Assembly (NCBI RefSeq): GCF_001884135.1
Contig: NZ_MAOC01000093.1
Location: forward strand, 62,001 to 126,000
Direction: 5' to 3'
DNA: 64,000 nt
Source: Bacillus nitratireducens
GTDB lineage: Bacteria; Bacillota; Bacilli; Bacillales; Bacillaceae_G
Shown: in pieces, positions 1 through 64,000 of the stretch
Numbering within the stretch: the stretch's first letter is position 1
Layout of the letters: every line of letters begins with the position of its first letter
Translations under genes and position numbers: made by a program
Notes under the pieces: generated by a model
What the model was told of the DNA's origin: nothing
The model's database searches: none
What the model saw: only the letters and a program-made list of their open reading frames with translations

Positions 1-2
1 TT

Positions 3-1148
3 TTTGGAATGTATTTATTGTGTCTATGGGGCATGTATGAATTTACAAATCCACAGGGAACATTTGCATTATTAGCGGAATCAACAATGTCTGTATTTTT
101 AACGAGTACATTGTATTTATTTAGTTTTATCGTGACGCCATTTTATATTATGGCAATAACACGATTGTATTTACAAAAGGTCCCGGTTGAAGATGTTTTA
201 TTAGAAGAAGGATTAGATTATTCGAAAACAAAAGCAGATAAATGTTTCTTCCAAAAACATCGTTGGAAATTTATTGGTGTATATATTGTAGGAATTATTA
301 CTGCCGGAATGGTCGTTGCCTTCATTGTAACGTTTATTTCAAATTCATATAAAGAACCAATCATTATGGCTCATCGTGGTTATATTTCAAAAGGTGTAGA
401 GAATACGAAAGAAGCTGTGCAGGGGGCTATTGATGCTAAAGCAGACTACGCTGAAATTGATGTACTGCAAACAAAAGACGGTGAACTAGCAGTTATACAT
501 GATTTGAAACTAAAACGTCTTGCGAATGCTAATGTTCATGTGTCAGATTTAACGATGGAGGAGTTAAGACAGCTTACCCTTAGTCAAGATGGTTTTTCAG
601 GACAAATAAGTACACTTGATGAGATCATTAAGCTGGCAAAAGGAAAAATCAAACTTAATATTGAAGTGAAGCTTCATGGTGGCGAAAAAGATTTCGTAAA
701 CAAAGTATTAAAAGCGATTAAAGATAATGAATTTGAGAAGCAATGTGTCATTCAAACGTTACACTATCCGCTTATTAAAGAGTTTAAACGTGCAAATCCA
801 AATATAAAAGTAGGATATATACTGTATGCGAGTAGAGCTAACTTAAAGAATGTGAAGGCTGATTTTTATGTAGCAGAAGAATACATGTTAAATAAGAAAT
901 TAGTAAAAGAAGCAAGGAAGTTAAACAAGCCAATTTACGTATGGACGGTAAATGATATGGAAAGTTTAAAGGGATATTATAAGTTAAACGTAGATGGTAT
1001 CATTACCGATTATCCTGAAGATGCACGTGAAACAATTAAGATGTTAAAAGAGCAAGAAGATCGTGAAAGTGATATGTTTGATAAAATTGGTGAGACGACA
1101 GAAGATCTATTTTCAAAGTTATTTATGATCTATCCAGCTGCTGGCTAA
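3..1148 (+). CDS. Membrane-anchored glycerophosphodiester phosphodiesterase, 5' truncated by the window edge
   Basis: The frame is open through the left edge, so the first ATG at 9 is probably internal. The visible part begins with hydrophobic segments and a further membrane span (KFIGVYIVGIITAGMVVAF) around residues 85-110. A GDPD domain follows, with AHRG, EIDV and VIHD supplying the metal and catalytic His/Glu/Asp residues of the family. A C-terminal VDGIITDYP motif completes the barrel. The layout (GDPD membrane domain then GDPD catalytic domain) matches membrane GlpQ/YhdW-like proteins that hydrolyse glycerophosphodiesters to glycerol-3-phosphate and an alcohol. Substrate is not determinable here. 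A terminator hairpin overlaps the stop codon. Confidence 0.85.
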   Translation, partial: FGMYLLCLWGMYEFTNPQGTFALLAESTMSVFLTSTLYLFSFIVTPFYIMAITRLYLQKVPVEDVLLEEGLDYSKTKADKCFFQKHRWKFIGVYIVGIITAGMVVAFIVTFISNSYKEPIIMAHRGYISKGVENTKEAVQGAIDAKADYAEIDVLQTKDGELAVIHDLKLKRLANANVHVSDLTMEELRQLTLSQDGFSGQISTLDEIIKLAKGKIKLNIEVKLHGGEKDFVNKVLKAIKDNEFEKQCVIQTLHYPLIKEFKRANPNIKVGYILYASRANLKNVKADFYVAEEYMLNKKLVKEARKLNKPIYVWTVNDMESLKGYYKLNVDGIITDYPEDARETIKMLKEQEDRESDMFDKIGETTEDLFSKLFMIYPAAG

Positions 1149-1170
1149 ATGCTAGTAGCTGTTTTTTTTT
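1136..1170 (+). terminator. Rho-independent terminator of the GDPD gene
   Basis: Ten-base arms AGCTGCTGGC and GCTAGTAGCT pair with two G-U wobbles around a TAAAT loop and are followed by nine T residues. The stop codon lies in the loop. Confidence 0.8.
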
Positions 1171-1518
1171 ATGAAAAGAATATATTTCTAAAGTATTGTA
1201 CAAAGTAATAAGTGTATATGTATACGTAACTACTTAGTTTTTTGCATTGTTACATTATTGTCAAATAATAAATAATTACTATGCGTTTTGAATAGATATA
1301 ATGTAAATAGAGTGATAGATAATGCGATGGTACGAACAACCCAATAGAATCAATGTTTCGTATATTTACACTATTCTAAATATATAAACTTTAAAAAAAT
1401 GGTATGTTAGCGTTTTCATAATTTTTAAGTTATGCTAGAATAAGGACATAAGTTATTAATTATTACAAAAAGAAAAAAGAATTCCTTTTTTCTGTTAATT
1501 ATAAGGGGGCATTTCATT
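1149..1518 (+). promoter_or_regulatory. Upstream region of ald with promoter and overlapping cre-like site
   Basis: This 370-bp gap holds no gene. A promoter candidate is TTTTCA (1413-1418), 17-bp spacer, TAGAAT (1436-1441) with an extended TG at 1433-1434. A cre-like sequence TGTTAGCGTTTTCA lies at 1405-1418 and matches TGWAANCGNTNWCA at all but one fixed position. It covers the -35 element, so CcpA binding would be expected to repress. The CcpA role is inference from the motif. The rest of the gap (about 1175-1400) is AT-rich with nothing recognisable. Confidence 0.5.
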
Positions 1519-2652
1519 ATGCGTATTGGGGTACCAGCAGAAATTAAAAACAACGAAAACCGTGTGGCAATGACACCAGCAGGTGTTGTACATTTAATTC
1601 GTAACAATCACGAAGTATTCATTCAAAAGGGTGCAGGTTTAGGATCTGGTTTCACAGATGCTCAGTATGTTGAAGCGGGAGCAAAAATTGTTGATACAGC
1701 TGAAGAAGCTTGGAACATGGAAATGGTTATGAAAGTTAAGGAACCAGTTGAAAGCGAATACAAACACTTCAGCGAAGGTTTAATCTTATTCACATACTTA
1801 CACTTAGCTCCAGAACCAGAATTAACAAAAGCGTTAATCGAGAAGAAAGTTGTTGCTATCGCATATGAAACAGTACAATTAGAAAACCGTTCATTACCAT
1901 TACTTGCACCTATGAGTGAAGTAGCTGGTCGTATGGCTGCACAAATCGGTGCACAATTCCTTGAGAAAAACAAAGGCGGTAAAGGTATCTTACTTGCAGG
2001 TGTTCCAGGAGTTAAACGTGGTAAAGTAACAATTATCGGTGGTGGACAAGCTGGTACAAATGCTGCTAAAATTGCAGTTGGACTAGGTGCGGATGTAACA
2101 ATCATCGACTTAAGTGCAGAACGTCTTCGTCAATTAGATGACATTTTCGGAAACCAAGTAAAAACTTTAATGTCTAATCCTTACAATATTGCAGAAGCTG
2201 TAAAAGAGTCTGATCTTGTAATCGGTGCAGTATTAATCCCAGGTGCAAAAGCACCAAAACTTGTAACAGAAGAAATGATTAAATCAATGGAACCAGGTTC
2301 TGTTGTTGTAGATATCGCGATTGACCAAGGTGGTATTTTCGAAACAACTGACCGTATTACAACTCATGATAACCCAACTTATGAAAAACACGGCGTTGTT
2401 CACTATGCAGTTGCAAACATGCCAGGTGCGGTTCCACGTACATCAACTCTTGCATTAACAAACGTAACAGTACCATATGCAGTACAAATCGCTAACAAAG
2501 GCTACAAAGCTGCTTGCCTAGGCAACACTGCATTATTAAAAGGTATTAATACATTAGAAGGCTATGTAACATTCGAAGCAGTTGCAGAAGCTCACGGTGT
2601 AGAGTACAAAGGTGCTAAAGAATTATTAGAAGCAGAAACAGTATCTTGCTAA
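1519..2652 (+). CDS. ald: Alanine dehydrogenase
   Basis: The 377-aa product has the family's N-terminus ([20 protein letters not shown]), the catalytic-domain lysine segment VMKVKEP and the Rossmann fold motif GGGQAG followed by acidic residues for NAD binding. It reversibly deaminates L-alanine to pyruvate and ammonia, feeding alanine into central metabolism during growth on amino acids and in sporulation. Length and start agree with the family, and AAGGGGG precedes the ATG. A permease gene follows about 100 bp downstream in the same direction. The upstream cre-like site suggests carbon catabolite control. Very confident of function. Confidence 0.97.
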
Positions 2653-2701
2653 TAGAAGCATTATACAAAACAAAATCGAACAATATATAAAACAACATGA
2701 T

Positions 2702-2732
2702 AAGAGCTAAGAGATAATACCTCTTAGCTCTT
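2702..2732 (+). terminator. Perfect 12-bp inverted repeat between ald and the permease
   Basis: AAGAGCTAAGAG and CTCTTAGCTCTT pair perfectly around an 8-base loop. There is no run of T after it, so it may be a weak terminator or mRNA-stabilising hairpin rather than a full stop between the two genes. Confidence 0.5.
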
Positions 2733-2755
2733 CTTGGTAAAAGGGGGCATTCATC

Positions 2756-4171
2756 GTGGCCAACCTATTTAAAAAGAAATCCGTTACGCAATTGTTAGGG
2801 GAAAGTAAAAGTAAAACTTTAACGAAAACGCTAGGGGCATTCGACCTAACAATGCTAGGGATTGGTGCGATAATTGGTACAGGAGTTCTAGTATTAACGG
2901 GATTAGTAGCAGCAAGAGATGCTGGTCCAGCAGTTATTTTTTCATTCATGATTGCAGCAATTGTTTGTGGATTTGCAGCTTTATGTTATGCAGAGGTTGC
3001 ATCTACACTTCCTGTTTCAGGTAGTGTGTACACATATTCATATGCAACAATTGGTGAGTTTGTTGCCCATTTAATGGGATGGACATTGTTATCCGTATAT
3101 GTCGTAACAACTGCCGCAGTAGCTGGCGGATGGACAGGTTATTTCAATAATTTAATGAGCGGATTGGGACTTGAAATTCCTAAAGCGTTGTTAACGATTC
3201 CATCGCAAGGTGGTATGGTAAACTTACCCGCAATTATCGTTACGTTGGTGATAACTTGGTTATTATCACGAGGTACAAAAGAAAGTAAGCGTGTGAATAA
3301 CATAATGGTATTAATTAAAATTGGTATTGTTGTTTTATTCATTGCAGTTGGTGTATTCTACGTGAAACCAGAAAACTGGATACCATTTGCACCGTACGGC
3401 ATAAGTGGAGTCTTCGCTGGAGGAGCAGCAGTATTCTTTGCTTTCTTAGGATTTGATGCATTAGCAACTTCTGCTGAAGAAGTAAAAAATCCACAACGTG
3501 ATCTACCGATTGGTATTATTGCTTCGTTAGTTATTTGTACAATCATTTATGTTGTAGTTTGTCTCGTTATGACAGGTATGGTTTCTTATAAGGAATTAGA
3601 TGTACCTGAAGCTATGGCATATGTGTTAGAAGTTGTAGGACAAGATAAAGTGGCTGGTGTAATCGCTATTGGAGCTGTAATCGGTATTATGGCTGTAATC
3701 TTCGCTTACATTTATGCGACAACACGTGTATTCTTCGCAATGAGCCGTGACGGTTTATTGCCAAAATCTTTTGCGAAAATTAACAAGAAGACTGAAGCGC
3801 CAACATTTTCAGTTTGGTTAACAGGAATTGGTAGTGCTTTAATTGCTGGATTTATCGATTTAAAAGAATTGTCGAATTTAGCGAATATTGGAGCGTTATT
3901 AACATTCGCCATGGTTGGTGTAACTGTTATCATTCTTCGTAAAACGCATCCGAAATTACAACGTGGATTTATGGTACCGCTTGTACCGATCTTACCGATT
4001 ATTTCAGTTGCATGTTGTCTATTCTTAATGGTAAATTTACCATTAAAAACATGGATATACTTCGGTGTTTGGTTAGCAATCGGAGTAGTTGTATACTTTG
4101 TTTATTCGAAAAAACACAGTCATTTAAAAGAAGATGGAAGTTCGCAGGATAGTTTAGAAAAAGCTAATTAA
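2756..4171 (+). CDS. Amino acid permease, APC superfamily (YfnA/cationic amino acid transporter type)
   Basis: The 471-aa protein has about 12 hydrophobic segments. It carries the TM1 signature GIGAIIGTGVLVLTG of the CAT/APC family and the conserved TM6 region AFLGFDALATSAEEVKNPQRDLP. It should be a secondary transporter importing an amino acid, possibly alanine or a cationic residue; the substrate cannot be fixed from sequence. The start is a GTG preceded by AAAGGGGGC. Its place right behind ald suggests supply of a substrate for amino acid catabolism (inference). A strong hairpin terminator follows. Confidence 0.88.
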   Translation: MANLFKKKSVTQLLGESKSKTLTKTLGAFDLTMLGIGAIIGTGVLVLTGLVAARDAGPAVIFSFMIAAIVCGFAALCYAEVASTLPVSGSVYTYSYATIGEFVAHLMGWTLLSVYVVTTAAVAGGWTGYFNNLMSGLGLEIPKALLTIPSQGGMVNLPAIIVTLVITWLLSRGTKESKRVNNIMVLIKIGIVVLFIAVGVFYVKPENWIPFAPYGISGVFAGGAAVFFAFLGFDALATSAEEVKNPQRDLPIGIIASLVICTIIYVVVCLVMTGMVSYKELDVPEAMAYVLEVVGQDKVAGVIAIGAVIGIMAVIFAYIYATTRVFFAMSRDGLLPKSFAKINKKTEAPTFSVWLTGIGSALIAGFIDLKELSNLANIGALLTFAMVGVTVIILRKTHPKLQRGFMVPLVPILPIISVACCLFLMVNLPLKTWIYFGVWLAIGVVVYFVYSKKHSHLKEDGSSQDSLEKAN

Positions 4172-4199
4172 AAGCTAATTAAAAGGGATATAAGATAGT

Positions 4200-4240
4200 A
4201 AGCCTTGTGCGTCTAGGGAACGCGCAAGGCTTTTTTCTTT
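4200..4240 (+). terminator. Rho-independent terminator of the APC permease
   Basis: AGCCTTGTGCG and CGCGCAAGGCT form an 11-bp stem with one G-U pair, followed by TTTTTCTTTT. Confidence 0.88.
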
Positions 4241-4309
4241 TGGAAAAATAAAGGAGAACAATATTGTGTTGTCGAATTTTTATGTCGGAATATAGGAAGG
4301 GGTGGAAAC

Positions 4310-4861
4310 GTGAAGACGAAAGTTGTCGTTGGAGCAGAGGGATATAATAATAACCCAGGTTGGTTACATACAAATGAGGATGAATTAAATTTATTAAGAA
4401 GAGAAATGTGGCTTGAAAAGTTTAATCCAAATTCGTTATCAATCATTTTAGCAGAACATGTATGGGAACATTTATCATATGAAGAAGGTATTGAAGCAGC
4501 CAAAGTTTGTTATGAGTTTTTAGAAGATAGTGGATATATTCGCTGTGCAGTGCCGGATGCATTTTTCCCAAATGAAGAATATCAGCGTGGTGTGCAAGTG
4601 GGAGGACCTGGCCCGTTAGATCATCCAGCTGCAAGCCATAAAATTGTACATAACTACAAAACGATTATATCTATGTTTGAAGCAGCAGGTTTTCAAGTAA
4701 AGCTTTTAGAATACTGTGATGAGAATGGCCAGTTTCATTATAGTGATTGGGAAGAGAACGGTGGATTTATTTATCGATCGAAACGTTTTGATCATAGAAA
4801 TCAAGATGGTAAATTAGGATTCGCTTCGTTAATTGTGGATGCAGTAAAAGTTAATAAATAA
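4310..4861 (+). CDS. Predicted SAM-dependent methyltransferase-like protein
   Basis: The 183-aa protein starts with GTG after AGGAAGGGG. It contains LAEHVWEHLSYEEG, typical of the post-II region of small class I methyltransferases of the COG4627 type, and a C-terminal segment MFEAAGFQVKLLEY. I do not see a canonical glycine-rich motif I, so the cofactor site may be reduced or the protein may be a diverged family member. Substrate is unknown. It is a single-gene unit between two terminators. Confidence 0.6.
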   Translation: MKTKVVVGAEGYNNNPGWLHTNEDELNLLRREMWLEKFNPNSLSIILAEHVWEHLSYEEGIEAAKVCYEFLEDSGYIRCAVPDAFFPNEEYQRGVQVGGPGPLDHPAASHKIVHNYKTIISMFEAAGFQVKLLEYCDENGQFHYSDWEENGGFIYRSKRFDHRNQDGKLGFASLIVDAVKVNK

Positions 4862-4865
4862 GAAG

Positions 4866-4896
4866 GGATGCACGATAGTTTTCGTGCATCCTTTTT
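4866..4896 (+). terminator. Rho-independent terminator
   Basis: GGATGCACGA pairs with TCGTGCATCC, followed by TTTTT. Confidence 0.88.
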
Positions 4897-4983
4897 GTAT
4901 GAAGAGCATGATAGATGCGGAGAATATTTATATGTTTATTTTGAAATGTGAACGAAATGTTCGAAAAAATGTATGAGAATTCA

Positions 4984-5013
4984 TTGACACATATGAATGG
5001 ACGCTCATATAAT
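4984..5013 (+). promoter_or_regulatory. cadC-cadA promoter with operator in the spacer
   Basis: TTGACA (4984-4989) and TATAAT (5008-5013) are both perfect, with an 18-bp spacer. The first operator, ATATGA-N8-TCATAT (4991-5010), fills the spacer, so an ArsR-type repressor bound here would block RNA polymerase. Confidence 0.85.
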
Positions 5014-5026
5014 AAAAGTATAAGAT

Positions 5027-5046
5027 ATATGAATAGTTGTTCATAT
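5027..5046. promoter_or_regulatory. Second CadC/ArsR-type operator
   Basis: ATATGA-N8-TCATAT repeats the architecture of the spacer operator, with centres 36 bp apart. It lies just downstream of the expected transcription start and upstream of the cadC ribosome binding site. Confidence 0.75.
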
Positions 5047-5070
5047 GTTCAAATAAAGAGGTGAGCTGTG

Positions 5071-5448
5071 ATGGCTGAAAATAAAGTAGAAACGCAACAG
5101 GAAGCATGTTCTCAAACGATAATTCACGAGGAAATCGTGGATCAAGTAAAACAAACAATTCCGACTGATGAAAGTTTAAGCAAAGTAGCAGAATTATTTA
5201 AAGTATTAGGTGACCGTACACGTACGAGAATATTACATGCATTATTTGAAGCTGAAATGTGTGTTTGTGATTTAGCTTATTTATTAGGGATGACGCAATC
5301 TTCAATCTCACATCAGCTTCGTGTATTAAAGCAAGCAAAGCTTGTAAAGAACCGTAAAGAAGGAAAGGTAGTTTATTATTCATTAGCTGATCAACACGTA
5401 ATTCATATCTTCGAGCAAGCGTTTGAACACGTAAACGAGGAAGAATAA
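5071..5448 (+). CDS. cadC: ArsR/SmtB-family metal-sensing repressor, CadC-like
   Basis: The 125-aa winged-helix protein carries EMCVCDLAYLLGMTQSSISHQLRVLKQAKLV. The CVC in the recognition-helix region is the alpha3 thiolate metal site of CadC/ArsR members, and an N-terminal Cys (EACSQ) could add a ligand. It should repress its own operon and release DNA on binding Cd, Zn or Pb. I chose ATG 5071 over the in-frame GTG at 5068 because GAGGTGA is better spaced from it. The efflux ATPase starts 20 bp downstream. The two operators upstream support autoregulation. Confidence 0.88.
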   Translation: MAENKVETQQEACSQTIIHEEIVDQVKQTIPTDESLSKVAELFKVLGDRTRTRILHALFEAEMCVCDLAYLLGMTQSSISHQLRVLKQAKLVKNRKEGKVVYYSLADQHVIHIFEQAFEHVNEEE

Positions 5449-5468
5449 AAACGCGAGGAGGGAGAACG

Positions 5469-7829
5469 ATGGCAGAAGCATTAGTGAAAAAGAAACTTAT
5501 GCTAGAAGGGTTAGATTGTGCGAATTGTGCAATGAAAATTGAAAAGGGTGTTGGGAATATAGAGGGAGTAACGTCTTGTTCTGTAAACTTTGCAACTAAG
5601 ACGATGCTTTTAGAAACACCACAAAATAAAGAAAATCAAGTTGTTACGGAAGCGAAGCAGCTCGTTACAAAATTAGAGCCGCATATTAAGGTGCAAGAAG
5701 AGAAAAAAACAAAAGTGGCGAAAGAAGTATTTATATTAGAAGGTTTAGACTGTGCGAACTGTGCAATGAAGATTGAAAATAAGGTAAAGGAAATGCCAAC
5801 AGTTTCAGAAGCGACTGTTGATTTCGTATCAAAAAAATTAAGAGTAGAAGTTGCGAATAAAAGAGAACTTGAGTCGACTGTGCAAGATATAAAAAATGTC
5901 GTTCAAAAGTTAGAGCCAGATGTAAAAGTTGTTCGTGAAGAGGAAAAAGGACACGACCACGGCCATGATCATGGTGATGGAAATGTGAAAAAAATGATAG
6001 GAAGATTAGTAGTCGGTGGAATTTTGACAGGAATTGCTGCATTAGCCGGATTACCGCAAATGATAACAATTCCATTATTCGTTCTTGCTTATTTATTAAT
6101 AGGTGGAGATATTGTTTGGAGAGCGGTAAGAAACATCACTCGCGGCCAAGTATTCGATGAAAACTTTTTAATGGCAATTGCAACTTTAGGAGCTTTCGCG
6201 ATTCAACAATATCCAGAAGCAGTTGCAGTAATGTTATTCTACCAAGTAGGGGAATTGTTCCAAAGTATTGCTGTAAATCGCTCTCGAAAATCAATTACTT
6301 CATTAATGGATATTCGTCCTGATTATGCAAATGTGAAAGTTGGAAATGAAACGAAACAAGTATCACCAGAAGATGTGCAAATTGGTGAGTATATTATCGT
6401 GAAACCGGGTGAAAAAGTACCGTTAGACGGGAAAGTAGTTGAGGGAACATCAATGATGGATACTTCAGCGTTAACAGGTGAATCTGTACCGCGTGAAGTA
6501 GAAGTTGGTAATGACGTATTAAGTGGTTTTGTAAACCAAAATGGTGTATTAACAATTGAAGTTACAAAAGAATTTGGTGAATCGACTGTATCAAAAATCT
6601 TAGATTTAGTACAAAATGCAAGTAGCAAAAAAGCGCCAACAGAAAACTTTATTACGAAGTTTGCGCGTTATTATACGCCAGTCGTAGTTATTACAGCGGC
6701 GATTATGGCATTTATTCCACCACTTATTTTAGAGGGTGCTACGTTCTCTGATTGGATTTATAGAGCTTTAGTGTTCTTAGTAATCTCTTGTCCATGTGCA
6801 CTCGTTGTATCGATTCCTCTTGGGTTCTTTGGAGGTATTGGTGGGGCATCTAAAAGTGGTATTTTAGTAAAAGGAAGTAACTATTTAGAAGCATTGAATG
6901 ATGTGAAATATATCGTTTTTGATAAAACAGGAACATTAACAAAAGGTGTCTTTAAAGTTACGAAGATGGAGCCTAGTGAAGGTACTACAGCTGAAGAGTT
7001 ATTAGAATATGCAGCATTTGCAGAAGTATATTCAAATCATCCGATTGCACAATCTATTCGAAATGCATATGGAAAATCAATCGATGAAAATAGTATTGAA
7101 GACTATAGTGAAATTTCAGGTCATGGTACGGTTGTAAAGGTACAGGGAAAAGAAATTTTCGCAGGTAATGCTAAATTAATGAGAAAAGAAAACATTACAT
7201 TTAAGCAACCAAATACAGTAGGTACACTAGTTCATGTTGCTGTAGATGGTAAATATGCCGGTTATATTGTGATCTCTGATGAGGTAAAAGAGGATTCAAA
7301 ACAAGCAATCCAAAAGTTAAAAGAACTAGGTATTAAGAAGACAGTCATGTTAACTGGTGATGCGAAATCAGTTGGTGAAGCTGTTGGTAAAGAATTAGGT
7401 TTAGATGAAGTGCATGCCGAATTATTACCACACCAAAAAGTAGAAGAAATCGAAAAAATTGATGCAGCAAAACACGGTAAAGAAAAGATTGCATTCGTCG
7501 GTGATGGTATTAACGATACGCCAGTATTAGCGAGAGCGGACGTTGGTATTGCGATGGGCGGTTTAGGATCAGATGCAGCAATTGAAGCTGCTGACATCGT
7601 CATTATGACTGATGAACCTTCAAAAATCGCGACAGCTGTAAAAATTGCAAAACGTACACGTAGTATTGTATGGCAAAATATTATATTTGCATTAGGTATA
7701 AAAGGGCTAGTTTTGTTACTTGGTGCCTTTGGTATTGCAACAATGTGGGAAGCGGTCTTCTCAGATGTTGGTGTTACGCTACTTGCAGTATTAAATGCAA
7801 TGCGTGTACTACGAGTAAAAGATTTATAA
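5469..7829 (+). CDS. cadA: Heavy-metal P1B-type ATPase (Cd/Zn/Pb efflux)
   Basis: The 786-aa pump has two tandem N-terminal HMA domains, each with the metal site GLDCANCAMKIE (about residues 14 and 92), joined by a His-rich stretch (HDHGHDHGDG). The transport signature is Cys441-Pro-Cys443 in TM6, the phosphorylation site is D485 in DKTGT, and SNHPIA and GDGINDTP mark the nucleotide and hinge motifs. The CPC class and pairing with a CadC-type repressor point to export of Cd2+, Zn2+ or Pb2+ rather than Cu. Single-domain CadA proteins are near 700-730 aa, so the second HMA explains the extra length. A terminator follows at once. Confidence 0.93.
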   Translation: MAEALVKKKLMLEGLDCANCAMKIEKGVGNIEGVTSCSVNFATKTMLLETPQNKENQVVTEAKQLVTKLEPHIKVQEEKKTKVAKEVFILEGLDCANCAMKIENKVKEMPTVSEATVDFVSKKLRVEVANKRELESTVQDIKNVVQKLEPDVKVVREEEKGHDHGHDHGDGNVKKMIGRLVVGGILTGIAALAGLPQMITIPLFVLAYLLIGGDIVWRAVRNITRGQVFDENFLMAIATLGAFAIQQYPEAVAVMLFYQVGELFQSIAVNRSRKSITSLMDIRPDYANVKVGNETKQVSPEDVQIGEYIIVKPGEKVPLDGKVVEGTSMMDTSALTGESVPREVEVGNDVLSGFVNQNGVLTIEVTKEFGESTVSKILDLVQNASSKKAPTENFITKFARYYTPVVVITAAIMAFIPPLILEGATFSDWIYRALVFLVISCPCALVVSIPLGFFGGIGGASKSGILVKGSNYLEALNDVKYIVFDKTGTLTKGVFKVTKMEPSEGTTAEELLEYAAFAEVYSNHPIAQSIRNAYGKSIDENSIEDYSEISGHGTVVKVQGKEIFAGNAKLMRKENITFKQPNTVGTLVHVAVDGKYAGYIVISDEVKEDSKQAIQKLKELGIKKTVMLTGDAKSVGEAVGKELGLDEVHAELLPHQKVEEIEKIDAAKHGKEKIAFVGDGINDTPVLARADVGIAMGGLGSDAAIEAADIVIMTDEPSKIATAVKIAKRTRSIVWQNIIFALGIKGLVLLLGAFGIATMWEAVFSDVGVTLLAVLNAMRVLRVKDL

Positions 7830-7860
7830 AAAAGAGGACGCAACCTGCGTCCTCTTTTTT
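7828..7860 (+). terminator. Rho-independent terminator of cadCA
   Basis: GAGGACGCA pairs with TGCGTCCTC around an ACC loop, extended by A/T pairs and ending in TTTTTT. Confidence 0.9.
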
Positions 7861-8010
7861 ATTGGTTATTTTGTTGAAATTGACTCAAGAAAATAATATC
7901 AAATATTATTTTGTTTTTAAATAATTTAATATATAAATTTACAAAAATATAATATTCTTCTTATTATTTTAATATATTTTTTACAAATATCCATATAGTA
8001 TTGAAAAATG

Positions 8011-8058
8011 GAGAAGTGGGGAAGGGACAAAACCCCACTGATTAAAGTTTCACTTTAT
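8011..8058. repeat. Remnant end of a bcr1-like repeat abutting pncB
   Basis: CCACTGATTAAAGTTTCACTTTAT repeats the right end of the full copy at 40578-40736 and is the reverse complement of the left end of the copy at 22216-22370. The pncB stop codon lies inside it. AGTGGGG (8015-8021) and CCCCACT (8033-8039) form a hairpin that could terminate pncB. The rest of the element is absent. Confidence 0.65.
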
Positions 8059-9518
8059 CTTTGTATGTTTTTTTCAACTTGTTCTCGAACAGTTTGAATA
8101 TAATTCATTTTATGATCCCAACATTCTTGGCTTAAATCGACAGGGTACTCTTCAGGGTTTAAAGTTCGCATATACTCTTCCCAGAATAGTGAGAGGCTGC
8201 GTTCGTTATACTTTTGGATATCTAATATATTAGGTAATTCATACGCTCTTTTACCGTTAATGAAAATATCTTGATGCAGTTCGCGTGCTTCAAAGTTTGT
8301 TACGAATTTACTTATATAGGTATGAACTGGATGAAACATTTTTAAACGTTCTTCTTTTCCGGGTTCTTCTGACTCTAAGGCAATATAATCGCCCTCTGCA
8401 TGATCGTTAACACGGTTGATAATACGATAAATTCTTTTAAGTCCTGGGGTTGTAATTTTTTCAGGATTAGATGAAATCTTAATCGTATCATTTAATTTTC
8501 CGTCAGTATCTTCAATAGCGACTAGTTTATAAACAGCCCCTAATGCTGGCTGCTCAAAGGATGTAATCAGTTTTGTACCAACACCCCATACATCAATTTT
8601 TGCCCCTTGAGATTTCAAGTGCATAATCGTATATTCATCTAAATCGCTAGAAGCGATAATTTTTGTTTTTGTAAATCCAGCTGCGTCAAGTTGTTTTCTG
8701 GCTTCCTTTGATAAATATGCCATATCACCGCTATCAAGGCGAATGCCATAAAAATCGATACGATCCCCGAACTCTTTTGCAACACGAATCGCATTTGGAA
8801 CACCAGATTTTAATGTGTCGTATGTATCGACAAGAAATACACATTTTTTATGTGTTTCAGCATATTTTTTAAATGCAACATATTCATCGCGATATGCTTG
8901 AACGAAAGAATGGGCATGTGTGCCAGCTACAGGGATGCCAAAGCGTTTCCCTGCACGAACGTTACTTGTAGATGAAAAACCACCAATAAAGGCAGCGCGT
9001 GTTCCCCAAAGGGCAGCATCAAACTCATGAGCGCGTCTTGTACCGAACTCTAAAAGCTCATCATTATTTGCAGCGTGCTTCATACGTGCAGCTTTTGTAG
9101 CAATTAATGTTTGGTAATTTACAATATTTAAGAGGGCGGTTTCAATTATTTGTGCCTCACCGAGTGGTGCATCAACCCGTAATAAAGGCTCGTTATTAAA
9201 AACAACTTCACCTTCTTGCATACTACGAATCGTTCCAGTAAATTTCATGTTTTGTAAATAATGAAGGAAGTCTTCTTCAAATTGCAGCTCTGCTAAATAA
9301 GCGATGTCACTTTCGGTAAAACTGAAATTTTCTATGTACTCTACAATTTTCTCAAGACCTGCAAAAACAGCATAGCCATTTTCAAATGGAAGCTTTCGAA
9401 AGTATAAATCAAAAACAGAACGGCGATTATGAATACCATCTTTCCAATATGTATAAGCCATGTTGATTTGATATAAATCTGTATGTAAGGCGTAACTATC
9501 GTCTTTATAATGATTCAT
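8055..9518 (-). CDS. pncB: Nicotinate phosphoribosyltransferase
   Basis: The 487-aa protein shows the NAPRTase core: DLYQINMAYTYW near the N-terminus, EFGTRRAHEFDAALWGTRAAFIGG, and the phosphate-binding and active-site segment FYGIRLDSGDMAYLSKEARK with IASSDLDEYTI. It makes nicotinate mononucleotide from nicotinate and PRPP in the NAD salvage pathway. Length matches the Bacillus YueK/PncB type. ATG at 9518 is preceded by GGAGGTG. It is divergent from nprR and monocistronic. Its 3' end runs into a repeat remnant that overlaps the stop codon. Confidence 0.95.
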   Translation of the reverse strand: MNHYKDDSYALHTDLYQINMAYTYWKDGIHNRRSVFDLYFRKLPFENGYAVFAGLEKIVEYIENFSFTESDIAYLAELQFEEDFLHYLQNMKFTGTIRSMQEGEVVFNNEPLLRVDAPLGEAQIIETALLNIVNYQTLIATKAARMKHAANNDELLEFGTRRAHEFDAALWGTRAAFIGGFSSTSNVRAGKRFGIPVAGTHAHSFVQAYRDEYVAFKKYAETHKKCVFLVDTYDTLKSGVPNAIRVAKEFGDRIDFYGIRLDSGDMAYLSKEARKQLDAAGFTKTKIIASSDLDEYTIMHLKSQGAKIDVWGVGTKLITSFEQPALGAVYKLVAIEDTDGKLNDTIKISSNPEKITTPGLKRIYRIINRVNDHAEGDYIALESEEPGKEERLKMFHPVHTYISKFVTNFEARELHQDIFINGKRAYELPNILDIQKYNERSLSLFWEEYMRTLNPEEYPVDLSQECWDHKMNYIQTVREQVEKNIQR

Positions 9519-9610
9519 TGCGAAAACACCTCCGTAATTTGGTTATAGTATACCAATTTTTCCCCTTGCGTAGCAAAGAAGTAATAGGGATTGAAGTCAA
9601 GAGAGAAAAA

Positions 9611-9640
9611 AATGAAATAATGCATATTTTTTAGAAAATT
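9611..9640 (+). promoter_or_regulatory. PlcR-like box and abutting CodY-like box upstream of nprR
   Basis: AATGAAATAATGCATA (9611-9626) matches the PlcR box TATGNANNNNTNCATA except at the first base. ATTTTTTAGAAAATT (9626-9640) matches the CodY consensus AATTTTCWGAAAATT with two mismatches. Control of nprR by PlcR and CodY is my recollection of published work on B. thuringiensis; binding here is inferred from motif only. Confidence 0.55.
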
Positions 9641-9716
9641 TACATTTATCAATTTATATTTCTCTGGATTTTATGTATTATTAGAGTAATGGGGGTAATG
9701 AGAATGGAGGAGGACA

Positions 9717-10991
9717 ATGCAACAAACATTAGAAAAAATAGGCAAGCAAGTTTTTTATAAACGGCTACAGCAAAAAATGACACAAGAAGAATTATGTCAG
9801 GGCATTTGTTCTGTCTCATACTTAAGTAAGATCGAAAATGGAAAGATTGAAGCATCGGAAGAAATTCTACAATTGCTCTGCACAAGACTAGAAATTGCTG
9901 TGACGGATTTGAGAGATGTAGAAGAAGATGTGAAGGTGAAGTTGGATGAATGGCTGAATGCACTAGTTCATTTGGACAAGCAACAAGTAGAACGCATATA
10001 CCAAGAGTTGCAAGGTGAAATAAAGCATGTTTTGGATTTTGAAATTATAAATTATTATAAACTGCTGTATACACGTTATTTAATTATGAAAAGGGATATA
10101 TCTGCACTTGAAGAAGAATTAGAAAGATTAAAGAAAGTCTACAAAAAGTATTCTCCATTTCAGAAGTTATTATATACGTACAGTAGAGGGTTGTTGTGCT
10201 GTTTGCAGTATAGATGGAAGGATGGACTAGATTACTTATTAAAAACAGAAGTAATGGCCAAGGAACAAGGGTATCATGAAACGGGTATGTACTATAATAT
10301 AGCGCTTGCATATACTCATTTAGATATTCATCACCTTGCAATTCATTTTGTGAATATAGCATTAGAAGGATTTCGCAGTGAATATAAGTTTAGAAATATA
10401 ATTAATTGCCAGATACTTATTGCGGTAAGTTACACAGAAAAAGGTCAGTATGAAGAGGCTTTAAAAATGTATGAGAGTATATTGAGGGAGGCCACCTCTT
10501 TTGCGGATAAGGATGTACTTTTAGCTATTACTTTAAGCAATATGGGAAGCATATATTATAAAAAAAGCAAATATCAGCAGGCGAAGAAATATTATTTGGA
10601 TAGTCTGCAACTTCAAAAACAAGTAGATTTAAACTATCTAGATACAATATATGAACTGGCATTAGTATGCATTAAATTAGAGGAATTAGAAGAGGCAAAG
10701 GAATGGATTGATAAGGGAATTGTTGCAGCAAAACAAGAAGAGAGATTTAATGCAAAGTTATATTTGCTTTTAATTCTTAGATATAAACATTTTGAAGAAG
10801 CAAAAGATTATAAAGTATTTTTGGAAAATGAGGCTATTCCTTTGTATAAATCTGCGGGAAATAAAATAGAATTAAAGAAAGTATACGTTGAACTCGCAGA
10901 ACATTTCGCTAGTTTATCGAGATTTGAGGAAAGTAATCGATATTATAGGTTAGTTATTGATTTGATGAATGATAATAAGGAGGAGGAGTGA
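9717..10991 (+). CDS. nprR: NprR quorum sensor, RNPP-family transcription regulator
   Basis: The 424-aa protein has an N-terminal helix-turn-helix of the XRE type (about residues 5-63, KRLQQKMTQEELCQGICSVSYLSKIENGK). A long array of TPR helices follows that binds the signalling peptide. Members of the Rap-NprR-PlcR-PrgX family bind a reimported peptide and switch DNA binding; NprR with NprX activates nprA and other necrotrophism genes and in the apo form can act on sporulation. The gene is followed without a gap by nprX and then nprA, the diagnostic order. The stop codon region carries the ribosome binding site of nprX. Confidence 0.95.
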   Translation: MQQTLEKIGKQVFYKRLQQKMTQEELCQGICSVSYLSKIENGKIEASEEILQLLCTRLEIAVTDLRDVEEDVKVKLDEWLNALVHLDKQQVERIYQELQGEIKHVLDFEIINYYKLLYTRYLIMKRDISALEEELERLKKVYKKYSPFQKLLYTYSRGLLCCLQYRWKDGLDYLLKTEVMAKEQGYHETGMYYNIALAYTHLDIHHLAIHFVNIALEGFRSEYKFRNIINCQILIAVSYTEKGQYEEALKMYESILREATSFADKDVLLAITLSNMGSIYYKKSKYQQAKKYYLDSLQLQKQVDLNYLDTIYELALVCIKLEELEEAKEWIDKGIVAAKQEERFNAKLYLLLILRYKHFEEAKDYKVFLENEAIPLYKSAGNKIELKKVYVELAEHFASLSRFEESNRYYRLVIDLMNDNKEEE

Positions 10992-10993
10992 AA

Positions 10994-11125
10994 ATGAAAA
11001 AGGTGGTATTTGGAGTATTGGCGTTTATAGTGACTCTTACAGTTGCTGGAGGAATACATCAGTATAGTAGTAAACCTGATATCGTTGGTCAACAAGCTAA
11101 AACAGTTGAACAAATTAATTTATAA
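10994..11125 (+). CDS. nprX: NprX signalling peptide precursor
   Basis: This 43-codon ORF starts 3 bp after nprR, with GGAGGAG inside the nprR 3' end as its ribosome binding site. It encodes a basic start (MKK), a hydrophobic secretion segment (VVFGVLAFIVTLTVAGG) and the mature-signal region SSKPDIVG, followed by a short tail. SKPDIVG is the published active NprX heptapeptide for NprR of the B. cereus group. The precursor should be exported, processed and reimported by an oligopeptide permease. The motif and position make the call nearly certain. A terminator follows immediately. Confidence 0.96.
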   Translation: MKKVVFGVLAFIVTLTVAGGIHQYSSKPDIVGQQAKTVEQINL

Positions 11126-11158
11126 AAAAACCCCTTTCCAAATGGAAAGGGGTTTTTC
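11126..11158 (+). terminator. Rho-independent terminator after nprX
   Basis: A 14-bp perfect stem (AAAAACCCCTTTCC with GGAAAGGGGTTTTT) encloses AAAT. It separates nprRX from the independently transcribed nprA. Confidence 0.92.
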
Positions 11159-11277
11159 AATATTTGTTCCTCAAAATTCTACAACACTTGAGAAAGAAAT
11201 TAATTGAATTTTTAGTATATTAATAGTGGAAACATAATGCTAATATGAAACTACTCTTTTCAAAAATTTTTTATTAG

Positions 11278-12990
<1,713 letters not shown>

Positions 12991-13025
12991 GGCTTTAAAG
13001 GATAGTTATTAATAAAATACTTCAA

Positions 13026-13060
13026 AAATAAAGAAGGAGCATAGGCTCCTTCTTTATTTT
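13026..13060. terminator. Bidirectional terminator between nprA and the TVP38-family gene
   Basis: A 15-bp perfect stem (AAATAAAGAAGGAGC with GCTCCTTCTTTATTT) with A and T runs on both sides serves both converging genes. Confidence 0.9.
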
Positions 13061-13602
13061 TTTCTCCATTTTTTCCACAAATAAAACAATCCAACACACC
13101 CCGCGATTGCTACAATCCACTTCGCTTCATTCGTTCCATTCATGACATGATAGGCAGAATATACTTCGATTAACAAAGCCGGTATTTTACCTATTGTACT
13201 GGCAATACTGAAGGGTAGTAATGACATTTTGCCTAGAGCTGCAAATAAAGTAACGATACTGGACGGAATGAAAGGGATAAAGCGAAAAGATAGGACGAGT
13301 AGAAATGCCTCTCTGCCTTCTACGTAAAGAAGACGCTCTACCTTTGGATACTTATTTACTTTATCGTGAGTGAACTTTTGAAGGCCTATACGATAAATAT
13401 AAAACGAGATAATAGCCCCTAATGCCTCACCTGCGATCGAAATAATGGTTCCGTTTGTTACACCAAAGAGCTGTATGTTAATAGCGGTCAAAAAAATACT
13501 AGGGATAAAACCTAAAAGACTGATGATGATGTTGATTAAGATACTAAGTGGAATTGCGATTGAATAATAGTCTGTTAAGAAGTTTTGAATTGTTTCAGCC
13601 AT
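13054..13602 (-). CDS. TVP38/TMEM64 (DedA-like VTT domain) membrane protein
   Basis: The 182-aa protein is mostly hydrophobic with about five spans. It has the VTT-domain features FIPSIFLTAINIQLFG...GEALGAIISFYIYR and RFIPFIPSSIVTLFAALGKMSLLPF. Members of this superfamily include lipid-carrier recycling transporters and scramblase-like proteins; the exact role of this paralogue is unknown. ATG 13602 has an AAGGA ribosome binding site. Its 3' end shares a terminator with nprA. Confidence 0.8.
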   Translation of the reverse strand: MAETIQNFLTDYYSIAIPLSILINIIISLLGFIPSIFLTAINIQLFGVTNGTIISIAGEALGAIISFYIYRIGLQKFTHDKVNKYPKVERLLYVEGREAFLLVLSFRFIPFIPSSIVTLFAALGKMSLLPFSIASTIGKIPALLIEVYSAYHVMNGTNEAKWIVAIAGCVGLFYLWKKWRKK

Positions 13603-14002
13603 TCTTTAAAATCCTTTATCTTTTTTTGCATTACACCATATTTCCATTGTATAGGCAAGGGGGAATTTACATAATGTAGAAAAGTGTTGATAAAACGACT
13701 TTTATATACCTTATACAGGTATTGGGTATATAAAATAAGGGGTATATTTTAATTTATCGAAAAACACTCCATAAATCCTGTTACTAAAGGATTTATGGAG
13801 TGTTTCAAATAGTGTTTTAATCCGGGAAATAATTATAAAATCATAGGGGTATATTTTAAAGTGGGTGAAAAACAGTGGTTTGATGAAAATAGAGTGGTAA
13901 ATATAACAAAATAGCTGAAGGATTTAAAAAATGTATGTGTTTTTTCTTTGTGAAATTGACTTTTAGTGGAGTTACGATAATAATCATGGAAGAGGTGATA
14001 TG
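13603..14002. other. Divergent intergenic region with flanked hairpin
   Basis: This 400-bp gap between divergent genes holds a perfect 17-bp inverted repeat (arms 13762-13778 and 13789-13805, 10-base loop). The hairpin is bracketed by a 14-bp direct repeat GGGGTATATTTTAA (13739-13752 and 13846-13859). On the minus strand the hairpin ends in TTTTT, and a TATAAT (13837-13832) with a weak TTTAAA lies upstream, so a short minus-strand leader transcript is possible. No ORF is evident. Confidence 0.5.
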
Positions 14003-14521
14003 ATGAAACGAATAAGTAGTCTTTTCTTCAGTAGTTTACTGGCATTAATGCTGATCTTAAGTGGATGTGCAGGAAAAGAACAAAAAACAGAGAAACAAAC
14101 AGGGAATCAATCGACATCAGTAGAAAAAATTAGTGATAATATTTTAGATGAAATGGAAGGGCCACCTAAAAATGGTCATACGATTGAAAGACATGTAGGT
14201 AAATCAGAAGAGGATTTGAAGAGTCGTTTGAAGACAGATAAAGTATCAGCGGCAAGTACATACTATGATAAGGAAACAGCCACGAAAGCTGTAAAAGATA
14301 GTTTGAAGCAACATGATAAGGAAATTCAAGATTGGTTAAAAAATTCTAAAGAGGCTCGTCTCGTATTAAATACAACTCATTCATTCCCCGTTGGAAAAAC
14401 GGTAATAAAGAAAAATATGAATGTAAAAGACAAGTTAGTAAAAACTGTTACTGTTTTAGCGAGAGATAAGTCAGGAGATTTAGGATATAAGATTATTACT
14501 TCTTATCCATCTGACAAATAA
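14003..14521 (+). CDS. Small lipoprotein of unknown function
   Basis: The protein of about 172 aa has a lipoprotein signal peptide (KRISSLFFSSLLALMLILSGC) with the lipobox LSGC, so it should be anchored to the outer face of the membrane. The mature part is charged and soluble, with no motif I recognise. It ends in LARDKSGDLGYKIITSYPS. An adjacent in-frame ATG at 14000 is closer to the GAGGTGAT ribosome site, so I prefer 14003. A small gene follows 15 bp downstream and is probably cotranscribed. Confidence 0.75.
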   Translation: MKRISSLFFSSLLALMLILSGCAGKEQKTEKQTGNQSTSVEKISDNILDEMEGPPKNGHTIERHVGKSEEDLKSRLKTDKVSAASTYYDKETATKAVKDSLKQHDKEIQDWLKNSKEARLVLNTTHSFPVGKTVIKKNMNVKDKLVKTVTVLARDKSGDLGYKIITSYPSDK

Positions 14522-14536
14522 GAAGGGGGAGTACAT

Positions 14537-14809
14537 ATGTATACGACATTACAATACTTTCTTAAATCATACTGTACGTTAAGTATTCATGAGGATGAAA
14601 TAATAAGCGTGATGGAAGAGTTTATAGAGCAAGAAGATGAAGAGATTGTTTTGAAATTACGCGATGAATTATTATATATGAAGAAAAAGGATACTTGGGA
14701 AGAGGCGTGCGTATTAGCTGCGAAGCAAGGGAATCGTATGTGGTCGTTAGAAGAAACGAAAGACCATCTTGCAACCTTTTTAGTATTATTGCAAAAGAAA
14801 AAGGCGTGA
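14537..14809 (+). CDS. Small acidic protein of unknown function
   Basis: The 90-aa protein is predicted helical and acidic in its first half (DEIISVMEEFIEQEDEEIVLKLRDELLYMKK). It has no membrane span and no domain I recognise. AGAAGGGGGAG gives a good ribosome binding site before ATG 14537. The short gap to the lipoprotein gene suggests one operon. The stop codon lies in a terminator stem. Confidence 0.7.
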   Translation: MYTTLQYFLKSYCTLSIHEDEIISVMEEFIEQEDEEIVLKLRDELLYMKKKDTWEEACVLAAKQGNRMWSLEETKDHLATFLVLLQKKKA

Positions 14810-14826
14810 GTAGATCACGCCTTTTT
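14798..14826. terminator. Bidirectional terminator
   Basis: AAAAAGGCGTGA and TCACGCCTTTTT form a perfect 12-bp stem, placed to serve the small gene on the plus strand and the VanW-family gene on the minus strand. Confidence 0.88.
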
Positions 14827-14858
14827 TGTTTTTTGAAATTTTCCTGTTTATTAGCACC

Positions 14859-16112
14859 TCATTGTTTTGGAGCGCTTTTATATACGCTTTTTGAAATTTG
14901 TCCATTTGAGATTACTTCACCGTTTTGTGTTACTTTTTTATACGTTACCGCTGTTATTTTGTCATTAGCTCTACTAATTACTTGAGAAGAAACTTCAACA
15001 CTTTTACCAGTATTTGTGCCGAAAATACGAGTAGTAATACTACCTCCATTTGAAAATGCTTGAATATAAATATGATTGCCTGTATTGTTTTTAAATTTTA
15101 AATCCGGACCATAATCTGCCACTGCTGCATCTTGCCCAAGTGGTAAATAATTTACGGGCATGGAATGATTGCTTCGAGAAACAATTCCTAAATCTGCCCT
15201 TAAAGCGGCGCTATATAAAGTACTACTAACTTGGCAAACACCTCCACCTGCACTTTGTATAACTTTACCTTCTGAAAATACTGCTGCGGACTTATAACCA
15301 TGTGCAGCATCCGTTACGCCAACGCGGCCATTAAAACTAAACGTTTCATCAGGTGCGACAATAACTCCACTTAAAGTATTAGCTGACTTATTTACGTTAT
15401 AGGATTGGTTTCCATTACGACCAGCCATTGGAGTTGAATATTCAGCAATCACTTCTTTAATTCCCATTTTCTGTATATCTTCTGTAGAACGCTCAGGTTT
15501 TAAAAGTGTAACTGGTAACGTAACGTCTGATGTGCCAGAAGTAATGGCCTGTTTCGTTAGATCAGTTAACTTTCCTTTATCAATTTTTTCTCCATTTTGA
15601 CTTTGGCTAATATTTACTGTAGAGCCTTCAACATTTAATTCTGCATTAACAGGATTTTTTAATGTTTCATTATATTTATCCTTTATAAAGGTTTCATAAG
15701 TTGTTGTATTTAATTGTGGTTTTAATTTATAGTTACGCTTTAATTCACCGTTTTCAGCTTGCTTACGCATGTTGTAACGATTCATTACGTTCCCTTCTTG
15801 TTCTTTGAAGATATTGTCGACAATATCCTTCTCTTTATAATCTACTCCTAAATCTTTCCACGTATAATTTTGTTTTTCATTTTGGAATACGTAGTTAAGA
15901 GACTTTTGATTGAATTCATTCACCTTTTGATTAACAATGGCTTGAATATCTGCTTTATTTTTTCCCTCAAGAGAAATACCTTCAAATGTAGTGTTTGGTA
16001 ATGCAGTTGTATTTAGTTGATTATTTAATTTAGATACATATTGATATCCACCAACACAAAGTAATATGCCACCAGCGGTAGCGGAACCGATCAGTATTTT
16101 GCGTAGCTTCAT
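14859..16112 (-). CDS. VanW-family cell-envelope protein with peptidoglycan-binding-like region
   Basis: The 417-aa protein has an N-terminal membrane anchor (LIGSATAGGILLCVGGY). A PG_binding_4-like region follows (about residues 40-215), and then a VanW domain with TLSGVIVAPDETFSFNGRVGVTDAAHGYKSA and GGGVCQVSSTLYSAALRADL. It resembles Bacillus YoaR. VanW proteins occur in envelope contexts but their biochemical activity is not established. The next gene upstream on this strand is a LytR-CpsA-Psr protein, also an envelope gene. ATG 16112 follows GGGGGGAAATAA. Confidence 0.85.
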   Translation of the reverse strand: MKLRKILIGSATAGGILLCVGGYQYVSKLNNQLNTTALPNTTFEGISLEGKNKADIQAIVNQKVNEFNQKSLNYVFQNEKQNYTWKDLGVDYKEKDIVDNIFKEQEGNVMNRYNMRKQAENGELKRNYKLKPQLNTTTYETFIKDKYNETLKNPVNAELNVEGSTVNISQSQNGEKIDKGKLTDLTKQAITSGTSDVTLPVTLLKPERSTEDIQKMGIKEVIAEYSTPMAGRNGNQSYNVNKSANTLSGVIVAPDETFSFNGRVGVTDAAHGYKSAAVFSEGKVIQSAGGGVCQVSSTLYSAALRADLGIVSRSNHSMPVNYLPLGQDAAVADYGPDLKFKNNTGNHIYIQAFSNGGSITTRIFGTNTGKSVEVSSQVISRANDKITAVTYKKVTQNGEVISNGQISKSVYKSAPKQ

Positions 16113-16302
16113 TTATTTCCCCCCAGAAAAATTTGTATAAATATATGTATTACATTTTTTGTATAAAAATGATGAAAATAACATTATGTAGGTACTAGTA
16201 TACTATTATTTTCACTATGTGTGTAATGTTTTTATAAAAAATGTTACACTGCTGTAATAATTGTCTCTTTTTGTCACAATATGTACGAGAAATATGTTGA
16301 AA

Positions 16303-16352
16303 ATTATAATAAAAAGGCTGCTTAGAAAAATCTAGCAGCCTTTTTATTATAA
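16303..16352 (-). terminator. Long-stem terminator of the LCP gene
   Basis: A 23-bp stem with one wobble pair (arms 16303-16325 and 16330-16352) overlaps the LCP stop codon. A and T runs flank a GC-rich core AGGCTGC/GCAGCCT. Confidence 0.85.
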
Positions 16353-17363
16353 TTTTTTATGCTCATTTTTATTCGTAACACCGAGATGTTCTTGAAGTGT
16401 TGTCGATATATCATTAACACTTTTTTCGTTTGGAACGTAATAATAAATACCACCTATATATTTATCAGTACCTTCTACTTGCATTTTGTCCATTTTTAAA
16501 TTGGAATCCATTGAATTTTTGGCAATGGTCATCATATCGTCAAAAGTTAAATTTGTTTTTAAGTCTTTATCGACAGCGTCGAGTAGACCACCGATTTTAT
16601 TAATGGAATTGAGAGATAGGGCTTTTTCAGCAATAGCCTCTAAAACAAGTTGTTGTCGTTGACCACGCATATAATCACTATCAATATGACGAGTTCTAGC
16701 TAGTGCAAGTGCTTCTTCTCCATTTAAATGTTGACGTCCTTTTTCTAGATGAATTGCATTTGCTTCGTCTTTACTATTTTGTTCTGTAAACTCAACCGGA
16801 ACATCGACAGTAATACCACCAAGGGAATCAACGATTTTGATAAAGGATTTAAAGTTAAATTTTACATAGTAGTCAACTGGAACGTCTAAAAAGGTCTCTA
16901 CTGTATCAATCGTGCTATCTACACCACCGAATACATGCGCATGTGTAATTTTATCGTATTTATCACGTGATTTAATGTAGACGCGTGAATCACGTGGAAT
17001 GCTGACAAGTTTAACGGATTTATCGTTTTTATTAATTGTTGCAAGTAATAACGCATCCGTACGAGTCGCTTTTCCATAACCTTTTTCCCTAATATCACTT
17101 TCATCAACGCCCATAATAAGGACAGAAATATTGTCAGTCATAGGTTTAACGGCTTTTTCACGTTTGCTGGATTTATCTCCTCGGCCGAGTTCAGAATAGG
17201 CGTTGCTTAAGACGGATTTTGCTTTACTGTATATATGGAAGGAGTAACCTCCTGCTCCCATTGCTACAATAAGTAAGGGAATAAGAATGAACCAAAGTAG
17301 GCGCTTTTTCTTTGAACGTCCTTTTTTGGCTCGAGTTTCTTTGTTAATGTCGGATTTCATCAT
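16347..17363 (-). CDS. LytR-CpsA-Psr (LCP) family protein
   Basis: The 338-aa protein has a basic N-terminus, one membrane span (LLWFILIPLLIVAMGAGGY) and an extracellular LCP domain. The domain carries the signature DALLLATINKNDKSVKLVSIPRDSRVYI and the arginine-rich ALARTRHIDSDYMRGQRQQ. LCP enzymes transfer polyprenyl-linked wall polymers (teichoic acid or secondary polysaccharide) to peptidoglycan. Which polymer is used here is not determinable; B. cereus-group strains have several paralogues. ATG 17363 follows AAAGGAG. VanW-family gene lies downstream on the same strand after a terminator. Confidence 0.9.
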   Translation of the reverse strand: MMKSDINKETRAKKGRSKKKRLLWFILIPLLIVAMGAGGYSFHIYSKAKSVLSNAYSELGRGDKSSKREKAVKPMTDNISVLIMGVDESDIREKGYGKATRTDALLLATINKNDKSVKLVSIPRDSRVYIKSRDKYDKITHAHVFGGVDSTIDTVETFLDVPVDYYVKFNFKSFIKIVDSLGGITVDVPVEFTEQNSKDEANAIHLEKGRQHLNGEEALALARTRHIDSDYMRGQRQQLVLEAIAEKALSLNSINKIGGLLDAVDKDLKTNLTFDDMMTIAKNSMDSNLKMDKMQVEGTDKYIGGIYYYVPNEKSVNDISTTLQEHLGVTNKNEHKKL

Positions 17364-17460
17364 TTTTTCTCCTTTAAAACAATCGAAGTGTATACATCTA
17401 GAAGCGTATTAAAACACATAAAAAATATTGTACGCTAAATAAAGGGTATTGTACATGTAT

Positions 17461-17495
17461 AAAAAATAGATGTCTTGATTATTTATAAGACACCT
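17461..17495 (-). terminator. Terminator of the nucleoside transporter gene
   Basis: On the minus strand AGGTGTCTT and AAGACATCT form a 9-bp stem with one G-U pair, followed by ATTTTTT. Confidence 0.7.
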
Positions 17496-17549
17496 ATTCG
17501 TTATTGTATACAAAAGACAGGGATAAGAAAATGATAAAAATTTACCTAA

Positions 17550-18728
17550 TTACAGCATAATACTTACAATAATTGCAGATAAAATGCTAACAAGAGTAGC
17601 TCCGTATAGTAATTTTAGGCCGAAGCGGGCAACAACATTTCCTTGTTCTTCGTTTAACCCTTTTACCGCACCGGAAATAATTCCAATGGAAGAAAAGTTA
17701 GCAAAAGAAACGAGGAAGACAGAAATAATACCAACTGTACGGATAGAGAGTGTGCTGGAAATTTTACTAAGATCCATCATTGCTACAAATTCATTTGTTA
17801 CAAGCTTTGTTGCCATAATGCTACCTGCTGTGACAATTTCAGAACTTGGTACGCCGATAAGAAATGCAATAGGGGCGAATACATAGCCTATTAGTTGTTG
17901 GAAAGTAATGCCGAATATAATGAGGAATAGGTCATTAATGCAACTCATTAATGCGACGAATCCAATGAGCATAGCGCCGACGACAATTGCTACACGAAAA
18001 CCATCAAGAATGTATTCTCCAAGCATTTCAAAGAAACTTTGTTTTTCCCCTTTTATTACCAAAATGTCTTCATCATCGTTAACGTCGTAAGGGTTAATAA
18101 TGAGTACGATAATAAAACCACTAAATAAATTGAGAACGAGTGCGGTTACTACATATTTTGGTTCAATCATTGTCATATAGGCACCGACAATGGACATAGA
18201 TACTGTTGACATAGCAGAGGCGCAAAGTGTATATAGTCGATGTTTTGGAATTTGGGCTAATTGTTTTTTAACCGTAATAAAAACTTCTGATTGGCCGACA
18301 ATAGCGGAAGCGATGGCGTTGTAAGATTCTAATTTCCCAAGACCGTTTATTTTACTAAGAAAGAAACCAATCCAGCGAATAAAGAATGGTAGTATTTTGA
18401 AATGTTGTAATATACCAATTAAGACGGAGATAAAGACAATCGGTAATAATACGTTAAGGAAAAATGGCATTTCCCCTTTATTTGCAAGACCGCCAAATAC
18501 AAAGTTTATACCACTGGCAGCATACTCAAGTAGCCTCGTAAACAGGCTGGAAATTACCGTAATAAGTATGAGACCGATTTCTGTATTTAATAATAAATAG
18601 GTTAAAATTAATTGTATAATAAGCATGATAAAAATTGGTTTGAATTTAATATGTTTTTTATTGTTGCTAGCAATGTAGGCAAGGAAAAAAACAACGATAA
18701 GTCCAACGAAAAAAGTAATAAATTTCAT
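17550..18728 (-). CDS. Concentrative nucleoside transporter (CNT/NupC family)
   Basis: The 392-aa polytopic protein shows CNT landmarks: [51 protein letters not shown], and [17 protein letters not shown] near the C-terminus. It should import nucleosides with H+ or Na+. Substrate preference (pyrimidine or purine) is not clear. The adjacent ATGs at 18731 and 18728 are both possible; the spacing from AGGGGGC favours 18728. It is divergent from a VOC-family gene. Confidence 0.88.
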
Positions 18729-18789
18729 CATAAGCCCCCTAAAAGAGATATTCTGCTATATATGTTTTTCATTTAAAAGGAGAATATGC

Positions 18790-19206
18790 ATGTTTGATAA
18801 AGAGAGGAATAGAGGAATCATGAATATATGTAGAGTACATCACGTTGCAATTATTTGTTCAAATTATGAAGTGTCAAAGGATTTTTATACACGAATATTA
18901 GGTTTCAAAGTGATGAATGAAGTATACAGAAAGGAACGAAATTCTTATAAGTTAGATTTATGTGTAGGGGAAGAGTATCAAATTGAATTATTTTCATTTT
19001 CAAGTCCGCCTGAGCGCCCAAGTTTTCCAGAAGCAGCCGGGCTTAGACATTTAGCATTTGCTGTTACAAATATAGAAGAAGCTGTAAAGCATTTAAAACA
19101 ATGCGGTGTGGAGACTGAAGCGATACGTATTGATGAAATTACGGAGAAAAAATTTGTCTTTTTCCAAGATCCTGATGGCTTGCCTTTAGAATTGTATGAG
19201 GCTTGA
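18790..19206 (+). CDS. VOC (glyoxalase-fold) family protein, YaeR-like
   Basis: The 138-aa protein carries one VOC domain: VHHVAIICSNYEVSKDFYTRILGF, the ligand segment ELFSFSSPPERPSFPEAAGLRHLAFAV, and FFQDPDGLPLELYE. Its H and E residues match metal ligands of glyoxalase I-type enzymes and of the YaeR subgroup. True substrate is unknown. ATG 18790 has AAAGGAGA at good spacing, but the family usually begins about ten residues later, at the in-frame ATG 18820 (MNICRVHH), so the start is uncertain. Confidence 0.8.
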   Translation: MFDKERNRGIMNICRVHHVAIICSNYEVSKDFYTRILGFKVMNEVYRKERNSYKLDLCVGEEYQIELFSFSSPPERPSFPEAAGLRHLAFAVTNIEEAVKHLKQCGVETEAIRIDEITEKKFVFFQDPDGLPLELYEA

Positions 19207-19271
19207 AATTGGTGAATTTTATATAGGGTTGCTTTCAAATAAATGAAGAAACTAAAGTGAAACTTCTTTTT

Positions 19272-19314
19272 AAAAGGAGGTGTAACTTTAGCTTAAGAAA
19301 GCTAAAGGACATAT
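19272..19314 (+). promoter_or_regulatory. Hairpin over the ribosome binding site of the CNNM gene
   Basis: CTTTAGCTT (19286-19294) and AAGCTAAAG (19299-19307) form a 9-bp stem that includes part of the AAAGGA ribosome site (19304-19309). A stronger AAAAGGAGGTG lies upstream at 19272-19282 with no start codon at usable distance. This may tune translation; no known riboswitch is recognised. Confidence 0.4.
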
Positions 19315-20613
19315 GTGGATATTTTAAAATTATTGATGGTAGTTCTTCTTATTGGTTTAACAGCATTTTTTGTGGCTGTTGAGTTTGCAATTATTAAGGT
19401 ACGTAGCAGCCGTATTGATCAACTCGTTAGTGAAAAACGACGAGGAGCATTGGCAGCAAAAAAAGTAACTTCGAATTTAGATGAGTATTTATCAGCATGT
19501 CAGTTAGGTATTACAATCACTGCTTTAGGGCTTGGGTGGTTGGGCGAGCCGACTATAAAACATTTACTCGAGCCGTTGTTTTTAAAACTACACCTATCTC
19601 CTGCAATTGCAAGTACAGTTTCATTTATTATTGCCTTTGCAGTGATTACGTTTTTACATGTTGTCATTGGTGAACTTGCTCCGAAGACGTTGGCTATACA
19701 AAGAGCAGAGCAAGTTAGCTTATTATTATCGAAGCCAATTATTTACTTTTACCGAGTAATGTATCCCTTTATTTGGGCTTTAAATGGTTCTGCAAGGCTT
19801 GTAACAGGGTTATTCGGATTACATCCAGCTTCTGAACATGAAGTAGCTCATTCGGAGGAAGAATTACGATTAATCTTATCTGAGAGTTATGAGAGCGGAG
19901 AGATTAATCAAAGGGAATTTAAATATGTAAATAATATTTTTGAATTCGATAATAGAGTCGCAAAGGAAATTATGGTGCCTCGTACGGAAGTTGTAGGTTT
20001 ATATGAGGACGAACCATTTGAAACACATATTAAAATAATCGCACAAGAAAAATATACGAGGTATCCTGTATTTGGTGAAGATAAAGATGAAATTATTGGG
20101 ATGGTTAATGTAAAGGATTTATTTATTCGTTATATGGATGATAATCGAGATGAGGAGTGCTCGATTACACCGTATACAAGGCCAGTTATTGAAGTGTTAG
20201 AAAATATTCCTATACATGATTTACTATTGCAAATGCAAAGAAAACGAATTCCATTAGCGGTATTATATGATGAATATGGCGGTACAGCAGGGATTGTTAC
20301 ACTAGAAGATATTTTAGAAGAAATTGTTGGAGAAATCCGAGATGAATACGATGAAGATGAACACCCGCCTATAGAGCATATAAGTGAAGGGTATAAAATC
20401 GTAGAGGGAAAAGTGCTTATTAGTGAAGTAAATGATTTATTGGGCATACACTTAATCGCTGATGATGTAGATACAATCGGTGGCTGGATTATGGTACAAA
20501 AACAAATCGTTGCTGAGGGAGACATTATTGAGAAACACGGCTTTTCTTTTAAAGTTCTTGAAAAGGATATGCATCAAATTAAGCGAGTTGAAATAAAGGC
20601 AGTAGAAGAATGA
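19315..20613 (+). CDS. CNNM/CorC-type transporter-associated protein (hemolysin C family)
   Basis: The 432-aa protein has a DUF21/CNNM transmembrane domain (residues about 1-190, with AVEFAIIKVRSSRIDQL and HVVIGELAPKTLAIQRAE), two CBS domains (VPRTEVVGLYEDEP through GTAGIVTLEDILEEIVGEIRDEYDEDE) and a C-terminal CorC/HlyC domain. Family members are implicated in Mg2+ export or homeostasis; the hemolysin name is historical. The start is GTG 19315; an overlapping ATG at 19313 opens only a 4-codon frame (MWIF stop). A hairpin overlaps the ribosome site. Confidence 0.87.
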   Translation: MDILKLLMVVLLIGLTAFFVAVEFAIIKVRSSRIDQLVSEKRRGALAAKKVTSNLDEYLSACQLGITITALGLGWLGEPTIKHLLEPLFLKLHLSPAIASTVSFIIAFAVITFLHVVIGELAPKTLAIQRAEQVSLLLSKPIIYFYRVMYPFIWALNGSARLVTGLFGLHPASEHEVAHSEEELRLILSESYESGEINQREFKYVNNIFEFDNRVAKEIMVPRTEVVGLYEDEPFETHIKIIAQEKYTRYPVFGEDKDEIIGMVNVKDLFIRYMDDNRDEECSITPYTRPVIEVLENIPIHDLLLQMQRKRIPLAVLYDEYGGTAGIVTLEDILEEIVGEIRDEYDEDEHPPIEHISEGYKIVEGKVLISEVNDLLGIHLIADDVDTIGGWIMVQKQIVAEGDIIEKHGFSFKVLEKDMHQIKRVEIKAVEE

Positions 20614-20665
20614 TTGGATTTTCTATTATATAAACTTTAATAAAAAGGATATATAGAAAAATAAA

Positions 20666-20679
20666 TGTTTGCGCTTTCA
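20666..20679 (+). promoter_or_regulatory. Possible cre site upstream of aspA
   Basis: TGTTTGCGCTTTCA matches TGWAANCGNTNWCA with two mismatches. It lies 117 bp upstream of the aspA start. Weak evidence by itself; it fits catabolite control of amino acid degradation. Confidence 0.3.
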
Positions 20680-20795
20680 AAAGCGGTGCTTTATAGTGAA
20701 GGTGGATACTGAAGAATTCTTTTTAATGATACTCGTATTTTATAGGGCGAATTCTTTGGATAAGGATTTAGAATGAAAAGTATAGGTGATGAAAA

Positions 20796-22232
20796 ATGAT
20801 AGCAACGAAGGATATACGTATAGAAAAAGATTTTTTAGGTGAAAAGGAAGTACCGAGTGTAGCTTATTATGGTGTACAAACATTACGTGCCGTAGAAAAC
20901 TTTCCGATTACAGGATATCGCATTCATCCGTCACTCATTACGGCAATGGCAATTGTAAAAAAAGCGGCAGCGCTTGCGAATATAGATACAGGTTACTTGG
21001 CTAAAGATATCGGACAAGAAATTGTAGAAGCTGCACAAGAGATTATAGATGGAAAGTTCCATGATCAATTTATCGTAGACCCAATTCAGGGCGGAGCAGG
21101 GACTTCAATTAATATGAATACTAATGAAGTAATTGCTAATAGAGCACTAGAACGTATGGGATACGAAAAAGGTGAGTATGCGAAAATTAGTCCAAACACT
21201 CATGTGAACATGGCTCAATCAACAAATGATGCGTTTCCAACGGGAATTCATATTGCTACTCTGATGATGTTAGAAGAGCTTCTTATTACAATGGAAGAAC
21301 TTCATTCTGCTTTCCGTACAAAGGCAAAAGAGTTCGATCATGTTATTAAAATGGGACGCACACATTTACAAGATGCGGTGCCAATTCGACTTGGACAAGA
21401 ATTTGAAGCGTATAGCCGTGTGCTAGAGCGTGATATAAAAAGAATTAAACAGTCTCGTCAACATTTATATGAAGTAAATATGGGGGCGACAGCTGTTGGT
21501 ACGGGATTAAATGCAAATCCTACGTACATTGAACAAGTGGTAAAACATTTACGAACATTTAGCGGATTCCCACTTGTCGGCGCAGAGCATTTAGTTGATG
21601 CAACGCAAAATACAGATGCATACACAGAAGTATCTGCAGCATTAAAAGTATGTATGATGAATATGTCTAAAATTGCAAATGACCTTCGTATTATGGCATC
21701 TGGTCCACGTGTCGGATTAGCTGAAATTCAATTGCCTGCACGTCAACCAGGTTCATCCATTATGCCAGGTAAAGTAAATCCAGTTATGGCAGAAGTAATT
21801 AACCAAGTCGCTTTCCAAGTAATCGGAAATGACCATACAATTTGCTTAGCATCAGAAGCAGGGCAATTAGAGTTAAACGTAATGGAGCCTGTACTTGTAT
21901 TTAATTTAATTCAATCTATCAGTATTATGAATAACGGATTCCGTGTATTCCGTGAATACTGTATTAAAGGAATTACAGCAAATGAAGAATTGCTGAAGCA
22001 ATATGTTGAGAAAAGTGTTGGAATTATTACAGCGGTGAACCCTCATATTGGTTATGAAGCAGCATCTCGCATCGCACGTGAAGCAATTGAAACAGGAAAA
22101 TCTGTTAGGGAGCTATGCTTAGAACATGGTGTACTTACAGCAGAAGAGCTTGATATTATTTTAGATCCATATGAAATGACGCATCCTGAAATTGCTGGTG
22201 CTTCTTTATTAAAGAATAAAGTGAAACTTTAA
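20796..22232 (+). CDS. aspA: Aspartate ammonia-lyase (aspartase)
   Basis: The 478-aa protein belongs to the fumarase/aspartase superfamily, with the SS-loop signature GSSIMPGKVNPVMAE and NTHVNMAQSTNDAFPTGIHI. Aspartase is favoured over fumarase by overall similarity to Bacillus AnsB/AspA. It converts L-aspartate to fumarate and ammonia. AGGTGATG precedes ATG 20796. The last three residues (VKL) and the stop codon are encoded by the end of an inserted bcr1-like repeat, so the native C-terminus was replaced or slightly altered. The next gene (lactate permease) converges and shares a terminator. Confidence 0.92.
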   Translation: MIATKDIRIEKDFLGEKEVPSVAYYGVQTLRAVENFPITGYRIHPSLITAMAIVKKAAALANIDTGYLAKDIGQEIVEAAQEIIDGKFHDQFIVDPIQGGAGTSINMNTNEVIANRALERMGYEKGEYAKISPNTHVNMAQSTNDAFPTGIHIATLMMLEELLITMEELHSAFRTKAKEFDHVIKMGRTHLQDAVPIRLGQEFEAYSRVLERDIKRIKQSRQHLYEVNMGATAVGTGLNANPTYIEQVVKHLRTFSGFPLVGAEHLVDATQNTDAYTEVSAALKVCMMNMSKIANDLRIMASGPRVGLAEIQLPARQPGSSIMPGKVNPVMAEVINQVAFQVIGNDHTICLASEAGQLELNVMEPVLVFNLIQSISIMNNGFRVFREYCIKGITANEELLKQYVEKSVGIITAVNPHIGYEAASRIAREAIETGKSVRELCLEHGVLTAEELDIILDPYEMTHPEIAGASLLKNKVKL

Positions 22233-22370
22233 TCAGTGGGGGGGGAATCCCCCACTGATTATTAGCCCGCACCAATCGGGCTTTTACGGGCAGTTGATCT
22301 CCCATCTAACTCCCTCGCATTCGCCGAATTTTGGGGTGGGAGTTTTACTGCCCACAAATAGCGGGATAAA
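22216..22370 (-). repeat. Full-length bcr1-like repeat element (reverse orientation)
   Basis: This 155-bp unit including flanks is bordered by the 5-bp direct repeat ATAAA (22216-22220 and 22366-22370), the complement of TTTAT. It holds hairpin-forming segments (CAGTGGGGG with CCCCCACTG, and CCCGC with GCGGG near the edges) and matches the copy at 40578-40736 in opposite orientation. Length and TTTAT flanks agree with my recollection of the mobile repeat bcr1 of the B. cereus group; the name needs a database comparison. It supplies the aspA 3' end. Confidence 0.8.
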
Positions 22371-22380
22371 AAAATGTAAT

Positions 22381-22418
22381 AAAAAAAGCACCGATCCATT
22401 TGGATCGGTGCTTTTTTT
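22381..22418. terminator. Bidirectional terminator between aspA and lctP
   Basis: A 17-bp perfect stem (AAAAAAAGCACCGATCC with GGATCGGTGCTTTTTTT) encloses an ATTT loop. Confidence 0.93.
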
Positions 22419-24036
22419 AGAAGATATTAAATACCGAGTTAAGTTGAAGTAAGCTAATAATAGCTAAGAAGATTAAACTATATTTCATCACTATTTTAAA
22501 TAGAGCAGATTCTTTACCAACTAGTCCAACTGCTGCACAAGCAACTGCTATAGATTGTGGTGAAACCATTTTTGCGATTGTACCACCAACTACGTTTAAT
22601 GAAACGAGAGTAGATGGAACGATGTTTAACTGATCGGCAGTTACTGCTTGAAGTGGTGCGAATAATGAGCCACTTGATACGACTGAACCTGTAATGAATA
22701 CGCCAATCCATCCTAAAATTGGAGAAAGAACTGGGAATGCATTTCCTGTAGAAGAGAATGCAAGTCCAAGTGTAGATGACATACCAGAGTAGTTCTCTAC
22801 GTAAGCTAAAGCGATAACGCTACAAATTGTATATACTGGAACTTTTAGTTCTTTTATTGTTTCGATCATTAATTCTTTAATCATTTTGCCGTTTACACGG
22901 TAGACGATAAGTGAAACGATAATTGCTAATACAATCGCAGTAGTTGTAGAAGAGAATACATCTAGTTTGAAAATCGCTGCGAAAGGTGTATCAGCCTTTG
23001 TAATTGGTGCAGTTTTCATAACCGCATTATGAAGACCAGGGAATTGAATGTTAAATACTAAGTTTGCCAATGGACCATCCGGAGCAAATAAAGCTTTAAT
23101 TGGTTTTAAATTAAAGATTGTTACAAATGCAGTTAAGAATACGAATGGAGACCAAGCATATAAAATTTGATTGAATGTATGAGATTCTTTTTCTTCTTGT
23201 TTTTCTTCTTTAGCAGAAGATTTTGGTTGCCAAACACGTAAGAATAATGCAAGAGCGACCATACTTACGACTGCTGCGAAAATATTAGTAAGTTCAGCGC
23301 CTAAGAAGTAAGTCACAAGGAACTGAGTAATTGCGAAAGAAACACCACTTACAAGAATACCTTGCCAAGTTTCTTTAATTCCTTTAATTCCATCGACCAT
23401 TGAAACAAGTAAGAACGGTAAAACAATGCTAATGAATGGCAAAATGTAAACAGCTTGACGACCGACAGTTAATGCATCTAGCCCAGTTAATTGTGCAGGT
23501 ACTGTAACTGGAATACCCATAGCACCCATAGCACCACCAGCGATGTTAGCTACTAAGCAAATACCTGCTGCTTTTAATGGATTAAAGCCCATACCTACAA
23601 GTAATGCAGCTGTAATAGCAACTGGAACACCGAAACCAGCTGCGCCTTCTAAGAAAGCACCGAAAGAATAAGCGATTAATAATACTTGTAAACGCTGATC
23701 ATTTGTAATACTTGAAATGCTATCACGAATGACATTGAATTGTTCTGTTTTAACAGTTAATTTGTAAAGGAAGATAGCTGCGATAACGATAGTACAAATT
23801 GGATAAAATCCAGATAAAACACCGAATCCGGCAGATGCTACTGCTGCAGTTGCAGGCATTTTATAAACAAATATTGCAAGGATAATAGCAACAATCACAC
23901 TGTAAAGACCAGCCATGTAACCTTTCATTTTGAATCCCACTAAACAAATAATGAAGCAAAAAATTGGGAGTGCTGCGATTAGTGCAGATAACCAAATGTT
24001 GTTTAATGGGTCATAAATTTGTGTCCAAGTACTCAT
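22417..24036 (-). CDS. lctP: L-lactate permease
   Basis: The 539-aa polytopic protein has LctP-family landmarks: MSTWTQIYDPLNNIWLSAL, YSFGAFLEGAAGFGVPVAITAALLVGMGF, NIAGGAMGAMGIPVTVPAQLTG, and the C-terminal SLNVVGGTIAKMVSPQSIAVACAAVG. It imports L-lactate (or glycolate) by H+ symport. Two Rex operators and a consensus promoter lie upstream, so expression should rise when NADH is high, as for ldh-lctP in B. subtilis. No lactate dehydrogenase is adjacent here. Confidence 0.95.
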   Translation of the reverse strand: MSTWTQIYDPLNNIWLSALIAALPIFCFIICLVGFKMKGYMAGLYSVIVAIILAIFVYKMPATAAVASAGFGVLSGFYPICTIVIAAIFLYKLTVKTEQFNVIRDSISSITNDQRLQVLLIAYSFGAFLEGAAGFGVPVAITAALLVGMGFNPLKAAGICLVANIAGGAMGAMGIPVTVPAQLTGLDALTVGRQAVYILPFISIVLPFLLVSMVDGIKGIKETWQGILVSGVSFAITQFLVTYFLGAELTNIFAAVVSMVALALFLRVWQPKSSAKEEKQEEKESHTFNQILYAWSPFVFLTAFVTIFNLKPIKALFAPDGPLANLVFNIQFPGLHNAVMKTAPITKADTPFAAIFKLDVFSSTTTAIVLAIIVSLIVYRVNGKMIKELMIETIKELKVPVYTICSVIALAYVENYSGMSSTLGLAFSSTGNAFPVLSPILGWIGVFITGSVVSSGSLFAPLQAVTADQLNIVPSTLVSLNVVGGTIAKMVSPQSIAVACAAVGLVGKESALFKIVMKYSLIFLAIISLLQLNSVFNIF

Positions 24037-24061
24037 AATAATGACAACTCCTATCTATTTT

Positions 24062-24100
24062 ATGTGAAGAAATTCACATTATTTGTGAAACTATTCACAA
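24062..24100. promoter_or_regulatory. Twin Rex operators upstream of lctP
   Basis: ATGTGAAGAAATTCACAT (24062-24079) and TTGTGAAACTATTCACAA (24083-24100) both fit the Rex consensus TTGTGAAN4TTCACAA, the second perfectly. Their centres are 21 bp apart, two helical turns, which suits cooperative binding. Confidence 0.88.
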
Positions 24101-24115
24101 TCAACTTACATGCTT

Positions 24116-24144
24116 AGTATATTCTCCTTCAACACTATTGTCAA
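24116..24144 (-). promoter_or_regulatory. lctP promoter
   Basis: On the minus strand TTGACA (24144-24139), a 17-bp spacer and TATACT (24121-24116) form a near-consensus sigma-A promoter. Both Rex sites lie just downstream, in the initial transcribed region. Confidence 0.8.
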
Positions 24145-24207
24145 CGTGAAAAAGTATAATTATTCCATAATAGTATTAAAAGTAACATTTTGTTCATAAA
24201 GTAGACA

Positions 24208-24241
24208 AAAAGCGTAATCAAATTAATTTGATTACGCTTTT
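24208..24241 (-). terminator. Terminator of the ResA-like gene
   Basis: A 34-bp perfect palindrome (17-base arm AAAAGCGTAATCAAATT) ends in TTTT on either strand and overlaps the 3' end of the gene. Confidence 0.75.
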
Positions 24242-24779
24242 ATAAATTATTGACATATTCTTTCATTTTTTCATATGTCATTGGTCCTACATGCTTATAT
24301 TGAATGACACCGTTTGAATCGATGACAAAAGATGTTGGAATACTGATAATTTGATATGCGGCACTTGCCTGTCCTTTCTGATCTAATAGGACGGGGAAGG
24401 TATATTTGTTTTCTTCAAGAAATTGTTTTACATTGTTCGGGTCTTTTTCAGTAGCTGTCGCATTTACAGCAACAATTTCAATCCCCATATCTTTAGTATC
24501 GTGATAAAACTTTTCCATATCAGGCATTTCTATTTTGCATGGACCACACCAGCTTGCCCAAAAATTCAATATTACTTTTTTTCCTTTATAGTCTGTAAGA
24601 CGAACTTCTTGACCAGTGGTTGTTTCCAGAAGGAAATCGAGGGCAACATTGCCAACTTCAGTTCCAATGGGGATGTTTGACTTTGAAGCTATATCTTTTT
24701 TTTTGTCTAATAGGAAGTGATTGATAATAGTCCAACCGACCGCAATACTAAGTAACGCAATAATAAACCATTTTTTAAT
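24240..24779 (-). CDS. Membrane-anchored thiol-disulfide oxidoreductase, ResA-like, apparent ATT start
   Basis: The reading frame, about 179 codons, encodes IKKWFIIALLSIAVGWTII (signal anchor), a linker and a TlpA/ResA-type thioredoxin fold. The fold contains NFWASWCGPC, the redox CxxC, and a cis-Pro segment SIPTSFVID. It should reduce disulfides outside the membrane, for example on apocytochrome c. No ATG, GTG or TTG occurs in frame upstream of 24569. The frame opens after a TGA at 24786-24788, and AAGGAGG lies 10 nt before an ATT codon (24779-24777). A TTG start at 24569 would delete the anchor and first strand. I therefore place the start at ATT, an inference. Confidence 0.65.
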   Translation of the reverse strand: MKKWFIIALLSIAVGWTIINHFLLDKKKDIASKSNIPIGTEVGNVALDFLLETTTGQEVRLTDYKGKKVILNFWASWCGPCKIEMPDMEKFYHDTKDMGIEIVAVNATATEKDPNNVKQFLEENKYTFPVLLDQKGQASAAYQIISIPTSFVIDSNGVIQYKHVGPMTYEKMKEYVNNL

Positions 24780-25168
24780 ACTACATCATCCTCCTTACTT
24801 AAATTTCCTTTTTTATCGTAACAAATTGGTTAAATATGGTCAAATTACTTTACGATAGGTTATCAATTATGGACGATATTTTACAATATCATTACTGTAC
24901 ATTTCAGTAAGGTGAAAATATAACAAAAAGCCTGATAAAACAACGTTTGTAAGCAAAGTATCACTAGCCCTTTATTTTGCTTTTTCGTTGTATCATATAG
25001 TATAATATTCAGAATCAGGAGGGATTTTTTCCTGAACTGTGTGCTGATAAAAGGAGGAAAAATTTTTCAGCATTATAGGTTGATAAAGTTATGTCGTGAC
25101 AGGAAATATAAGAACAGATATATAAATAAATAATAAAGAAAATAAAAAACGAAAATGAGGGGAACTTT
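24780..25168 (+). promoter_or_regulatory. Promoter and leader region of the ArsR-type gene
   Basis: This 389-bp gap has no gene. TTGCTT (24977-24982), an 18-bp spacer and TATAAT (25001-25006) are a promoter candidate that would give a leader of about 160 nt. Within the leader an AAAGGAGG sequence sits in the loop of a TGCTGA/TCAGCA hairpin (25042-25082), with no start codon at usable distance. I recognise no known riboswitch. Confidence 0.4.
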
Positions 25169-25456
25169 ATGAACCAAAATCAATTTGACTGTCGTATTTC
25201 AGAAGAAGACGTACAGATGTTAAGAGCATTAGCTCATCCACTTCGTCTACGTTTAGTAATGGAACTAATGCAGCGTGGAACATGTAATGTAACACAATTA
25301 CAAGAGGTATTAGAAATTCCACAATCAACTGTTTCACAGCATTTAACGAAATTAAAACAAAATAAAGTAGTACGCTTTGAGAGACGCGGGTTAGAAGTAT
25401 ACTATCAAGTTCATAACGATAAAGTAAGTGAAGTAGTAAAAACATTATTTTCTTAA
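25169..25456 (+). CDS. ArsR-family winged-helix repressor
   Basis: The 95-aa protein is a single ArsR-type winged helix: LRALAHPLRLRLVMELMQRGTCNVTQLQEVLEIPQSTVSQHLTKLKQNKVV, then a basic wing RFERRGLEVYYQV. It lacks the CxC motif of metal-sensing CadC and has only isolated cysteines, so the signal is unknown. GAGGGGA precedes the ATG. It appears monocistronic with a terminator after it. Target genes cannot be deduced from context. Confidence 0.82.
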   Translation: MNQNQFDCRISEEDVQMLRALAHPLRLRLVMELMQRGTCNVTQLQEVLEIPQSTVSQHLTKLKQNKVVRFERRGLEVYYQVHNDKVSEVVKTLFS

Positions 25457-25472
25457 TTTTTGAATATTATGG

Positions 25473-25507
25473 AAAAAAGACGGATGAAATATACGTCTTT
25501 TTTTATT
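25473..25507 (+). terminator. Terminator of the ArsR-family gene
   Basis: AAAAAAGACG pairs with CGTCTTTTTT around an 11-base loop, with the T run continuing. Confidence 0.7.
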
Positions 25508-25659
25508 TGGAAAAGATGTAATAATAGGAAGAATTGAGAACGTATATAGTAGTGCGTCAGAAAGAAACAAACTATTGAAGTGCTAAATTGATGGAATATA
25601 TTCTGAAGGGATATGAAAAGATAGAAAGGAGTGTAGTAAGCAAAAGGAGGGATAGTAGT

Positions 25660-25839
25660 ATGGATGTGACACGTGTGAAACAAATCTTATCTTCTTCAAG
25701 TAGAATTGACGTTACATATGAAGGCGTACCAGTATGGATTGAGAGCTGTGATGAGCAGAGCGGAGTTGCTCAAGTATATGATGTATCTAATCCTGGAGAA
25801 AGCGTTCACGTGAACGTGACGGCTTTAGAGGAGAAGTAA
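25660..25839 (+). CDS. sspH: Small acid-soluble spore protein H
   Basis: The 59-aa protein ([20 protein letters not shown]...) matches the H-type minor SASP family of Bacillus in length and sequence, including GVPVWIES and NVTALEE. These proteins are made in the forespore under sigma-G and are found in dormant spores. AAAGGAGGG precedes ATG 25660. The frame extends upstream to a longer possible start at 25588, but that segment has no family support and the strong ribosome site argues for 25660. I did not identify a convincing sigma-G promoter. Confidence 0.9.
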
Positions 25840-25842
25840 TAG

Positions 25843-25876
25843 AAAAGACGCTTCTAAATGTTTAGAAGCGTCTTTT
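25843..25876. terminator. Bidirectional terminator between sspH and dtpT
   Basis: AAAAGACGCTTCTAAA and TTTAGAAGCGTCTTTT are perfectly complementary, with T runs in both directions. Confidence 0.9.
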
Positions 25877-25882
25877 TATTTC

Positions 25883-27232
25883 TTATTCCATCATATGTGC
25901 AATTTTCTTAGAGAACATAAGAAGTACTAATCCTAGCACGATTACGATAACACCAATGCTTGCGAATACTTCTAAATATCCTAAAGATTGAGTGAAAGCA
26001 GCTAATTGTCCTGCTAATAAGTTTGCAAATCCAGTACCAGCTAACCAAACACCCATTAATAATGATGCTAATTTAAGAGGAGCGATTGCACTTACCATAG
26101 ATAATCCGATTGGTGATAAGAATAATTCACCAATTGTATGGAACATGTAAGTGAAGATAATGAAGAATAAGTTTGCTTTCATTGCAATATTACCTTCATC
26201 GCTACCAGTTTTTAAAACAGCTAAAGTTAGAACTAAATATCCAACCCCTAGTAAAATCATACCTAATGCCATTTTTGTTGGGATTTTTAAGTCACCATTT
26301 TTTGTTTTTGAAAGTTTAATCCATAATGCAGAAACCGGTAATGCTAGTAAGATAATGAACAATGGGTTTATAGATTGGAACCAAGGTGTTGGAATTGTAA
26401 ATCCACCAATTGTACGATCCACGAACTTATCTGTGTAAAGTGTTAAAGAACTACCAGCTTGTTCAAATCCTGCCCAGAAGAATACAACGAAACAAGTTAA
26501 AATTAAAATTGCAGCTGTACGTTTTTTCTCTTGTGCTGTTAAAGGTTTTTTCTCAATTACTTTTGCATTGTTTTCTTTAGATTTCTTTCCGACAACAGTT
26601 GTTCCGATTGATCCTAAGTAACGAGGTGCTAATGTATTAAATGCAATCTGACCAATAATCATACCGATACAAGCTGTTAAGAATCCGTATTTATAATCTG
26701 TGAAATAACCGCAAATGAATGGAGCGATAAAAGCTCCTAAGTTAATTCCCATGTAGAAGATAGTGAAAGCACTATCACGACGAGAATCGTTGTCGCTATA
26801 TAATTGACCTAGTAAAGTCGAGATATTTGGTTTGAAGAATCCGTTACCGATAACTAATAATCCTAATCCTAAAAATAGTCCGGTTTTCGTGTTCATTGAA
26901 AATAGTACGAAGTTACCAATTGCCATAATGATACCGCCGATGGTAATGGCATGTCGTTTCGTAATGAAATGGTCAGTTAACCAACCACCGATAATCGGTG
27001 TGAAGTATACTAACATTGTGAAAATACCGTAAATTTGTACAGCAACTGCTTTATCAAATCCTAAACCGCCACTTACTAAGCTCGTTGTTAAATAAAGAAC
27101 TAATAAGCCACGCATTCCGTAATAACTAAATCTTTCCCATGCCTCTGTAAAGAACAACAAATATAATCCTGGTGGATGTTTTTTTGGTGATTGTTGCTCT
27201 CCAGCTTTGTCTAATTTTAAAGCTGCATCCAT
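25883..27232 (-). CDS. dtpT: Proton-dependent di-/tripeptide transporter (POT family)
   Basis: The 449-aa protein has the POT signature FTEAWERFSYYGMRGLLVLYL (the ExxERFxYY proton-coupling motif) and the second PTR2 motif region FTIFYMGINLGAFIAPFICGYFTDYKYGF. About 14 hydrophobic spans are present. It imports small peptides with protons, a plausible partner of the extracellular protease NprA for nutrient scavenging. AGGGGGAAAC precedes ATG 27232. The upstream gap holds a cre-like inverted repeat. Confidence 0.93.
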   Translation of the reverse strand: MDAALKLDKAGEQQSPKKHPPGLYLLFFTEAWERFSYYGMRGLLVLYLTTSLVSGGLGFDKAVAVQIYGIFTMLVYFTPIIGGWLTDHFITKRHAITIGGIIMAIGNFVLFSMNTKTGLFLGLGLLVIGNGFFKPNISTLLGQLYSDNDSRRDSAFTIFYMGINLGAFIAPFICGYFTDYKYGFLTACIGMIIGQIAFNTLAPRYLGSIGTTVVGKKSKENNAKVIEKKPLTAQEKKRTAAILILTCFVVFFWAGFEQAGSSLTLYTDKFVDRTIGGFTIPTPWFQSINPLFIILLALPVSALWIKLSKTKNGDLKIPTKMALGMILLGVGYLVLTLAVLKTGSDEGNIAMKANLFFIIFTYMFHTIGELFLSPIGLSMVSAIAPLKLASLLMGVWLAGTGFANLLAGQLAAFTQSLGYLEVFASIGVIVIVLGLVLLMFSKKIAHMME

Positions 27233-27613
27233 GTTTGTTTCCCCCTAATCCTGTATAACGGATATTTATGTAATTATTTTAATTCACAAAATATTTAGAA
27301 GTCAATAGAATTATATGGAAATAGAAAGAAAATTTCTAAAAAAGTTCTATTTTTCTTCAACCGTTACTCTATTTTGCCCTGAAAACGAGATAAAAAGCGT
27401 TTTCAAATGTAATAATTGAATTCTAAAAGAAAATAAAATAGTGATTAATCAGAAAATTTAGATTAAAATATTTATTCTGATATAGAGAAAATATATTTTA
27501 TTTACTTTTATAATATAACATATTGGGAATAAAAATACAAAATGAAATAATGTGACATTTAAGTGAATTGAAAAATAACCAGCTCCATAGAAAGGGAGCT
27601 GGTTAGGGAAATA
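27233..27613 (-). promoter_or_regulatory. Upstream region of dtpT with cre-like inverted repeat, and yfiY terminator
   Basis: This 381-bp gap holds TGAAAACG (27380-27387) and CGTTTTCA (27398-27405) as perfect inverted arms 10 bp apart. The 14-mer ending at 27405 fits the cre consensus with two mismatches. The region is otherwise very AT-rich with no ORF. A hairpin AACCAGCTCC/GGAGCTGGTT (27577-27604) followed on the minus strand by ATTTTT terminates yfiY. Confidence 0.5.
27577..27604 (-). terminator. Terminator of yfiY
   Basis: A 10-bp perfect stem with an 8-base loop, followed by ATTTTT on the minus strand. Confidence 0.8.
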
Positions 27614-28579
27614 TTATTTAACAAAGCGTTTTTCAATATCATCTAATAGTAGGTTAGCAGCCATTACACCGCCAGCTGTATTCCAAATAACATCGTCAAC
27701 TTTGTATGCTTTACCATTTTTCACTGCATTTAAATTTTTAAATAGAGGATCATTGATATATTCTTTTTCTAATTCAGAGCCTTTTTTCTCGTTTCCTTTA
27801 TCGAATGTGAAGTAGAATAATACATCGCCATCCATTGCTGAAATACGTTCTTTAGAAACGTTACGCTCTGCAAAATCAGCTTTGTTTTGATCTCCAGGAC
27901 GTTTAAATCCAAGTTCTTTTAAAATAACACCAGAGAATGTATCACCATGATAAATACGAACATCACCAGGCATAAAGCGTACCATAGAAATTTCTTGATT
28001 TACTTTATCGCCGAGTTTGCCTTTTAAATCTTTCATACGTTTATCGTAATCAGCTAAAACCTTTTGACCTTCTTTTTCTTTATTCAATGCTTTTGCATAA
28101 AATTTGAAGTTATCTTTCCATTCACCACGTAATGTTTCTGAGAAAACAGTAGGTGCGATTGCTTTTAGTTGCTCATATACTTTTTCGTGACGCATTTTAT
28201 TACCGATAATTAAGTCTGGTTTTAAAGAAGCAATCGTTTCAACGTTAACTTGTCCTTCATCACCAACAACTTTTACATCTTTCATCTCATCCTTAATATG
28301 TGGATACCATGGATCTCCAGTCCAAGACTTTACAGCTCCAACTGGTTTCACACCTAACTCAAGTAAGGCTTCAGTTCCTTCATTTGTTAAAATAACTACA
28401 CGTTTTGGATTAGCAGGAACTTCTGTTTTACCCATTGCATGTTCAACCGTAATCATTTCTTTTTTCGTATCTTCTTTTGTTTCTTCTTTCGTATTTGATT
28501 TTCCACAAGCACTTAAAAGCATTGAAAATGCTAGTAAAAATACAAATAATGTAAACGATTTCTTTCGCGTGAATTTCAT
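27614..28579 (-). CDS. yfiY: Iron-siderophore ABC transporter substrate-binding lipoprotein (YfiY-like)
   Basis: The 321-aa protein has a lipoprotein signal with lipobox LSAC, a charged linker and a PBP-type fold of the FhuD/BtuF family (NPKRVVILTNEGTEALLELGVKPVGAV, IASLKPDLIIG). It should capture a ferric siderophore, in B. cereus YfiY probably a citrate-based hydroxamate such as schizokinen (from memory of the family). It is divergent from two permeases and an ATPase that complete the importer, with a Fur box between them. ATG 28579 follows AGGGGGT. Confidence 0.9.
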   Translation of the reverse strand: MKFTRKKSFTLFVFLLAFSMLLSACGKSNTKEETKEDTKKEMITVEHAMGKTEVPANPKRVVILTNEGTEALLELGVKPVGAVKSWTGDPWYPHIKDEMKDVKVVGDEGQVNVETIASLKPDLIIGNKMRHEKVYEQLKAIAPTVFSETLRGEWKDNFKFYAKALNKEKEGQKVLADYDKRMKDLKGKLGDKVNQEISMVRFMPGDVRIYHGDTFSGVILKELGFKRPGDQNKADFAERNVSKERISAMDGDVLFYFTFDKGNEKKGSELEKEYINDPLFKNLNAVKNGKAYKVDDVIWNTAGGVMAANLLLDDIEKRFVK

Positions 28580-28624
28580 TATGTACCCCCTACATACTGA
28601 GAAGTTTTTTCAATAGCAAGCATG

Positions 28625-28712
28625 ATATTAATCCTTTATCTTTTGATTGTCAATATATTAATGAAAATAATTCTCAATATCGTTGACAATGCGAATTAAG
28701 TTGAAATAAACT
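28625..28712. promoter_or_regulatory. Divergent promoters with a central Fur box
   Basis: The Fur box TGAAAATAATTCTCA (28662-28676) matches the 7-1-7 motif TGATAATNATTATCA with two mismatches. On the minus strand TTGACA (28653-28648), a 17-bp spacer and TAATAT (28630-28625) drive yfiY. On the plus strand TTGACA (28683-28688), an 18-bp spacer and TAAACT (28707-28712) drive the permease operon. The box lies between the two -35 elements, so one Fur dimer set could control both sides. Confidence 0.82.
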
Positions 28713-28749
28713 AACAACGTATCATTATACATTGAAGGGGAAACGCTGC

Positions 28750-29754
28750 ATGTTATTAAAAACAAATCGAGCAAAATGGATTGGATTATTTGTTGGAATC
28801 ATTGCAGTCATTATTTGTATTTGGGCAAGTATTATTTTCGGATATACAAATACGAGTTGGAAATTAGCGTTGGATGCTTTTTTCCATTTTAATGGTTCCA
28901 ATGAACATATTATTATTCAAAATGTGCGTCTACCAAGGGCGTTAATTGCAGCTAGTGTTGGAGCTAGTTTAGCCATTGCAGGTTGTCTTATGCAAACTTT
29001 AACTAAAAATCCACTTGCTTCTCCAGATTTTATTGGATTAAATTCAGGTGCCGCATTCTTCATAGTTGTAGCAATTGTGGTTTTTTCTGTTACATCATTG
29101 TCAGCTTTTACTTGGATCGCCTTTTTAGGAGCGGCAATTGCTGCTGTACTTGTATTTGCTTCTAGTTCTTTAGGAAAAGAAGGGACAACGCCACTTAAGT
29201 TAACGTTAGCAGGGGTCGCAATTAGTGCGTTATTTTCATCATTAACACAAGGATTACTTGTGTTAAATGAAAAAGCGCTTGAAGAGGTATTATTTTGGCT
29301 TGCCGGATCTGTGCAAGGAAGAAAGTTAGAAATTTTACAATCTGTATTCCCATATTTATTAATAGGCTGGATTGCATCTCTTATGATGGCAGGGAAAGTA
29401 AATACATTAATGATGGGGGAAGACGTTGCGAAAGGGCTTGGACAACGAACAATTTTAATGAAATCATTCGTACTACTCATTATTGTATTGCTGTCTGGTG
29501 GTTCAGTTGCGGTCGCTGGTCCAATTGGATTTATTGGTATTGTTACTCCGTATTTTGCCAGATTCCTTGTTGGAGTAGATCACAGGTGGAGAGTACCATA
29601 TAGCGGCTTGTTAGGTGCAATACTATTACTCTTAGCTGATATAGCAGCTAGATATGTCATTATGCCACAAGAAGTACCAGTAGGGGTTATGACAGCATTT
29701 ATCGGGGCCCCATTCTTTATTTATATTGCACGTAAGAGAGGGCTTAGCAAATGA
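28750..29754 (+). CDS. yfiZ: Iron-siderophore ABC permease subunit 1 (YfiZ-like)
   Basis: The FecCD-family permease of about 334 aa has RLPRALIAASVGASLAIAGCLMQTLTKNPLASPDFIGLNSGAA and GPIGFIGIVTPYFARFLVGVDHRWRVPYSGLLGAILLLLAD, the loop that contacts the ATPase. I place the start at ATG 28750, where GAAGGGG is well spaced, rather than at the upstream TTG 28732, which overlaps that ribosome site. It overlaps the next permease gene by 4 bp (ATGA), showing translational coupling. Confidence 0.9.
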   Translation: MLLKTNRAKWIGLFVGIIAVIICIWASIIFGYTNTSWKLALDAFFHFNGSNEHIIIQNVRLPRALIAASVGASLAIAGCLMQTLTKNPLASPDFIGLNSGAAFFIVVAIVVFSVTSLSAFTWIAFLGAAIAAVLVFASSSLGKEGTTPLKLTLAGVAISALFSSLTQGLLVLNEKALEEVLFWLAGSVQGRKLEILQSVFPYLLIGWIASLMMAGKVNTLMMGEDVAKGLGQRTILMKSFVLLIIVLLSGGSVAVAGPIGFIGIVTPYFARFLVGVDHRWRVPYSGLLGAILLLLADIAARYVIMPQEVPVGVMTAFIGAPFFIYIARKRGLSK

Positions 29755-30809
29755 AGAAGTATATTCCGTTTCGTATAGGAAAAGGTGGGCTCTCGTTTTT
29801 AATGTATAAACGAGCTGTTCTAGTCTTACTTAGTTTACTAGTTGTTTTAATAGGATTATTCTTTGCGAGTGCAGGTATGGGAGATATGAAAATTGCTCCT
29901 TATGATGTATGGCAAGCGATTACGGGAAATGGCGATGCGATGTCAAATATGGTTGTAAATAAATTTCGTATGCCACGTATTTTAATTGCCATCCTTGTAG
30001 GAATCGCACTTGCTGTAGCGGGCTGTATTTTACAAGGGCTTGTTCGAAATCCGCTGGCTTCTCCTGATATCATCGGGATTACGGGCGGGGCAAGTGTTGC
30101 AGTAGTACTATTTTTAGCTATATTTAGTGATAAAAATAATGCGCTAACAGTAAGCATTCATTATATGCCATTAGCAGCTTTTGCTGGTGCAACGATTGTA
30201 GCGTTATTTGTATATTTATTTGCATGGAGAAATGACGGGTTATCACCGATTAGTCTGGTTTTAATTGGTGTTGGATTCTGGGCGTTAACGAAAGCGGCAA
30301 CTACTTTATTTATGTTGTTAGCACCAATTTATCAAGCGAGTCAAGCAAATGTATGGATTACAGGTACTGTTTACGGCTCTTCGTGGCAAAACGTTATGGT
30401 ACTTGCGCCGTGGGTTCTTATTTTAACGGTAATATCATTTATAGCGGCTAGACATTTAAATGCCCAAGAGTTAGGGGATGATATTGCGGTAGGACTGGGT
30501 GTTCCTTTAACGAAGTCACGCGTATTTATGTTACTACTTAGTACAGCTTTAATTGGTGGCGCGGTTGCCTTTGCAGGAGGAATTGGATTTGTCGGTTTAA
30601 TGGCACCTCATATTTCACGAAGACTAGTTGGTTCTTTATATGGTGCATTACTCCCAGTTGCGGCTATTGTCGGTGCAATTTTAGTACTTGCTGCAGATTT
30701 AATTGGGCGTACAGTTTTCACGCCACTCGAAATTCCAGCAGGGGTATTTACATCAGCAATTGGTGCACCTTATTTTATTTATTTACTTTATAAAAGTCGG
30801 AATTCATAA
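29751..30809 (+). CDS. yfhA: Iron-siderophore ABC permease subunit 2 (YfhA-like)
   Basis: This 352-aa FecCD-family permease pairs with the preceding subunit to form the membrane channel: RMPRILIAILVGIALAVAGCILQGLVRNPLASPDIIGITGGAS and GGIGFVGLMAPHISRRLVGSLYGALLPVAAIVGAILVLAADLIGR. It begins within the stop codon of yfiZ and is followed at close distance by the ATPase gene, so the three form one operon. The order substrate-binding (divergent), permease, permease matches B. subtilis yfiYZ-yfhA. Confidence 0.9.
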   Translation: MKKYIPFRIGKGGLSFLMYKRAVLVLLSLLVVLIGLFFASAGMGDMKIAPYDVWQAITGNGDAMSNMVVNKFRMPRILIAILVGIALAVAGCILQGLVRNPLASPDIIGITGGASVAVVLFLAIFSDKNNALTVSIHYMPLAAFAGATIVALFVYLFAWRNDGLSPISLVLIGVGFWALTKAATTLFMLLAPIYQASQANVWITGTVYGSSWQNVMVLAPWVLILTVISFIAARHLNAQELGDDIAVGLGVPLTKSRVFMLLLSTALIGGAVAFAGGIGFVGLMAPHISRRLVGSLYGALLPVAAIVGAILVLAADLIGRTVFTPLEIPAGVFTSAIGAPYFIYLLYKSRNS

Positions 30810-30821
30810 AGGGAGATGAAT

Positions 30822-31643
30822 ATGCAAAAAGCATTGGAGACGAAACGCTTAACGTTGTCTTACGGTGAAACAATCATTATTGATGAGCTGAATTTAGAAA
30901 TTCCAAAAGGGAAAATTACAATCTTCATCGGTTCTAACGGTTGTGGGAAATCAACTTTATTACGTTCACTAGCTAGGTTATTAAAGCCAGCATCCGGTGA
31001 TATTTTATTAGATAATCAAGCAATTCAAAGTATGCAAACGAAGCAAATTGCTCGCCAAATGGCAATTTTACCGCAAGGACCACAAGCTCCAGAAGGACTT
31101 ACAGTATTGCAACTTGTAAAGCAAGGACGTTATCCATATCAAACATGGCTGAAGCAATGGTCCGAAAAAGATGAGGAAATGGTACAAAAAGCGCTTGCTG
31201 CAACGGGTATGACAGAATTTGCTGAGCGTGATGTTCATGCCCTTTCAGGTGGACAACGTCAACGTGCTTGGATTGCAATGACCCTTGCACAAGATACAGA
31301 TATTATTTTGCTTGATGAGCCGACTACATATTTAGATATGACTCACCAAATTGAAGTGTTAGATTTATTATTCGAATTAAATGAAACAGAGCAAAGAACG
31401 ATTGTTATGGTATTGCACGATTTGAATTTGGCATGTCGTTATGCAGACAACATTGTAGCTATTCAAGATAAACAAATATATGCGCAAGGTAAACCAGAAG
31501 AAGTTATTGACCAGAAGTTAGTTCGGGATGTATTCCGTATGGAGTGTCAAATAAGCGCTGATCCGTTATTTGGGACACCGCTCTGTATCCCACATGGAAG
31601 AGGAAGACGTGTACGTAAAGAGGCTGTTCAGGCGATGAGATAA
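30822..31643 (+). CDS. Iron-siderophore ABC transporter ATP-binding protein (FecE family)
   Basis: The ATPase of about 273 aa has Walker [10 protein letters not shown], signature [17 protein letters not shown], Walker [15 protein letters not shown] and the switch histidine in MVLHDLNLA. It energises the YfiZ-YfhA permease. In B. subtilis the matching importers borrow a shared ATPase (YusV); here one is encoded in the operon. ATG 30822 is preferred over ATG 30816 because the GGGAG ribosome site abuts the latter. Confidence 0.92.
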
Positions 31644-31645
31644 CG

Positions 31646-31677
31646 AAAAAAGACGATGAGGATTCATCGTCTTTTTT
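31646..31677. terminator. Bidirectional terminator after the siderophore operon
   Basis: AAAAAAGACGATGA and TCATCGTCTTTTTT form a perfect 14-bp stem around GGAT. It also serves the converging methyltransferase gene, whose last codons overlap it. Confidence 0.9.
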
Positions 31678-32407
31678 ATTTTTGGCAAGAAAATAATAGA
31701 AAGAGGGGAATACGTAAACGTCGTTCATATTCTTCTTCATCCTGAAAACAGTTTCGATTTGGTGTAGCTTCTTTTAAGTTTGTAATCGTAAATCCGGCTT
31801 GTTGTAATAATGTAAAATATTCTTCCGTAGTCCGATGATATTTAATAACCTCTTGATCAATCCACGGCTCAACTCGTTTCCCTGTTTTGAAATAATCATC
31901 GACGAGCCAGCTAGTTCTTTTACCACTTGTTTGTAAGCTTTCAAACGAAGAGGTAATAACGGGATGTTGAACGCTAAAGGTGAAGGTTCCGTTTGTTTTT
32001 AAAGTTTGAAACACATTTTGAAAAATGATATCAAGGTGTTCAATATAATGTAAGGCGAGTCTAGATGTTACTAAATCAAAAGTAGAAGGAGGGTATGTGT
32101 AGTCTTTGAGGTTTAAAAAATGAACGGTGCCATTTTTATGTTCTAGTTGTTTTTTAGCTTTTTCATACATAAGATCGGAGCCGTCAATGCCAGTGTAAGA
32201 GTGGCAGTCATTTTCTAATAATTCCACACCCAATTTAGCGTCACCACAACCTAAATCGAGAACATTCTTTCCTTGCACATTACCAATGAGCTGAAAGAAT
32301 ACCGGCTTTTCAATCGATTCATTCGGGCTATTTTCGCGGTATCTTCGTTTCATATATTGCTCAAAAAATGCTTCGTTATTATATACATCAGATTCTGTAA
32401 ATGCCAT
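31676..32407 (-). CDS. Class I SAM-dependent methyltransferase
   Basis: The 243-aa protein has motif I VLDLGCGDAKLG, an acidic motif II region YTGIDGSDLMYEKAKK, and FDLVTSRLALHYIEHLDIIFQNV as in small-molecule methyltransferases of the Methyltransf_11/25 type. Substrate is unknown. AAGGAGG gives a strong ribosome site before ATG 32407. The 3' end converges with the siderophore operon. Confidence 0.85.
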   Translation of the reverse strand: MAFTESDVYNNEAFFEQYMKRRYRENSPNESIEKPVFFQLIGNVQGKNVLDLGCGDAKLGVELLENDCHSYTGIDGSDLMYEKAKKQLEHKNGTVHFLNLKDYTYPPSTFDLVTSRLALHYIEHLDIIFQNVFQTLKTNGTFTFSVQHPVITSSFESLQTSGKRTSWLVDDYFKTGKRVEPWIDQEVIKYHRTTEEYFTLLQQAGFTITNLKEATPNRNCFQDEEEYERRLRIPLFLLFSCQK

Positions 32408-32498
32408 GTTTGAAGCCTCCTTAAATATTTTTTTAATTCTATCAAATATGAATAGTAAATAATAGATTTCTTGTAATGAATCATATATAATCTAAAAT

Positions 32499-32532
32499 TG
32501 TAAGCGGTTTCTTTAAACTATTTTTCTATAAT
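32499..32532 (+). promoter_or_regulatory. Promoter and cre site of kbl-tdh
   Basis: TGTAAGCGGTTTCT (32499-32512) matches the cre consensus TGWAANCGNTNWCA at all fixed positions but the last. A TATAAT (32527-32532) lies 14 bp downstream and the -35 region would lie inside the cre. This predicts repression by CcpA on preferred sugars. Confidence 0.6.
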
Positions 32533-32620
32533 AAATTCTGAAAACGTGTTAAGCTAGTAGAGGGATTATTAGAACTATTAAGACAATAATTCGCTTACAT
32601 GAACGATGGGAGGCTTCACG

Positions 32621-33811
32621 ATGTCTAGTAAAACACTTGCAAAATTTTTAGAAGAAAATTTAGAGGATTTAAAATCAAAGGGGCTTTATAACGTAATTGA
32701 TCCGCTTGAAAGTCCAAATGGACCGATTATTACAATTGGCGGCAAAGAATATATTAACTTATCTTCAAACAACTATCTTGGATTAGCGACTGATAATCGT
32801 TTACAAGAAGCAGCAATTGGTGCGATTCATAAGTACGGTGTTGGAGCAGGAGCTGTTCGTACAATTAACGGTACTTTAGATTTGCATATTAAATTAGAAG
32901 AAACAATTGCAAAGTTTAAACATACAGAAGCAGCAATTGCTTACCAATCAGGATTTAATTGTAATATGGCAGCGATTTCAGCTGTTATGGATAAAAATGA
33001 TGCGATTCTTTCAGATGAATTAAACCATGCATCTATTATTGATGGTAGTCGTCTATCAAGAGCGAAAATCATCGTTTATAAACATTCTGATATGGAAGAT
33101 TTACGTAAAAAAGCAATCGAGGCAAAAGAATCAGGTCTTTACAATAAATTAATGGTTATTACAGACGGTGTTTTCTCAATGGATGGGGATATTGCAAAAT
33201 TACCAGAAATTGTTGAAATTGCAGAAGAGCTGGATTTAATGACATACGTAGATGATGCACACGGTTCAGGTGTACTGGGCAAAGGTGCAGGTACTGTAAA
33301 ACACTTTGGTCTGTCTGATAAAGTTGATTTCCAAATTGGTACATTATCAAAAGCAATTGGGGTAATTGGTGGATATGTAGCAGGGAAACAAAACTTAATT
33401 GACTGGTTAAAAGTTCGTTCACGTCCATTCTTATTCTCTACAGCATTAACACCAGCTGATGCGGCAGCTTGCATGAGATCAATTGAAATCTTAATGGAAA
33501 GCACAGAGTTACACGATCGTCTATGGGAAAATGGTCGCTATTTAAAACAAGGGTTAAAAGAACTTGGTTTTAACATTGGAGAAAGTGAAACGCCAATTAC
33601 ACCTTGTATTATTGGTGATGAAGTATTAACACAAGAATTTAGTAAACGTCTAAATGAAGAAGGCGTATACGCAAAATCTATCGTATTCCCAACTGTAGCA
33701 AAAGGAATGGGGCGCGTTCGTAATATGCCTACAGCAGCTCATACGAAAGAAATGTTAGATGAAGCAATTCGTAAGTATGAAAAAGTAGGGAAAGAAATGG
33801 GTATCATTTAA
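32621..33811 (+). CDS. kbl: Glycine C-acetyltransferase (2-amino-3-ketobutyrate CoA ligase)
   Basis: The 396-aa PLP enzyme of the alpha-oxoamine synthase family has [25 protein letters not shown], the Asp-loop [12 protein letters not shown] and the Schiff-base lysine in [16 protein letters not shown]. It cleaves 2-amino-3-oxobutanoate with CoA to glycine and acetyl-CoA. The threonine dehydrogenase gene follows 44 bp downstream, together giving threonine degradation. ATG 32621 behind GATGGGAGG gives the usual family length; an upstream in-frame codon at 32606 lies within the ribosome site. Confidence 0.95.
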
Positions 33812-33855
33812 TTAACGACATCTTTTGAATAGCTTGCAAATGAGGAGTGGGGAAA

Positions 33856-34821
33856 ATGAAAAAAATTCTAGTAACCGGTTCTTTAGGGCAAATTGGTTCT
33901 GAACTAGTAATGAAACTTCGTGATGTATACGGTGCATCAAATGTTATTGCAACAGATATTCGTGAAACAGATAGTGAAGTAGTAACGTCTGGTCCGTTTG
34001 AAACGTTAGATGTAACAGATGGACAAAAACTACATGATATCGCAAAGCGTAATGAAGTAGATACAATTATTCATTTAGCAGCTTTACTTTCAGCAACAGC
34101 AGAAAAAAATCCGTTATTTGCTTGGAATTTAAATATGGGTGGACTTGTAAATGCATTAGAAGCAGCTCGTGAATTAAACTGTAAGTTCTTCACGCCAAGT
34201 TCTATCGGTGCATTCGGTCCATCAACGCCGAAAGATAATACGCCACAAGATACAATTCAGCGTCCTACTACGATGTATGGGGTAAACAAAGTAGCAGGAG
34301 AATTACTATGTGATTATTATCATCAAAAGTTTGGCGTTGATACGCGCGGTGTACGTTTCCCTGGTTTAATTTCTTACGTAGCTCCTCCAGGAGGCGGAAC
34401 AACTGACTATGCAGTTGAAATTTATTATGAGGCGATTAAAAAAGGCACATACACCTCATACATTGCAGAAGGAACATACATGGATATGATGTATATGCCA
34501 GATGCTTTACAAGCGATCATTTCATTAATGGAAGCTGATCCAAGTAAACTTGTGCATAGAAATGCGTTCAACATTACAGCAATGAGCTTCGAGCCAGAGC
34601 AAATCGCGGCATCAATTCGTAAACACATTCCGACGTTTACAATGGATTACGCAGTAGACCCTGCTCGTCAAACAATCGCTGATAGCTGGCCAAACTCTAT
34701 TGATGCGACAGCAGCAATGAAAGAGTGGGGCTTTAAAGCAGAATACGATTTAGACAAAATGACAACTGATATGTTGGCTAAGTTAAAAAAAAAGCTTGCA
34801 GCTGAGTTAGTAATGAATTAA
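33856..34821 (+). CDS. tdh: L-threonine 3-dehydrogenase, short-chain (epimerase-like) type
   Basis: The protein of about 321 aa has an NAD-binding Rossmann motif [14 protein letters not shown] at the N-terminus and the extended-SDR YxxxK catalytic pair in [17 protein letters not shown], with [11 protein letters not shown] supplying the serine. This is the SDR-type threonine dehydrogenase, not the zinc alcohol dehydrogenase type of E. coli. It makes 2-amino-3-oxobutanoate for Kbl. ATG 33856 is at good spacing from GAGGAG; an in-frame GTG at 33847 overlaps that site. Confidence 0.9.
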
Positions 34822-34824
34822 TAG

Positions 34825-34862
34825 GAAGAGCCGATTCTTAGGAATTGGCTCTTCATTCTTTT
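34825..34862 (+). terminator. Terminator after kbl-tdh
   Basis: GAAGAGCCGATTC pairs with GAATTGGCTCTTC with one wobble around TTAG; ATTCTTTTT follows. Confidence 0.8.
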
Positions 34863-34882
34863 TGAGAGGGGAGAAAAGCAAC

Positions 34883-35305
34883 ATGCAAAGAGTTGACGTC
34901 GTATATGCACTAATACACGATAGCGAAACAGATAAAATATTAATGGTACATAATATAGAACAAAACGTTTGGTCACTGCCGGGTGGGGCTGTTGAAAAAG
35001 GAGAAACATTAGAGCAAGCACTAGTAAGAGAAGTGAAAGAAGAGACAGGTTTAACTGCTATAGCAGGTGGGTTTGTTGCAATAAATGAGAAATTTTTTGA
35101 AGAGAAGGGACATCATGCATTATTGTTTACATTCCGAGCAAATGTTGTAACAGGTGAACTTGGTGCAGAAGATGAAGAAGAAATTTCCGCAATCGAGTGG
35201 GTGGATCGGACAATCGCAAATGAACGATTCCCATTCTACGATGGGGGATTTGAAGCATTGTTAGAAGTAGCCATTCCATATAAATTTCAACCAGAAACAA
35301 AGTGA
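34883..35305 (+). CDS. Nudix hydrolase
   Basis: The 140-aa protein carries a complete Nudix box, GGAVEKGETLEQALVREVKEETGL, with the REVKEE metal-binding core. It hydrolyses a nucleoside diphosphate linked to some moiety; MutT-like and other substrates are all possible. ATG 34883 with GAGAGGGGAG upstream is preferred over the upstream in-frame TTG at 34862. It converges on the VWA gene and shares its terminator. Confidence 0.85.
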   Translation: MQRVDVVYALIHDSETDKILMVHNIEQNVWSLPGGAVEKGETLEQALVREVKEETGLTAIAGGFVAINEKFFEEKGHHALLFTFRANVVTGELGAEDEEEISAIEWVDRTIANERFPFYDGGFEALLEVAIPYKFQPETK

Positions 35306-35315
35306 GTGAACGAAA

Positions 35316-35341
35316 AAACAGGAGCCACAAGGCTCCTGTTT
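35316..35341. terminator. Bidirectional terminator
   Basis: AAACAGGAGCC pairs with GGCTCCTGTTT around ACAA, between the converging Nudix and VWA genes. Confidence 0.85.
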
Positions 35342-35342
35342 C

Positions 35343-37226
35343 CTATTCAATCGTCTTCAGTAATAGTTTCTTCAATAATGGTTTAATCTTCAGGCGTAAA
35401 TCTTCGGCGTGATTTGCAACTAAGAAATGATGGTTATAAATGTTCTTCATTAATTGATAAGTTGCTTCTTTCGCTTCGCCTTCTTCGATGAAGATTCCGA
35501 TTACTTCCATACCACTTTTACGAGCAAGTTTGACAGCTTCATGCGTATCTAAAATACCGTCTTGTTGATAGTCTAGCGCAGAAGGTTCACCGTCTGTAAA
35601 GACAAGTAAGAATTTATGTTTTTCTGGTCTTTTTGCAAGCTTTTCAGAAACGATACGAATAATATATCCGTCGCGGTTATCTTCTTCTTCGCGAAGCTGC
35701 ATAATTTCTGGACCAACGTTTGGTAACGTTGAGTTTTTATACGTTACAACTTCATGGATAACGTTTGGCTTATCTTCAGGCTTAGCACTAGAAGCATCTT
35801 CCCAAAATCCGCTAATAGCGTGCGGGATTTTTAAAGATTTCAAAGCTTCATGGAATAGGACCACACTCTTTTTCGTTTCTTCCATTTTGTTATACATAGA
35901 ACCAGAGCAGTCCACTAGTAGCTGGAATGCTACGTCAAGTTCTTGTGATTCTTGTCCTTTTTTATAAAACATGCGCGGCTGCTTTTCAGTATAAATACGA
36001 AGGAATTTCTTACGAAGTCTTCCATAATATTTATCACTATTTGCATTCGTTTTATTTTCAATCGTTTTTTCGATAATTTTCTTTAATTCTTTTACATCTT
36101 TATTAACGACTGATTTGATAGCTTGGTAATCTTTTTTCTCATCGGTATTTGCTTTGCGAGCTTCTTTAAATGTATGAGAAGCACCTACATTATACTTACC
36201 GTATGCACCCTCATTTTGGCTAGAAGCGTGTGAAGCTCTTGCTTCTTCTGTATCAGCGCCATCAAAGTTGGATTGTGTACTCTTTTGAGAAGTACCTTGT
36301 ACAGAACCAAGTGCTTGGTCGCCATCTTCGGATTCACGAGCGGTATCACCCATCATATTTGTTTTTGTTCCGCTTTCTAATTCAAAGCGTAAAAAGTTCT
36401 CGTTTTCGTTATTTTTATTTTCACGATGCCATGTGGAGAAGCTTTCATCCATTTTGTTTTTATTGTCATCGTCATCTATGAGTTGCGTATCATCATTTGC
36501 TAAATCTTCGACGCGGCAGTTCTTTTCATCTGCAATGACAGATAAATAAAGCGGAGCATGTCCGAAATAATTGTTAAGCATATCACTTTCAAGAAGTCCT
36601 TCTAAACGATAGCGAATTTTCTCAACGATATACATAATGTCTTCTGTATTACGAGCTTGGAATGTTTCATGCAAAATTGCTTCAATTTGCTCGAAGTATT
36701 CATTATTAAACATTTCATATTTATCGCTCGTTAATGAAAGATAGCATAGACAAAATAGACGATCACCGTGATAGTTACGAACACGGTTTATTTCATTTTG
36801 TGAGCCAAAGTAATTGCGGTACATTTCTTTTCGGCGTTTAAAAATATGCTTTGTGCCAGGTCGTAAATTTTTGACGATTTCCTCAACACGTAAATCTTCT
36901 AATAGAACAAATAATTGTGTTAAAAACTTTTTTAGAGGCGATTCTTGTAATTCAATCGCATAAGAACGAATTAAAGTCATGTCCGAGTAATGTTTATTAC
37001 CAAGTGCTTTCAAAAACACTTCGCTTTTTAATCCGATTACTGTATCCTCTTCTTTTCGATCATCCCAAAAGTGACTAATGACAACCTTTTTTTCAATTTC
37101 GTCGTAGTATGCTTTATAGCCATACTCAAGATAGGCATCGTCTTCTTTTAGAAGAGCATACATTAAGTTTTCCATTTGTAGAAACAGCGACGCATCAATT
37201 TTTTTGTCACTAAAAATTTGTCTCAT
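35343..37226 (-). CDS. VWA-domain protein (CobT/NorD-like) paired with a MoxR ATPase
   Basis: The 627-aa protein has a helical N-terminal half, a charged low-complexity middle (about residues 260-380) and a C-terminal VWA domain. The MIDAS motif is DCSGSMYNK and LLVFTDGEPSALD follows. It resembles the metal-chelatase-associated VWA proteins CobT and NorD. Such proteins work with MoxR-type AAA ATPases to remodel or load cofactors into a client. The partner ATPase lies 3 bp upstream. No client enzyme is adjacent, so the target is unknown. Confidence 0.82.
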   Translation of the reverse strand: MRQIFSDKKIDASLFLQMENLMYALLKEDDAYLEYGYKAYYDEIEKKVVISHFWDDRKEEDTVIGLKSEVFLKALGNKHYSDMTLIRSYAIELQESPLKKFLTQLFVLLEDLRVEEIVKNLRPGTKHIFKRRKEMYRNYFGSQNEINRVRNYHGDRLFCLCYLSLTSDKYEMFNNEYFEQIEAILHETFQARNTEDIMYIVEKIRYRLEGLLESDMLNNYFGHAPLYLSVIADEKNCRVEDLANDDTQLIDDDDNKNKMDESFSTWHRENKNNENENFLRFELESGTKTNMMGDTARESEDGDQALGSVQGTSQKSTQSNFDGADTEEARASHASSQNEGAYGKYNVGASHTFKEARKANTDEKKDYQAIKSVVNKDVKELKKIIEKTIENKTNANSDKYYGRLRKKFLRIYTEKQPRMFYKKGQESQELDVAFQLLVDCSGSMYNKMEETKKSVVLFHEALKSLKIPHAISGFWEDASSAKPEDKPNVIHEVVTYKNSTLPNVGPEIMQLREEEDNRDGYIIRIVSEKLAKRPEKHKFLLVFTDGEPSALDYQQDGILDTHEAVKLARKSGMEVIGIFIEEGEAKEATYQLMKNIYNHHFLVANHAEDLRLKIKPLLKKLLLKTIE

Positions 37227-37229
37227 GAA

Positions 37230-38123
37230 TTATCCCTCAAAGAAATAACTTTCTGCTAATTCACGGACAGTCATTTGTTCTGTTTCATCGTTTAATTTTG
37301 CGATAATACTACGTTCAATTGCACGCATAACAGGAATATATACCCCTAAATCACATGCATCGATAATGCCACGAATACTAGCCGCTTCTTCACTTACGCG
37401 CCCATCACGAGCTAAAGGCATAAGATCGCTTGCGAATGCAACGAACTTTTCAATTGTTGCAACATCATTTAATTTTGATTCAGATAGTAATAGCTCTTTT
37501 AATGTATCACCTTGAATGTAAGGAACTTCAATAATAACGAAACGGTTTTTTAATGCTTCGTTTAGTTCACTTGTACCAACGTAACCTTCGTTAATCGCAG
37601 CAATTACGCGATATTCGTCATCACCGTATACAACTTCTTGTGTAAATGGGTTTGTAATCATTTTACGGTAATCTAATGCGCCGTGAAGAAGTGGTAACGT
37701 TTCAGGTTTTGCCATATTGATTTCATCAATATATAGGAAATGACCGTTCTTCATTGCTTTCATAAGAGGACCGTTAACGAACGTAACTTCAGATGCTCCG
37801 TCTTTCGTTTGTAATGTGTTGTATCCTAAAATACCTTCCACATCTAAATCGACAGAACAGTTAATGCTATGCATTGGTTTTTGGAATAAAGAAGAAAGAG
37901 TTTCCGCTAGTACCGTTTTACCACTACCAGTTGGTCCTTTTAATAGAATGTTTTTACCAAGCAAAAGTGCTGTAATGGCATCTTCGATAATGCTGTTATC
38001 AGATGCTTTATATATTTTCTTTCCAATTAAATGTGCATTTTCACCAGCTTCTTGTTTATTCTTTTCGTGAATTGTAGAAAGCTGCTGTTTTAAATCAGCG
38101 TGTATATGAAATTGTTCTAACAT
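37230..38123 (-). CDS. MoxR-family AAA+ ATPase
   Basis: The 297-aa ATPase has Walker A GPTGSGKT, Walker B FLYIDEIN, a sensor-1 region VIAAINEGYVGTSELNEALKNRF and an arginine finger segment. It begins MLEQFHIHADLKQQ at ATG 38123, behind GGTGGG. A longer in-frame extension to 38231 is hydrophobic and lacks family support. It is translated just ahead of the VWA gene (3-bp gap), the standard MoxR-VWA arrangement. Role: ATP-driven chaperone-like remodelling of an unidentified protein. Confidence 0.85.
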   Translation of the reverse strand: MLEQFHIHADLKQQLSTIHEKNKQEAGENAHLIGKKIYKASDNSIIEDAITALLLGKNILLKGPTGSGKTVLAETLSSLFQKPMHSINCSVDLDVEGILGYNTLQTKDGASEVTFVNGPLMKAMKNGHFLYIDEINMAKPETLPLLHGALDYRKMITNPFTQEVVYGDDEYRVIAAINEGYVGTSELNEALKNRFVIIEVPYIQGDTLKELLLSESKLNDVATIEKFVAFASDLMPLARDGRVSEEAASIRGIIDACDLGVYIPVMRAIERSIIAKLNDETEQMTVRELAESYFFEG

Positions 38124-38215
38124 GTATTTCCCACCTAACATTATTTTCATAAAGTAATACATCTTATGATAACTTGTTTTAATATGGTATGCAAAGAAAA
38201 GGAGAGGGGGGAAAT

Positions 38216-38250
38216 GCAAAAGAAAAAGCAATCAATAGTATATTGATTGC
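38216..38250 (-). terminator. Terminator of cls
   Basis: On the minus strand GCAATCAATA and TATTGATTGC form a 10-bp stem, followed by TTTTTCTTTT. Confidence 0.85.
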
Positions 38251-39780
38251 TTATAGTAAAGGAGAAATGAGTCGCATGAGAGACTCTAATATTCGTTTTT
38301 TGATACTTCTTTTTTGGAACGAATTCCACTTAATTTCAGTGGAATGCTTAAAGTCTTCTTCAAAATCATGTTTAATATCATGAACGGTTTCTGATTCATA
38401 AAGTACACTAATAATTTCATAATTTAATTCAAAGCTACGTACATCCATATTTGCTGTTCCAATTGTCGCTATTTTATCATCAACGAGTACAACTTTCGCA
38501 TGCATAAAACCATCTTTATAACTGTAAATGGAAGCACCAGCTTTTAAAAGTGGAGTGAAATAGGATTGAGATGCTTGATCACTAATAATACTATCACTTT
38601 TACCTGGATATAAAATGCGTACATCTATGCCGGAAATTGCACTTAAGCGTAATAATGTTAAAGTTTCTTGATCTGGAATAAAGTATGGTGTAGCGATCCA
38701 AATAGATTTTTTAGCAGATCCCATAATAGCTAGTAATGTATTACGAATACTTTTATCATCTGAGCTTGGTCCACTTGCTACAATTTGAACAGCACCTTCT
38801 GCATCCGAAATTTCTTTACCTGGGAAGTATTGTTTATTCATAAATTGGTCCCAAGAATAGTTATTTAATCCACTAGAGGCATAGAGCCAATCTTCTAGAA
38901 AGATTGCTTGTAATTTATATAATGCTTTTCCTTCTATTTTTAAATGGCTGTCTCGCCAAACGGGGAATTTTTTTGAACGGCCAAGATACTCATCACCGAC
39001 GTTGAGTCCCCCGGTAAAACCAATTTCTCCATCTACAATAACGATTTTTCGATGGTTACGATAATTGACCGTTTCAAGTAACCAAGCTGAAAAAATAGGG
39101 TCAAATTCTACAATTTCAATTCCAGCTTCTTTCATAGGCTGTAAAAAGCGTCTTCTTAACGTGTTACTTCCGAGTCCATCATAAAGGAAGCGTACAATAA
39201 CACCGTCTTTTGCCTTCTTTATTAAAGCATCCCGAACTTTTGTACCAATCTCATCAGATTTATAAATATAGTATTGAATATGTATATGGTGTTTTGCATG
39301 CTCAATAGCTTGCAGAATTTCTGAAAATGTTTGATCTCCGTTTGTTAAAAGTTTTGTGGTCGTTCTATCTGCGGCAGGACCGCCTCCAAATTTTTGTACG
39401 ACTTCTGTTAAATGTACGGAACGTTCATGTAAAGGAACTGTGAGTGACAATTCTAGTCGTCTTCCTTCTAAAATTTCACGGAATAATTTTCTTTGTTCTT
39501 CTGAGCGGTGGAGATGTTTTTTTCTTCTCCAACGGCTACGCCCAAAAATAGAGTATAAAAGCACACCGACAACAGGAAGAAGTGCTAATACTAAAAACCA
39601 TGCTAAGGTGCTTTGCGGGGATCTATTTTCGATAAAAATAACGAATGAAATTCCTACGATTGTAATAGACCATAGGACACCCACAAATGTATATAGCGAA
39701 ATAACCGATGTATTTAAAAGGAAAAGAACGATAGATACAATTGTAAATACTAATAATAATTGAACGATAGGCTTCTTCAT
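38251..39780 (-). CDS. cls: Cardiolipin synthase
   Basis: The 509-aa protein has two N-terminal membrane spans and two phospholipase D motifs, HRKIVIVD (with GFTGGLNVGDEY) and HAKVVLVDD (with TIGTANMDVRSF). It condenses two phosphatidylglycerol molecules to cardiolipin and glycerol at the membrane. Length and architecture match bacterial ClsA. B. cereus-group genomes have more than one cls paralogue, so the number suffix is not assigned. A terminator separates it from the MoxR gene. Confidence 0.93.
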   Translation of the reverse strand: MKKPIVQLLLVFTIVSIVLFLLNTSVISLYTFVGVLWSITIVGISFVIFIENRSPQSTLAWFLVLALLPVVGVLLYSIFGRSRWRRKKHLHRSEEQRKLFREILEGRRLELSLTVPLHERSVHLTEVVQKFGGGPAADRTTTKLLTNGDQTFSEILQAIEHAKHHIHIQYYIYKSDEIGTKVRDALIKKAKDGVIVRFLYDGLGSNTLRRRFLQPMKEAGIEIVEFDPIFSAWLLETVNYRNHRKIVIVDGEIGFTGGLNVGDEYLGRSKKFPVWRDSHLKIEGKALYKLQAIFLEDWLYASSGLNNYSWDQFMNKQYFPGKEISDAEGAVQIVASGPSSDDKSIRNTLLAIMGSAKKSIWIATPYFIPDQETLTLLRLSAISGIDVRILYPGKSDSIISDQASQSYFTPLLKAGASIYSYKDGFMHAKVVLVDDKIATIGTANMDVRSFELNYEIISVLYESETVHDIKHDFEEDFKHSTEIKWNSFQKRSIKKRILESLMRLISPLL

Positions 39781-40124
39781 TTCTATAAAATTCCTCTAAT
39801 CTTTCTTAAATATAGACTTCTTATATAAAAGGTGTAATCCGACATTCCTATTATAAAGCGTTTTGTTTTTTTTACAAAATATAGACATTTTCCCCATGCT
39901 TTCCGCATTTGTCCTACATACAGTATATTGTTACGTTTTTATCCCACTATTTGCTGGTTAATGATCAGTGTAGGAGGGACAAAAATCTTGCCTCTTATAT
40001 AGGAAAGGGAATGAGGTTTCTTTCCTGGATTTGTAGCAGGTGTATTATGAAGCCCAGGATATGGTTATCTATATTATGCGGATTCTTCTTATTAAGGTGA
40101 GAAAATGGAAAGGAGAGGGGAATA
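39781..40124 (+). other. Intergenic region with possible decayed coat-protein frame
   Basis: This 344-bp gap between divergent cls and the His-rich gene has no intact gene that I trust. At 40015-40095 one frame reads GFFPGFVAGVL, TGA, SPGYGYLYYADSSY, TAA, which resembles the Gly/Tyr-rich composition of the next gene (GGFFPGSFAGGVLGG). A one-base frame change and an in-frame stop would be needed to explain it as a pseudogene. Confidence 0.35.
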
Positions 40125-40448
40125 ATGAATTATATAGAAAATAACGGATTGTATTATCGTCATAATCATGGAGGGCACCATCATAATGGCGGACATAATC
40201 ACCATGGTGGACACAATCATTATGATCATCATCATCATCACGGTGGTGGATGGGGCTGGGGTGGCGGCTCGTGGGGTGGTGGATTTTTCCCAGGAAGTTT
40301 TGCTGGAGGCGTGTTAGGTGGGCTTACAGCTGGCGCATTAACGGGTGCAGCAGGTGGAGGTTACTATCCAGCACCGTACCCAGTAACATATCCAGCACCA
40401 TATCCAGTGCCATACCCGGGTTATCAGCAAATACCATATCAGTATTAG
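40125..40448 (+). CDS. His/Gly-rich, Pro/Tyr-tailed spore-coat-like protein
   Basis: The 107-aa protein has an N-terminal His/Asn/Gly repeat block (GGHHHNGGHNHHGG, then HHHHHGGGWGWGGG), a central GGFFPGSFAGGVLGGLTAGALTGAAGGG and a C-terminal tail of PYP repeats (PAPYPVTYPAPYPVPYP). Low complexity of this kind is typical of coat or exosporium components, and the His block could bind metal. I do not recognise a named family, so function is inferred from composition only. GGAGAGGGG precedes the ATG. The stop lies in a 46-bp palindrome. Confidence 0.75.
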   Translation: MNYIENNGLYYRHNHGGHHHNGGHNHHGGHNHYDHHHHHGGGWGWGGGSWGGGFFPGSFAGGVLGGLTAGALTGAAGGGYYPAPYPVTYPAPYPVPYPGYQQIPYQY

Positions 40449-40486
40449 ACTAAAAAAGAGGATATCCTCTTTTTTAGTCTAATACT
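40441..40486. terminator. 46-bp perfect palindrome acting as terminator
   Basis: The 23-base arms (starting AGTATTAGACTAAAAAAGAG) are exact reverse complements with no spacer. The palindrome begins in the last codons of the His-rich gene, includes its stop and contains a TTTTTT run in its right arm. Confidence 0.8.
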
Positions 40487-41145
40487 ATATTTATTTTATA
40501 AAATACTTCCAAAATTAAGGTGAAAATATGTTAATATTTTGTTATTGTAATTCAGTATATTAAATGCAAATTTTGATTTTATCCCGCTATTTGTGGGCAG
40601 TAAAACTCCCACCTCAAAATTCAGCTGGAGCAAAGAAGTTAGGTGGAAGCCCTGCTTCCCGTAAACGCCCGATTGGTGAAGGCTAATAATCAGTGGATGA
40701 TGAACAAAAAAATCACTGATTAAAGTTTCACTTTATATTATTATTTGTGAATAGTTGCATTTTATATTTTAATCTCTATTTCATTATGTATCGGCAGTTG
40801 GATTTACATCTTAACATTTCATAAAATAAAAGAGATTAGGTGTGAGGCCACATTAATAGGGAGTAGAGGCTAATATTGGTGGAATTGTCACTTTAAAAAT
40901 TAAAAAAATGTAAGAGAATACGGTATAATACGTTTAGATAAACAGGGAGATAAGAAGCTTCTACTATCATTAAAATAGCACCATATTGCTTTTTTTTATA
41001 AATAATATTATGTTATTTTAATCGGCCTATTTAGAAAAAATTTATGGTTTATGTAAAGGCATATTGTTAGAAAATGAAATGTCTCTATTTCTATGAAGAG
41101 AAACGAGTTGTGTTTTAGTCAGATAGGAAGCAAGGAGAGATGCGC
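40449..41145 (+). other. Long intergenic region upstream of the GGDEF-EAL gene
   Basis: The region of about 700 bp contains the palindromic terminator, a bcr1-like repeat (40578-40736) and an AT-rich stretch. A TATAAT at 40924-40929 is a possible promoter -10 without a good -35; it would give a 5' leader of about 210 nt including AGAAGCTTCT. I see no c-di-GMP riboswitch consensus and no ORF of note. Confidence 0.45.
40578..40736 (+). repeat. Full-length bcr1-like repeat element
   Basis: This 159-bp unit is bordered by TTTAT on both sides (40578-40582 and 40732-40736). It starts CCCGCTATTTGTGGGCAG, carries an internal ATCAGTG/CACTGAT hairpin and ends AAAGTTTCACTTTAT. It is the same family as 22216-22370 in opposite orientation. 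The 5-bp flanks look like a target-site duplication. Confidence 0.8.
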
Positions 41146-42849
41146 ATGCTAGAACAAAGAGGTCATGCATTATATGACTCTTCATTGCAAGATTTAAAAT
41201 TAGCATTAGATGAGTCTTCAATTGTTGCTATTACAGACCGAAATGGTCGTATTACATATGTGAATGATAAATTTTGTGAAATCTCAAAATATAAAAGAGA
41301 AGAGTTAATAGGAAAAGATCACCGTATTTTAAATTCTGGATATCATCCGAAAGCATTTTTTCAAATTTTATGGAAGCGTATTTTGAGTGGGAAAGTTTGG
41401 ACGGGAGAAATTCGAAATCAAGCAAAAGATGGTACGTATTATTGGGTTAAAACAACAATTGTTCCATTTTTAAATGAAAAGGGAGAACCCTATCAATTTA
41501 TTGCAATTCGAAATGATATAAGTAGTAGGAAAGAAGCAGAACAAAGATTACGATTAAGCGAAAGTCGTTATAGGGAACTTGCTTATCACGATGCGTTAAC
41601 AAGTTTACCAAATCGTTTACAGTTAATTACGACTGTAAATAAGATGATTGCAGAGAAAATAGAGTTTGGCATGATTTACTTTGATTTAGATCGTTTTAAA
41701 TTAGTGAATGATACGTTAGGCCATATGCTAGGAGATTTACTTTTAAGTGAAGTCGCCTCACGCTTGCATTATGTGCTAGGAGAGAAAGATGTTCTAGCTA
41801 GGCTGGGTGGCGACGAATTTGTGTTGTTAACAAAAACTCATACACAAGATGAGATGCGGCAGTTAGCGACATCGGTATTGTCATGTTTTCAGGCACCATT
41901 TATGCTTGAAGGTCATGAAGTATATATTTCAGCTAGTCTAGGACTTTGTTCCTATCCGCAAGATGGAAAAGACGTTGAAACATTATTGAAAAATTCGGAT
42001 TTAGCCATGTATAGTGCGAAAGAGCAAGGAAGAAATGCGGCGTGCTTCTTTACAGATGAATTACGTGCGAAAATAAACCGTAGAATGAAAATAGAATTTG
42101 CTTTGCAAAAAGCAATTCGTGACGAAGAATTGAAAGTGGCATTACAGCCCATTATTGATTTGAAAACAATGAAATGTACTGGTATTGAGGCTTTAGTACG
42201 TTGTAACACAGAAGAAGGTCCTATTTCACCAAGTGAATTTATACCTGTAGCTGAAGAGTGTGGACTTATTATAAAACTAGGAGACTGGGTACTAGAAAAA
42301 TCATGCCGACTGTTTAAAACTTTACCAGAGTGTCAAGAGGGACTGAAGTTATCTGTTAATTTATCAATACAACAATTGATGCAAAAGCAATTTATTTTAT
42401 CCGTTCGTAGTATATTGAAGCGAACAGGATTTCCACCAAGTCGTTTAATATTAGAAATAACAGAAAGTATAGCTGTACGTCATTTTGATTATATTATTGC
42501 TACATTACAAGAATTAAGAAGTATGGGGATTTTAATCGCTTTAGACGATTTCGGAACGGGATATTCCTCATTATATTATTTAAAAAAACTCCCACTTGAT
42601 ATTGTAAAAATTGATCGTAATTTTATTCGTGAGTTTCATTATGATCATGCACAACCTGAGCGAACGATTGTAAAATCGGTTATTGAGATTGCCCATAGTT
42701 TAAATTTATTAGTGGTTGCTGAAGGGGTAGAAACGGTAGAACAAGAAAGTTTATTACAATTAATGGGTTGTGACTTTGTACAAGGTTTTTATTATGCGAA
42801 ACCGTTAGATGTAGGTGAGCTAAAAGGAAAGTTATTAACTGATTTTTAA
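41146..42849 (+). CDS. PAS-GGDEF-EAL cyclic-di-GMP signalling protein
   Basis: The protein of about 567 aa has a PAS domain with PAC segment (residues about 10-130, [24 protein letters not shown]), a GGDEF domain with an intact active site ([11 protein letters not shown]) and an EAL domain with EALVR and [10 protein letters not shown]. Both catalytic domains keep their signatures, so it could make and degrade c-di-GMP, or one domain could regulate the other. It has no membrane span, so it senses an internal cue. ATG 41146 is preferred to ATG 41140 for spacing from AAGGAGAG. Confidence 0.92.
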
Positions 42850-42886
42850 TAAAAAAAGAGAAGCGGAAAGCTTCTCTTTTTTTATT
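42848..42886. terminator. Bidirectional terminator
   Basis: AATAAAAAAAGAGAAGC and GCTTCTCTTTTTTTATT form a 17-bp perfect stem around GGAAA, between the converging GGDEF-EAL and permease genes. Confidence 0.92.
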
Positions 42887-44279
42887 ATTTTTTTTGTGAA
42901 TCTTTCATTAAAATTGGATAAAGAATAAGGCCTAATACAAACAACCCAATTCCTAAGAAGAACGTTTTTAAATCAGCAGTTCCTGTTTTAATAACCCAAA
43001 TGGAATATAAAAATGCTAGTGCAGTAATGATACCATCTTTTATTCGAGATCCAGGCATTATATCATACGTTTCCCCCGTAATAACTAATTTTAATTGATA
43101 CAAGGTAGAAACAAGATATGGGATTAAATATGCTAATGTCGCTACAACAATAGCGAAATTGTATGCTTCGGAAACAGTACCAGAAATCGTTGAAAATAAG
43201 AAAATTTGTGTCATTACATTTGTAATAAGTAATGATTTTGAAGGGCTTCCTTTTTTATTTGTTTTTCCGAAAAACTTAGGGAAAAGCCCATTTTTTGCTG
43301 CTTGGTAAGGTACTTCTGAGCTAACAACGATCCATCCTACAGTAGAGCCGAATAAAGATACGAGTGCAAGTAAGGCCATTATATAAGCGCCTTTACTACC
43401 AATTGCTAAATTTAATGCATCTACTAATGGCTTTTGAGATTCTTTTAAAACATCTTGCGGAAGAGCGCCCATTGTTAGTAGAGTAATTGCCATGTAAATA
43501 AGAAGAGCAATAATTAATCCGAAAATCGTTGCTTTTTTAACATCACGCTGAGATTTTGCACGATTAGAAAGCATAACTGCTGACTCAATACCGATGAACG
43601 CCCAAAGTGTTGCAATAGCCGCTGAATTTATTTGTCCGCCTAATGAAATGGCTTGTCCAGATTCATTCATAAATGTTTGACCATCCCCGAAATTAGAGGC
43701 ATTGAAAATGAATAATGTGATTACAATAAACATTGTAAATCCGATGATTTTTGCAATAGTAGCAAGAAGGTTCATATTTCCTGCTCTATCAATATTTTGA
43801 GAAAGAATATATTGAATTCCCCATAACATAAGGCTACATACGAGGAAAGTTAACCCTTTTCCAAGTTCTAGTGAAAATCCGTTTGTTGAAAAGAGAATTT
43901 GCTTACTTTGTAAAACTGGAAAGAATGTTGATAAATATCCAGCAAAGGAAATAATAACAGATGCTGTAGCAGCCCAGTTAGCAGCCCAATATCCCCATGC
44001 CATACTATATCCTGCAACTTTACCTGCCTTTTGGGATGTAAACATTGCTTGGGCATAACTTTGTGGTCCGGCTTTTAATTCTGGTTTTCGAATTGCTAAA
44101 TTTCCAAATACGAGTGCAATCATAAATACACCAAGACCTGTAATACTCCATGCAAGTGTAGAACCCATTGGACCTGATACGTGTGCTAAATTTGCTGGGA
44201 GCATAAATACGCCACCGCCAACCATATTCCCGATAACAAAAGCTGTTAAAACCCATAATCCCCATTTTTTCGTTTCCAT
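42885..44279 (-). CDS. APC-family amino acid permease behind a histidine leader (predicted histidine importer)
   Basis: The 464-aa, 12-span carrier has TM1 FVIGNMVGGGVFMLPANLA and the TM6 region TLWAFIGIESAVMLSNRAKSQRDVKKAT of the basic amino acid/polyamine antiporter branch (YvsH/ArcD type). By family alone the substrate would be a basic amino acid. The leader upstream encodes a peptide with four His codons and a terminator, so I infer that the substrate is histidine or a histidine-linked compound. AAAGGAG precedes ATG 44279. It is divergent from treR and ends in a shared terminator. Confidence 0.85.
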   Translation of the reverse strand: METKKWGLWVLTAFVIGNMVGGGVFMLPANLAHVSGPMGSTLAWSITGLGVFMIALVFGNLAIRKPELKAGPQSYAQAMFTSQKAGKVAGYSMAWGYWAANWAATASVIISFAGYLSTFFPVLQSKQILFSTNGFSLELGKGLTFLVCSLMLWGIQYILSQNIDRAGNMNLLATIAKIIGFTMFIVITLFIFNASNFGDGQTFMNESGQAISLGGQINSAAIATLWAFIGIESAVMLSNRAKSQRDVKKATIFGLIIALLIYMAITLLTMGALPQDVLKESQKPLVDALNLAIGSKGAYIMALLALVSLFGSTVGWIVVSSEVPYQAAKNGLFPKFFGKTNKKGSPSKSLLITNVMTQIFLFSTISGTVSEAYNFAIVVATLAYLIPYLVSTLYQLKLVITGETYDIMPGSRIKDGIITALAFLYSIWVIKTGTADLKTFFLGIGLFVLGLILYPILMKDSQKK

Positions 44280-44340
44280 TTTTGTTAACTCCTTTGTAGT
44301 AAGTTTTGCTTAAACATCATTTTTTACTAGCTTTTTGGCA

Positions 44341-44455
44341 ATAAAAAAAGAGCCATGTAGATAAAAAATACCTACATGGCTCTTCGCCTAACGTAGGTAC
44401 AACGGGAATAACCCTTGTACCTACGCGTAATTTTTCCGCTAGGTTTCAAGGGTTA
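44341..44455 (-). promoter_or_regulatory. Predicted ribosome-mediated transcription attenuator of the permease
   Basis: In minus-strand order the segments are: 1 (AACCCTTG, 44454-44447), 2 (CGTAGGTACAAGGGTT, 44425-44410), 3 (TTGTACCTACG, 44402-44392), 4 (AAGAGCCATGTAG, extended by GTA, 44384-44369) and 5 (CTACATGGCTCTT, 44360-44348, then T run). Possible pairings are 1:2 (8 bp), 2:3 (11 bp), 3:4 (TACCTAC with GTAGGTA, 7 bp) and 4:5 (13-bp terminator). They exclude each other in turn. A ribosome at the leader stop codon would cover segment 1 and favour 2:3 and 4:5 (termination). A ribosome stalled on the His codons would leave 1:2 and 3:4 (read-through). Confidence 0.75.
44348..44384 (-). terminator. 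Attenuator terminator
   Basis: AAGAGCCATGTAG and CTACATGGCTCTT form a perfect 13-bp stem. On the minus strand six T residues follow. Confidence 0.9.
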
Positions 44456-44512
44456 AGTATGATGATGATGTTTTTGTGCAAATGTAACTACAATTGTTGT
44501 ATAAGTAAGCAT
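44453..44512 (-). CDS. Leader peptide with four consecutive His codons
   Basis: A 19-codon ORF, MLTYTTIVVTFAQKHHHHT, starts at ATG 44512 behind GGGAG with 9-nt spacing. All four His codons are CAT and lie just before the stop. It sits between a promoter and a terminator ahead of the permease gene. This is the layout of ribosome-mediated attenuation leaders such as enterobacterial hisL. It is not a protein-coding gene in the usual sense. Confidence 0.75.
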   Translation of the reverse strand: MLTYTTIVVTFAQKHHHHT

Positions 44513-44548
44513 AGTTCTTTGCTCCCTTTCTCCTCTGATTTTGAAGTT

Positions 44549-44577
44549 AGTATACTACATGTTTTTTTGAATGAAAA
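44549..44577 (-). promoter_or_regulatory. Promoter of the leader-permease transcript
   Basis: On the minus strand TTTTCA (44577-44572), a 17-bp spacer and TATACT (44554-44549). The -10 is good and the -35 matches four of six bases. Confidence 0.55.
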
Positions 44578-44728
44578 GAAAAATATAAATTTTTTTATAA
44601 AAATACGTATCATTGGTTAAATATTTACCTATATTTTTCTTGTACTGGAAAATAAGTGAGAGATTGGCAGAAGAGTGTAGCGTGGTATAATACATATAGA
44701 ATTAGAAGGTGACAAGGGGCTATTGTAG

Positions 44729-45439
44729 ATGATGAGTAAGTATGAACAAATTTATACAGAAATCAGTAAGTCTATTGATAATAAACAATTAAAAGAGGGA
44801 TGCAAAATCCCATCAGAAACTGAATTGATGAGGCAGTATGAAGCAAGCCGAGGCACTGTAAGAAAAGCGGTAGATTTATTGCAAGAGCGTGGATATGTTC
44901 AGAAAATACATGGAAAAGGTGTTTTTGTTTTAAAGCGAAAAAATATTGAGTTTAATTTTGGCGGTATAGTAAGTTTTCAAGAAGAAAATGAGCGTTTAGG
45001 ACGTCATTGTATTACAGAAGTCGTGGAAATAGAGAAAGTAAAAGCGACAAAAGAGGTAGCAAAGTTATTAAACGTGAAAGAAAAAACGGAAATAGATCAC
45101 ATTAAGCGTGTACGAAATATTGATGGAGAAAAAGTAATTTTGGATATCAATCATTTTGTATCGGAATATATTCCTGGATTAACGAGTGAAATTGCGGCGG
45201 AGTCCATTTATAAATACATTGAGAAAGAACTAGGTCTTCATATTAGTTACTCACAGAGGGTAATTGAAGTGCAACCATGTACAGAGGACGATAGAAAGTA
45301 TTTAGATTTAAATGGAACAGACTATGTTGTCGTTGTGAAAAACTTTACACATTTTTATGATGGAAGTCAGTTCGAATATACAGAATCACGCCACCGCTTA
45401 GATATTTTTCATTTTTCAGATGTGGCGCGGAGGAAGTAA
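44729..45439 (+). CDS. treR: Trehalose operon repressor, GntR family
   Basis: The 236-aa protein has an N-terminal GntR winged helix (KIPSETELMRQYEASRGTVRKAVDLLQERGYVQKIHGKGVFV) and a UTRA effector domain (about residues 85-230). It should bind the two ACTCG-type palindromes before treP and release them on binding trehalose-6-phosphate. AAGGGGC precedes ATG 44729; the next codon is also ATG. The gene is followed by a terminator and then the treP promoter, so treR is expressed separately. Confidence 0.93.
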   Translation: MMSKYEQIYTEISKSIDNKQLKEGCKIPSETELMRQYEASRGTVRKAVDLLQERGYVQKIHGKGVFVLKRKNIEFNFGGIVSFQEENERLGRHCITEVVEIEKVKATKEVAKLLNVKEKTEIDHIKRVRNIDGEKVILDINHFVSEYIPGLTSEIAAESIYKYIEKELGLHISYSQRVIEVQPCTEDDRKYLDLNGTDYVVVVKNFTHFYDGSQFEYTESRHRLDIFHFSDVARRK

Positions 45440-45476
45440 AGAGATGGAACAAAATATTGTTTCATCTCTTTTTTTA
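45438..45476 (+). terminator. Terminator of treR
   Basis: AAAGAGATGGAAC pairs with GTTTCATCTCTTT with one G-U pair around an 8-base loop, then T residues. Confidence 0.85.
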
Positions 45477-45490
45477 TAAAAAAATCACCA

Positions 45491-45555
45491 ACTCGTATAT
45501 ACGAGTGTTGACTAACTTATATATACGAGTTAATATGTAAGTGTAAACGGTATCA
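45491..45555 (+). promoter_or_regulatory. treP promoter with two TreR operators and a perfect cre
   Basis: TTGACT (45508-45513), a 17-bp spacer and TAATAT (45531-45536) form the promoter. The operator ACTCGTATATACGAGT (45491-45506) is a perfect palindrome just upstream. A near copy, AACTTATATATACGAGTT (45514-45531), fills the spacer. TGTAAACGGTATCA (45542-45555) matches the cre consensus at every fixed position and sits just after the -10. This gives double control by TreR and CcpA. Confidence 0.88.
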
Positions 45556-45579
45556 AAAAAAGAAAAGAGGGACGGGAAT

Positions 45580-47007
45580 ATGGGGAAAGACTATCGTAAA
45601 ACAGCGGAAGAAGTGTTGCAGTATATTGGTGGGAAAGACAATATTGAACAAGCTGCGCACTGTGTAACGAGGCTCCGTATCGCTTTAAAAGATGAAAGTA
45701 AAATAGATAATGATAAATTGCAGTCTATTTCATTAGTGAAGGGAGCGTTTCATAACGCTGGGGTATTTCAAATTGTAATCGGTCCAGGGGACGTAGATCG
45801 TGTTTACGCTGAATTGATAACGCTTGCAGGTATGGAGGAATCGACAGTAGCTGACGTAAAAGATTCTGGAAACCAAAAGTTAAATCCAGCTCAAAAATTT
45901 GTAAAAGTATTTTCAGATGTATTTATGCCGATATTACCAGCGATTGTAACAGCTGGTTTACTGATGGGGATTAACAATTTATTAGGGGCAAAGGACTTAT
46001 TTTTTGATGGTAAAAATTTATTAGATGTTTATCCGAACTTAGGAGGGCTTTGGGATTTAATTAATATGATGGCCAATACAGCATTCGTATTCTTACCGGC
46101 ACTTGTTGGTTGGTCAGCGACGAAGCGTTTTGGCGGTAGTCCAATACTAGGTATTGTTATGGGATTAATGCTTGTGCATCCGGCCTTATTAAACGCGTGG
46201 GATTATGGAAAAGCAGCGACTGGTTTAGAGGGACAAAAGATTGAGTACTTCGATATTTTAGGACTGTTTCAAATTGAAAAGGTAGGGTATCAAGGTCAAA
46301 TCCTACCGGTTTTAGTAGCGGCATTTGTCTTAAGTAAAGTGGAAATCTTCTTAAAGAAACATGTACCAAATGCGATTCAATTATTAGTTGTACCAATTAC
46401 AACAATCGTTGTAACAGGTGTGTTAGCATTGGGAATTATCGGTCCAGTTACACGTCATATTGGAGATTTATTAACAGCTGGATTAGTAGGTGTATATGAA
46501 ACAGTACCAGTAGTTGGAGCAGTACTATTTGGAGCATTATATGCACCGCTCGTAATTACAGGTATGCATCATATGTTTATTGCTATCGATTTACAATTAA
46601 TTGCACAACACGGCGGTACATTCATTTGGCCGATGATTGCTCTTTCTAACATTGCACAAGGTAGTGCGGCACTAGCAATGTTCTGGATTTCTAAAAATCA
46701 AAATGATAAAAGTATGGCATCGACATCAGCAATTTCAGCGTACTTTGGTATTACAGAGCCAGCGATGTTCGGTGTGAATTTACGAAATAAATTTCCGTTC
46801 TATGCAGCGATTATAGGATCTGCTGTAGCAGCGATATTCATTACATTAAATGGTGTATTAGCACCTGCTATCGGAATTGGCGGATTGCCAGCATTTATTT
46901 CTATCATTCCGAAATCGATTCCAATGTTTATCGTAGGAATGATTATCGCAATTGTAATCCCATTTACGTTAACGTGGTTATTTGCAAAAAGAGTTAAACA
47001 GAAGTAG
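45580..47007 (+). CDS. treP: PTS trehalose-specific EIIBC component
   Basis: The 475-aa permease has an N-terminal EIIB domain with the phosphorylated cysteine in AAHCVTRLRIAL, then a polytopic EIIC domain with GSPILGIVMGLMLVHPALLNAW and YFGITEPAMFGVNL. It imports and phosphorylates trehalose to trehalose-6-phosphate. It lacks an EIIA domain, so phosphate must come from another EIIA (typically the glucose-type EIIA). The phosphotrehalase gene follows 13 bp downstream. Confidence 0.95.
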   Translation: MGKDYRKTAEEVLQYIGGKDNIEQAAHCVTRLRIALKDESKIDNDKLQSISLVKGAFHNAGVFQIVIGPGDVDRVYAELITLAGMEESTVADVKDSGNQKLNPAQKFVKVFSDVFMPILPAIVTAGLLMGINNLLGAKDLFFDGKNLLDVYPNLGGLWDLINMMANTAFVFLPALVGWSATKRFGGSPILGIVMGLMLVHPALLNAWDYGKAATGLEGQKIEYFDILGLFQIEKVGYQGQILPVLVAAFVLSKVEIFLKKHVPNAIQLLVVPITTIVVTGVLALGIIGPVTRHIGDLLTAGLVGVYETVPVVGAVLFGALYAPLVITGMHHMFIAIDLQLIAQHGGTFIWPMIALSNIAQGSAALAMFWISKNQNDKSMASTSAISAYFGITEPAMFGVNLRNKFPFYAAIIGSAVAAIFITLNGVLAPAIGIGGLPAFISIIPKSIPMFIVGMIIAIVIPFTLTWLFAKRVKQK

Positions 47008-47020
47008 GAGGAAGTTAAGC

Positions 47021-48682
47021 ATGAAGGATTGGCATAAAAGTGTAGTCTATCAAATTTATCCGAAGAGCTTTAATAGTTATTACAATAAAGAAACCGGTGA
47101 TATAAAAGGGGTTACAGAGAAACTAGATTATTTAAAAGAACTTGGAGTAGATTATATTTGGTTAACACCGATATATGAATCACCACAAAACGATAATGGA
47201 TACGATGTAAGTGATTATTACAGCATTGATCCATCTTACGGAACGATGGAAGAGTTTGAAGAGCTTTTAGAAGAAGCGAAAGCACGTGATATTGAGATTA
47301 TGCTCGATATTGTCGTAAACCATAGTTCGACGGAGCATAAGTGGTTTAAAGAAGCAAAAGAAGATAAAAATAGTCCGTATCGTAATTATTATATTTGGCG
47401 TGATGAAAAGAATAATTGGCAGTCTAAATTTGGTGGATCTGCTTGGAAATATGATGAGAAAACAGAGCAATATTTTTTACATCTATTTGATGAGACGCAA
47501 GCTGATTTAAATTGGGAAAATGAAAAACTTCGTGAAGAAGTATATGATATGATGCGCTTTTGGCTTGATAAAGGGGTAACAGGATTCCGATTAGATGTAA
47601 TTAACTTAATTTCAAAAGACCAAAGTTTCTTGAATGATGACGGTAGTACTGCGACAAGTGATGGGCGTAAATATTATACGGATGGTCCACGCGTCCATGA
47701 ATATTTACAAGAGATGAACCGAAATGTTTTTGAAGGGAAAGATGTAATTACAGTTGGAGAAATGTCATCTACGACAATTGATAATTGTATTAAATACTCA
47801 AACCCTGAGCGTAATGAACTAAGTATGACGTTTAGTTTCCATCATTTAAAAGTAGACTATCCAAATGGTGATAAGTGGACGAAAGCGACTTTTGATTTTA
47901 TTAAATTAAAAGAGATTATGTCTAATTGGCAAATTGAAATGCAAAAGGGCGGAGGATGGAATGCATTATTCTGGTGTAATCATGACCAGCCTCGCATTGT
48001 GTCACGCTTTGGAGATGATGGGAAATACCGAAATGAATCTGCTAAAATGTTAGCGACAGCTATGCATATGTTGCAGGGCACACCTTACATTTATCAAGGG
48101 GAAGAAATCGGTATGATGAATCCTAAATTCGAGTCCATCGAGCAATATCGTGATGTGGAATCGTTAAATATATATGATATAAAGCTAGAAGAAGGATTAT
48201 CAAAAGAAGAGATTATAGGGATTTTAAAACAAAAATCTCGTGATAATTCCCGTACTCCGATGCAGTGGAATGAAGAGGTGAACAGCGGTTTTACAACGAG
48301 TACACCTTGGATTTCCGTGGCTGATAGTTATACAGAGATTAATGTAGAAAAAGCGTTAGAAGAGAAAGAATCTGTATTTTATCATTATAAAAAACTAATT
48401 GAACTAAGAAAAACATATGATGTTATTACAGAAGGGGAATATGCTATTTTAGATGCAAATCATCCTAAGATTTGGGCATATACACGCACTGTAAATGATG
48501 AAGTATTACTTGTTATAAATAACTTCTATGGAGAAGAAATAACGTATTCTGTACCAGTTCATGTTCAATTGGATGGTATGAAACAAGAAGTAGTAGTATC
48601 AAATTATAAAGATTCAAGTACGGATATTAAGAAGCTTAATTTAAGACCATATGAATCAATTGTATATCGATATACGAAATAA
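47021..48682 (+). CDS. treA: Phosphotrehalase (alpha,alpha-phosphotrehalase, GH13)
   Basis: The 553-aa GH13 enzyme has the conserved regions DIVVNHSS, GFRLDVINLISK (catalytic Asp), VGEMSS (catalytic Glu) and WCNHDQPR (transition-state Asp). It splits trehalose-6-phosphate into glucose and glucose-6-phosphate. I place the start at ATG 47021 with GGAGG upstream; a longer frame from 46982 overlaps treP and lacks family support. It is cotranscribed with treP. Confidence 0.94.
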   Translation: MKDWHKSVVYQIYPKSFNSYYNKETGDIKGVTEKLDYLKELGVDYIWLTPIYESPQNDNGYDVSDYYSIDPSYGTMEEFEELLEEAKARDIEIMLDIVVNHSSTEHKWFKEAKEDKNSPYRNYYIWRDEKNNWQSKFGGSAWKYDEKTEQYFLHLFDETQADLNWENEKLREEVYDMMRFWLDKGVTGFRLDVINLISKDQSFLNDDGSTATSDGRKYYTDGPRVHEYLQEMNRNVFEGKDVITVGEMSSTTIDNCIKYSNPERNELSMTFSFHHLKVDYPNGDKWTKATFDFIKLKEIMSNWQIEMQKGGGWNALFWCNHDQPRIVSRFGDDGKYRNESAKMLATAMHMLQGTPYIYQGEEIGMMNPKFESIEQYRDVESLNIYDIKLEEGLSKEEIIGILKQKSRDNSRTPMQWNEEVNSGFTTSTPWISVADSYTEINVEKALEEKESVFYHYKKLIELRKTYDVITEGEYAILDANHPKIWAYTRTVNDEVLLVINNFYGEEITYSVPVHVQLDGMKQEVVVSNYKDSSTDIKKLNLRPYESIVYRYTK

Positions 48683-48716
48683 AAGGTTGTATGCCGCCCG
48701 GCATACAACCTTTTTA
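48681..48716. terminator. Bidirectional terminator between treA and the ger operon
   Basis: AAAAGGTTGTATGCCG and CGGCATACAACCTTTT form a 16-bp perfect stem, followed by T residues on both strands. Confidence 0.93.
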
Positions 48717-49838
48717 CTTTAGGACACCGCTATATAAAATATTTACTTCTACTTCTGGTTTGAACTTCACTTTTGCATAATCTTCATTCCAATTTTTTTT
48801 CTTCCATAAATCAGGATGATAAGCGATAAGGTGTCTCCCGATACCGAAAGCATCACAATTTGCTTTTTGTAACTTTTTCGTTATCTTTTGAGCTTCTTTT
48901 GTAAGCTGTTTAGACAGTTCTTTATTTAGTTTTTTTCTTTCATCCATCTTGTAAAGATTATCTCTTGGAGCTTCAAGGGCGATTACTTGCAGTTTCAGTT
49001 TTAGATGGGCGTAAACATTTCCTTTTTTGTCAGTTGTTATGTTTAATTCTCTTTTTAGTTTCCGATTGCTCACTTCCATTGTTAAATAATCAGATGTCTT
49101 CTCTGATTCATCGCTAGTAAGTTTTTGGGTTATACGGGCACTTGTTCCCATTTTTCCGGTTAATAACACGAATAAAACAGATTGTTTCAAAGGTAAATGC
49201 CCAGTTAATTTATCGTTGTTAAATAAAGCTAACCCGTTTGTAATTACTTCTTTTCCTTTTATTTTTATAGAAGGGAGGGTAAAGTCTTTACCGGGATCTA
49301 ACATTTTTGTAGCAGCTGTTTCTAAAGTTTCTTTTGGAAATACACTCATATCTTCTAAGCTTTTCACTTTTTTCTTTAGAAAATCTCCAATTAGTAAATT
49401 TCCTACTTTCTTTTTTTCGAGTATCTCGGATGTTTCACCATCTACTGCAATAAGTTTTACTAAAGCAGTTGGGTTTGATGGATCCCGAAAGCTAACATCT
49501 AAATAGGGTAGTATACCTTTTTTTAGAATTTTGGTTCCTAGTAATTGAACACCATATTTGAAATAGCGAATATTTCCAGTCACATTTTTTTTTAGGGCAT
49601 CGCTTGTATCCCTTATGTTATGCCCGGTTGCTGAATGTATTTCATTCTCGAATGAAGATTGCTCTCCGCTTGAACTTTTTACAAGCTCAACTGTTTGCTG
49701 GAGTTGATTCTCTTCCGTAATATCAGATCCAATACTATAAGCTAGCCTTGCTTCCCTTAATGGTTCTTGATCCCAACAGCCAGAAAAGAGGGAACTAGTA
49801 CATAATATAAAAAGGAATTTAACTCTTTTTTTGAACAT
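48714..49838 (-). CDS. Spore germination receptor subunit C (GerAC-type lipoprotein)
   Basis: The 374-aa protein has a lipoprotein signal peptide with lipobox FSGC followed by WDQEPLREARLAYSIGSDI, the standard opening of Ger(x)C proteins (CWDxxE/R). It is anchored to the outer face of the spore inner membrane and is needed for receptor function. It overlaps the B-subunit gene by 20 bp. Order in transcription is A, B, C. By genomic neighbourhood it may be GerK of B. cereus, but I cannot confirm that. Confidence 0.9.
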   Translation of the reverse strand: MFKKRVKFLFILCTSSLFSGCWDQEPLREARLAYSIGSDITEENQLQQTVELVKSSSGEQSSFENEIHSATGHNIRDTSDALKKNVTGNIRYFKYGVQLLGTKILKKGILPYLDVSFRDPSNPTALVKLIAVDGETSEILEKKKVGNLLIGDFLKKKVKSLEDMSVFPKETLETAATKMLDPGKDFTLPSIKIKGKEVITNGLALFNNDKLTGHLPLKQSVLFVLLTGKMGTSARITQKLTSDESEKTSDYLTMEVSNRKLKRELNITTDKKGNVYAHLKLKLQVIALEAPRDNLYKMDERKKLNKELSKQLTKEAQKITKKLQKANCDAFGIGRHLIAYHPDLWKKKNWNEDYAKVKFKPEVEVNILYSGVLK

Positions 49839-50934
49839 ACTGTTCTCCTTTCTTCTTTCTTATTACTGAATAAAGTAGAAATAAAAGAGGGAGGACAACG
49901 ATGAAAATATAGGTGAACTTATCAGTGAAAGTTGCAATTACTTTTAATTCTTCAGGTGTATCTATAAATAAGGCTACACTAAAAGCAATAATACCAACGA
50001 TTGGAACGGCCTTTTTATGATTAGCAAGATTGAATATATGTCCAATTCCTATTGAGGCAGCACAGTAATAACTAGCAATAGAAGCCACAACTGTTATCAT
50101 CCATATTGGTATGAATAGTAAATCAGTTCGATCTATAATCCCAATATGCAAGGAGCGTAATAAGTAAGCAACTGGCTCTGGAATAAGTTCAACTTGTTTT
50201 GGACTAAATACGATAAAGCAAATCCAAACAGTAAAAGTATAAAAAAGCGTTACAAATCCATTAGCGATAGAAATGGCCTTCAGTTTTGCCACAGAACTGC
50301 CATTTACTTTTGGAAAAGCGATAAGAATAATTTCAAAACCATACATGGCTGTAATTGTTTCCCTTGATGCTTGAATTATATTCCACCATCCGGCTTCTGT
50401 AATAGGAAAAATATAAGAGAAATCAGCTCGGGAAAGCCCCAGGGCAATTAAAAGGGCCATTGGAATAATGAGAATAGAGGCCATGACATAAAATCGTACA
50501 ATCACCTTAAATGTATTATAGGCTACGTAGCAACAAGCTATTGTAAATAGTATGAGAATTGCAGACCAGGGGGTGGCTTGTAAGACCCATACTTTAATGA
50601 CATTACAAGCATTTAACATAACCGTCATACCGATAAGGGTAAAATAAAAAACATAAGCAAAACCTAACAGTTTTCCAAACTTATTACCAAATAGCATACA
50701 AACACTTTCATACATATCAGCATCAGGAAATCGTTTTAAGAAAAGCCACATAAGTAAAATAATAAGTTGAATCGCAAGCCCAGCGATGAGAGCAGAAATC
50801 CACCCACCACCTTTCGCAATGGGGTGAAGACGGTTTGGTAGAGAAAGGATACCAACTCCGATTTGGCATTGAATAACGAAAAAGGTAAATTGAACAAGCG
50901 AAATTTTACTTTGCGTGTTTGTCACCGTCCTCAT
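49819..50934 (-). CDS. Spore germination receptor subunit B (GerAB-type, APC-fold)
   Basis: The 371-aa protein has about ten membrane spans and belongs to the GerAB/spore permease branch of the APC superfamily, with VQFTFFVIQCQIGVGILSLP at the start and a segment RETITAMYGFEIILIAFP. It binds the germinant and lies in the spore inner membrane. It overlaps the A gene by 29 bp and the C gene by 20 bp, which indicates translational coupling. Germinant identity is not readable from sequence. Confidence 0.9.
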   Translation of the reverse strand: MRTVTNTQSKISLVQFTFFVIQCQIGVGILSLPNRLHPIAKGGGWISALIAGLAIQLIILLMWLFLKRFPDADMYESVCMLFGNKFGKLLGFAYVFYFTLIGMTVMLNACNVIKVWVLQATPWSAILILFTIACCYVAYNTFKVIVRFYVMASILIIPMALLIALGLSRADFSYIFPITEAGWWNIIQASRETITAMYGFEIILIAFPKVNGSSVAKLKAISIANGFVTLFYTFTVWICFIVFSPKQVELIPEPVAYLLRSLHIGIIDRTDLLFIPIWMITVVASIASYYCAASIGIGHIFNLANHKKAVPIVGIIAFSVALFIDTPEELKVIATFTDKFTYIFIVVLPLLFLLYSVIRKKKGEQYVQKKS

Positions 50935-52408
50935 CCTCTCTCGTTACATGTTGTCGTTGCATTTTTTTCGGCTTTGGATCATGTGGTCGTTCCCAAAATG
51001 ACCACATTGGAAATCTGACAAAAGAATCTTTCATATCTTTTATCCGCATTGGAGCAATAGGAGAAAGATATGGTGTATGAAAAGAATGAAGCTGACATAA
51101 GTGAACGAAAGTTATAATTAAACCAAATGAAATTCCTACATATCCAAATATGGCAGCAAGGATCATTAACGGAAAACGAAGAATCCGAACTGCTGAACTC
51201 ATATCGTTTGATGGAACGAGAAAAGATGAGATTGCAGTTAAAGCTACAACGATAATCATTGTGTAAGAAACGAGTCCGGCTTTTACAATTGCATCACCAA
51301 TTACTAAACCACCTACAATACCGATTGTTTGTCCAACGCGGCTCGGTAGACGAATTCCAGCTTCTCGTAACAATTCGAAAATCAATTCCATTAAGAGTGC
51401 CTCAAAAATCGGAGGGAGTGGTACCTTTTCTAATGAAGCTTTAATTGTATAAACGAGTTCGAGTGGCAATACATCAGGATGAAAGGCCACGGTCGCGATA
51501 TATATAGCTGGTAAGAGAAAAGCGATTAAGAAACTTACTAAGCGGATCATTCGTACGAAGGAACCGACAATCCAGCGGTTATTATAATCATCTGGTGATT
51601 GATAAAAAGCAAATAATGTAACGGGAACGATAAGTGCTGTTGGATCTCCATCTGATAAAATAGCAACTCGCCCCTCCATTAAATTAGCAGCAGTTCTATC
51701 TGGGCGCTCTGTATTTAATTGTTGTGGGAATGGTGAGAAAGACGTATCTTCTATGAATTCTTGTATGTAACCTGGTGGCATTAGTGCATCGGTCTTAATC
51801 GTTTCTAATCTTCTTTTTACTTCTGTGACGAGATCATCATTCGCTATATTTTGCATATAAGCAATTGCCACTTTTGTGTGCATTTCTTCACCAAGTGTGA
51901 AATATTTAACGACGACATTTGGACTTTTTATGAGTTTACGAATAGAAGCTAAATTGGTTGCTAAATCTTCTACAAAACCAGAATGTGGTCCGCGTACAAC
52001 ACCTTCATTGTCAGGCTCTTTTATATCCCTTTTTAAAGATAAAGCTGTTTCGAAAATACAAAAACTTTCAACATGTTCATGAAAATATAACGATTTACCC
52101 TGTAATAAAAGTTGAATTCCATAATTTAAATTCGTTTCTTTTTTCATATTCAAAGTAGAAAAGGCTTTATCTAAAGACAATTCTGATCGAGTTAATAAAG
52201 GCTCAAGAGCTAATTGATGAATTAAATTTGGGTCTGCTAAAGATTCGATATATATAATGATTCCTTTTCCATTTTGAAAAGGGACATCTAATTTTTTTAT
52301 ATCATCTGAATGACAGAGCTTATTTTCAATGTAATTAATATTTTCCGGAAGTGATGGAAACATATGCTTCGTTTTATTTTTTTGTTGGTTATTACTTTGC
52401 TCTGTCAT
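50906..52408 (-). CDS. Spore germination receptor subunit A (GerAA-type)
   Basis: The protein of about 500 aa has a hydrophilic N-terminal domain, a GerA motif region (DPTALIVPVTLFAFYQSPDDYNNRW), several C-terminal membrane spans (FEALLMELIFELLREAGIRLP, GQTIGIVGGLVIGDAIVKAG) and a basic tail. It forms the core of a nutrient germinant receptor in the spore inner membrane. The nearby in-frame GTG 52417 and ATG 52411 crowd the AGAGGTGG ribosome site, so I prefer ATG 52408. It is the first gene of a tricistronic operon. The operon is likely forespore-expressed (sigma-G). Confidence 0.9.
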   Translation of the reverse strand: MTEQSNNQQKNKTKHMFPSLPENINYIENKLCHSDDIKKLDVPFQNGKGIIIYIESLADPNLIHQLALEPLLTRSELSLDKAFSTLNMKKETNLNYGIQLLLQGKSLYFHEHVESFCIFETALSLKRDIKEPDNEGVVRGPHSGFVEDLATNLASIRKLIKSPNVVVKYFTLGEEMHTKVAIAYMQNIANDDLVTEVKRRLETIKTDALMPPGYIQEFIEDTSFSPFPQQLNTERPDRTAANLMEGRVAILSDGDPTALIVPVTLFAFYQSPDDYNNRWIVGSFVRMIRLVSFLIAFLLPAIYIATVAFHPDVLPLELVYTIKASLEKVPLPPIFEALLMELIFELLREAGIRLPSRVGQTIGIVGGLVIGDAIVKAGLVSYTMIIVVALTAISSFLVPSNDMSSAVRILRFPLMILAAIFGYVGISFGLIITFVHLCQLHSFHTPYLSPIAPMRIKDMKDSFVRFPMWSFWERPHDPKPKKMQRQHVTREDEDGDKHAK

Positions 52409-52803
52409 CATGTCCACCTCTTTTAGAATAAAATTCCTTCTGTTAATTTTTGTTGTTTGTGAGAAATTTATGCTTGGATTATTTGAAAAAATTAGCTTGA
52501 AAGTTACGTTACGTCATCTTTTATACTGAAGAAAATAGGATATAGGGGATGGAAAGAAAGCGTATATTAGATTAGCGATATTAATATATATCTTTTGTAC
52601 TATAGAGGATAAGCCTAGCAGTATGCATAATTACATCGTTTGATGAATAGGAAATTTATGAGAATCGATTTATACTAGTATTGTGTCTTGCCTTTTTAGG
52701 TGTAGTACACAGCCGGTGATTGGCTAGTGGAGGTTTTTCCATTTTGCCAGTGCCGGTTTTTTGTTGGATAATAGAGAAAATATATAAGAAGGAAGGGATC
52801 GTT
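52409..52803 (+). other. Divergent intergenic region ger operon / histidine kinase
   Basis: About 395 bp between divergent genes. It contains the 97-bp repeat copy 1 and then about 250 bp of AT-rich sequence. An upstream extension of the kinase frame reaches a TTG at 52720, but lacks a good ribosome site for that position. No other gene is seen. Confidence 0.5.
52456..52552 (+). repeat. 97-bp direct repeat, copy 1 (promoter-like)
   Basis: By eye 91 of 97 positions equal the copy at 60847-60943, with no indels. The shared identical core contains TTGAAA, a 19-bp spacer and TATACT (-10 at 52522-52527) and ends in GGATATAGGGGATGG. Here no ORF starts after the ribosome-site-like AGGGGATGG; the next gene begins about 250 bp further on. 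Confidence 0.8.
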
Positions 52804-54636
52804 TTGAAAGATGTAGATTCTATTTCTATGAGAGAAAAAGTTGCTAGCTTTTATCTTTATTTCATTTCTTTTTTGGGTTTAATTACTATAACTATCTCTT
52901 TACTTGAAATTAAAATCCCTTCTCATCTAACAATACTAGTATTGTTAGTACTGTTTATGGGGATCACAGAGTATTTTCCTGTACGATTTTGGAGGGGAGT
53001 AAGTTCACTTAGCTTTCCGATTATTTATTCTATGCTTTTGTTGTTTGGGACACATATAACCGCGCTCGCTCTTGTATTTGTTACTTTAATTATTCATTTG
53101 CTTCGGCGTTCTCCAATGGAAAGGATGCTTTTTAATAGTACACAGCATGCTCTTAGCCTTGTGTTAGCAGAATGGTTTTCTAGCAAATGTATGGTGTGGT
53201 TTTCCAGTGTAATAAATATGGAAGTTTTATATGAGAACTTATTATTTTTACTATTGTTTAGTATATTTTTCTGTTTTTTCAACAATCTCTTTTATGATTT
53301 ACTAATGGTACTTCTTCCTCAGACATATTCGATACATCGATGGAATCAAAAAAATATATCAGTCTTTTTTTGTGAAAGTTTTTGTCTATTCTATGCCGTT
53401 CTTATACACATATTAGATAGCCAATATTCTTTAGAGCTAAAAGGAATTATTGTTTTGTTCTTTTTCTTCCCACTTGTGGCAATCTCTATCATTAGTTCAT
53501 TTTCTGCACGAATACGGATGGAAAAAGAAAGATTGTACGAATTTTTTCTTATTACGACAGAAATAAGCCGTGGATTATCTGGAGGAAATCTTCAGCACAT
53601 AAAAAAATCACTTAAAGGATTTCTAGGGATACAGGCATATGTATTATGGACAAAAGACGAGGGAGAATGGAATATACAGTTGAGGGATGGGAAATTGAAA
53701 AATGATATAACTGATTATTCCGACGAAAAAGGGGAGTTCTGCAAAATAACTGAAAATACTGTTTTTAATAATTGGAAGGTTGGTACAGCACCAGGAGATG
53801 GGGTGTTTGAGGATGTTATACGTTCTTTAGTTTATTTCCCTCTTATTGTAAATAATGAGTTGATCGGGATGTTTGTTGCAGGTAAAAGTAGAGGTGCTGG
53901 TTTTTTCCCGGAAGATGTGCAGTTGTTAGCGACATTTTCCAACCAATTAGCTAACATAGTTAAAACAAGAATACTTATTTCTGAACAAGAAAAAAGGATG
54001 ATTTTAGAAGAAAGAAATCGAATTGCACGCGAGATTCATGATGGTATTGCACAAGCTTTGGCTGGGGTGATATTTCAACTAGAGTCCGCTCAGAAAAAAT
54101 ACCATGATAAACCTATTGATATGCAGCAAGTAGTCGAGAAAAGTATAAAGGATTTAAGGGAAAGCTTAGGAGAAGTTCGCTATTCTATTTACGCTTTAAA
54201 GCCGTATCCCACACAACAATTAGGGCTTAAACAGGCGATAGCAAGTAAAATAAAATCTTTAAAACAAGAATATGAACTAGACATTACATATCATGAAAGA
54301 GGTCATTCACGTGCGCTCAGCTTTTCAAAAGAAAGAGTTATTTTTGATACATTACAAGAGAGTTTACAAAACATTGTTAAACATGCACAAGCAGAAGAAA
54401 TTGATGTTTTGCTAAGTTATCAAAGTGAGCACGTGCTTTTAAAGGTTAAGGATAATGGAGTTGGCTTTTCACTATTTGAGTCTATGGTTAAAACGAAGCA
54501 TGAGCCACATTATGGTATATTACATATGAATGAACAAGCTGAACAACTAGGGGCTACTTTACAGATTGATAGTTCTTTAGGTAAAGGGACAGAAATTACA
54601 CTGTTAATTCCAGATTCACAAACAAGGGGTGCGTAA
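52804..54636 (+). CDS. Membrane histidine kinase, NarL/LuxR-type partner (HisKA_3)
   Basis: The protein of about 611 aa has an N-terminal membrane region of roughly 7-8 spans, a GAF-like segment (about residues 250-395) and a HisKA_3 dimerisation domain with the phosphorylated H412 in EERNRIAREIHDGIAQAL. A HATPase domain follows with DTLQESLQNIVKHAQ and VKDNGVGF. The partner response regulator follows 1 bp after the stop. I choose TTG 52804 because AGGAAGGGA lies 7-8 nt upstream; ATG 52830 is also possible. The signal sensed is unknown. The downstream protease and TasA-like genes are candidate targets. Confidence 0.85.
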   Translation: MKDVDSISMREKVASFYLYFISFLGLITITISLLEIKIPSHLTILVLLVLFMGITEYFPVRFWRGVSSLSFPIIYSMLLLFGTHITALALVFVTLIIHLLRRSPMERMLFNSTQHALSLVLAEWFSSKCMVWFSSVINMEVLYENLLFLLLFSIFFCFFNNLFYDLLMVLLPQTYSIHRWNQKNISVFFCESFCLFYAVLIHILDSQYSLELKGIIVLFFFFPLVAISIISSFSARIRMEKERLYEFFLITTEISRGLSGGNLQHIKKSLKGFLGIQAYVLWTKDEGEWNIQLRDGKLKNDITDYSDEKGEFCKITENTVFNNWKVGTAPGDGVFEDVIRSLVYFPLIVNNELIGMFVAGKSRGAGFFPEDVQLLATFSNQLANIVKTRILISEQEKRMILEERNRIAREIHDGIAQALAGVIFQLESAQKKYHDKPIDMQQVVEKSIKDLRESLGEVRYSIYALKPYPTQQLGLKQAIASKIKSLKQEYELDITYHERGHSRALSFSKERVIFDTLQESLQNIVKHAQAEEIDVLLSYQSEHVLLKVKDNGVGFSLFESMVKTKHEPHYGILHMNEQAEQLGATLQIDSSLGKGTEITLLIPDSQTRGA

Positions 54637-54637
54637 A

Positions 54638-55279
54638 ATGATTAAAATATTAGTAGTGGATGATCATGCTTTTTTACGAGACGCAATTCGGAGCATACTA
54701 GAGGTTGAATCTGATATGAAAGTGGTTGGAGAGGCGAGCTCTGGGGACGAGGTATTGGGAAAAGTAGAGGAATGTAGACCAGACTGTATTTTGATGGATA
54801 TTAATCTTCCAGGGAAAAATGGAATTGAAGCTACGGGATTAGTGAAAAAAAAATATCCTAATTGCCGAGTACTTGTTTTTACAATGTATGAGCATGATGA
54901 GTACTTAATGGATGCGCTTCAGTCTGGTGCTGATGGTTATTTATTGAAGGATTCATCATCGGAGCAGGTAGTGGCAGCAATTCGAATGTTATATCAAGGC
55001 GATTCAGTTATTCATCCGCGTATGACGAAAAAATTAATTACATATCATCAGCAAAAAATGAAATTAGAATCAAATGAAAATGAACTGACGGAACGTGAAA
55101 AGGAAATTCTCTTTGAATTAGTAAAAGGGCTTAGTAATAAAGAAATTGCTGAAGCTCTATATATTAGTGATAAAACAGTTAAAATTCACATCAATAAAAT
55201 TTTTAAAAAACTAAATGTAAAAAGTCGATCGCAAGCGGTGATTTATGCTGTTCGAAATCAATTGGTTCCGTTGGATTAA
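54638..55279 (+). CDS. NarL/FixJ-family response regulator
   Basis: The protein of about 213 aa has a receiver domain (VVDDHAFLRDAIRSILE, phospho-acceptor D54 in ILMDINLPG, switch Thr and Lys in LVFTMYEHDEY and YLLKDSSS) and a LuxR-type helix-turn-helix (LTEREKEILFELVKGLSNKEIAEALYISDKTVKIHINKIFKKLNV). It forms a two-component system with the preceding kinase. ATG 54638 is preferred to GTG 54629, which overlaps the AAGGGG ribosome site. A long imperfect hairpin terminator follows. Confidence 0.92.
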   Translation: MIKILVVDDHAFLRDAIRSILEVESDMKVVGEASSGDEVLGKVEECRPDCILMDINLPGKNGIEATGLVKKKYPNCRVLVFTMYEHDEYLMDALQSGADGYLLKDSSSEQVVAAIRMLYQGDSVIHPRMTKKLITYHQQKMKLESNENELTEREKEILFELVKGLSNKEIAEALYISDKTVKIHINKIFKKLNVKSRSQAVIYAVRNQLVPLD

Positions 55280-55649
55280 ATAAGAGATGCTTAAAAGAAC
55301 TATCGTGTTTCTTTATTCTATATTACAAAGAATAAAGGGCAAGGTAGTTCTTTTGTACTATTTGGGCATAGAATCATTAGAAAAAAATTACTCCTTTTGT
55401 TTAATATTCAGAAAAATCAAAATGTGAAATAATAAAAATAGAATTATTGCTTAACGCTACTAATAATTCATGTTGTAAATCGTTGTAGTTGGAAACAATT
55501 TATGGGGGCTTTTATAGAAAGAAGATTAGTAGTGTTGGAGATTCTCGATTATTTTAAATAGATTCAAGGTTGATAGAATTGCCAATGCTAAATAGGAGAT
55601 CAGAGGATTTATTTTAGAAAAAATAATTTTAATAATAAGGAGATGCGCT
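55280..55649 (+). other. Terminator and upstream region of the S8 protease gene
   Basis: This 370-bp gap holds a hairpin (outer arms 55293-55302 and 55345-55354, inner arms CTTTATTCT 55311-55319 and AGAATAAAG 55329-55337) that ends in TTTTGT and should terminate the two-component operon. The following 290 bp is AT-rich and should carry the protease promoter; I could not single one out. Confidence 0.55.
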
Positions 55650-58600
55650 ATGAAGAAGGGGAAATTCGGAAAAATACTTATCGGAACGCTAACTGTTGGT
55701 ATGTTAATGTCTCAAGGAATTCCATATAACGTATTGGCCGAAGAGGTAAATACAACTACTTTAACTGGGATTGATGATGCAAATGCTATATTGAAAGGTC
55801 TTACAAAGGAACAACGTAATGCCTTAAAAACGTTAGATACAAAACCAGGTTTTGTTATTTCACCAGGCATCAATACAGCAAGTCCTGATAATGTGAATGT
55901 GATTGTAGAGTTTAAGCAAGCACCTAGCAAAATCGAGATGTTAAAACAAGCAGCTAAGGGGAAAAAAATAGCCCTTTCAACTGCGGAACAAAAGGTAGAA
56001 GCATCTCATAAAGAATTTAAATCAGAGTTTGAGCAGCTTCAAAAGAATAAAGATAAAGGGACGAATTTTAAATCTGCCAAAATAACAAGAGAATATAAGA
56101 ATGCTTTTAATGGTGTAGCGATTTCGTTACCTGCGAATATGATTGAAGACTTAGTTCGCACTGGTATTGTTAAGCGCGTATGGGAAGATAGTGAGGTCAA
56201 AATTGATTTGCCGAAAGAAACAGCTAAGACTGCTGCCGAACCCAAAATGGCAGATAGTGTACCGCAAATTGGTGTGGACAAGCTGCATGATGAAAAAATA
56301 ACAGGTAAAGGAATTAAGGTAGGTGTACTGGACACAGGTATTGATTACAACCACCCGGATTTGAAAGATGCATATAAAGGATATCGTGCAAAGCAAGGTG
56401 AGGATCCAAGCAAAATAGATCCGAACTCAATAAAAGGATGGGACTTTGTTAATAATGATGCTGATCCAATGGAGACAACGTATAAGGATTGGCAAAATTC
56501 TGGAGGATATCCTGAGATTTATAATGGAAGTGCATATTATACATCCCATGGTACTCATGTAGCTGGGACAATTGCTGCAGACAAACAGAATAGTGTGGAT
56601 TATGCAGTTAAGGGAGTCGCTCCAGATGTAGATTTATATTCATATCGTGTATTAGGTCCATATGGAAGTGGACAAACAAGCGGTATTCTTGCTGCGATTG
56701 ATAAAGCAGTGAAAGACGATATGGATGTTATCAATTTATCATTAGGTGCGTCTATTAATGATCCTTTATATCCAACTTCTGTGGCAGTGAACAATGCCAT
56801 GTTAGCTGGTGTTGTTACAGTAGTAGCGGCAGGGAACACAGGTCCAGAAGAAGGGACTCTTGGATCACCTAGTGCAGCAGCGCTTCCAATTACAGTTGGA
56901 GCAAGCGATGCTGCGATGAACATTCCAACGTTTTCAGCTAGTGCAGGTGATTTACAAGTGGATAAGATGATGCTACTAGGTAAAAGTTTTACTGATAAAA
57001 TTGAAGACTTAAAAGGACAATCCATACCCATTGTATATGCAGGACTTGGGAAATCAGGTGATTTTACAGGGAAAGATGTTAAAGGGAAGTTAGCTCTTAT
57101 CCAACGCGGTGAGATTACATTTGATGAAAAAATTAAAAATGCTAAGGAAGCAGGCGCAAAGGCGGTAATTGTATACAACAATGTAGATGGTGAAATTACA
57201 AGTTATCTTGGGGAAAGTACTTCATCTATTCCATCGTTCCGTTTAACAAAAGTAGATGGTGAGAAATTGCAAGCAAAAGCTGTACAAGGAGATGTGTCTT
57301 TAGCGTTTGGAGAACTTAGTAACACAAAAACAGAGGGAGATCACTTAGCTGATTTCAGCTCCCGTGGTCCTGCAACTAAAACAGATGATATTAAGCCAGA
57401 TATTGTAGCACCAGGTGTGTCTATTTTCTCAACTGTTCCTGAATATATTAATGATCCAAAGGATGGAGAAAATTATCCGGTAGCGTATGGACGTATGTCA
57501 GGTACATCTATGGCAACTCCTCATACTACGGGGGTAGCGGCACTCATTTTACAAGAACATCCAAACTATAGTCCATTTGAAGTAAAAGAAGCACTTATGA
57601 ATACCGCAGTTGACTTAAAAGAAGAGCGTTCTGTATTTGAAGTAGGATCAGGCCGAATTGATGCGTATCGTGCGGTTCATGCAGATACAGCTATCGAGGT
57701 TATCGATAAAACATTAAACGTTGTAGATGATGAAGAAGTAGAAATTGAAGAAAAAACAGGTTCTATTGCATTTGGGTATAAAAATCAACTTGAAAATGGG
57801 CCTATTAAAGATAGTCGAAAAGTCTTAATTAAGAATAGCAGTAAAACAGATGGGAAAGAGTTTAAATTAGAGGTAGAGTTTTCACCTACAAGTGTAGGTG
57901 TGCAAGATGCAGTGAAGAATGGTGTGAAGCTAAACGTGCAAGATTCTATTAAAGTGGCTCCTGGTACATCAGAGGAAATTAGCCCTGAAATTATCATTCC
58001 AGAAAACGCTGAATTCGGTAGATATGAGGGATATATTCATATTTCAAATAAAAACAATGAAAAAGAAGTATATCAAGTGCCATTTGCAGTTAAATTCACA
58101 GAAAAAGGAATTGCTTCTGTAGATTTACTGAGAGACGCAATGGCAACAGATGCATCTAAATTCCATCCATTTATGGAAAGACCAAGTTCGCCGTTGGCAT
58201 TTAAATTAAATAGTCCTCTTGAAACCATTGATGCAGTTGTGAAGGATCGAAAGACAGGGAAGGCATTAGGAGTTGTTGGTACACTTAATGCAAGTAGTCT
58301 AACACCGAATGTTGAATATATGATGTTTTCTGGTATGGGAGGGTATGTACTTCCATTCACGGGAGATCCAGCTCATCCAATTGGGGATAAACCTGTTATG
58401 TTGCCTGATGGAGATTACGAATTGAACTTCGTTGGATATGACAAAGAAGGAAAATCTTATACAAAAGGCGATAGCATTATCATTGATAATGTAATACCTG
58501 AAATGAAATTTAAGGATGTACAACCTGGTATACACGAAGTTAATGATTCCATGTTTAAAGAAGAAGACGGTCAGCGAGCATTATGGGTACATGGTAATAT

Positions 58601-59891
58601 TTATGATTCTACAGTGGATACATTAAAAGCAAAAGGCTTGCAGTATGATCAAAAAGCTAATCAAATTGTATATTATCAAAACTCAGCCTTTCCATCAGGT
58701 TGGCTGAATACAATTCAGGCCAATGGTGATTTTAAATTTGGAGTACTTCCAGAAGAAATAAATGAGCCGTTAAATTTAAAATTATTTGGATATGACCTCG
58801 CAACTGCAGGGAATATGGCAACTGGATATAAAGATTACGTCTTTGTAAAAGAAGGGACAGAATACGCTGTTCCAAGTTATGACAAAGATAAAATAAAATT
58901 AGGTGAAAAAATTACTTTAACTTTGAATCTCAATAACGTGAAACAACTTATGTCAGGTACATTTGAGATTCCCTATTACAAGCAGCTATTTAAATTTATA
59001 GATGTGAAACCAAATCCAGCACTTACGGAATATGTAAAACAACATGGACTGAACCTTAAATTAGAAGATCCGAAGATAAGTGAAGAAGGAACTTGGGAAA
59101 ACAAGGTGAAAGTTGGCGCATCATTGGAAGGAAAAGAATTTAAAGGTTTAGATGGAGATACACCATTTTTAGATGTTACATTTGAAATGACGAGCGATGA
59201 GTATTTTAATGATTTAACTGCATTTGGAGCAGATAAGTTTTCTTATACAAAAGCTGGTGCATCAGAAGGCATTGAGATTCCTGTGTTTAAAGATAAATCT
59301 TTTGCTATTGTTTCGAAACATTCAACGGTTACAGGATATATTGGTCCGGAAGCTTTCTTGAATGAAGAGGGGTATTTAGGTAAGAATGATTACACAAAAC
59401 TAGGAGCAAAAGTGTACGCAGTTGGCAAGGATGGAAAGAAATATACAGGAACGATTAATGATAATGGGCAATTTGAAATTCATAGTGTTCCTGTAAGCGA
59501 TAAAGAATATGATATTTTCGTAGAAATGCCGGGTCATTTAAATAGTAAATTAACTACAAAAATAGGGAAAATGCAAGATGGAGAATTAGTGGGACAAAAC
59601 TTTAGAGCCGATATGGATGACAACCTTGCAGGTGATGTAAACGGCGATAAAATGGTAGATATTCAAGATGCTAGAATAGCAGCTCTGTCATATGAAAAAG
59701 GAAAAGTGGCTGTTAAAGATGGTGACGTGAATCAAGACGGTGTTGTGAACGAAACTGATATTCGTTTTATTGAGAAGAACTTCTTGAAAAAGGGTTCAGA
59801 TGCTAAAGAGAATCAAAAACCAAAAGAAAATGTGGGTCCAGTGACGTTAGATAAAATCTTGCGTTCCATTGGATTAGAACCAAAAAAATAA
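55650..59891 (+). CDS. Secreted S8 serine protease with PA, cohesin-like and dockerin modules
   Basis: The 1413-aa preproprotein has a signal peptide (cleavage near NVLA-EE) and an I9-type propeptide. Its subtilase domain has catalytic D228 (VLDTGIDYNHPDL), H300 (SHGTHVAGT), N396 (AAGNTGP) and S620 (GTSMATPH), with a PA domain (about 448-555) inserted. Beta-rich modules follow. Residues about 1077-1215 look cohesin-like (KLGEKITLTLNLNNVKQ...FLDVTFEM). A CnaB-like module precedes a dockerin-type pair of Ca loops (GDVNGDKMVDIQDARI and DGDVNQDGVVNETDIRFI, about 1328-1385). No sortase motif is seen. It resembles Vpr-type proteases and follows the two-component genes. Confidence 0.9.
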   Translation: MKKGKFGKILIGTLTVGMLMSQGIPYNVLAEEVNTTTLTGIDDANAILKGLTKEQRNALKTLDTKPGFVISPGINTASPDNVNVIVEFKQAPSKIEMLKQAAKGKKIALSTAEQKVEASHKEFKSEFEQLQKNKDKGTNFKSAKITREYKNAFNGVAISLPANMIEDLVRTGIVKRVWEDSEVKIDLPKETAKTAAEPKMADSVPQIGVDKLHDEKITGKGIKVGVLDTGIDYNHPDLKDAYKGYRAKQGEDPSKIDPNSIKGWDFVNNDADPMETTYKDWQNSGGYPEIYNGSAYYTSHGTHVAGTIAADKQNSVDYAVKGVAPDVDLYSYRVLGPYGSGQTSGILAAIDKAVKDDMDVINLSLGASINDPLYPTSVAVNNAMLAGVVTVVAAGNTGPEEGTLGSPSAAALPITVGASDAAMNIPTFSASAGDLQVDKMMLLGKSFTDKIEDLKGQSIPIVYAGLGKSGDFTGKDVKGKLALIQRGEITFDEKIKNAKEAGAKAVIVYNNVDGEITSYLGESTSSIPSFRLTKVDGEKLQAKAVQGDVSLAFGELSNTKTEGDHLADFSSRGPATKTDDIKPDIVAPGVSIFSTVPEYINDPKDGENYPVAYGRMSGTSMATPHTTGVAALILQEHPNYSPFEVKEALMNTAVDLKEERSVFEVGSGRIDAYRAVHADTAIEVIDKTLNVVDDEEVEIEEKTGSIAFGYKNQLENGPIKDSRKVLIKNSSKTDGKEFKLEVEFSPTSVGVQDAVKNGVKLNVQDSIKVAPGTSEEISPEIIIPENAEFGRYEGYIHISNKNNEKEVYQVPFAVKFTEKGIASVDLLRDAMATDASKFHPFMERPSSPLAFKLNSPLETIDAVVKDRKTGKALGVVGTLNASSLTPNVEYMMFSGMGGYVLPFTGDPAHPIGDKPVMLPDGDYELNFVGYDKEGKSYTKGDSIIIDNVIPEMKFKDVQPGIHEVNDSMFKEEDGQRALWVHGNIYDSTVDTLKAKGLQYDQKANQIVYYQNSAFPSGWLNTIQANGDFKFGVLPEEINEPLNLKLFGYDLATAGNMATGYKDYVFVKEGTEYAVPSYDKDKIKLGEKITLTLNLNNVKQLMSGTFEIPYYKQLFKFIDVKPNPALTEYVKQHGLNLKLEDPKISEEGTWENKVKVGASLEGKEFKGLDGDTPFLDVTFEMTSDEYFNDLTAFGADKFSYTKAGASEGIEIPVFKDKSFAIVSKHSTVTGYIGPEAFLNEEGYLGKNDYTKLGAKVYAVGKDGKKYTGTINDNGQFEIHSVPVSDKEYDIFVEMPGHLNSKLTTKIGKMQDGELVGQNFRADMDDNLAGDVNGDKMVDIQDARIAALSYEKGKVAVKDGDVNQDGVVNETDIRFIEKNFLKKGSDAKENQKPKENVGPVTLDKILRSIGLEPKK

Positions 59892-59964
59892 GTGGGCACA
59901 ATTCTAGAGTAAATTAAGCGATAAAACAATGCTTATAGAATTAAATAGGATTTACTAACAATGG

Positions 59965-59995
59965 ACCGGTAATGATTCACTGTAACATTACCGGT
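59965..59995 (+). terminator. 10-bp perfect inverted repeat after the protease gene
   Basis: ACCGGTAATG and CATTACCGGT flank an 11-base loop. No T run follows, so it may be a partial terminator or mRNA-end hairpin between the protease and TasA-like genes. Confidence 0.4.
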
Positions 59996-60150
59996 TACTC
60001 TTAAAGTGATAGTTATTTGGATACATGAAGTAAATAGTTTAACGTTGATTAGGTTTCGTTATGAGGTAAATTATTCACTCAATTATTATTGTTTGTGGAA
60101 TGGGAATAAGCTTTGTAGTTTGAGCTCTAAAAATAGGGGGGACTTGTGAA

Positions 60151-60750
60151 ATGAGTATTAAGAAAAAACTTGGTATGGGTGTTGTAACTGCAGCGCTTGG
60201 CTTATCTTTAATTAGCGGGGGAACATATGCGTATTTTAGTGATAAGGAAGTATCACAAAACACGTTTGCAGCGGGTACTTTAGATTTGAGTGTTAATCCT
60301 GAAGTTGTTATTAATGTCGACAATATTAAACCAGGTGATGAAATGGAGCGCGGTTTTCAATTAGTTAACAAAGGAACCTTAGCAATAGGAGATGTGAAAC
60401 TTCTTACAGATTACAGTGTAATCGACGCTAAAGGAGATAATGGAAATGCTGATTTTGGTGATCATATCCGTGTTGATTTCTTGTGGAATTTGGATAAAAA
60501 TGAGGTTCCAATATGGTCTACTACATTGTCAGAATTAAAGGTAGCTACGCAAAATGGAAGTATTCCTGATCTTGTGCAAAAAGGTGTTGTAGACCGAGAA
60601 GGAAATGGACTTGCTCCTGGTGATGATGATACTTTCTACGTAATGTTCACATTTGTAGATAACGATGAAGAGCAAAATGTATTTCAAGGAGATTCATTGA
60701 AGTTAAATTGGACCTTCAACTCAATGCAGACAAAAGGTGAAGAGAAATAA
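60151..60750 (+). CDS. TasA/camelysin (CalY) family secreted protein
   Basis: The 199-aa protein opens with KKLGMGVVTAALGLSLISGGTYAYFSDKEVSQNTFAAGTLDLSVNP, the family signature. The signal peptide ends near TYA and the YFSDxE...FAAGTLDL segment marks the mature N-terminus. Relatives form extracellular matrix fibres (TasA, CalY) or are the M73 camelysin; no catalytic motif can be read here. The usual partner signal peptidase SipW is not adjacent, so processing must rely on an enzyme elsewhere. AGGGGGGA precedes the ATG. It follows the S8 protease and ends in a terminator. Confidence 0.9.
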   Translation: MSIKKKLGMGVVTAALGLSLISGGTYAYFSDKEVSQNTFAAGTLDLSVNPEVVINVDNIKPGDEMERGFQLVNKGTLAIGDVKLLTDYSVIDAKGDNGNADFGDHIRVDFLWNLDKNEVPIWSTTLSELKVATQNGSIPDLVQKGVVDREGNGLAPGDDDTFYVMFTFVDNDEEQNVFQGDSLKLNWTFNSMQTKGEEK

Positions 60751-60813
60751 AGATAAATGTTATAAATGAGAATGAATTGATGAAGAATTGAGGAATAGAA
60801 TTTTTAATAGTGT

Positions 60814-60848
60814 AAAGGTTGATTGAGTGAATCAACCTTTTTTTATTT
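60814..60848 (+). terminator. Terminator of the TasA-like gene
   Basis: AAAGGTTGATT and AATCAACCTTT form an 11-bp perfect stem around GAGTG, followed by TTTTATTTT. Confidence 0.9.
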
Positions 60849-60943
60849 TGTGAGAAAATTACGCTTGAATTATTTGAAAAAAGTAGCTTGAAAGTTACGT
60901 TACGTCATCTTTTATACTAAAAAAAATAGGATATAGGGGATGG
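60847..60943 (+). repeat. 97-bp direct repeat, copy 2, promoter of the CPBP gene
   Basis: Near-identical to 52456-52552 (about 91 of 97 by eye). Here its TTGAAA-N19-TATACT core (60888-60918) and terminal GGATATAGGGGATGG lie directly before ATG 60949, so it functions as promoter and ribosome site for the CPBP gene. Confidence 0.8.
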
Positions 60944-60948
60944 TATAG

Positions 60949-61635
60949 ATGACTTTAAAATGTATGTGGGGATGGAAAGAAATTTTATATTTATTTGTTT
61001 TCGTATTTCTGATTGTACCAGTAATGGTTGAATCTCTTTTTTATGATTATGCTTTAAAAATAATAGGGAACTCATTATATGCTGGAGTATTAATGGGACT
61101 TATAATGGCAGTGATATTTACATTTTTAGTTTATCTTTTTTGCATAAAAAGATATAACCTGTCGTGGAAAGATATTGGAATTCGGAAGCTTTCATGGAAG
61201 GATTTCTTATGGACAGTTGTAGTGGTTATTTTCTTAATTATAGTTAGTGCTGCTGTATTAATGATAATGGAGAAAATGGGTATTTCCTTTGAAAATAGTA
61301 AAACAGAGACGGTCCAAAATAATAAATCAATCTACGCATTTTGTATCGCGGTAATTGGAGCGGCGGTTATATCTCCAATCTACGAAGAGATTTTATATCG
61401 AGGTGTTTTTTATACGTTTTTTCGTGATAGATATGGCATATGGGGCGGCGTACTTATAAGTTCCATAATATTTACCGTTGTTCATATTCCAACATATAAC
61501 ACATTACCGGTGAATTTTTTAAGCGGAGTAGCATTTGCGTGGTTATATGAGAAAACAAATTCTATTTTATCGGCTATGATTGCCCATGCACTATTTAACT
61601 TCATAGCAGTACTTCTCACATTTATGTCGAATTAA
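60949..61635 (+). CDS. CPBP (CAAX protease/bacteriocin-processing) intramembrane protease
   Basis: The 228-aa protein has about six to eight membrane spans. The ABI/CPBP motifs are SPIYEEILYRGVFYTFF (motif 1, EExxxR), FTVVHIP (motif 2 His) and AHALFNF (motif 3). It is a membrane glutamic-type endopeptidase; Bacillus relatives act in bacteriocin self-immunity or protein processing. The substrate is unknown. AGGGGATGG provides the ribosome site. The phosphotransferase gene follows 23 bp downstream and is likely in the same operon. Confidence 0.87.
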   Translation: MTLKCMWGWKEILYLFVFVFLIVPVMVESLFYDYALKIIGNSLYAGVLMGLIMAVIFTFLVYLFCIKRYNLSWKDIGIRKLSWKDFLWTVVVVIFLIIVSAAVLMIMEKMGISFENSKTETVQNNKSIYAFCIAVIGAAVISPIYEEILYRGVFYTFFRDRYGIWGGVLISSIIFTVVHIPTYNTLPVNFLSGVAFAWLYEKTNSILSAMIAHALFNFIAVLLTFMSN

Positions 61636-61658
61636 GAAGAGATATAGGAGGGATACAT

Positions 61659-62630
61659 ATGGAAATAGCTGTAGAACGAGTTTTTACAAAAGAGATTTTA
61701 GCAAGAGCAGCAAAGGCATATCATGTAACGGTGGAAGAAAAGCCACTTGGTGATTTTGAAAATTATATTTTTAAGGCGAAGGGTAAAAATAATGAGGATT
61801 ACGTATTACGCTTAACCCATTCTTCTCATCGTTCTAAAAAAGAGGTAGAGGCCGAACTAGATTTTTTACGGTATGTTGCGGAGCATGGGGCAAAAGTGGC
61901 GGGACCTCGTAATTCAATATCTCAAAACCTTGTAGAAGAAATTGGAGCGGAAGATGGCACTTGCTTTTTTGCGTCTTTATTTACATATGCACAAGGTGAG
62001 CAAGTAAAAGGAGAAGAATCGCCTTATTGGGGAGATGCTTACTTTGAAGCGTGGGGAAAATCAATTGGACAGCTGCACCGCCTTACAATGGATTATCCTA
62101 AAACAGACTACCGTGATACGTGGGAAGAGGATGAAAGTAGCATTGTTAATGGATTAGAAGATGAGAAGGTGAAAGCGATTGCCACTGCATTAATGGAGGA
62201 AATAAAGGCTCTTCCGGTTAAAAGAGAAACATTCGGTCTTATGCATGGTGATATTCATCCAGGTAACTTTCATTATGATGGCAAAGAGCTAACAATCTTT
62301 GATTTTGATGATGCAGCTTATAATTACTTTATACATGATTTAGCAATGGTTCTCTATTACTCTGTTCTATTTACACCGTGGACTGCGGAAGAGAAGACAA
62401 AATTTGCTTGTAAACAGTTACAAGTGTTACGAAAAGGTTATGAATATGAGCATAGACTGGCGGATAGTTGGTATGAATCGTTACCGTTATTTTTACGTCT
62501 ACGTGATATTGGTTTATACGGTACGCTTCAAAAGAAGTTTAAAGGGAAAGATATGCCAGATCATTTCCGAGAATTAGCGGAACAACTCTATGAAAGAATT
62601 ATAAAGAAGGAAGCAATTGTGAATATATAA
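61659..62630 (+). CDS. APH-family phosphotransferase (kinase-like fold)
   Basis: The 323-aa protein has the aminoglycoside phosphotransferase/choline kinase catalytic loop LMHGDIHPGNFHY and the metal site TIFDFDDAAYNYFIHDLAMVLYYS. An N-lobe (NYIFKAKGKNNEDYVLRLTH) precedes them. It phosphorylates a small hydroxyl-bearing substrate, as do YerI/SrkA-like proteins; homoserine, an aminoglycoside and a sugar are all possible. Not evidence for antibiotic resistance by itself. AGGAGGG precedes ATG 61659. Confidence 0.83.
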   Translation: MEIAVERVFTKEILARAAKAYHVTVEEKPLGDFENYIFKAKGKNNEDYVLRLTHSSHRSKKEVEAELDFLRYVAEHGAKVAGPRNSISQNLVEEIGAEDGTCFFASLFTYAQGEQVKGEESPYWGDAYFEAWGKSIGQLHRLTMDYPKTDYRDTWEEDESSIVNGLEDEKVKAIATALMEEIKALPVKRETFGLMHGDIHPGNFHYDGKELTIFDFDDAAYNYFIHDLAMVLYYSVLFTPWTAEEKTKFACKQLQVLRKGYEYEHRLADSWYESLPLFLRLRDIGLYGTLQKKFKGKDMPDHFRELAEQLYERIIKKEAIVNI

Positions 62631-62643
62631 TACATTCATATCG

Positions 62644-62685
62644 AAACAAAGTATACAAAATAAATGTATACTTTGTTTTTTTATA
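62644..62685 (+). terminator. Terminator of the CPBP-APH operon
   Basis: AAACAAAGTATACA and TGTATACTTTGTTT form a 14-bp perfect stem around AAATAAA, followed by T residues. Confidence 0.9.
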
Positions 62686-62789
62686 CAAAAATATGTTTGT
62701 TTTATTAAAATAATATTGTTATAGATTCGGTATGCACTTATAATTTTATATATATTCTGAATATTCTTTATAAAGGAGGAGGGGGAAAG

Positions 62790-64000
62790 TTGGAAGCTAT
62801 CGTAAGTTGGATAAATAATATTGTTTGGAGTCCAGCACTTGTCTATTTATGTTTAGGAGTAGGTCTATATTTTTCCATTCGAACAAGGTTTTTACAAGTA
62901 AGACATGTAGGAGAAATGGTGAAGCTTACATTTAAGGGAGAAAAGTCTGATGCGGGTGTTTCTTCGTTCCAGGCGTTAGCACTTTCGTTATCAGGGCGCG
63001 TTGGAACAGGAAATATTGCCGGTGTTGCAACGGCTGTTGCCTTTGGTGGTCCAGGGGCTGTATTTTGGATGTGGGCGGTAGCCTTTCTAGGAGCTGGTTC
63101 TGCATATGTAGAATCGACGCTTGCACAAATATATAAGACGAAGCATCAAGGGCAATTCCGCGGTGGTCCTGCTTATTACATTGAAAAAGGACTAGGTGTT
63201 AAATGGTATGCTTTAGTATTCGTTGCAGCGACAATTCTTGCGACGGGGATGCTGTTACCGGGTGTTCAGGCGAATAGTATTGCTGTAAGTCTAGAAACAG
63301 CTTTTGGTATTAATACTTCCGTATCAGGAGCGGTATTAGTAGCGGCATTAGCACTTATTATATTTGGTGGAGTTAAGCGAATTGTTAACGTAGCGCAAGT
63401 TGTAGTACCGTTTATGGCGCTTGGCTATATTTTAGTAGCCTGTGTAATTGTAGCTATGAATATTGAAAAATTACCAGACGCTTTCATGTTAATTTTAAAA
63501 AGTGCATTTGCATTAGAAGCGGCTTTTGGCGGGATTATTGGTTTAGCAATTTCTTGGGGTGTAAAACGTGGTATTTATTCAAACGAAGCAGGGCAAGGAA
63601 CTGGGGCCCATGCAGCAGCAGCAGCTGAAGTATCGCATCCAGCTAAACAAGGGTTAGTACAAGCATTTTCCGTTTACATTGATACATTATTTGTTTGTTC
63701 AGCAACAGCATTTATGATGATTATTACAGGCATGTATAACGTATTTGATGCAAGCGGAAAAAACTTTATCGTCAATAAATTAAATGGTGCACAACCAGGT
63801 CCTGGTTATACACAGGCTGCGGTAGAATCTGTTTTCCCTGGATTTGGAAACGGTTTCGTGGCAATCTCTCTACTATTCTTCGCATTTACAACAATTATGG
63901 CTTATTACTACATTGCAGAAACGAATATCGCTTACTTAAATCGTGATAAAGACCGCCCTTGGATGTCTATCGTACTAAAGTTTGTATTCTTAGGAGTTGT
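62790..64000 (+). CDS. Alanine/glycine:cation symporter (AGCS), 3' truncated by the window edge
   Basis: The frame starts at TTG 62790 behind AAAGGAGGAGGGGG and runs off the right edge (over 400 codons). AGCS hallmarks are RTRFLQVRHVGEM, ALALSLSGRVGTGNIAGVATA, the family signature YVESTLAQIYKTKHQGQFRGGPAYYIEKGLG, and ISWGVKRGIYSNEAGQGTGAHAAAAAEV. It imports alanine or glycine with Na+ (AlsT/DagA type). The C-terminus is outside the window. Confidence 0.92.
   Translation, partial: MEAIVSWINNIVWSPALVYLCLGVGLYFSIRTRFLQVRHVGEMVKLTFKGEKSDAGVSSFQALALSLSGRVGTGNIAGVATAVAFGGPGAVFWMWAVAFLGAGSAYVESTLAQIYKTKHQGQFRGGPAYYIEKGLGVKWYALVFVAATILATGMLLPGVQANSIAVSLETAFGINTSVSGAVLVAALALIIFGGVKRIVNVAQVVVPFMALGYILVACVIVAMNIEKLPDAFMLILKSAFALEAAFGGIIGLAISWGVKRGIYSNEAGQGTGAHAAAAAEVSHPAKQGLVQAFSVYIDTLFVCSATAFMMIITGMYNVFDASGKNFIVNKLNGAQPGPGYTQAAVESVFPGFGNGFVAISLLFFAFTTIMAYYYIAETNIAYLNRDKDRPWMSIVLKFVFLGV

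What the first reader, a model, noticed from the sequence alone, without database searches (positions are those of the whole stretch)
44341..44577. Histidine leader-peptide attenuator before an APC permease in a Bacillus
Seen: a promoter, a 19-codon leader ORF ending HHHHT with a spaced ribosome site, then five segments that can pair 1:2, 2:3, 3:4 or 4:5, the last being a 13-bp stem with a T run. The geometry works: a ribosome stalled on the His codons (44470-44459) would leave segment 1 (44454-44447) free, so 1:2 and 3:4 form and transcription continues. A ribosome at the stop codon (44455-44453) would cover segment 1, so 2:3 and the 4:5 terminator form. Known: Bacillus usually senses uncharged tRNA with T-boxes, and amino-acid-specific leader peptides of this kind are unusual in Firmicutes. 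Inference: the permease imports histidine and responds to histidyl-tRNA shortage.
Basis: partly seen in the sequence, partly recalled or inferred. Interest (0 to 1): 0.82.

Follow-up and report, generated by a model that had tools for sequence, protein, structure and literature searches.

The report
Histidine-sensing switch before a transporter
In front of an amino-acid transporter gene, probably of a Bacillus, there is an RNA switch predicted to let the gene be made only when the cell runs short of histidine; switches of this kind were already predicted for histidine-making genes of related bacteria, but its use on this transporter appears to be new.

Summary
On the minus strand a promoter-like site, a 19-codon leader ORF (MLTYTTIVVTFAQKHHHHT*) and five mutually pairing segments ending in an intrinsic terminator precede an APC permease. 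The same element, with its His codons, precedes the orthologous permease in Ectobacillus panaciterrae and Bacillus sp. 165. Homologues lie before hisS-type, hisZ-like and hisD genes and a YuiF-like carrier in other Bacilli; 29 of 30 covariance-model hits at E <= 1e-5 have a His-run leader, and the alternative stems covary. Independent support for histidine: 41 of 48 permease orthologues carry, near the promoter, a match to the published operator of the histidine repressor HisR. The two other permease loci with this attenuator lack that site, and their genomes lack hisR.

His leaders in bacilli were predicted in 2010 and 2022, so this is a new member of a known kind; the permease target and the HisR-to-attenuator replacement were not found in my literature searches. 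Nothing was tested at the bench.

The parts
44549..44577 (-). promoter-like site: TTTTCA (44577-44572), 17 nt, TATACT (44554-44549)
   Evidence: consensus match 9 of 12, not above chance for the region
44522..44534 (-). ribosome-binding purine stretch (AGGAGAAAGGGAG) of the leader ORF
   Evidence: sequence
44453..44512 (-). leader ORF MLTYTTIVVTFAQKHHHHT*
   Evidence: homologous leaders ending QLHHHT* in L053 and L024
44459..44470 (-). four consecutive CAT (His) codons
   Evidence: run of at least two His codons in 29 of 30 model hits at E <= 1e-5
44437..44454 (-). segment 1, overlaps the stop codon; pairs with segment 2
44410..44427 (-). segment 2, pairs with 1 or 3
44391..44406 (-). segment 3, pairs with 2 or 4
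44368..44384 (-). segment 4, pairs with 3 (antiterminator) or 5 (terminator)
44343..44363 (-). segment 5 and T run: 3' half of the intrinsic terminator
42885..44279 (-). APC-superfamily amino-acid permease, predicted histidine transporter
   Evidence: orthologues with HisR operator matches
42847..42887 (.). terminator-like hairpin after the permease gene

Best explanation
It is a translation-dependent transcription attenuator that senses charged tRNA-His and controls a histidine permease. With enough histidyl-tRNA the ribosome runs to the stop codon, where it covers segment 1; 2:3 then forms, freeing 4 for the 4:5 terminator, and transcription ends near 44343. When histidyl-tRNA is short the ribosome waits at the first His codons, leaving segment 1 bare; 1:2 forms as soon as segment 2 emerges and traps it, segment 3 is left to pair with 4, no terminator forms, and the permease is transcribed. 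Shown by computation: the ORF, the His run, the four stems, their covariation and conservation, the barriers. Inferred: ribosome positions, timing, read-through, the response to histidine, and histidine as the permease's substrate. The element is homologous to leaders before hisS-type genes, and in its lineage it appears to stand in for the repressor HisR.
For: Same element before the orthologous permease in Ectobacillus panaciterrae (L053, MFNVTLFAQLHHHT*) and Bacillus sp. 165 (L024, MFNTTMFVQLHHHT*). 30 distinct genome hits at E <= 1e-5: 29 have a His-run leader; of the 25 that were not in the seed of the model that found them, 24 do. In alignment A5 (32 sequences, 28 distinct) stems 2:3 and 4:5 have 94.7% paired cells (shuffles 87.2, 0 of 500; slid partners 33-51%) and 64 cells changed on both sides (shuffles 17.1, 0 of 500). 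Stem 3:4 has 95.9% paired cells and 17 cells changed on both sides (shuffles 6.7, 0 of 500). Outer eight pairs of 1:2: 8 cells changed on both sides among six distinct rows (shuffles 2.5, 0 of 1000). All four hairpins fold in all 11 members of A4. The 5' arm of segment 1 begins 0-3 nt after the first base of the stop codon in all 29 group-I members scored (my script accepted -8 to +10). Downstream genes include histidine-tRNA ligase, HisZ-like, HisD and an antiporter-family carrier; all 18 of L107-L124 have HisS start motifs 182-244 nt on. HisR operator match before 43 of 55 permease loci, 41 of 48 without the lysine clade, against 18 and 19 of 2200 shuffled upstream regions. Of 21 permease-locus genomes searched 19 have hisR; the 2 without are those with the permease attenuator. 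Barriers 1:2 to 2:3 11.6 and 3:4 to 4:5 11.7 kcal/mol.
Against: The terminator fold is the minimum for every ribosome position tested. My stepwise folding simulation kept 1:2 while segments 3 and 4 emerged but jumped to the terminator at the last steps in both stalled cases; I think this comes from measuring the barrier from the starting structure, but did not prove it. For 3:4 the number of pairs with a change on both sides (2) and the number of further pair types do not exceed shuffles; the support rests on cells, which count related sequences. The models include the His codons, so finding them in hits is partly built in. Most permease orthologues have no His leader (4 of 55 do, and two of these, L005 and L013, have an unrelated one). 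Two of 7 members of the lysine clade also pass the HisR test. Loss of hisR is a family-wide trait (1 of 19 genomes has it), so the link with the attenuator is not many independent events. The permease is below the cut-off of its nearest NCBIfam families, whose names point to arginine/ornithine. No expression or transport data.
Confidence: 0.86

Rival explanations
1. The same leader works with a different active step: in untranslated RNA segment 1 pairs with the leader's own ribosome site (AAGGG with CCCUU), so that translation as such, not only the His stall, sets the fold; the element would then report translation initiation as well as histidine.
For: The minimum fold of the whole leader pairs segment 1 with the purine stretch before the ORF. 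The complementarity is visible in the window, L053 and L024.
Against: Ribosome sites are purine-rich anyway, so the match may be incidental; the pairing was not counted across members. It does not explain the conserved His run.
Confidence: 0.12
2. The His run senses something other than charged tRNA-His, for example free histidine through nascent-peptide arrest, a metal bound by the His run, or general translational slowing.
For: Arrest leaders exist in Firmicutes (recalled; PMC10314930 seen only in a listing). Short His runs can bind metals (recalled).
Against: Residues before the His run vary widely among members while the run is kept, unlike sequence-specific arrest peptides; several targets are histidine genes; orthologues carry HisR operator matches.
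Confidence: 0.06
3. An ordinary terminator after a chance His-rich ORF, with no regulation.
For: Equilibrium folding favours the terminator at all ribosome positions tested; the promoter match is no better than chance.
Against: Covariation of mutually exclusive stems, conservation over species, recurrence before histidine genes, and rarity of such leaders by chance.
Confidence: 0.02

Closest known systems
Histidine leader peptides before hisS* and hisZ in bacilli (PMC2965389, 2010; section 10 and passages read)
   Same: Short ORF with a His run before an intrinsic terminator in bacilli. The window leader matches, as DNA, one before a hisS-type gene (L062); hisZ-like leaders L068, L070, L072, L073 match model R1 weakly (28-31 bits).
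   Different: Target here is an APC permease, which the parts read do not mention. The five-segment kinetic reading and the covariation counts are mine.
His attenuators of the his operon in the B. cereus group (PMC9413887, 2022; section 8 and passages read)
   Same: Leader peptide with three to five His codons in a row and attenuator, antiterminator and terminator hairpins, in lineages without HisR regulation of that operon.
   Different: The attenuator rows seen list only his operons; transporters named are YuiF and HisXYZ. Sequences could not be compared: its alignments are in supplements, and no B. cereus-group genome came up here by name.
Enterobacterial His leader (Rfam RF00514)
   Same: Same principle: ribosome stalling at His codons decides between terminator and antiterminator.
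   Different: No Rfam match in the window. Here the ribosome at the stop codon masks segment 1, and stalled and absent ribosomes should both give read-through; in the enterobacterial leader the stalled ribosome does the masking (recalled).
T-box leaders (RF00230)
   Same: Both answer to uncharged tRNA in Firmicutes.
   Different: No T-box in the window at gathering score.
Leucine-rich attenuator peptide of Staphylococcus aureus ilv-leu (PMC5794164, passages read)
   Same: Amino-acid-rich leader peptide with a transcription terminator in a Firmicute, with mutational support.
   Different: Other amino acid and other genes; homology not tested.

Membership tests
His leader-peptide attenuators of bacilli (PMC2965389, PMC9413887) | short ORF with a run of His codons and a ribosome site | tested here: met
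His leader-peptide attenuators of bacilli (PMC2965389, PMC9413887) | intrinsic terminator with a mutually exclusive antiterminator just after the ORF | tested here: met
His leader-peptide attenuators of bacilli (PMC2965389, PMC9413887) | sequence similarity to a leader of a hisS-type gene | tested here: met
   DNA match to L062 before a PRK12420-type hisS (E 4.6e-5; gene over cut-off); 18 further hisS-type members at E <= 2.7e-9 with model R2
His leader-peptide attenuators of bacilli (PMC2965389, PMC9413887) | controls a histidine gene | tested here: inconclusive
   permease substrate untested; HisR operator matches before orthologues point to histidine
His leader-peptide attenuators of bacilli (PMC2965389, PMC9413887) | read-through rises on histidine shortage | not testable with these tools
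   needs a reporter or RNA-seq
Rfam His leader RF00514 | match to the covariance model at gathering score | tested here: not met
   no match in 64 kb
T-box RF00230 | match to the covariance model at gathering score | tested here: not met
Lysine riboswitch RF00168 | match before the permease at gathering score | tested here: not met
   found before 3 of 7 members of the distant clade and 5 of 6 further relatives
TIGR00905 / TIGR03810 basic amino-acid and arginine-ornithine antiporters | score above the curated cut-off | tested here: not met
   349.6 against 409.05, and 307.3 against 591 bits
APC superfamily (PF13520 AA_permease_2) | score above the gathering cut-off | tested here: met
   164.9 against 27 bits

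The most novel reading that the evidence does not exclude
A five-segment, kinetically trapped His attenuator has spread as a cassette through Bacilli. After loss of the repressor HisR in one lineage it took over histidine uptake genes of two unrelated transporter families (this APC permease and a YuiF-like carrier). Its logic differs from the enterobacterial one: a ribosome that finishes the leader is the active agent and no translation means read-through, which would suit hosts in which RNA polymerase outruns the ribosome. The APC permease would be a third family of histidine transporter in the HisR/attenuator regulon.
Probability: 0.35. Interest if true: 0.65.

Novelty: new member of a known kind. 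Interest (0 to 1): 0.5.

Why it matters
It suggests histidine as the substrate of a widespread, vaguely annotated APC permease from two independent regulatory signals (HisR operators and His leaders), and shows one regulatory solution apparently replacing another on the same gene. It also offers a testable case of ribosome-dependent attenuation in bacilli, where transcription and translation are thought to be loosely coupled (for B. subtilis this is recalled; PMC7858274 passages discuss runaway transcription). It makes a distinctive prediction: knocking out the leader start codon should raise, not lower, expression.

Tried and rejected
Equilibrium folding with ribosome masks did not discriminate the two states. 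A stepwise co-transcriptional simulation was inconclusive at its last steps; barrier estimates between named hairpins were used instead. Plasmid and phage collections gave no match. Weak model hits set aside as chance terminators: L069, L071, L078, L082-L087, L089, L091, L092, L094, L096 (no family-like His leader on either strand); L102-L105 and L128 (hit strand only); L088, L090, L093 and L095 (only unlike His-containing ORFs). L077, L079 and L106 overlap the antisense of true members. L125 has the stems and a hisS-like start but no His leader and is kept as the one miss of 30. L056 and L057 were dropped from the permease set (26% identity). In one search the hairpin chosen for L062, L075 and L076 was 2:3 and L127 was mislocated; one search gives 1:2 for the first three and none for L127. 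L005/L013: possible translational attenuator, in which UCUUGU pairs with the permease ribosome site, but fold z-scores are -1.7 and +0.7, so it stays a lead. The first operator scan used a motif taken from the orthologues themselves; the published consensus was then used. The background (1 of 1003 windows) is largely coding DNA, so shuffled upstream regions were added. Two notebook remarks were wrong and are corrected here: L068, L070, L072 and L073 are sense-strand hits, and the lysine clade is not free of the HisR motif (L045 and L050 pass).

Full report
What is there. On the minus strand a promoter-like site (44577-44549), a ribosome site and a 19-codon ORF at 44512-44453, MLTYTTIVVTFAQKHHHHT*, precede an APC permease at 44279-42885. 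Between ORF and permease lie five segments. The four alternative hairpins are all strong: 1:2 -20.4, 2:3 -22.9, 3:4 -16.6, 4:5 -24.4 kcal/mol; the last is an intrinsic terminator of 16-17 pairs with a T run. The region is far more stable than shuffles (z -8.3 and -8.9). By my scan it is the only leader in the window with four His codons in a row, against none in 200 random windows. Rfam has no match in the window at gathering scores.

Conservation. A scan of genome contigs gave 57 loci with a relative of the permease; 55 were used. Two, Ectobacillus panaciterrae L053 and Bacillus sp. 165 L024, carry the same element with leaders ending QLHHHT*. A DNA search of 19 genomes of the family of L053 matched in 5: these two, L060 and L061 (before a 152-residue ORF without Pfam or NCBIfam match), and L062 (before a hisS-type gene). 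Covariance models R1 and R2 were run on 19 family genomes (R1), 397 order genomes each (R1, R2) and 398 class genomes (R2); in the last three only 8 or 9 candidates a genome were scored, so the counts are lower bounds. 29 have a leader with at least two His codons in a row shortly before its stop; L125 has none. Of the 25 not in the seed of the model that found them, 24 have it. Four hisZ-like members score lower (L068, L070, L072, L073; E 0.002-0.01 per genome, leaders), and L127 (E 1.3e-4) has the leader MSNKKLNCHHHRHHSHCVCTHWKNS.

Targets. Histidine-tRNA ligase follows L062 and L107 (over the NCBIfam cut-off) and L080 (cut by the locus end, 492 against 540 bits); HisD follows L081 (over the cut-off); HisZ-like proteins follow L068 and L126 (below the NCBIfam cut-off, 194.5 and 218.3 against 271.65, over Pfam's for tRNA-synt_His); an antiporter-family carrier that I read as YuiF-like (recalled) follows L075; an alpha/beta hydrolase starts some 160 nt after L074; L061 is followed by an unknown protein. 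All 18 of L107-L124 have HisS start motifs 182-244 nt after the match start.

Covariation. On the 11-member alignment A4 the terminator conformation has 92.2% paired cells and 21 cells changed on both sides (shuffles 7.4, 0 of 500); on the 32-member A5 (28 distinct rows) 94.7% and 64 cells (17.1, 0 of 500). The antiterminator stem 3:4 has 97.1% and 6 cells on A4 (2.2, 1 of 500) and 95.9% and 17 cells on A5 (6.7, 0 of 500); its number of pairs with a change on both sides, 2 each time, and its further pair types do not exceed shuffles. For 1:2 the outer eight pairs have 8 cells changed on both sides among six distinct rows (2.5, 0 of 1000); these stems were picked as complementary, so that all 48 cells pair is built in. 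Changes are linked across segments: GUAGG/CCUAC in the window becomes GCAGG/CCUGC in L060 and L061 in segments 2, 3, 4 and 5, as expected if one strand must pair in turn with two others. The alignments were fitted to the terminator structure, which favours it but not 3:4, and shuffles ignore kinship.

Mechanism. The 5' arm of segment 1 begins 0-3 nt after the first base of the stop codon in all 29 group-I members scored (offsets from -8 to +10 were allowed). Taking a ribosome to reach about 15 nt beyond its P site (recalled), a stall at the first His codons leaves segment 1 free and a ribosome at the stop covers it. Equilibrium folding gives the terminator in every case, for six members and four positions, so the switch has to be kinetic. 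1:2 is nearly as stable as 2:3 and is made first; turning 1:2 into 2:3 costs 11.6 kcal/mol and 3:4 into 4:5 costs 11.7, while free nucleation costs 2.4-3.1. At an assumed attempt rate of 1e6-1e7 per second that is below 0.1 per second, slow against the second or two (my estimate) that the polymerase needs. A stepwise simulation kept 1:2 through emergence of segments 3 and 4 in the stalled cases and made 2:3 when segment 1 was masked, but ended in the terminator in the stalled cases too and in a structure without a full terminator in the masked case at its last step, so it is not counted as proof. A consequence of the model is that an absent ribosome should behave like a stalled one; in the enterobacterial his leader the stalled ribosome does the masking (recalled).

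Why histidine. Most permease orthologues lack the leader but share a motif near the promoter. It matches the HisR operator consensus cacTTTAnnnnnnTAAAgtg printed in PMC9413887: 43 of 55 loci pass core plus 11 of 14 positions, against 1 of 1003 other windows of the same loci and 18 and 19 of 2200 shuffled upstream regions. Without the lysine clade it is 41 of 48 (L054, too short for the tree, counted in); the seven misses are L053 and L024, which have the attenuator, near misses L001, L002 and L004, and L036 and L048. In the lysine clade 2 of 7 pass (L045, L050). The orthologues are kin, so these are not independent sites. The hisR family TIGR02531 is found in 23 of 28 genomes (30 loci given, L001 not held, two in one genome); the five without are those of L053, L024, L060, L061 and L062. 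In the family of L053 1 of 19 genomes has it, so the loss is a lineage trait. The window has no such site (8 of 14), and its genome is not held. Orthologues L005 and L013 have the site and also an unrelated His-rich leader without a terminator in the leader (HHHRYHHHSC*, HHHQNHHHSC*); of 60 genomes searched in that genus four matched, two of them only over 29 and 43 nt and not looked at further. The more distant permease clade is set apart (98/93, bootstrap not fully settled); lysine riboswitches stand before 3 of its 7 members and before 5 of 6 further relatives at 52-59% identity. Of the 55 loci 40 were scanned with Rfam. The closest solved structures by sequence are arginine/agmatine antiporters AdiC, which says little on substrate.

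Known or new. PMC2965389 (section 10 and passages) reported His leader peptides before hisS* and hisZ in bacilli; PMC9413887 (section 8 and passages) reported them before his operons in six B. cereus-group species and other Firmicutes. The element belongs with these. Neither the parts read nor my searches show an APC permease under such a leader or under HisR; supplements could not be read and most subscription papers are not held. I therefore file it as a new member of a known kind, with the permease target and the apparent replacement of HisR as the new points.

Noticed in passing
L005:2340-2510 and L013:2330-2510: A different His-rich leader (HHHRYHHHSC*, HHHQNHHHSC*) before the orthologous permease, without a terminator; the last codons UCUUGU can pair with ACAAGA at the permease ribosome site, suggesting a His-specific translational attenuator.
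   Followed up: partly
upstream of the permease in 43 of 55 loci, e.g. L020, L029, L041: HisR-operator-like site near the promoter of the APC permease; adds this transporter to the likely HisR regulon.
   Followed up: yes
L133, L135, L136, L137, L138, L043, L044, L050: Paralogues of the permease behind lysine riboswitches, marking a lysine-transport branch of the family.
   Followed up: partly
L060:1502-1621 (-) and L061:1512-1631 (+): Full His attenuator before a 152-residue ORF (measured in L061) with no Pfam or NCBIfam match; a possible new histidine-related gene.
   Followed up: partly
L074:1501-1620: His attenuator followed about 160 nt later by an alpha/beta hydrolase gene; the true target may be lost or unrecognised.
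   Followed up: partly
L125:1501-1632: Stems of the family before a hisS-like ORF but no His leader: a decayed or altered copy.
   Followed up: no
window 40125-40448 (+): 107-residue ORF very rich in His and Gly.
   Followed up: no
window 44522-44534 and 44447-44454 (-): Leader ribosome site (AAGGG) is complementary to segment 1 (CCCUU) and pairs with it in the minimum fold; possible extra control layer.
   Followed up: no
L018:1793-2366: Group II intron pieces upstream of a permease orthologue.
   Followed up: no
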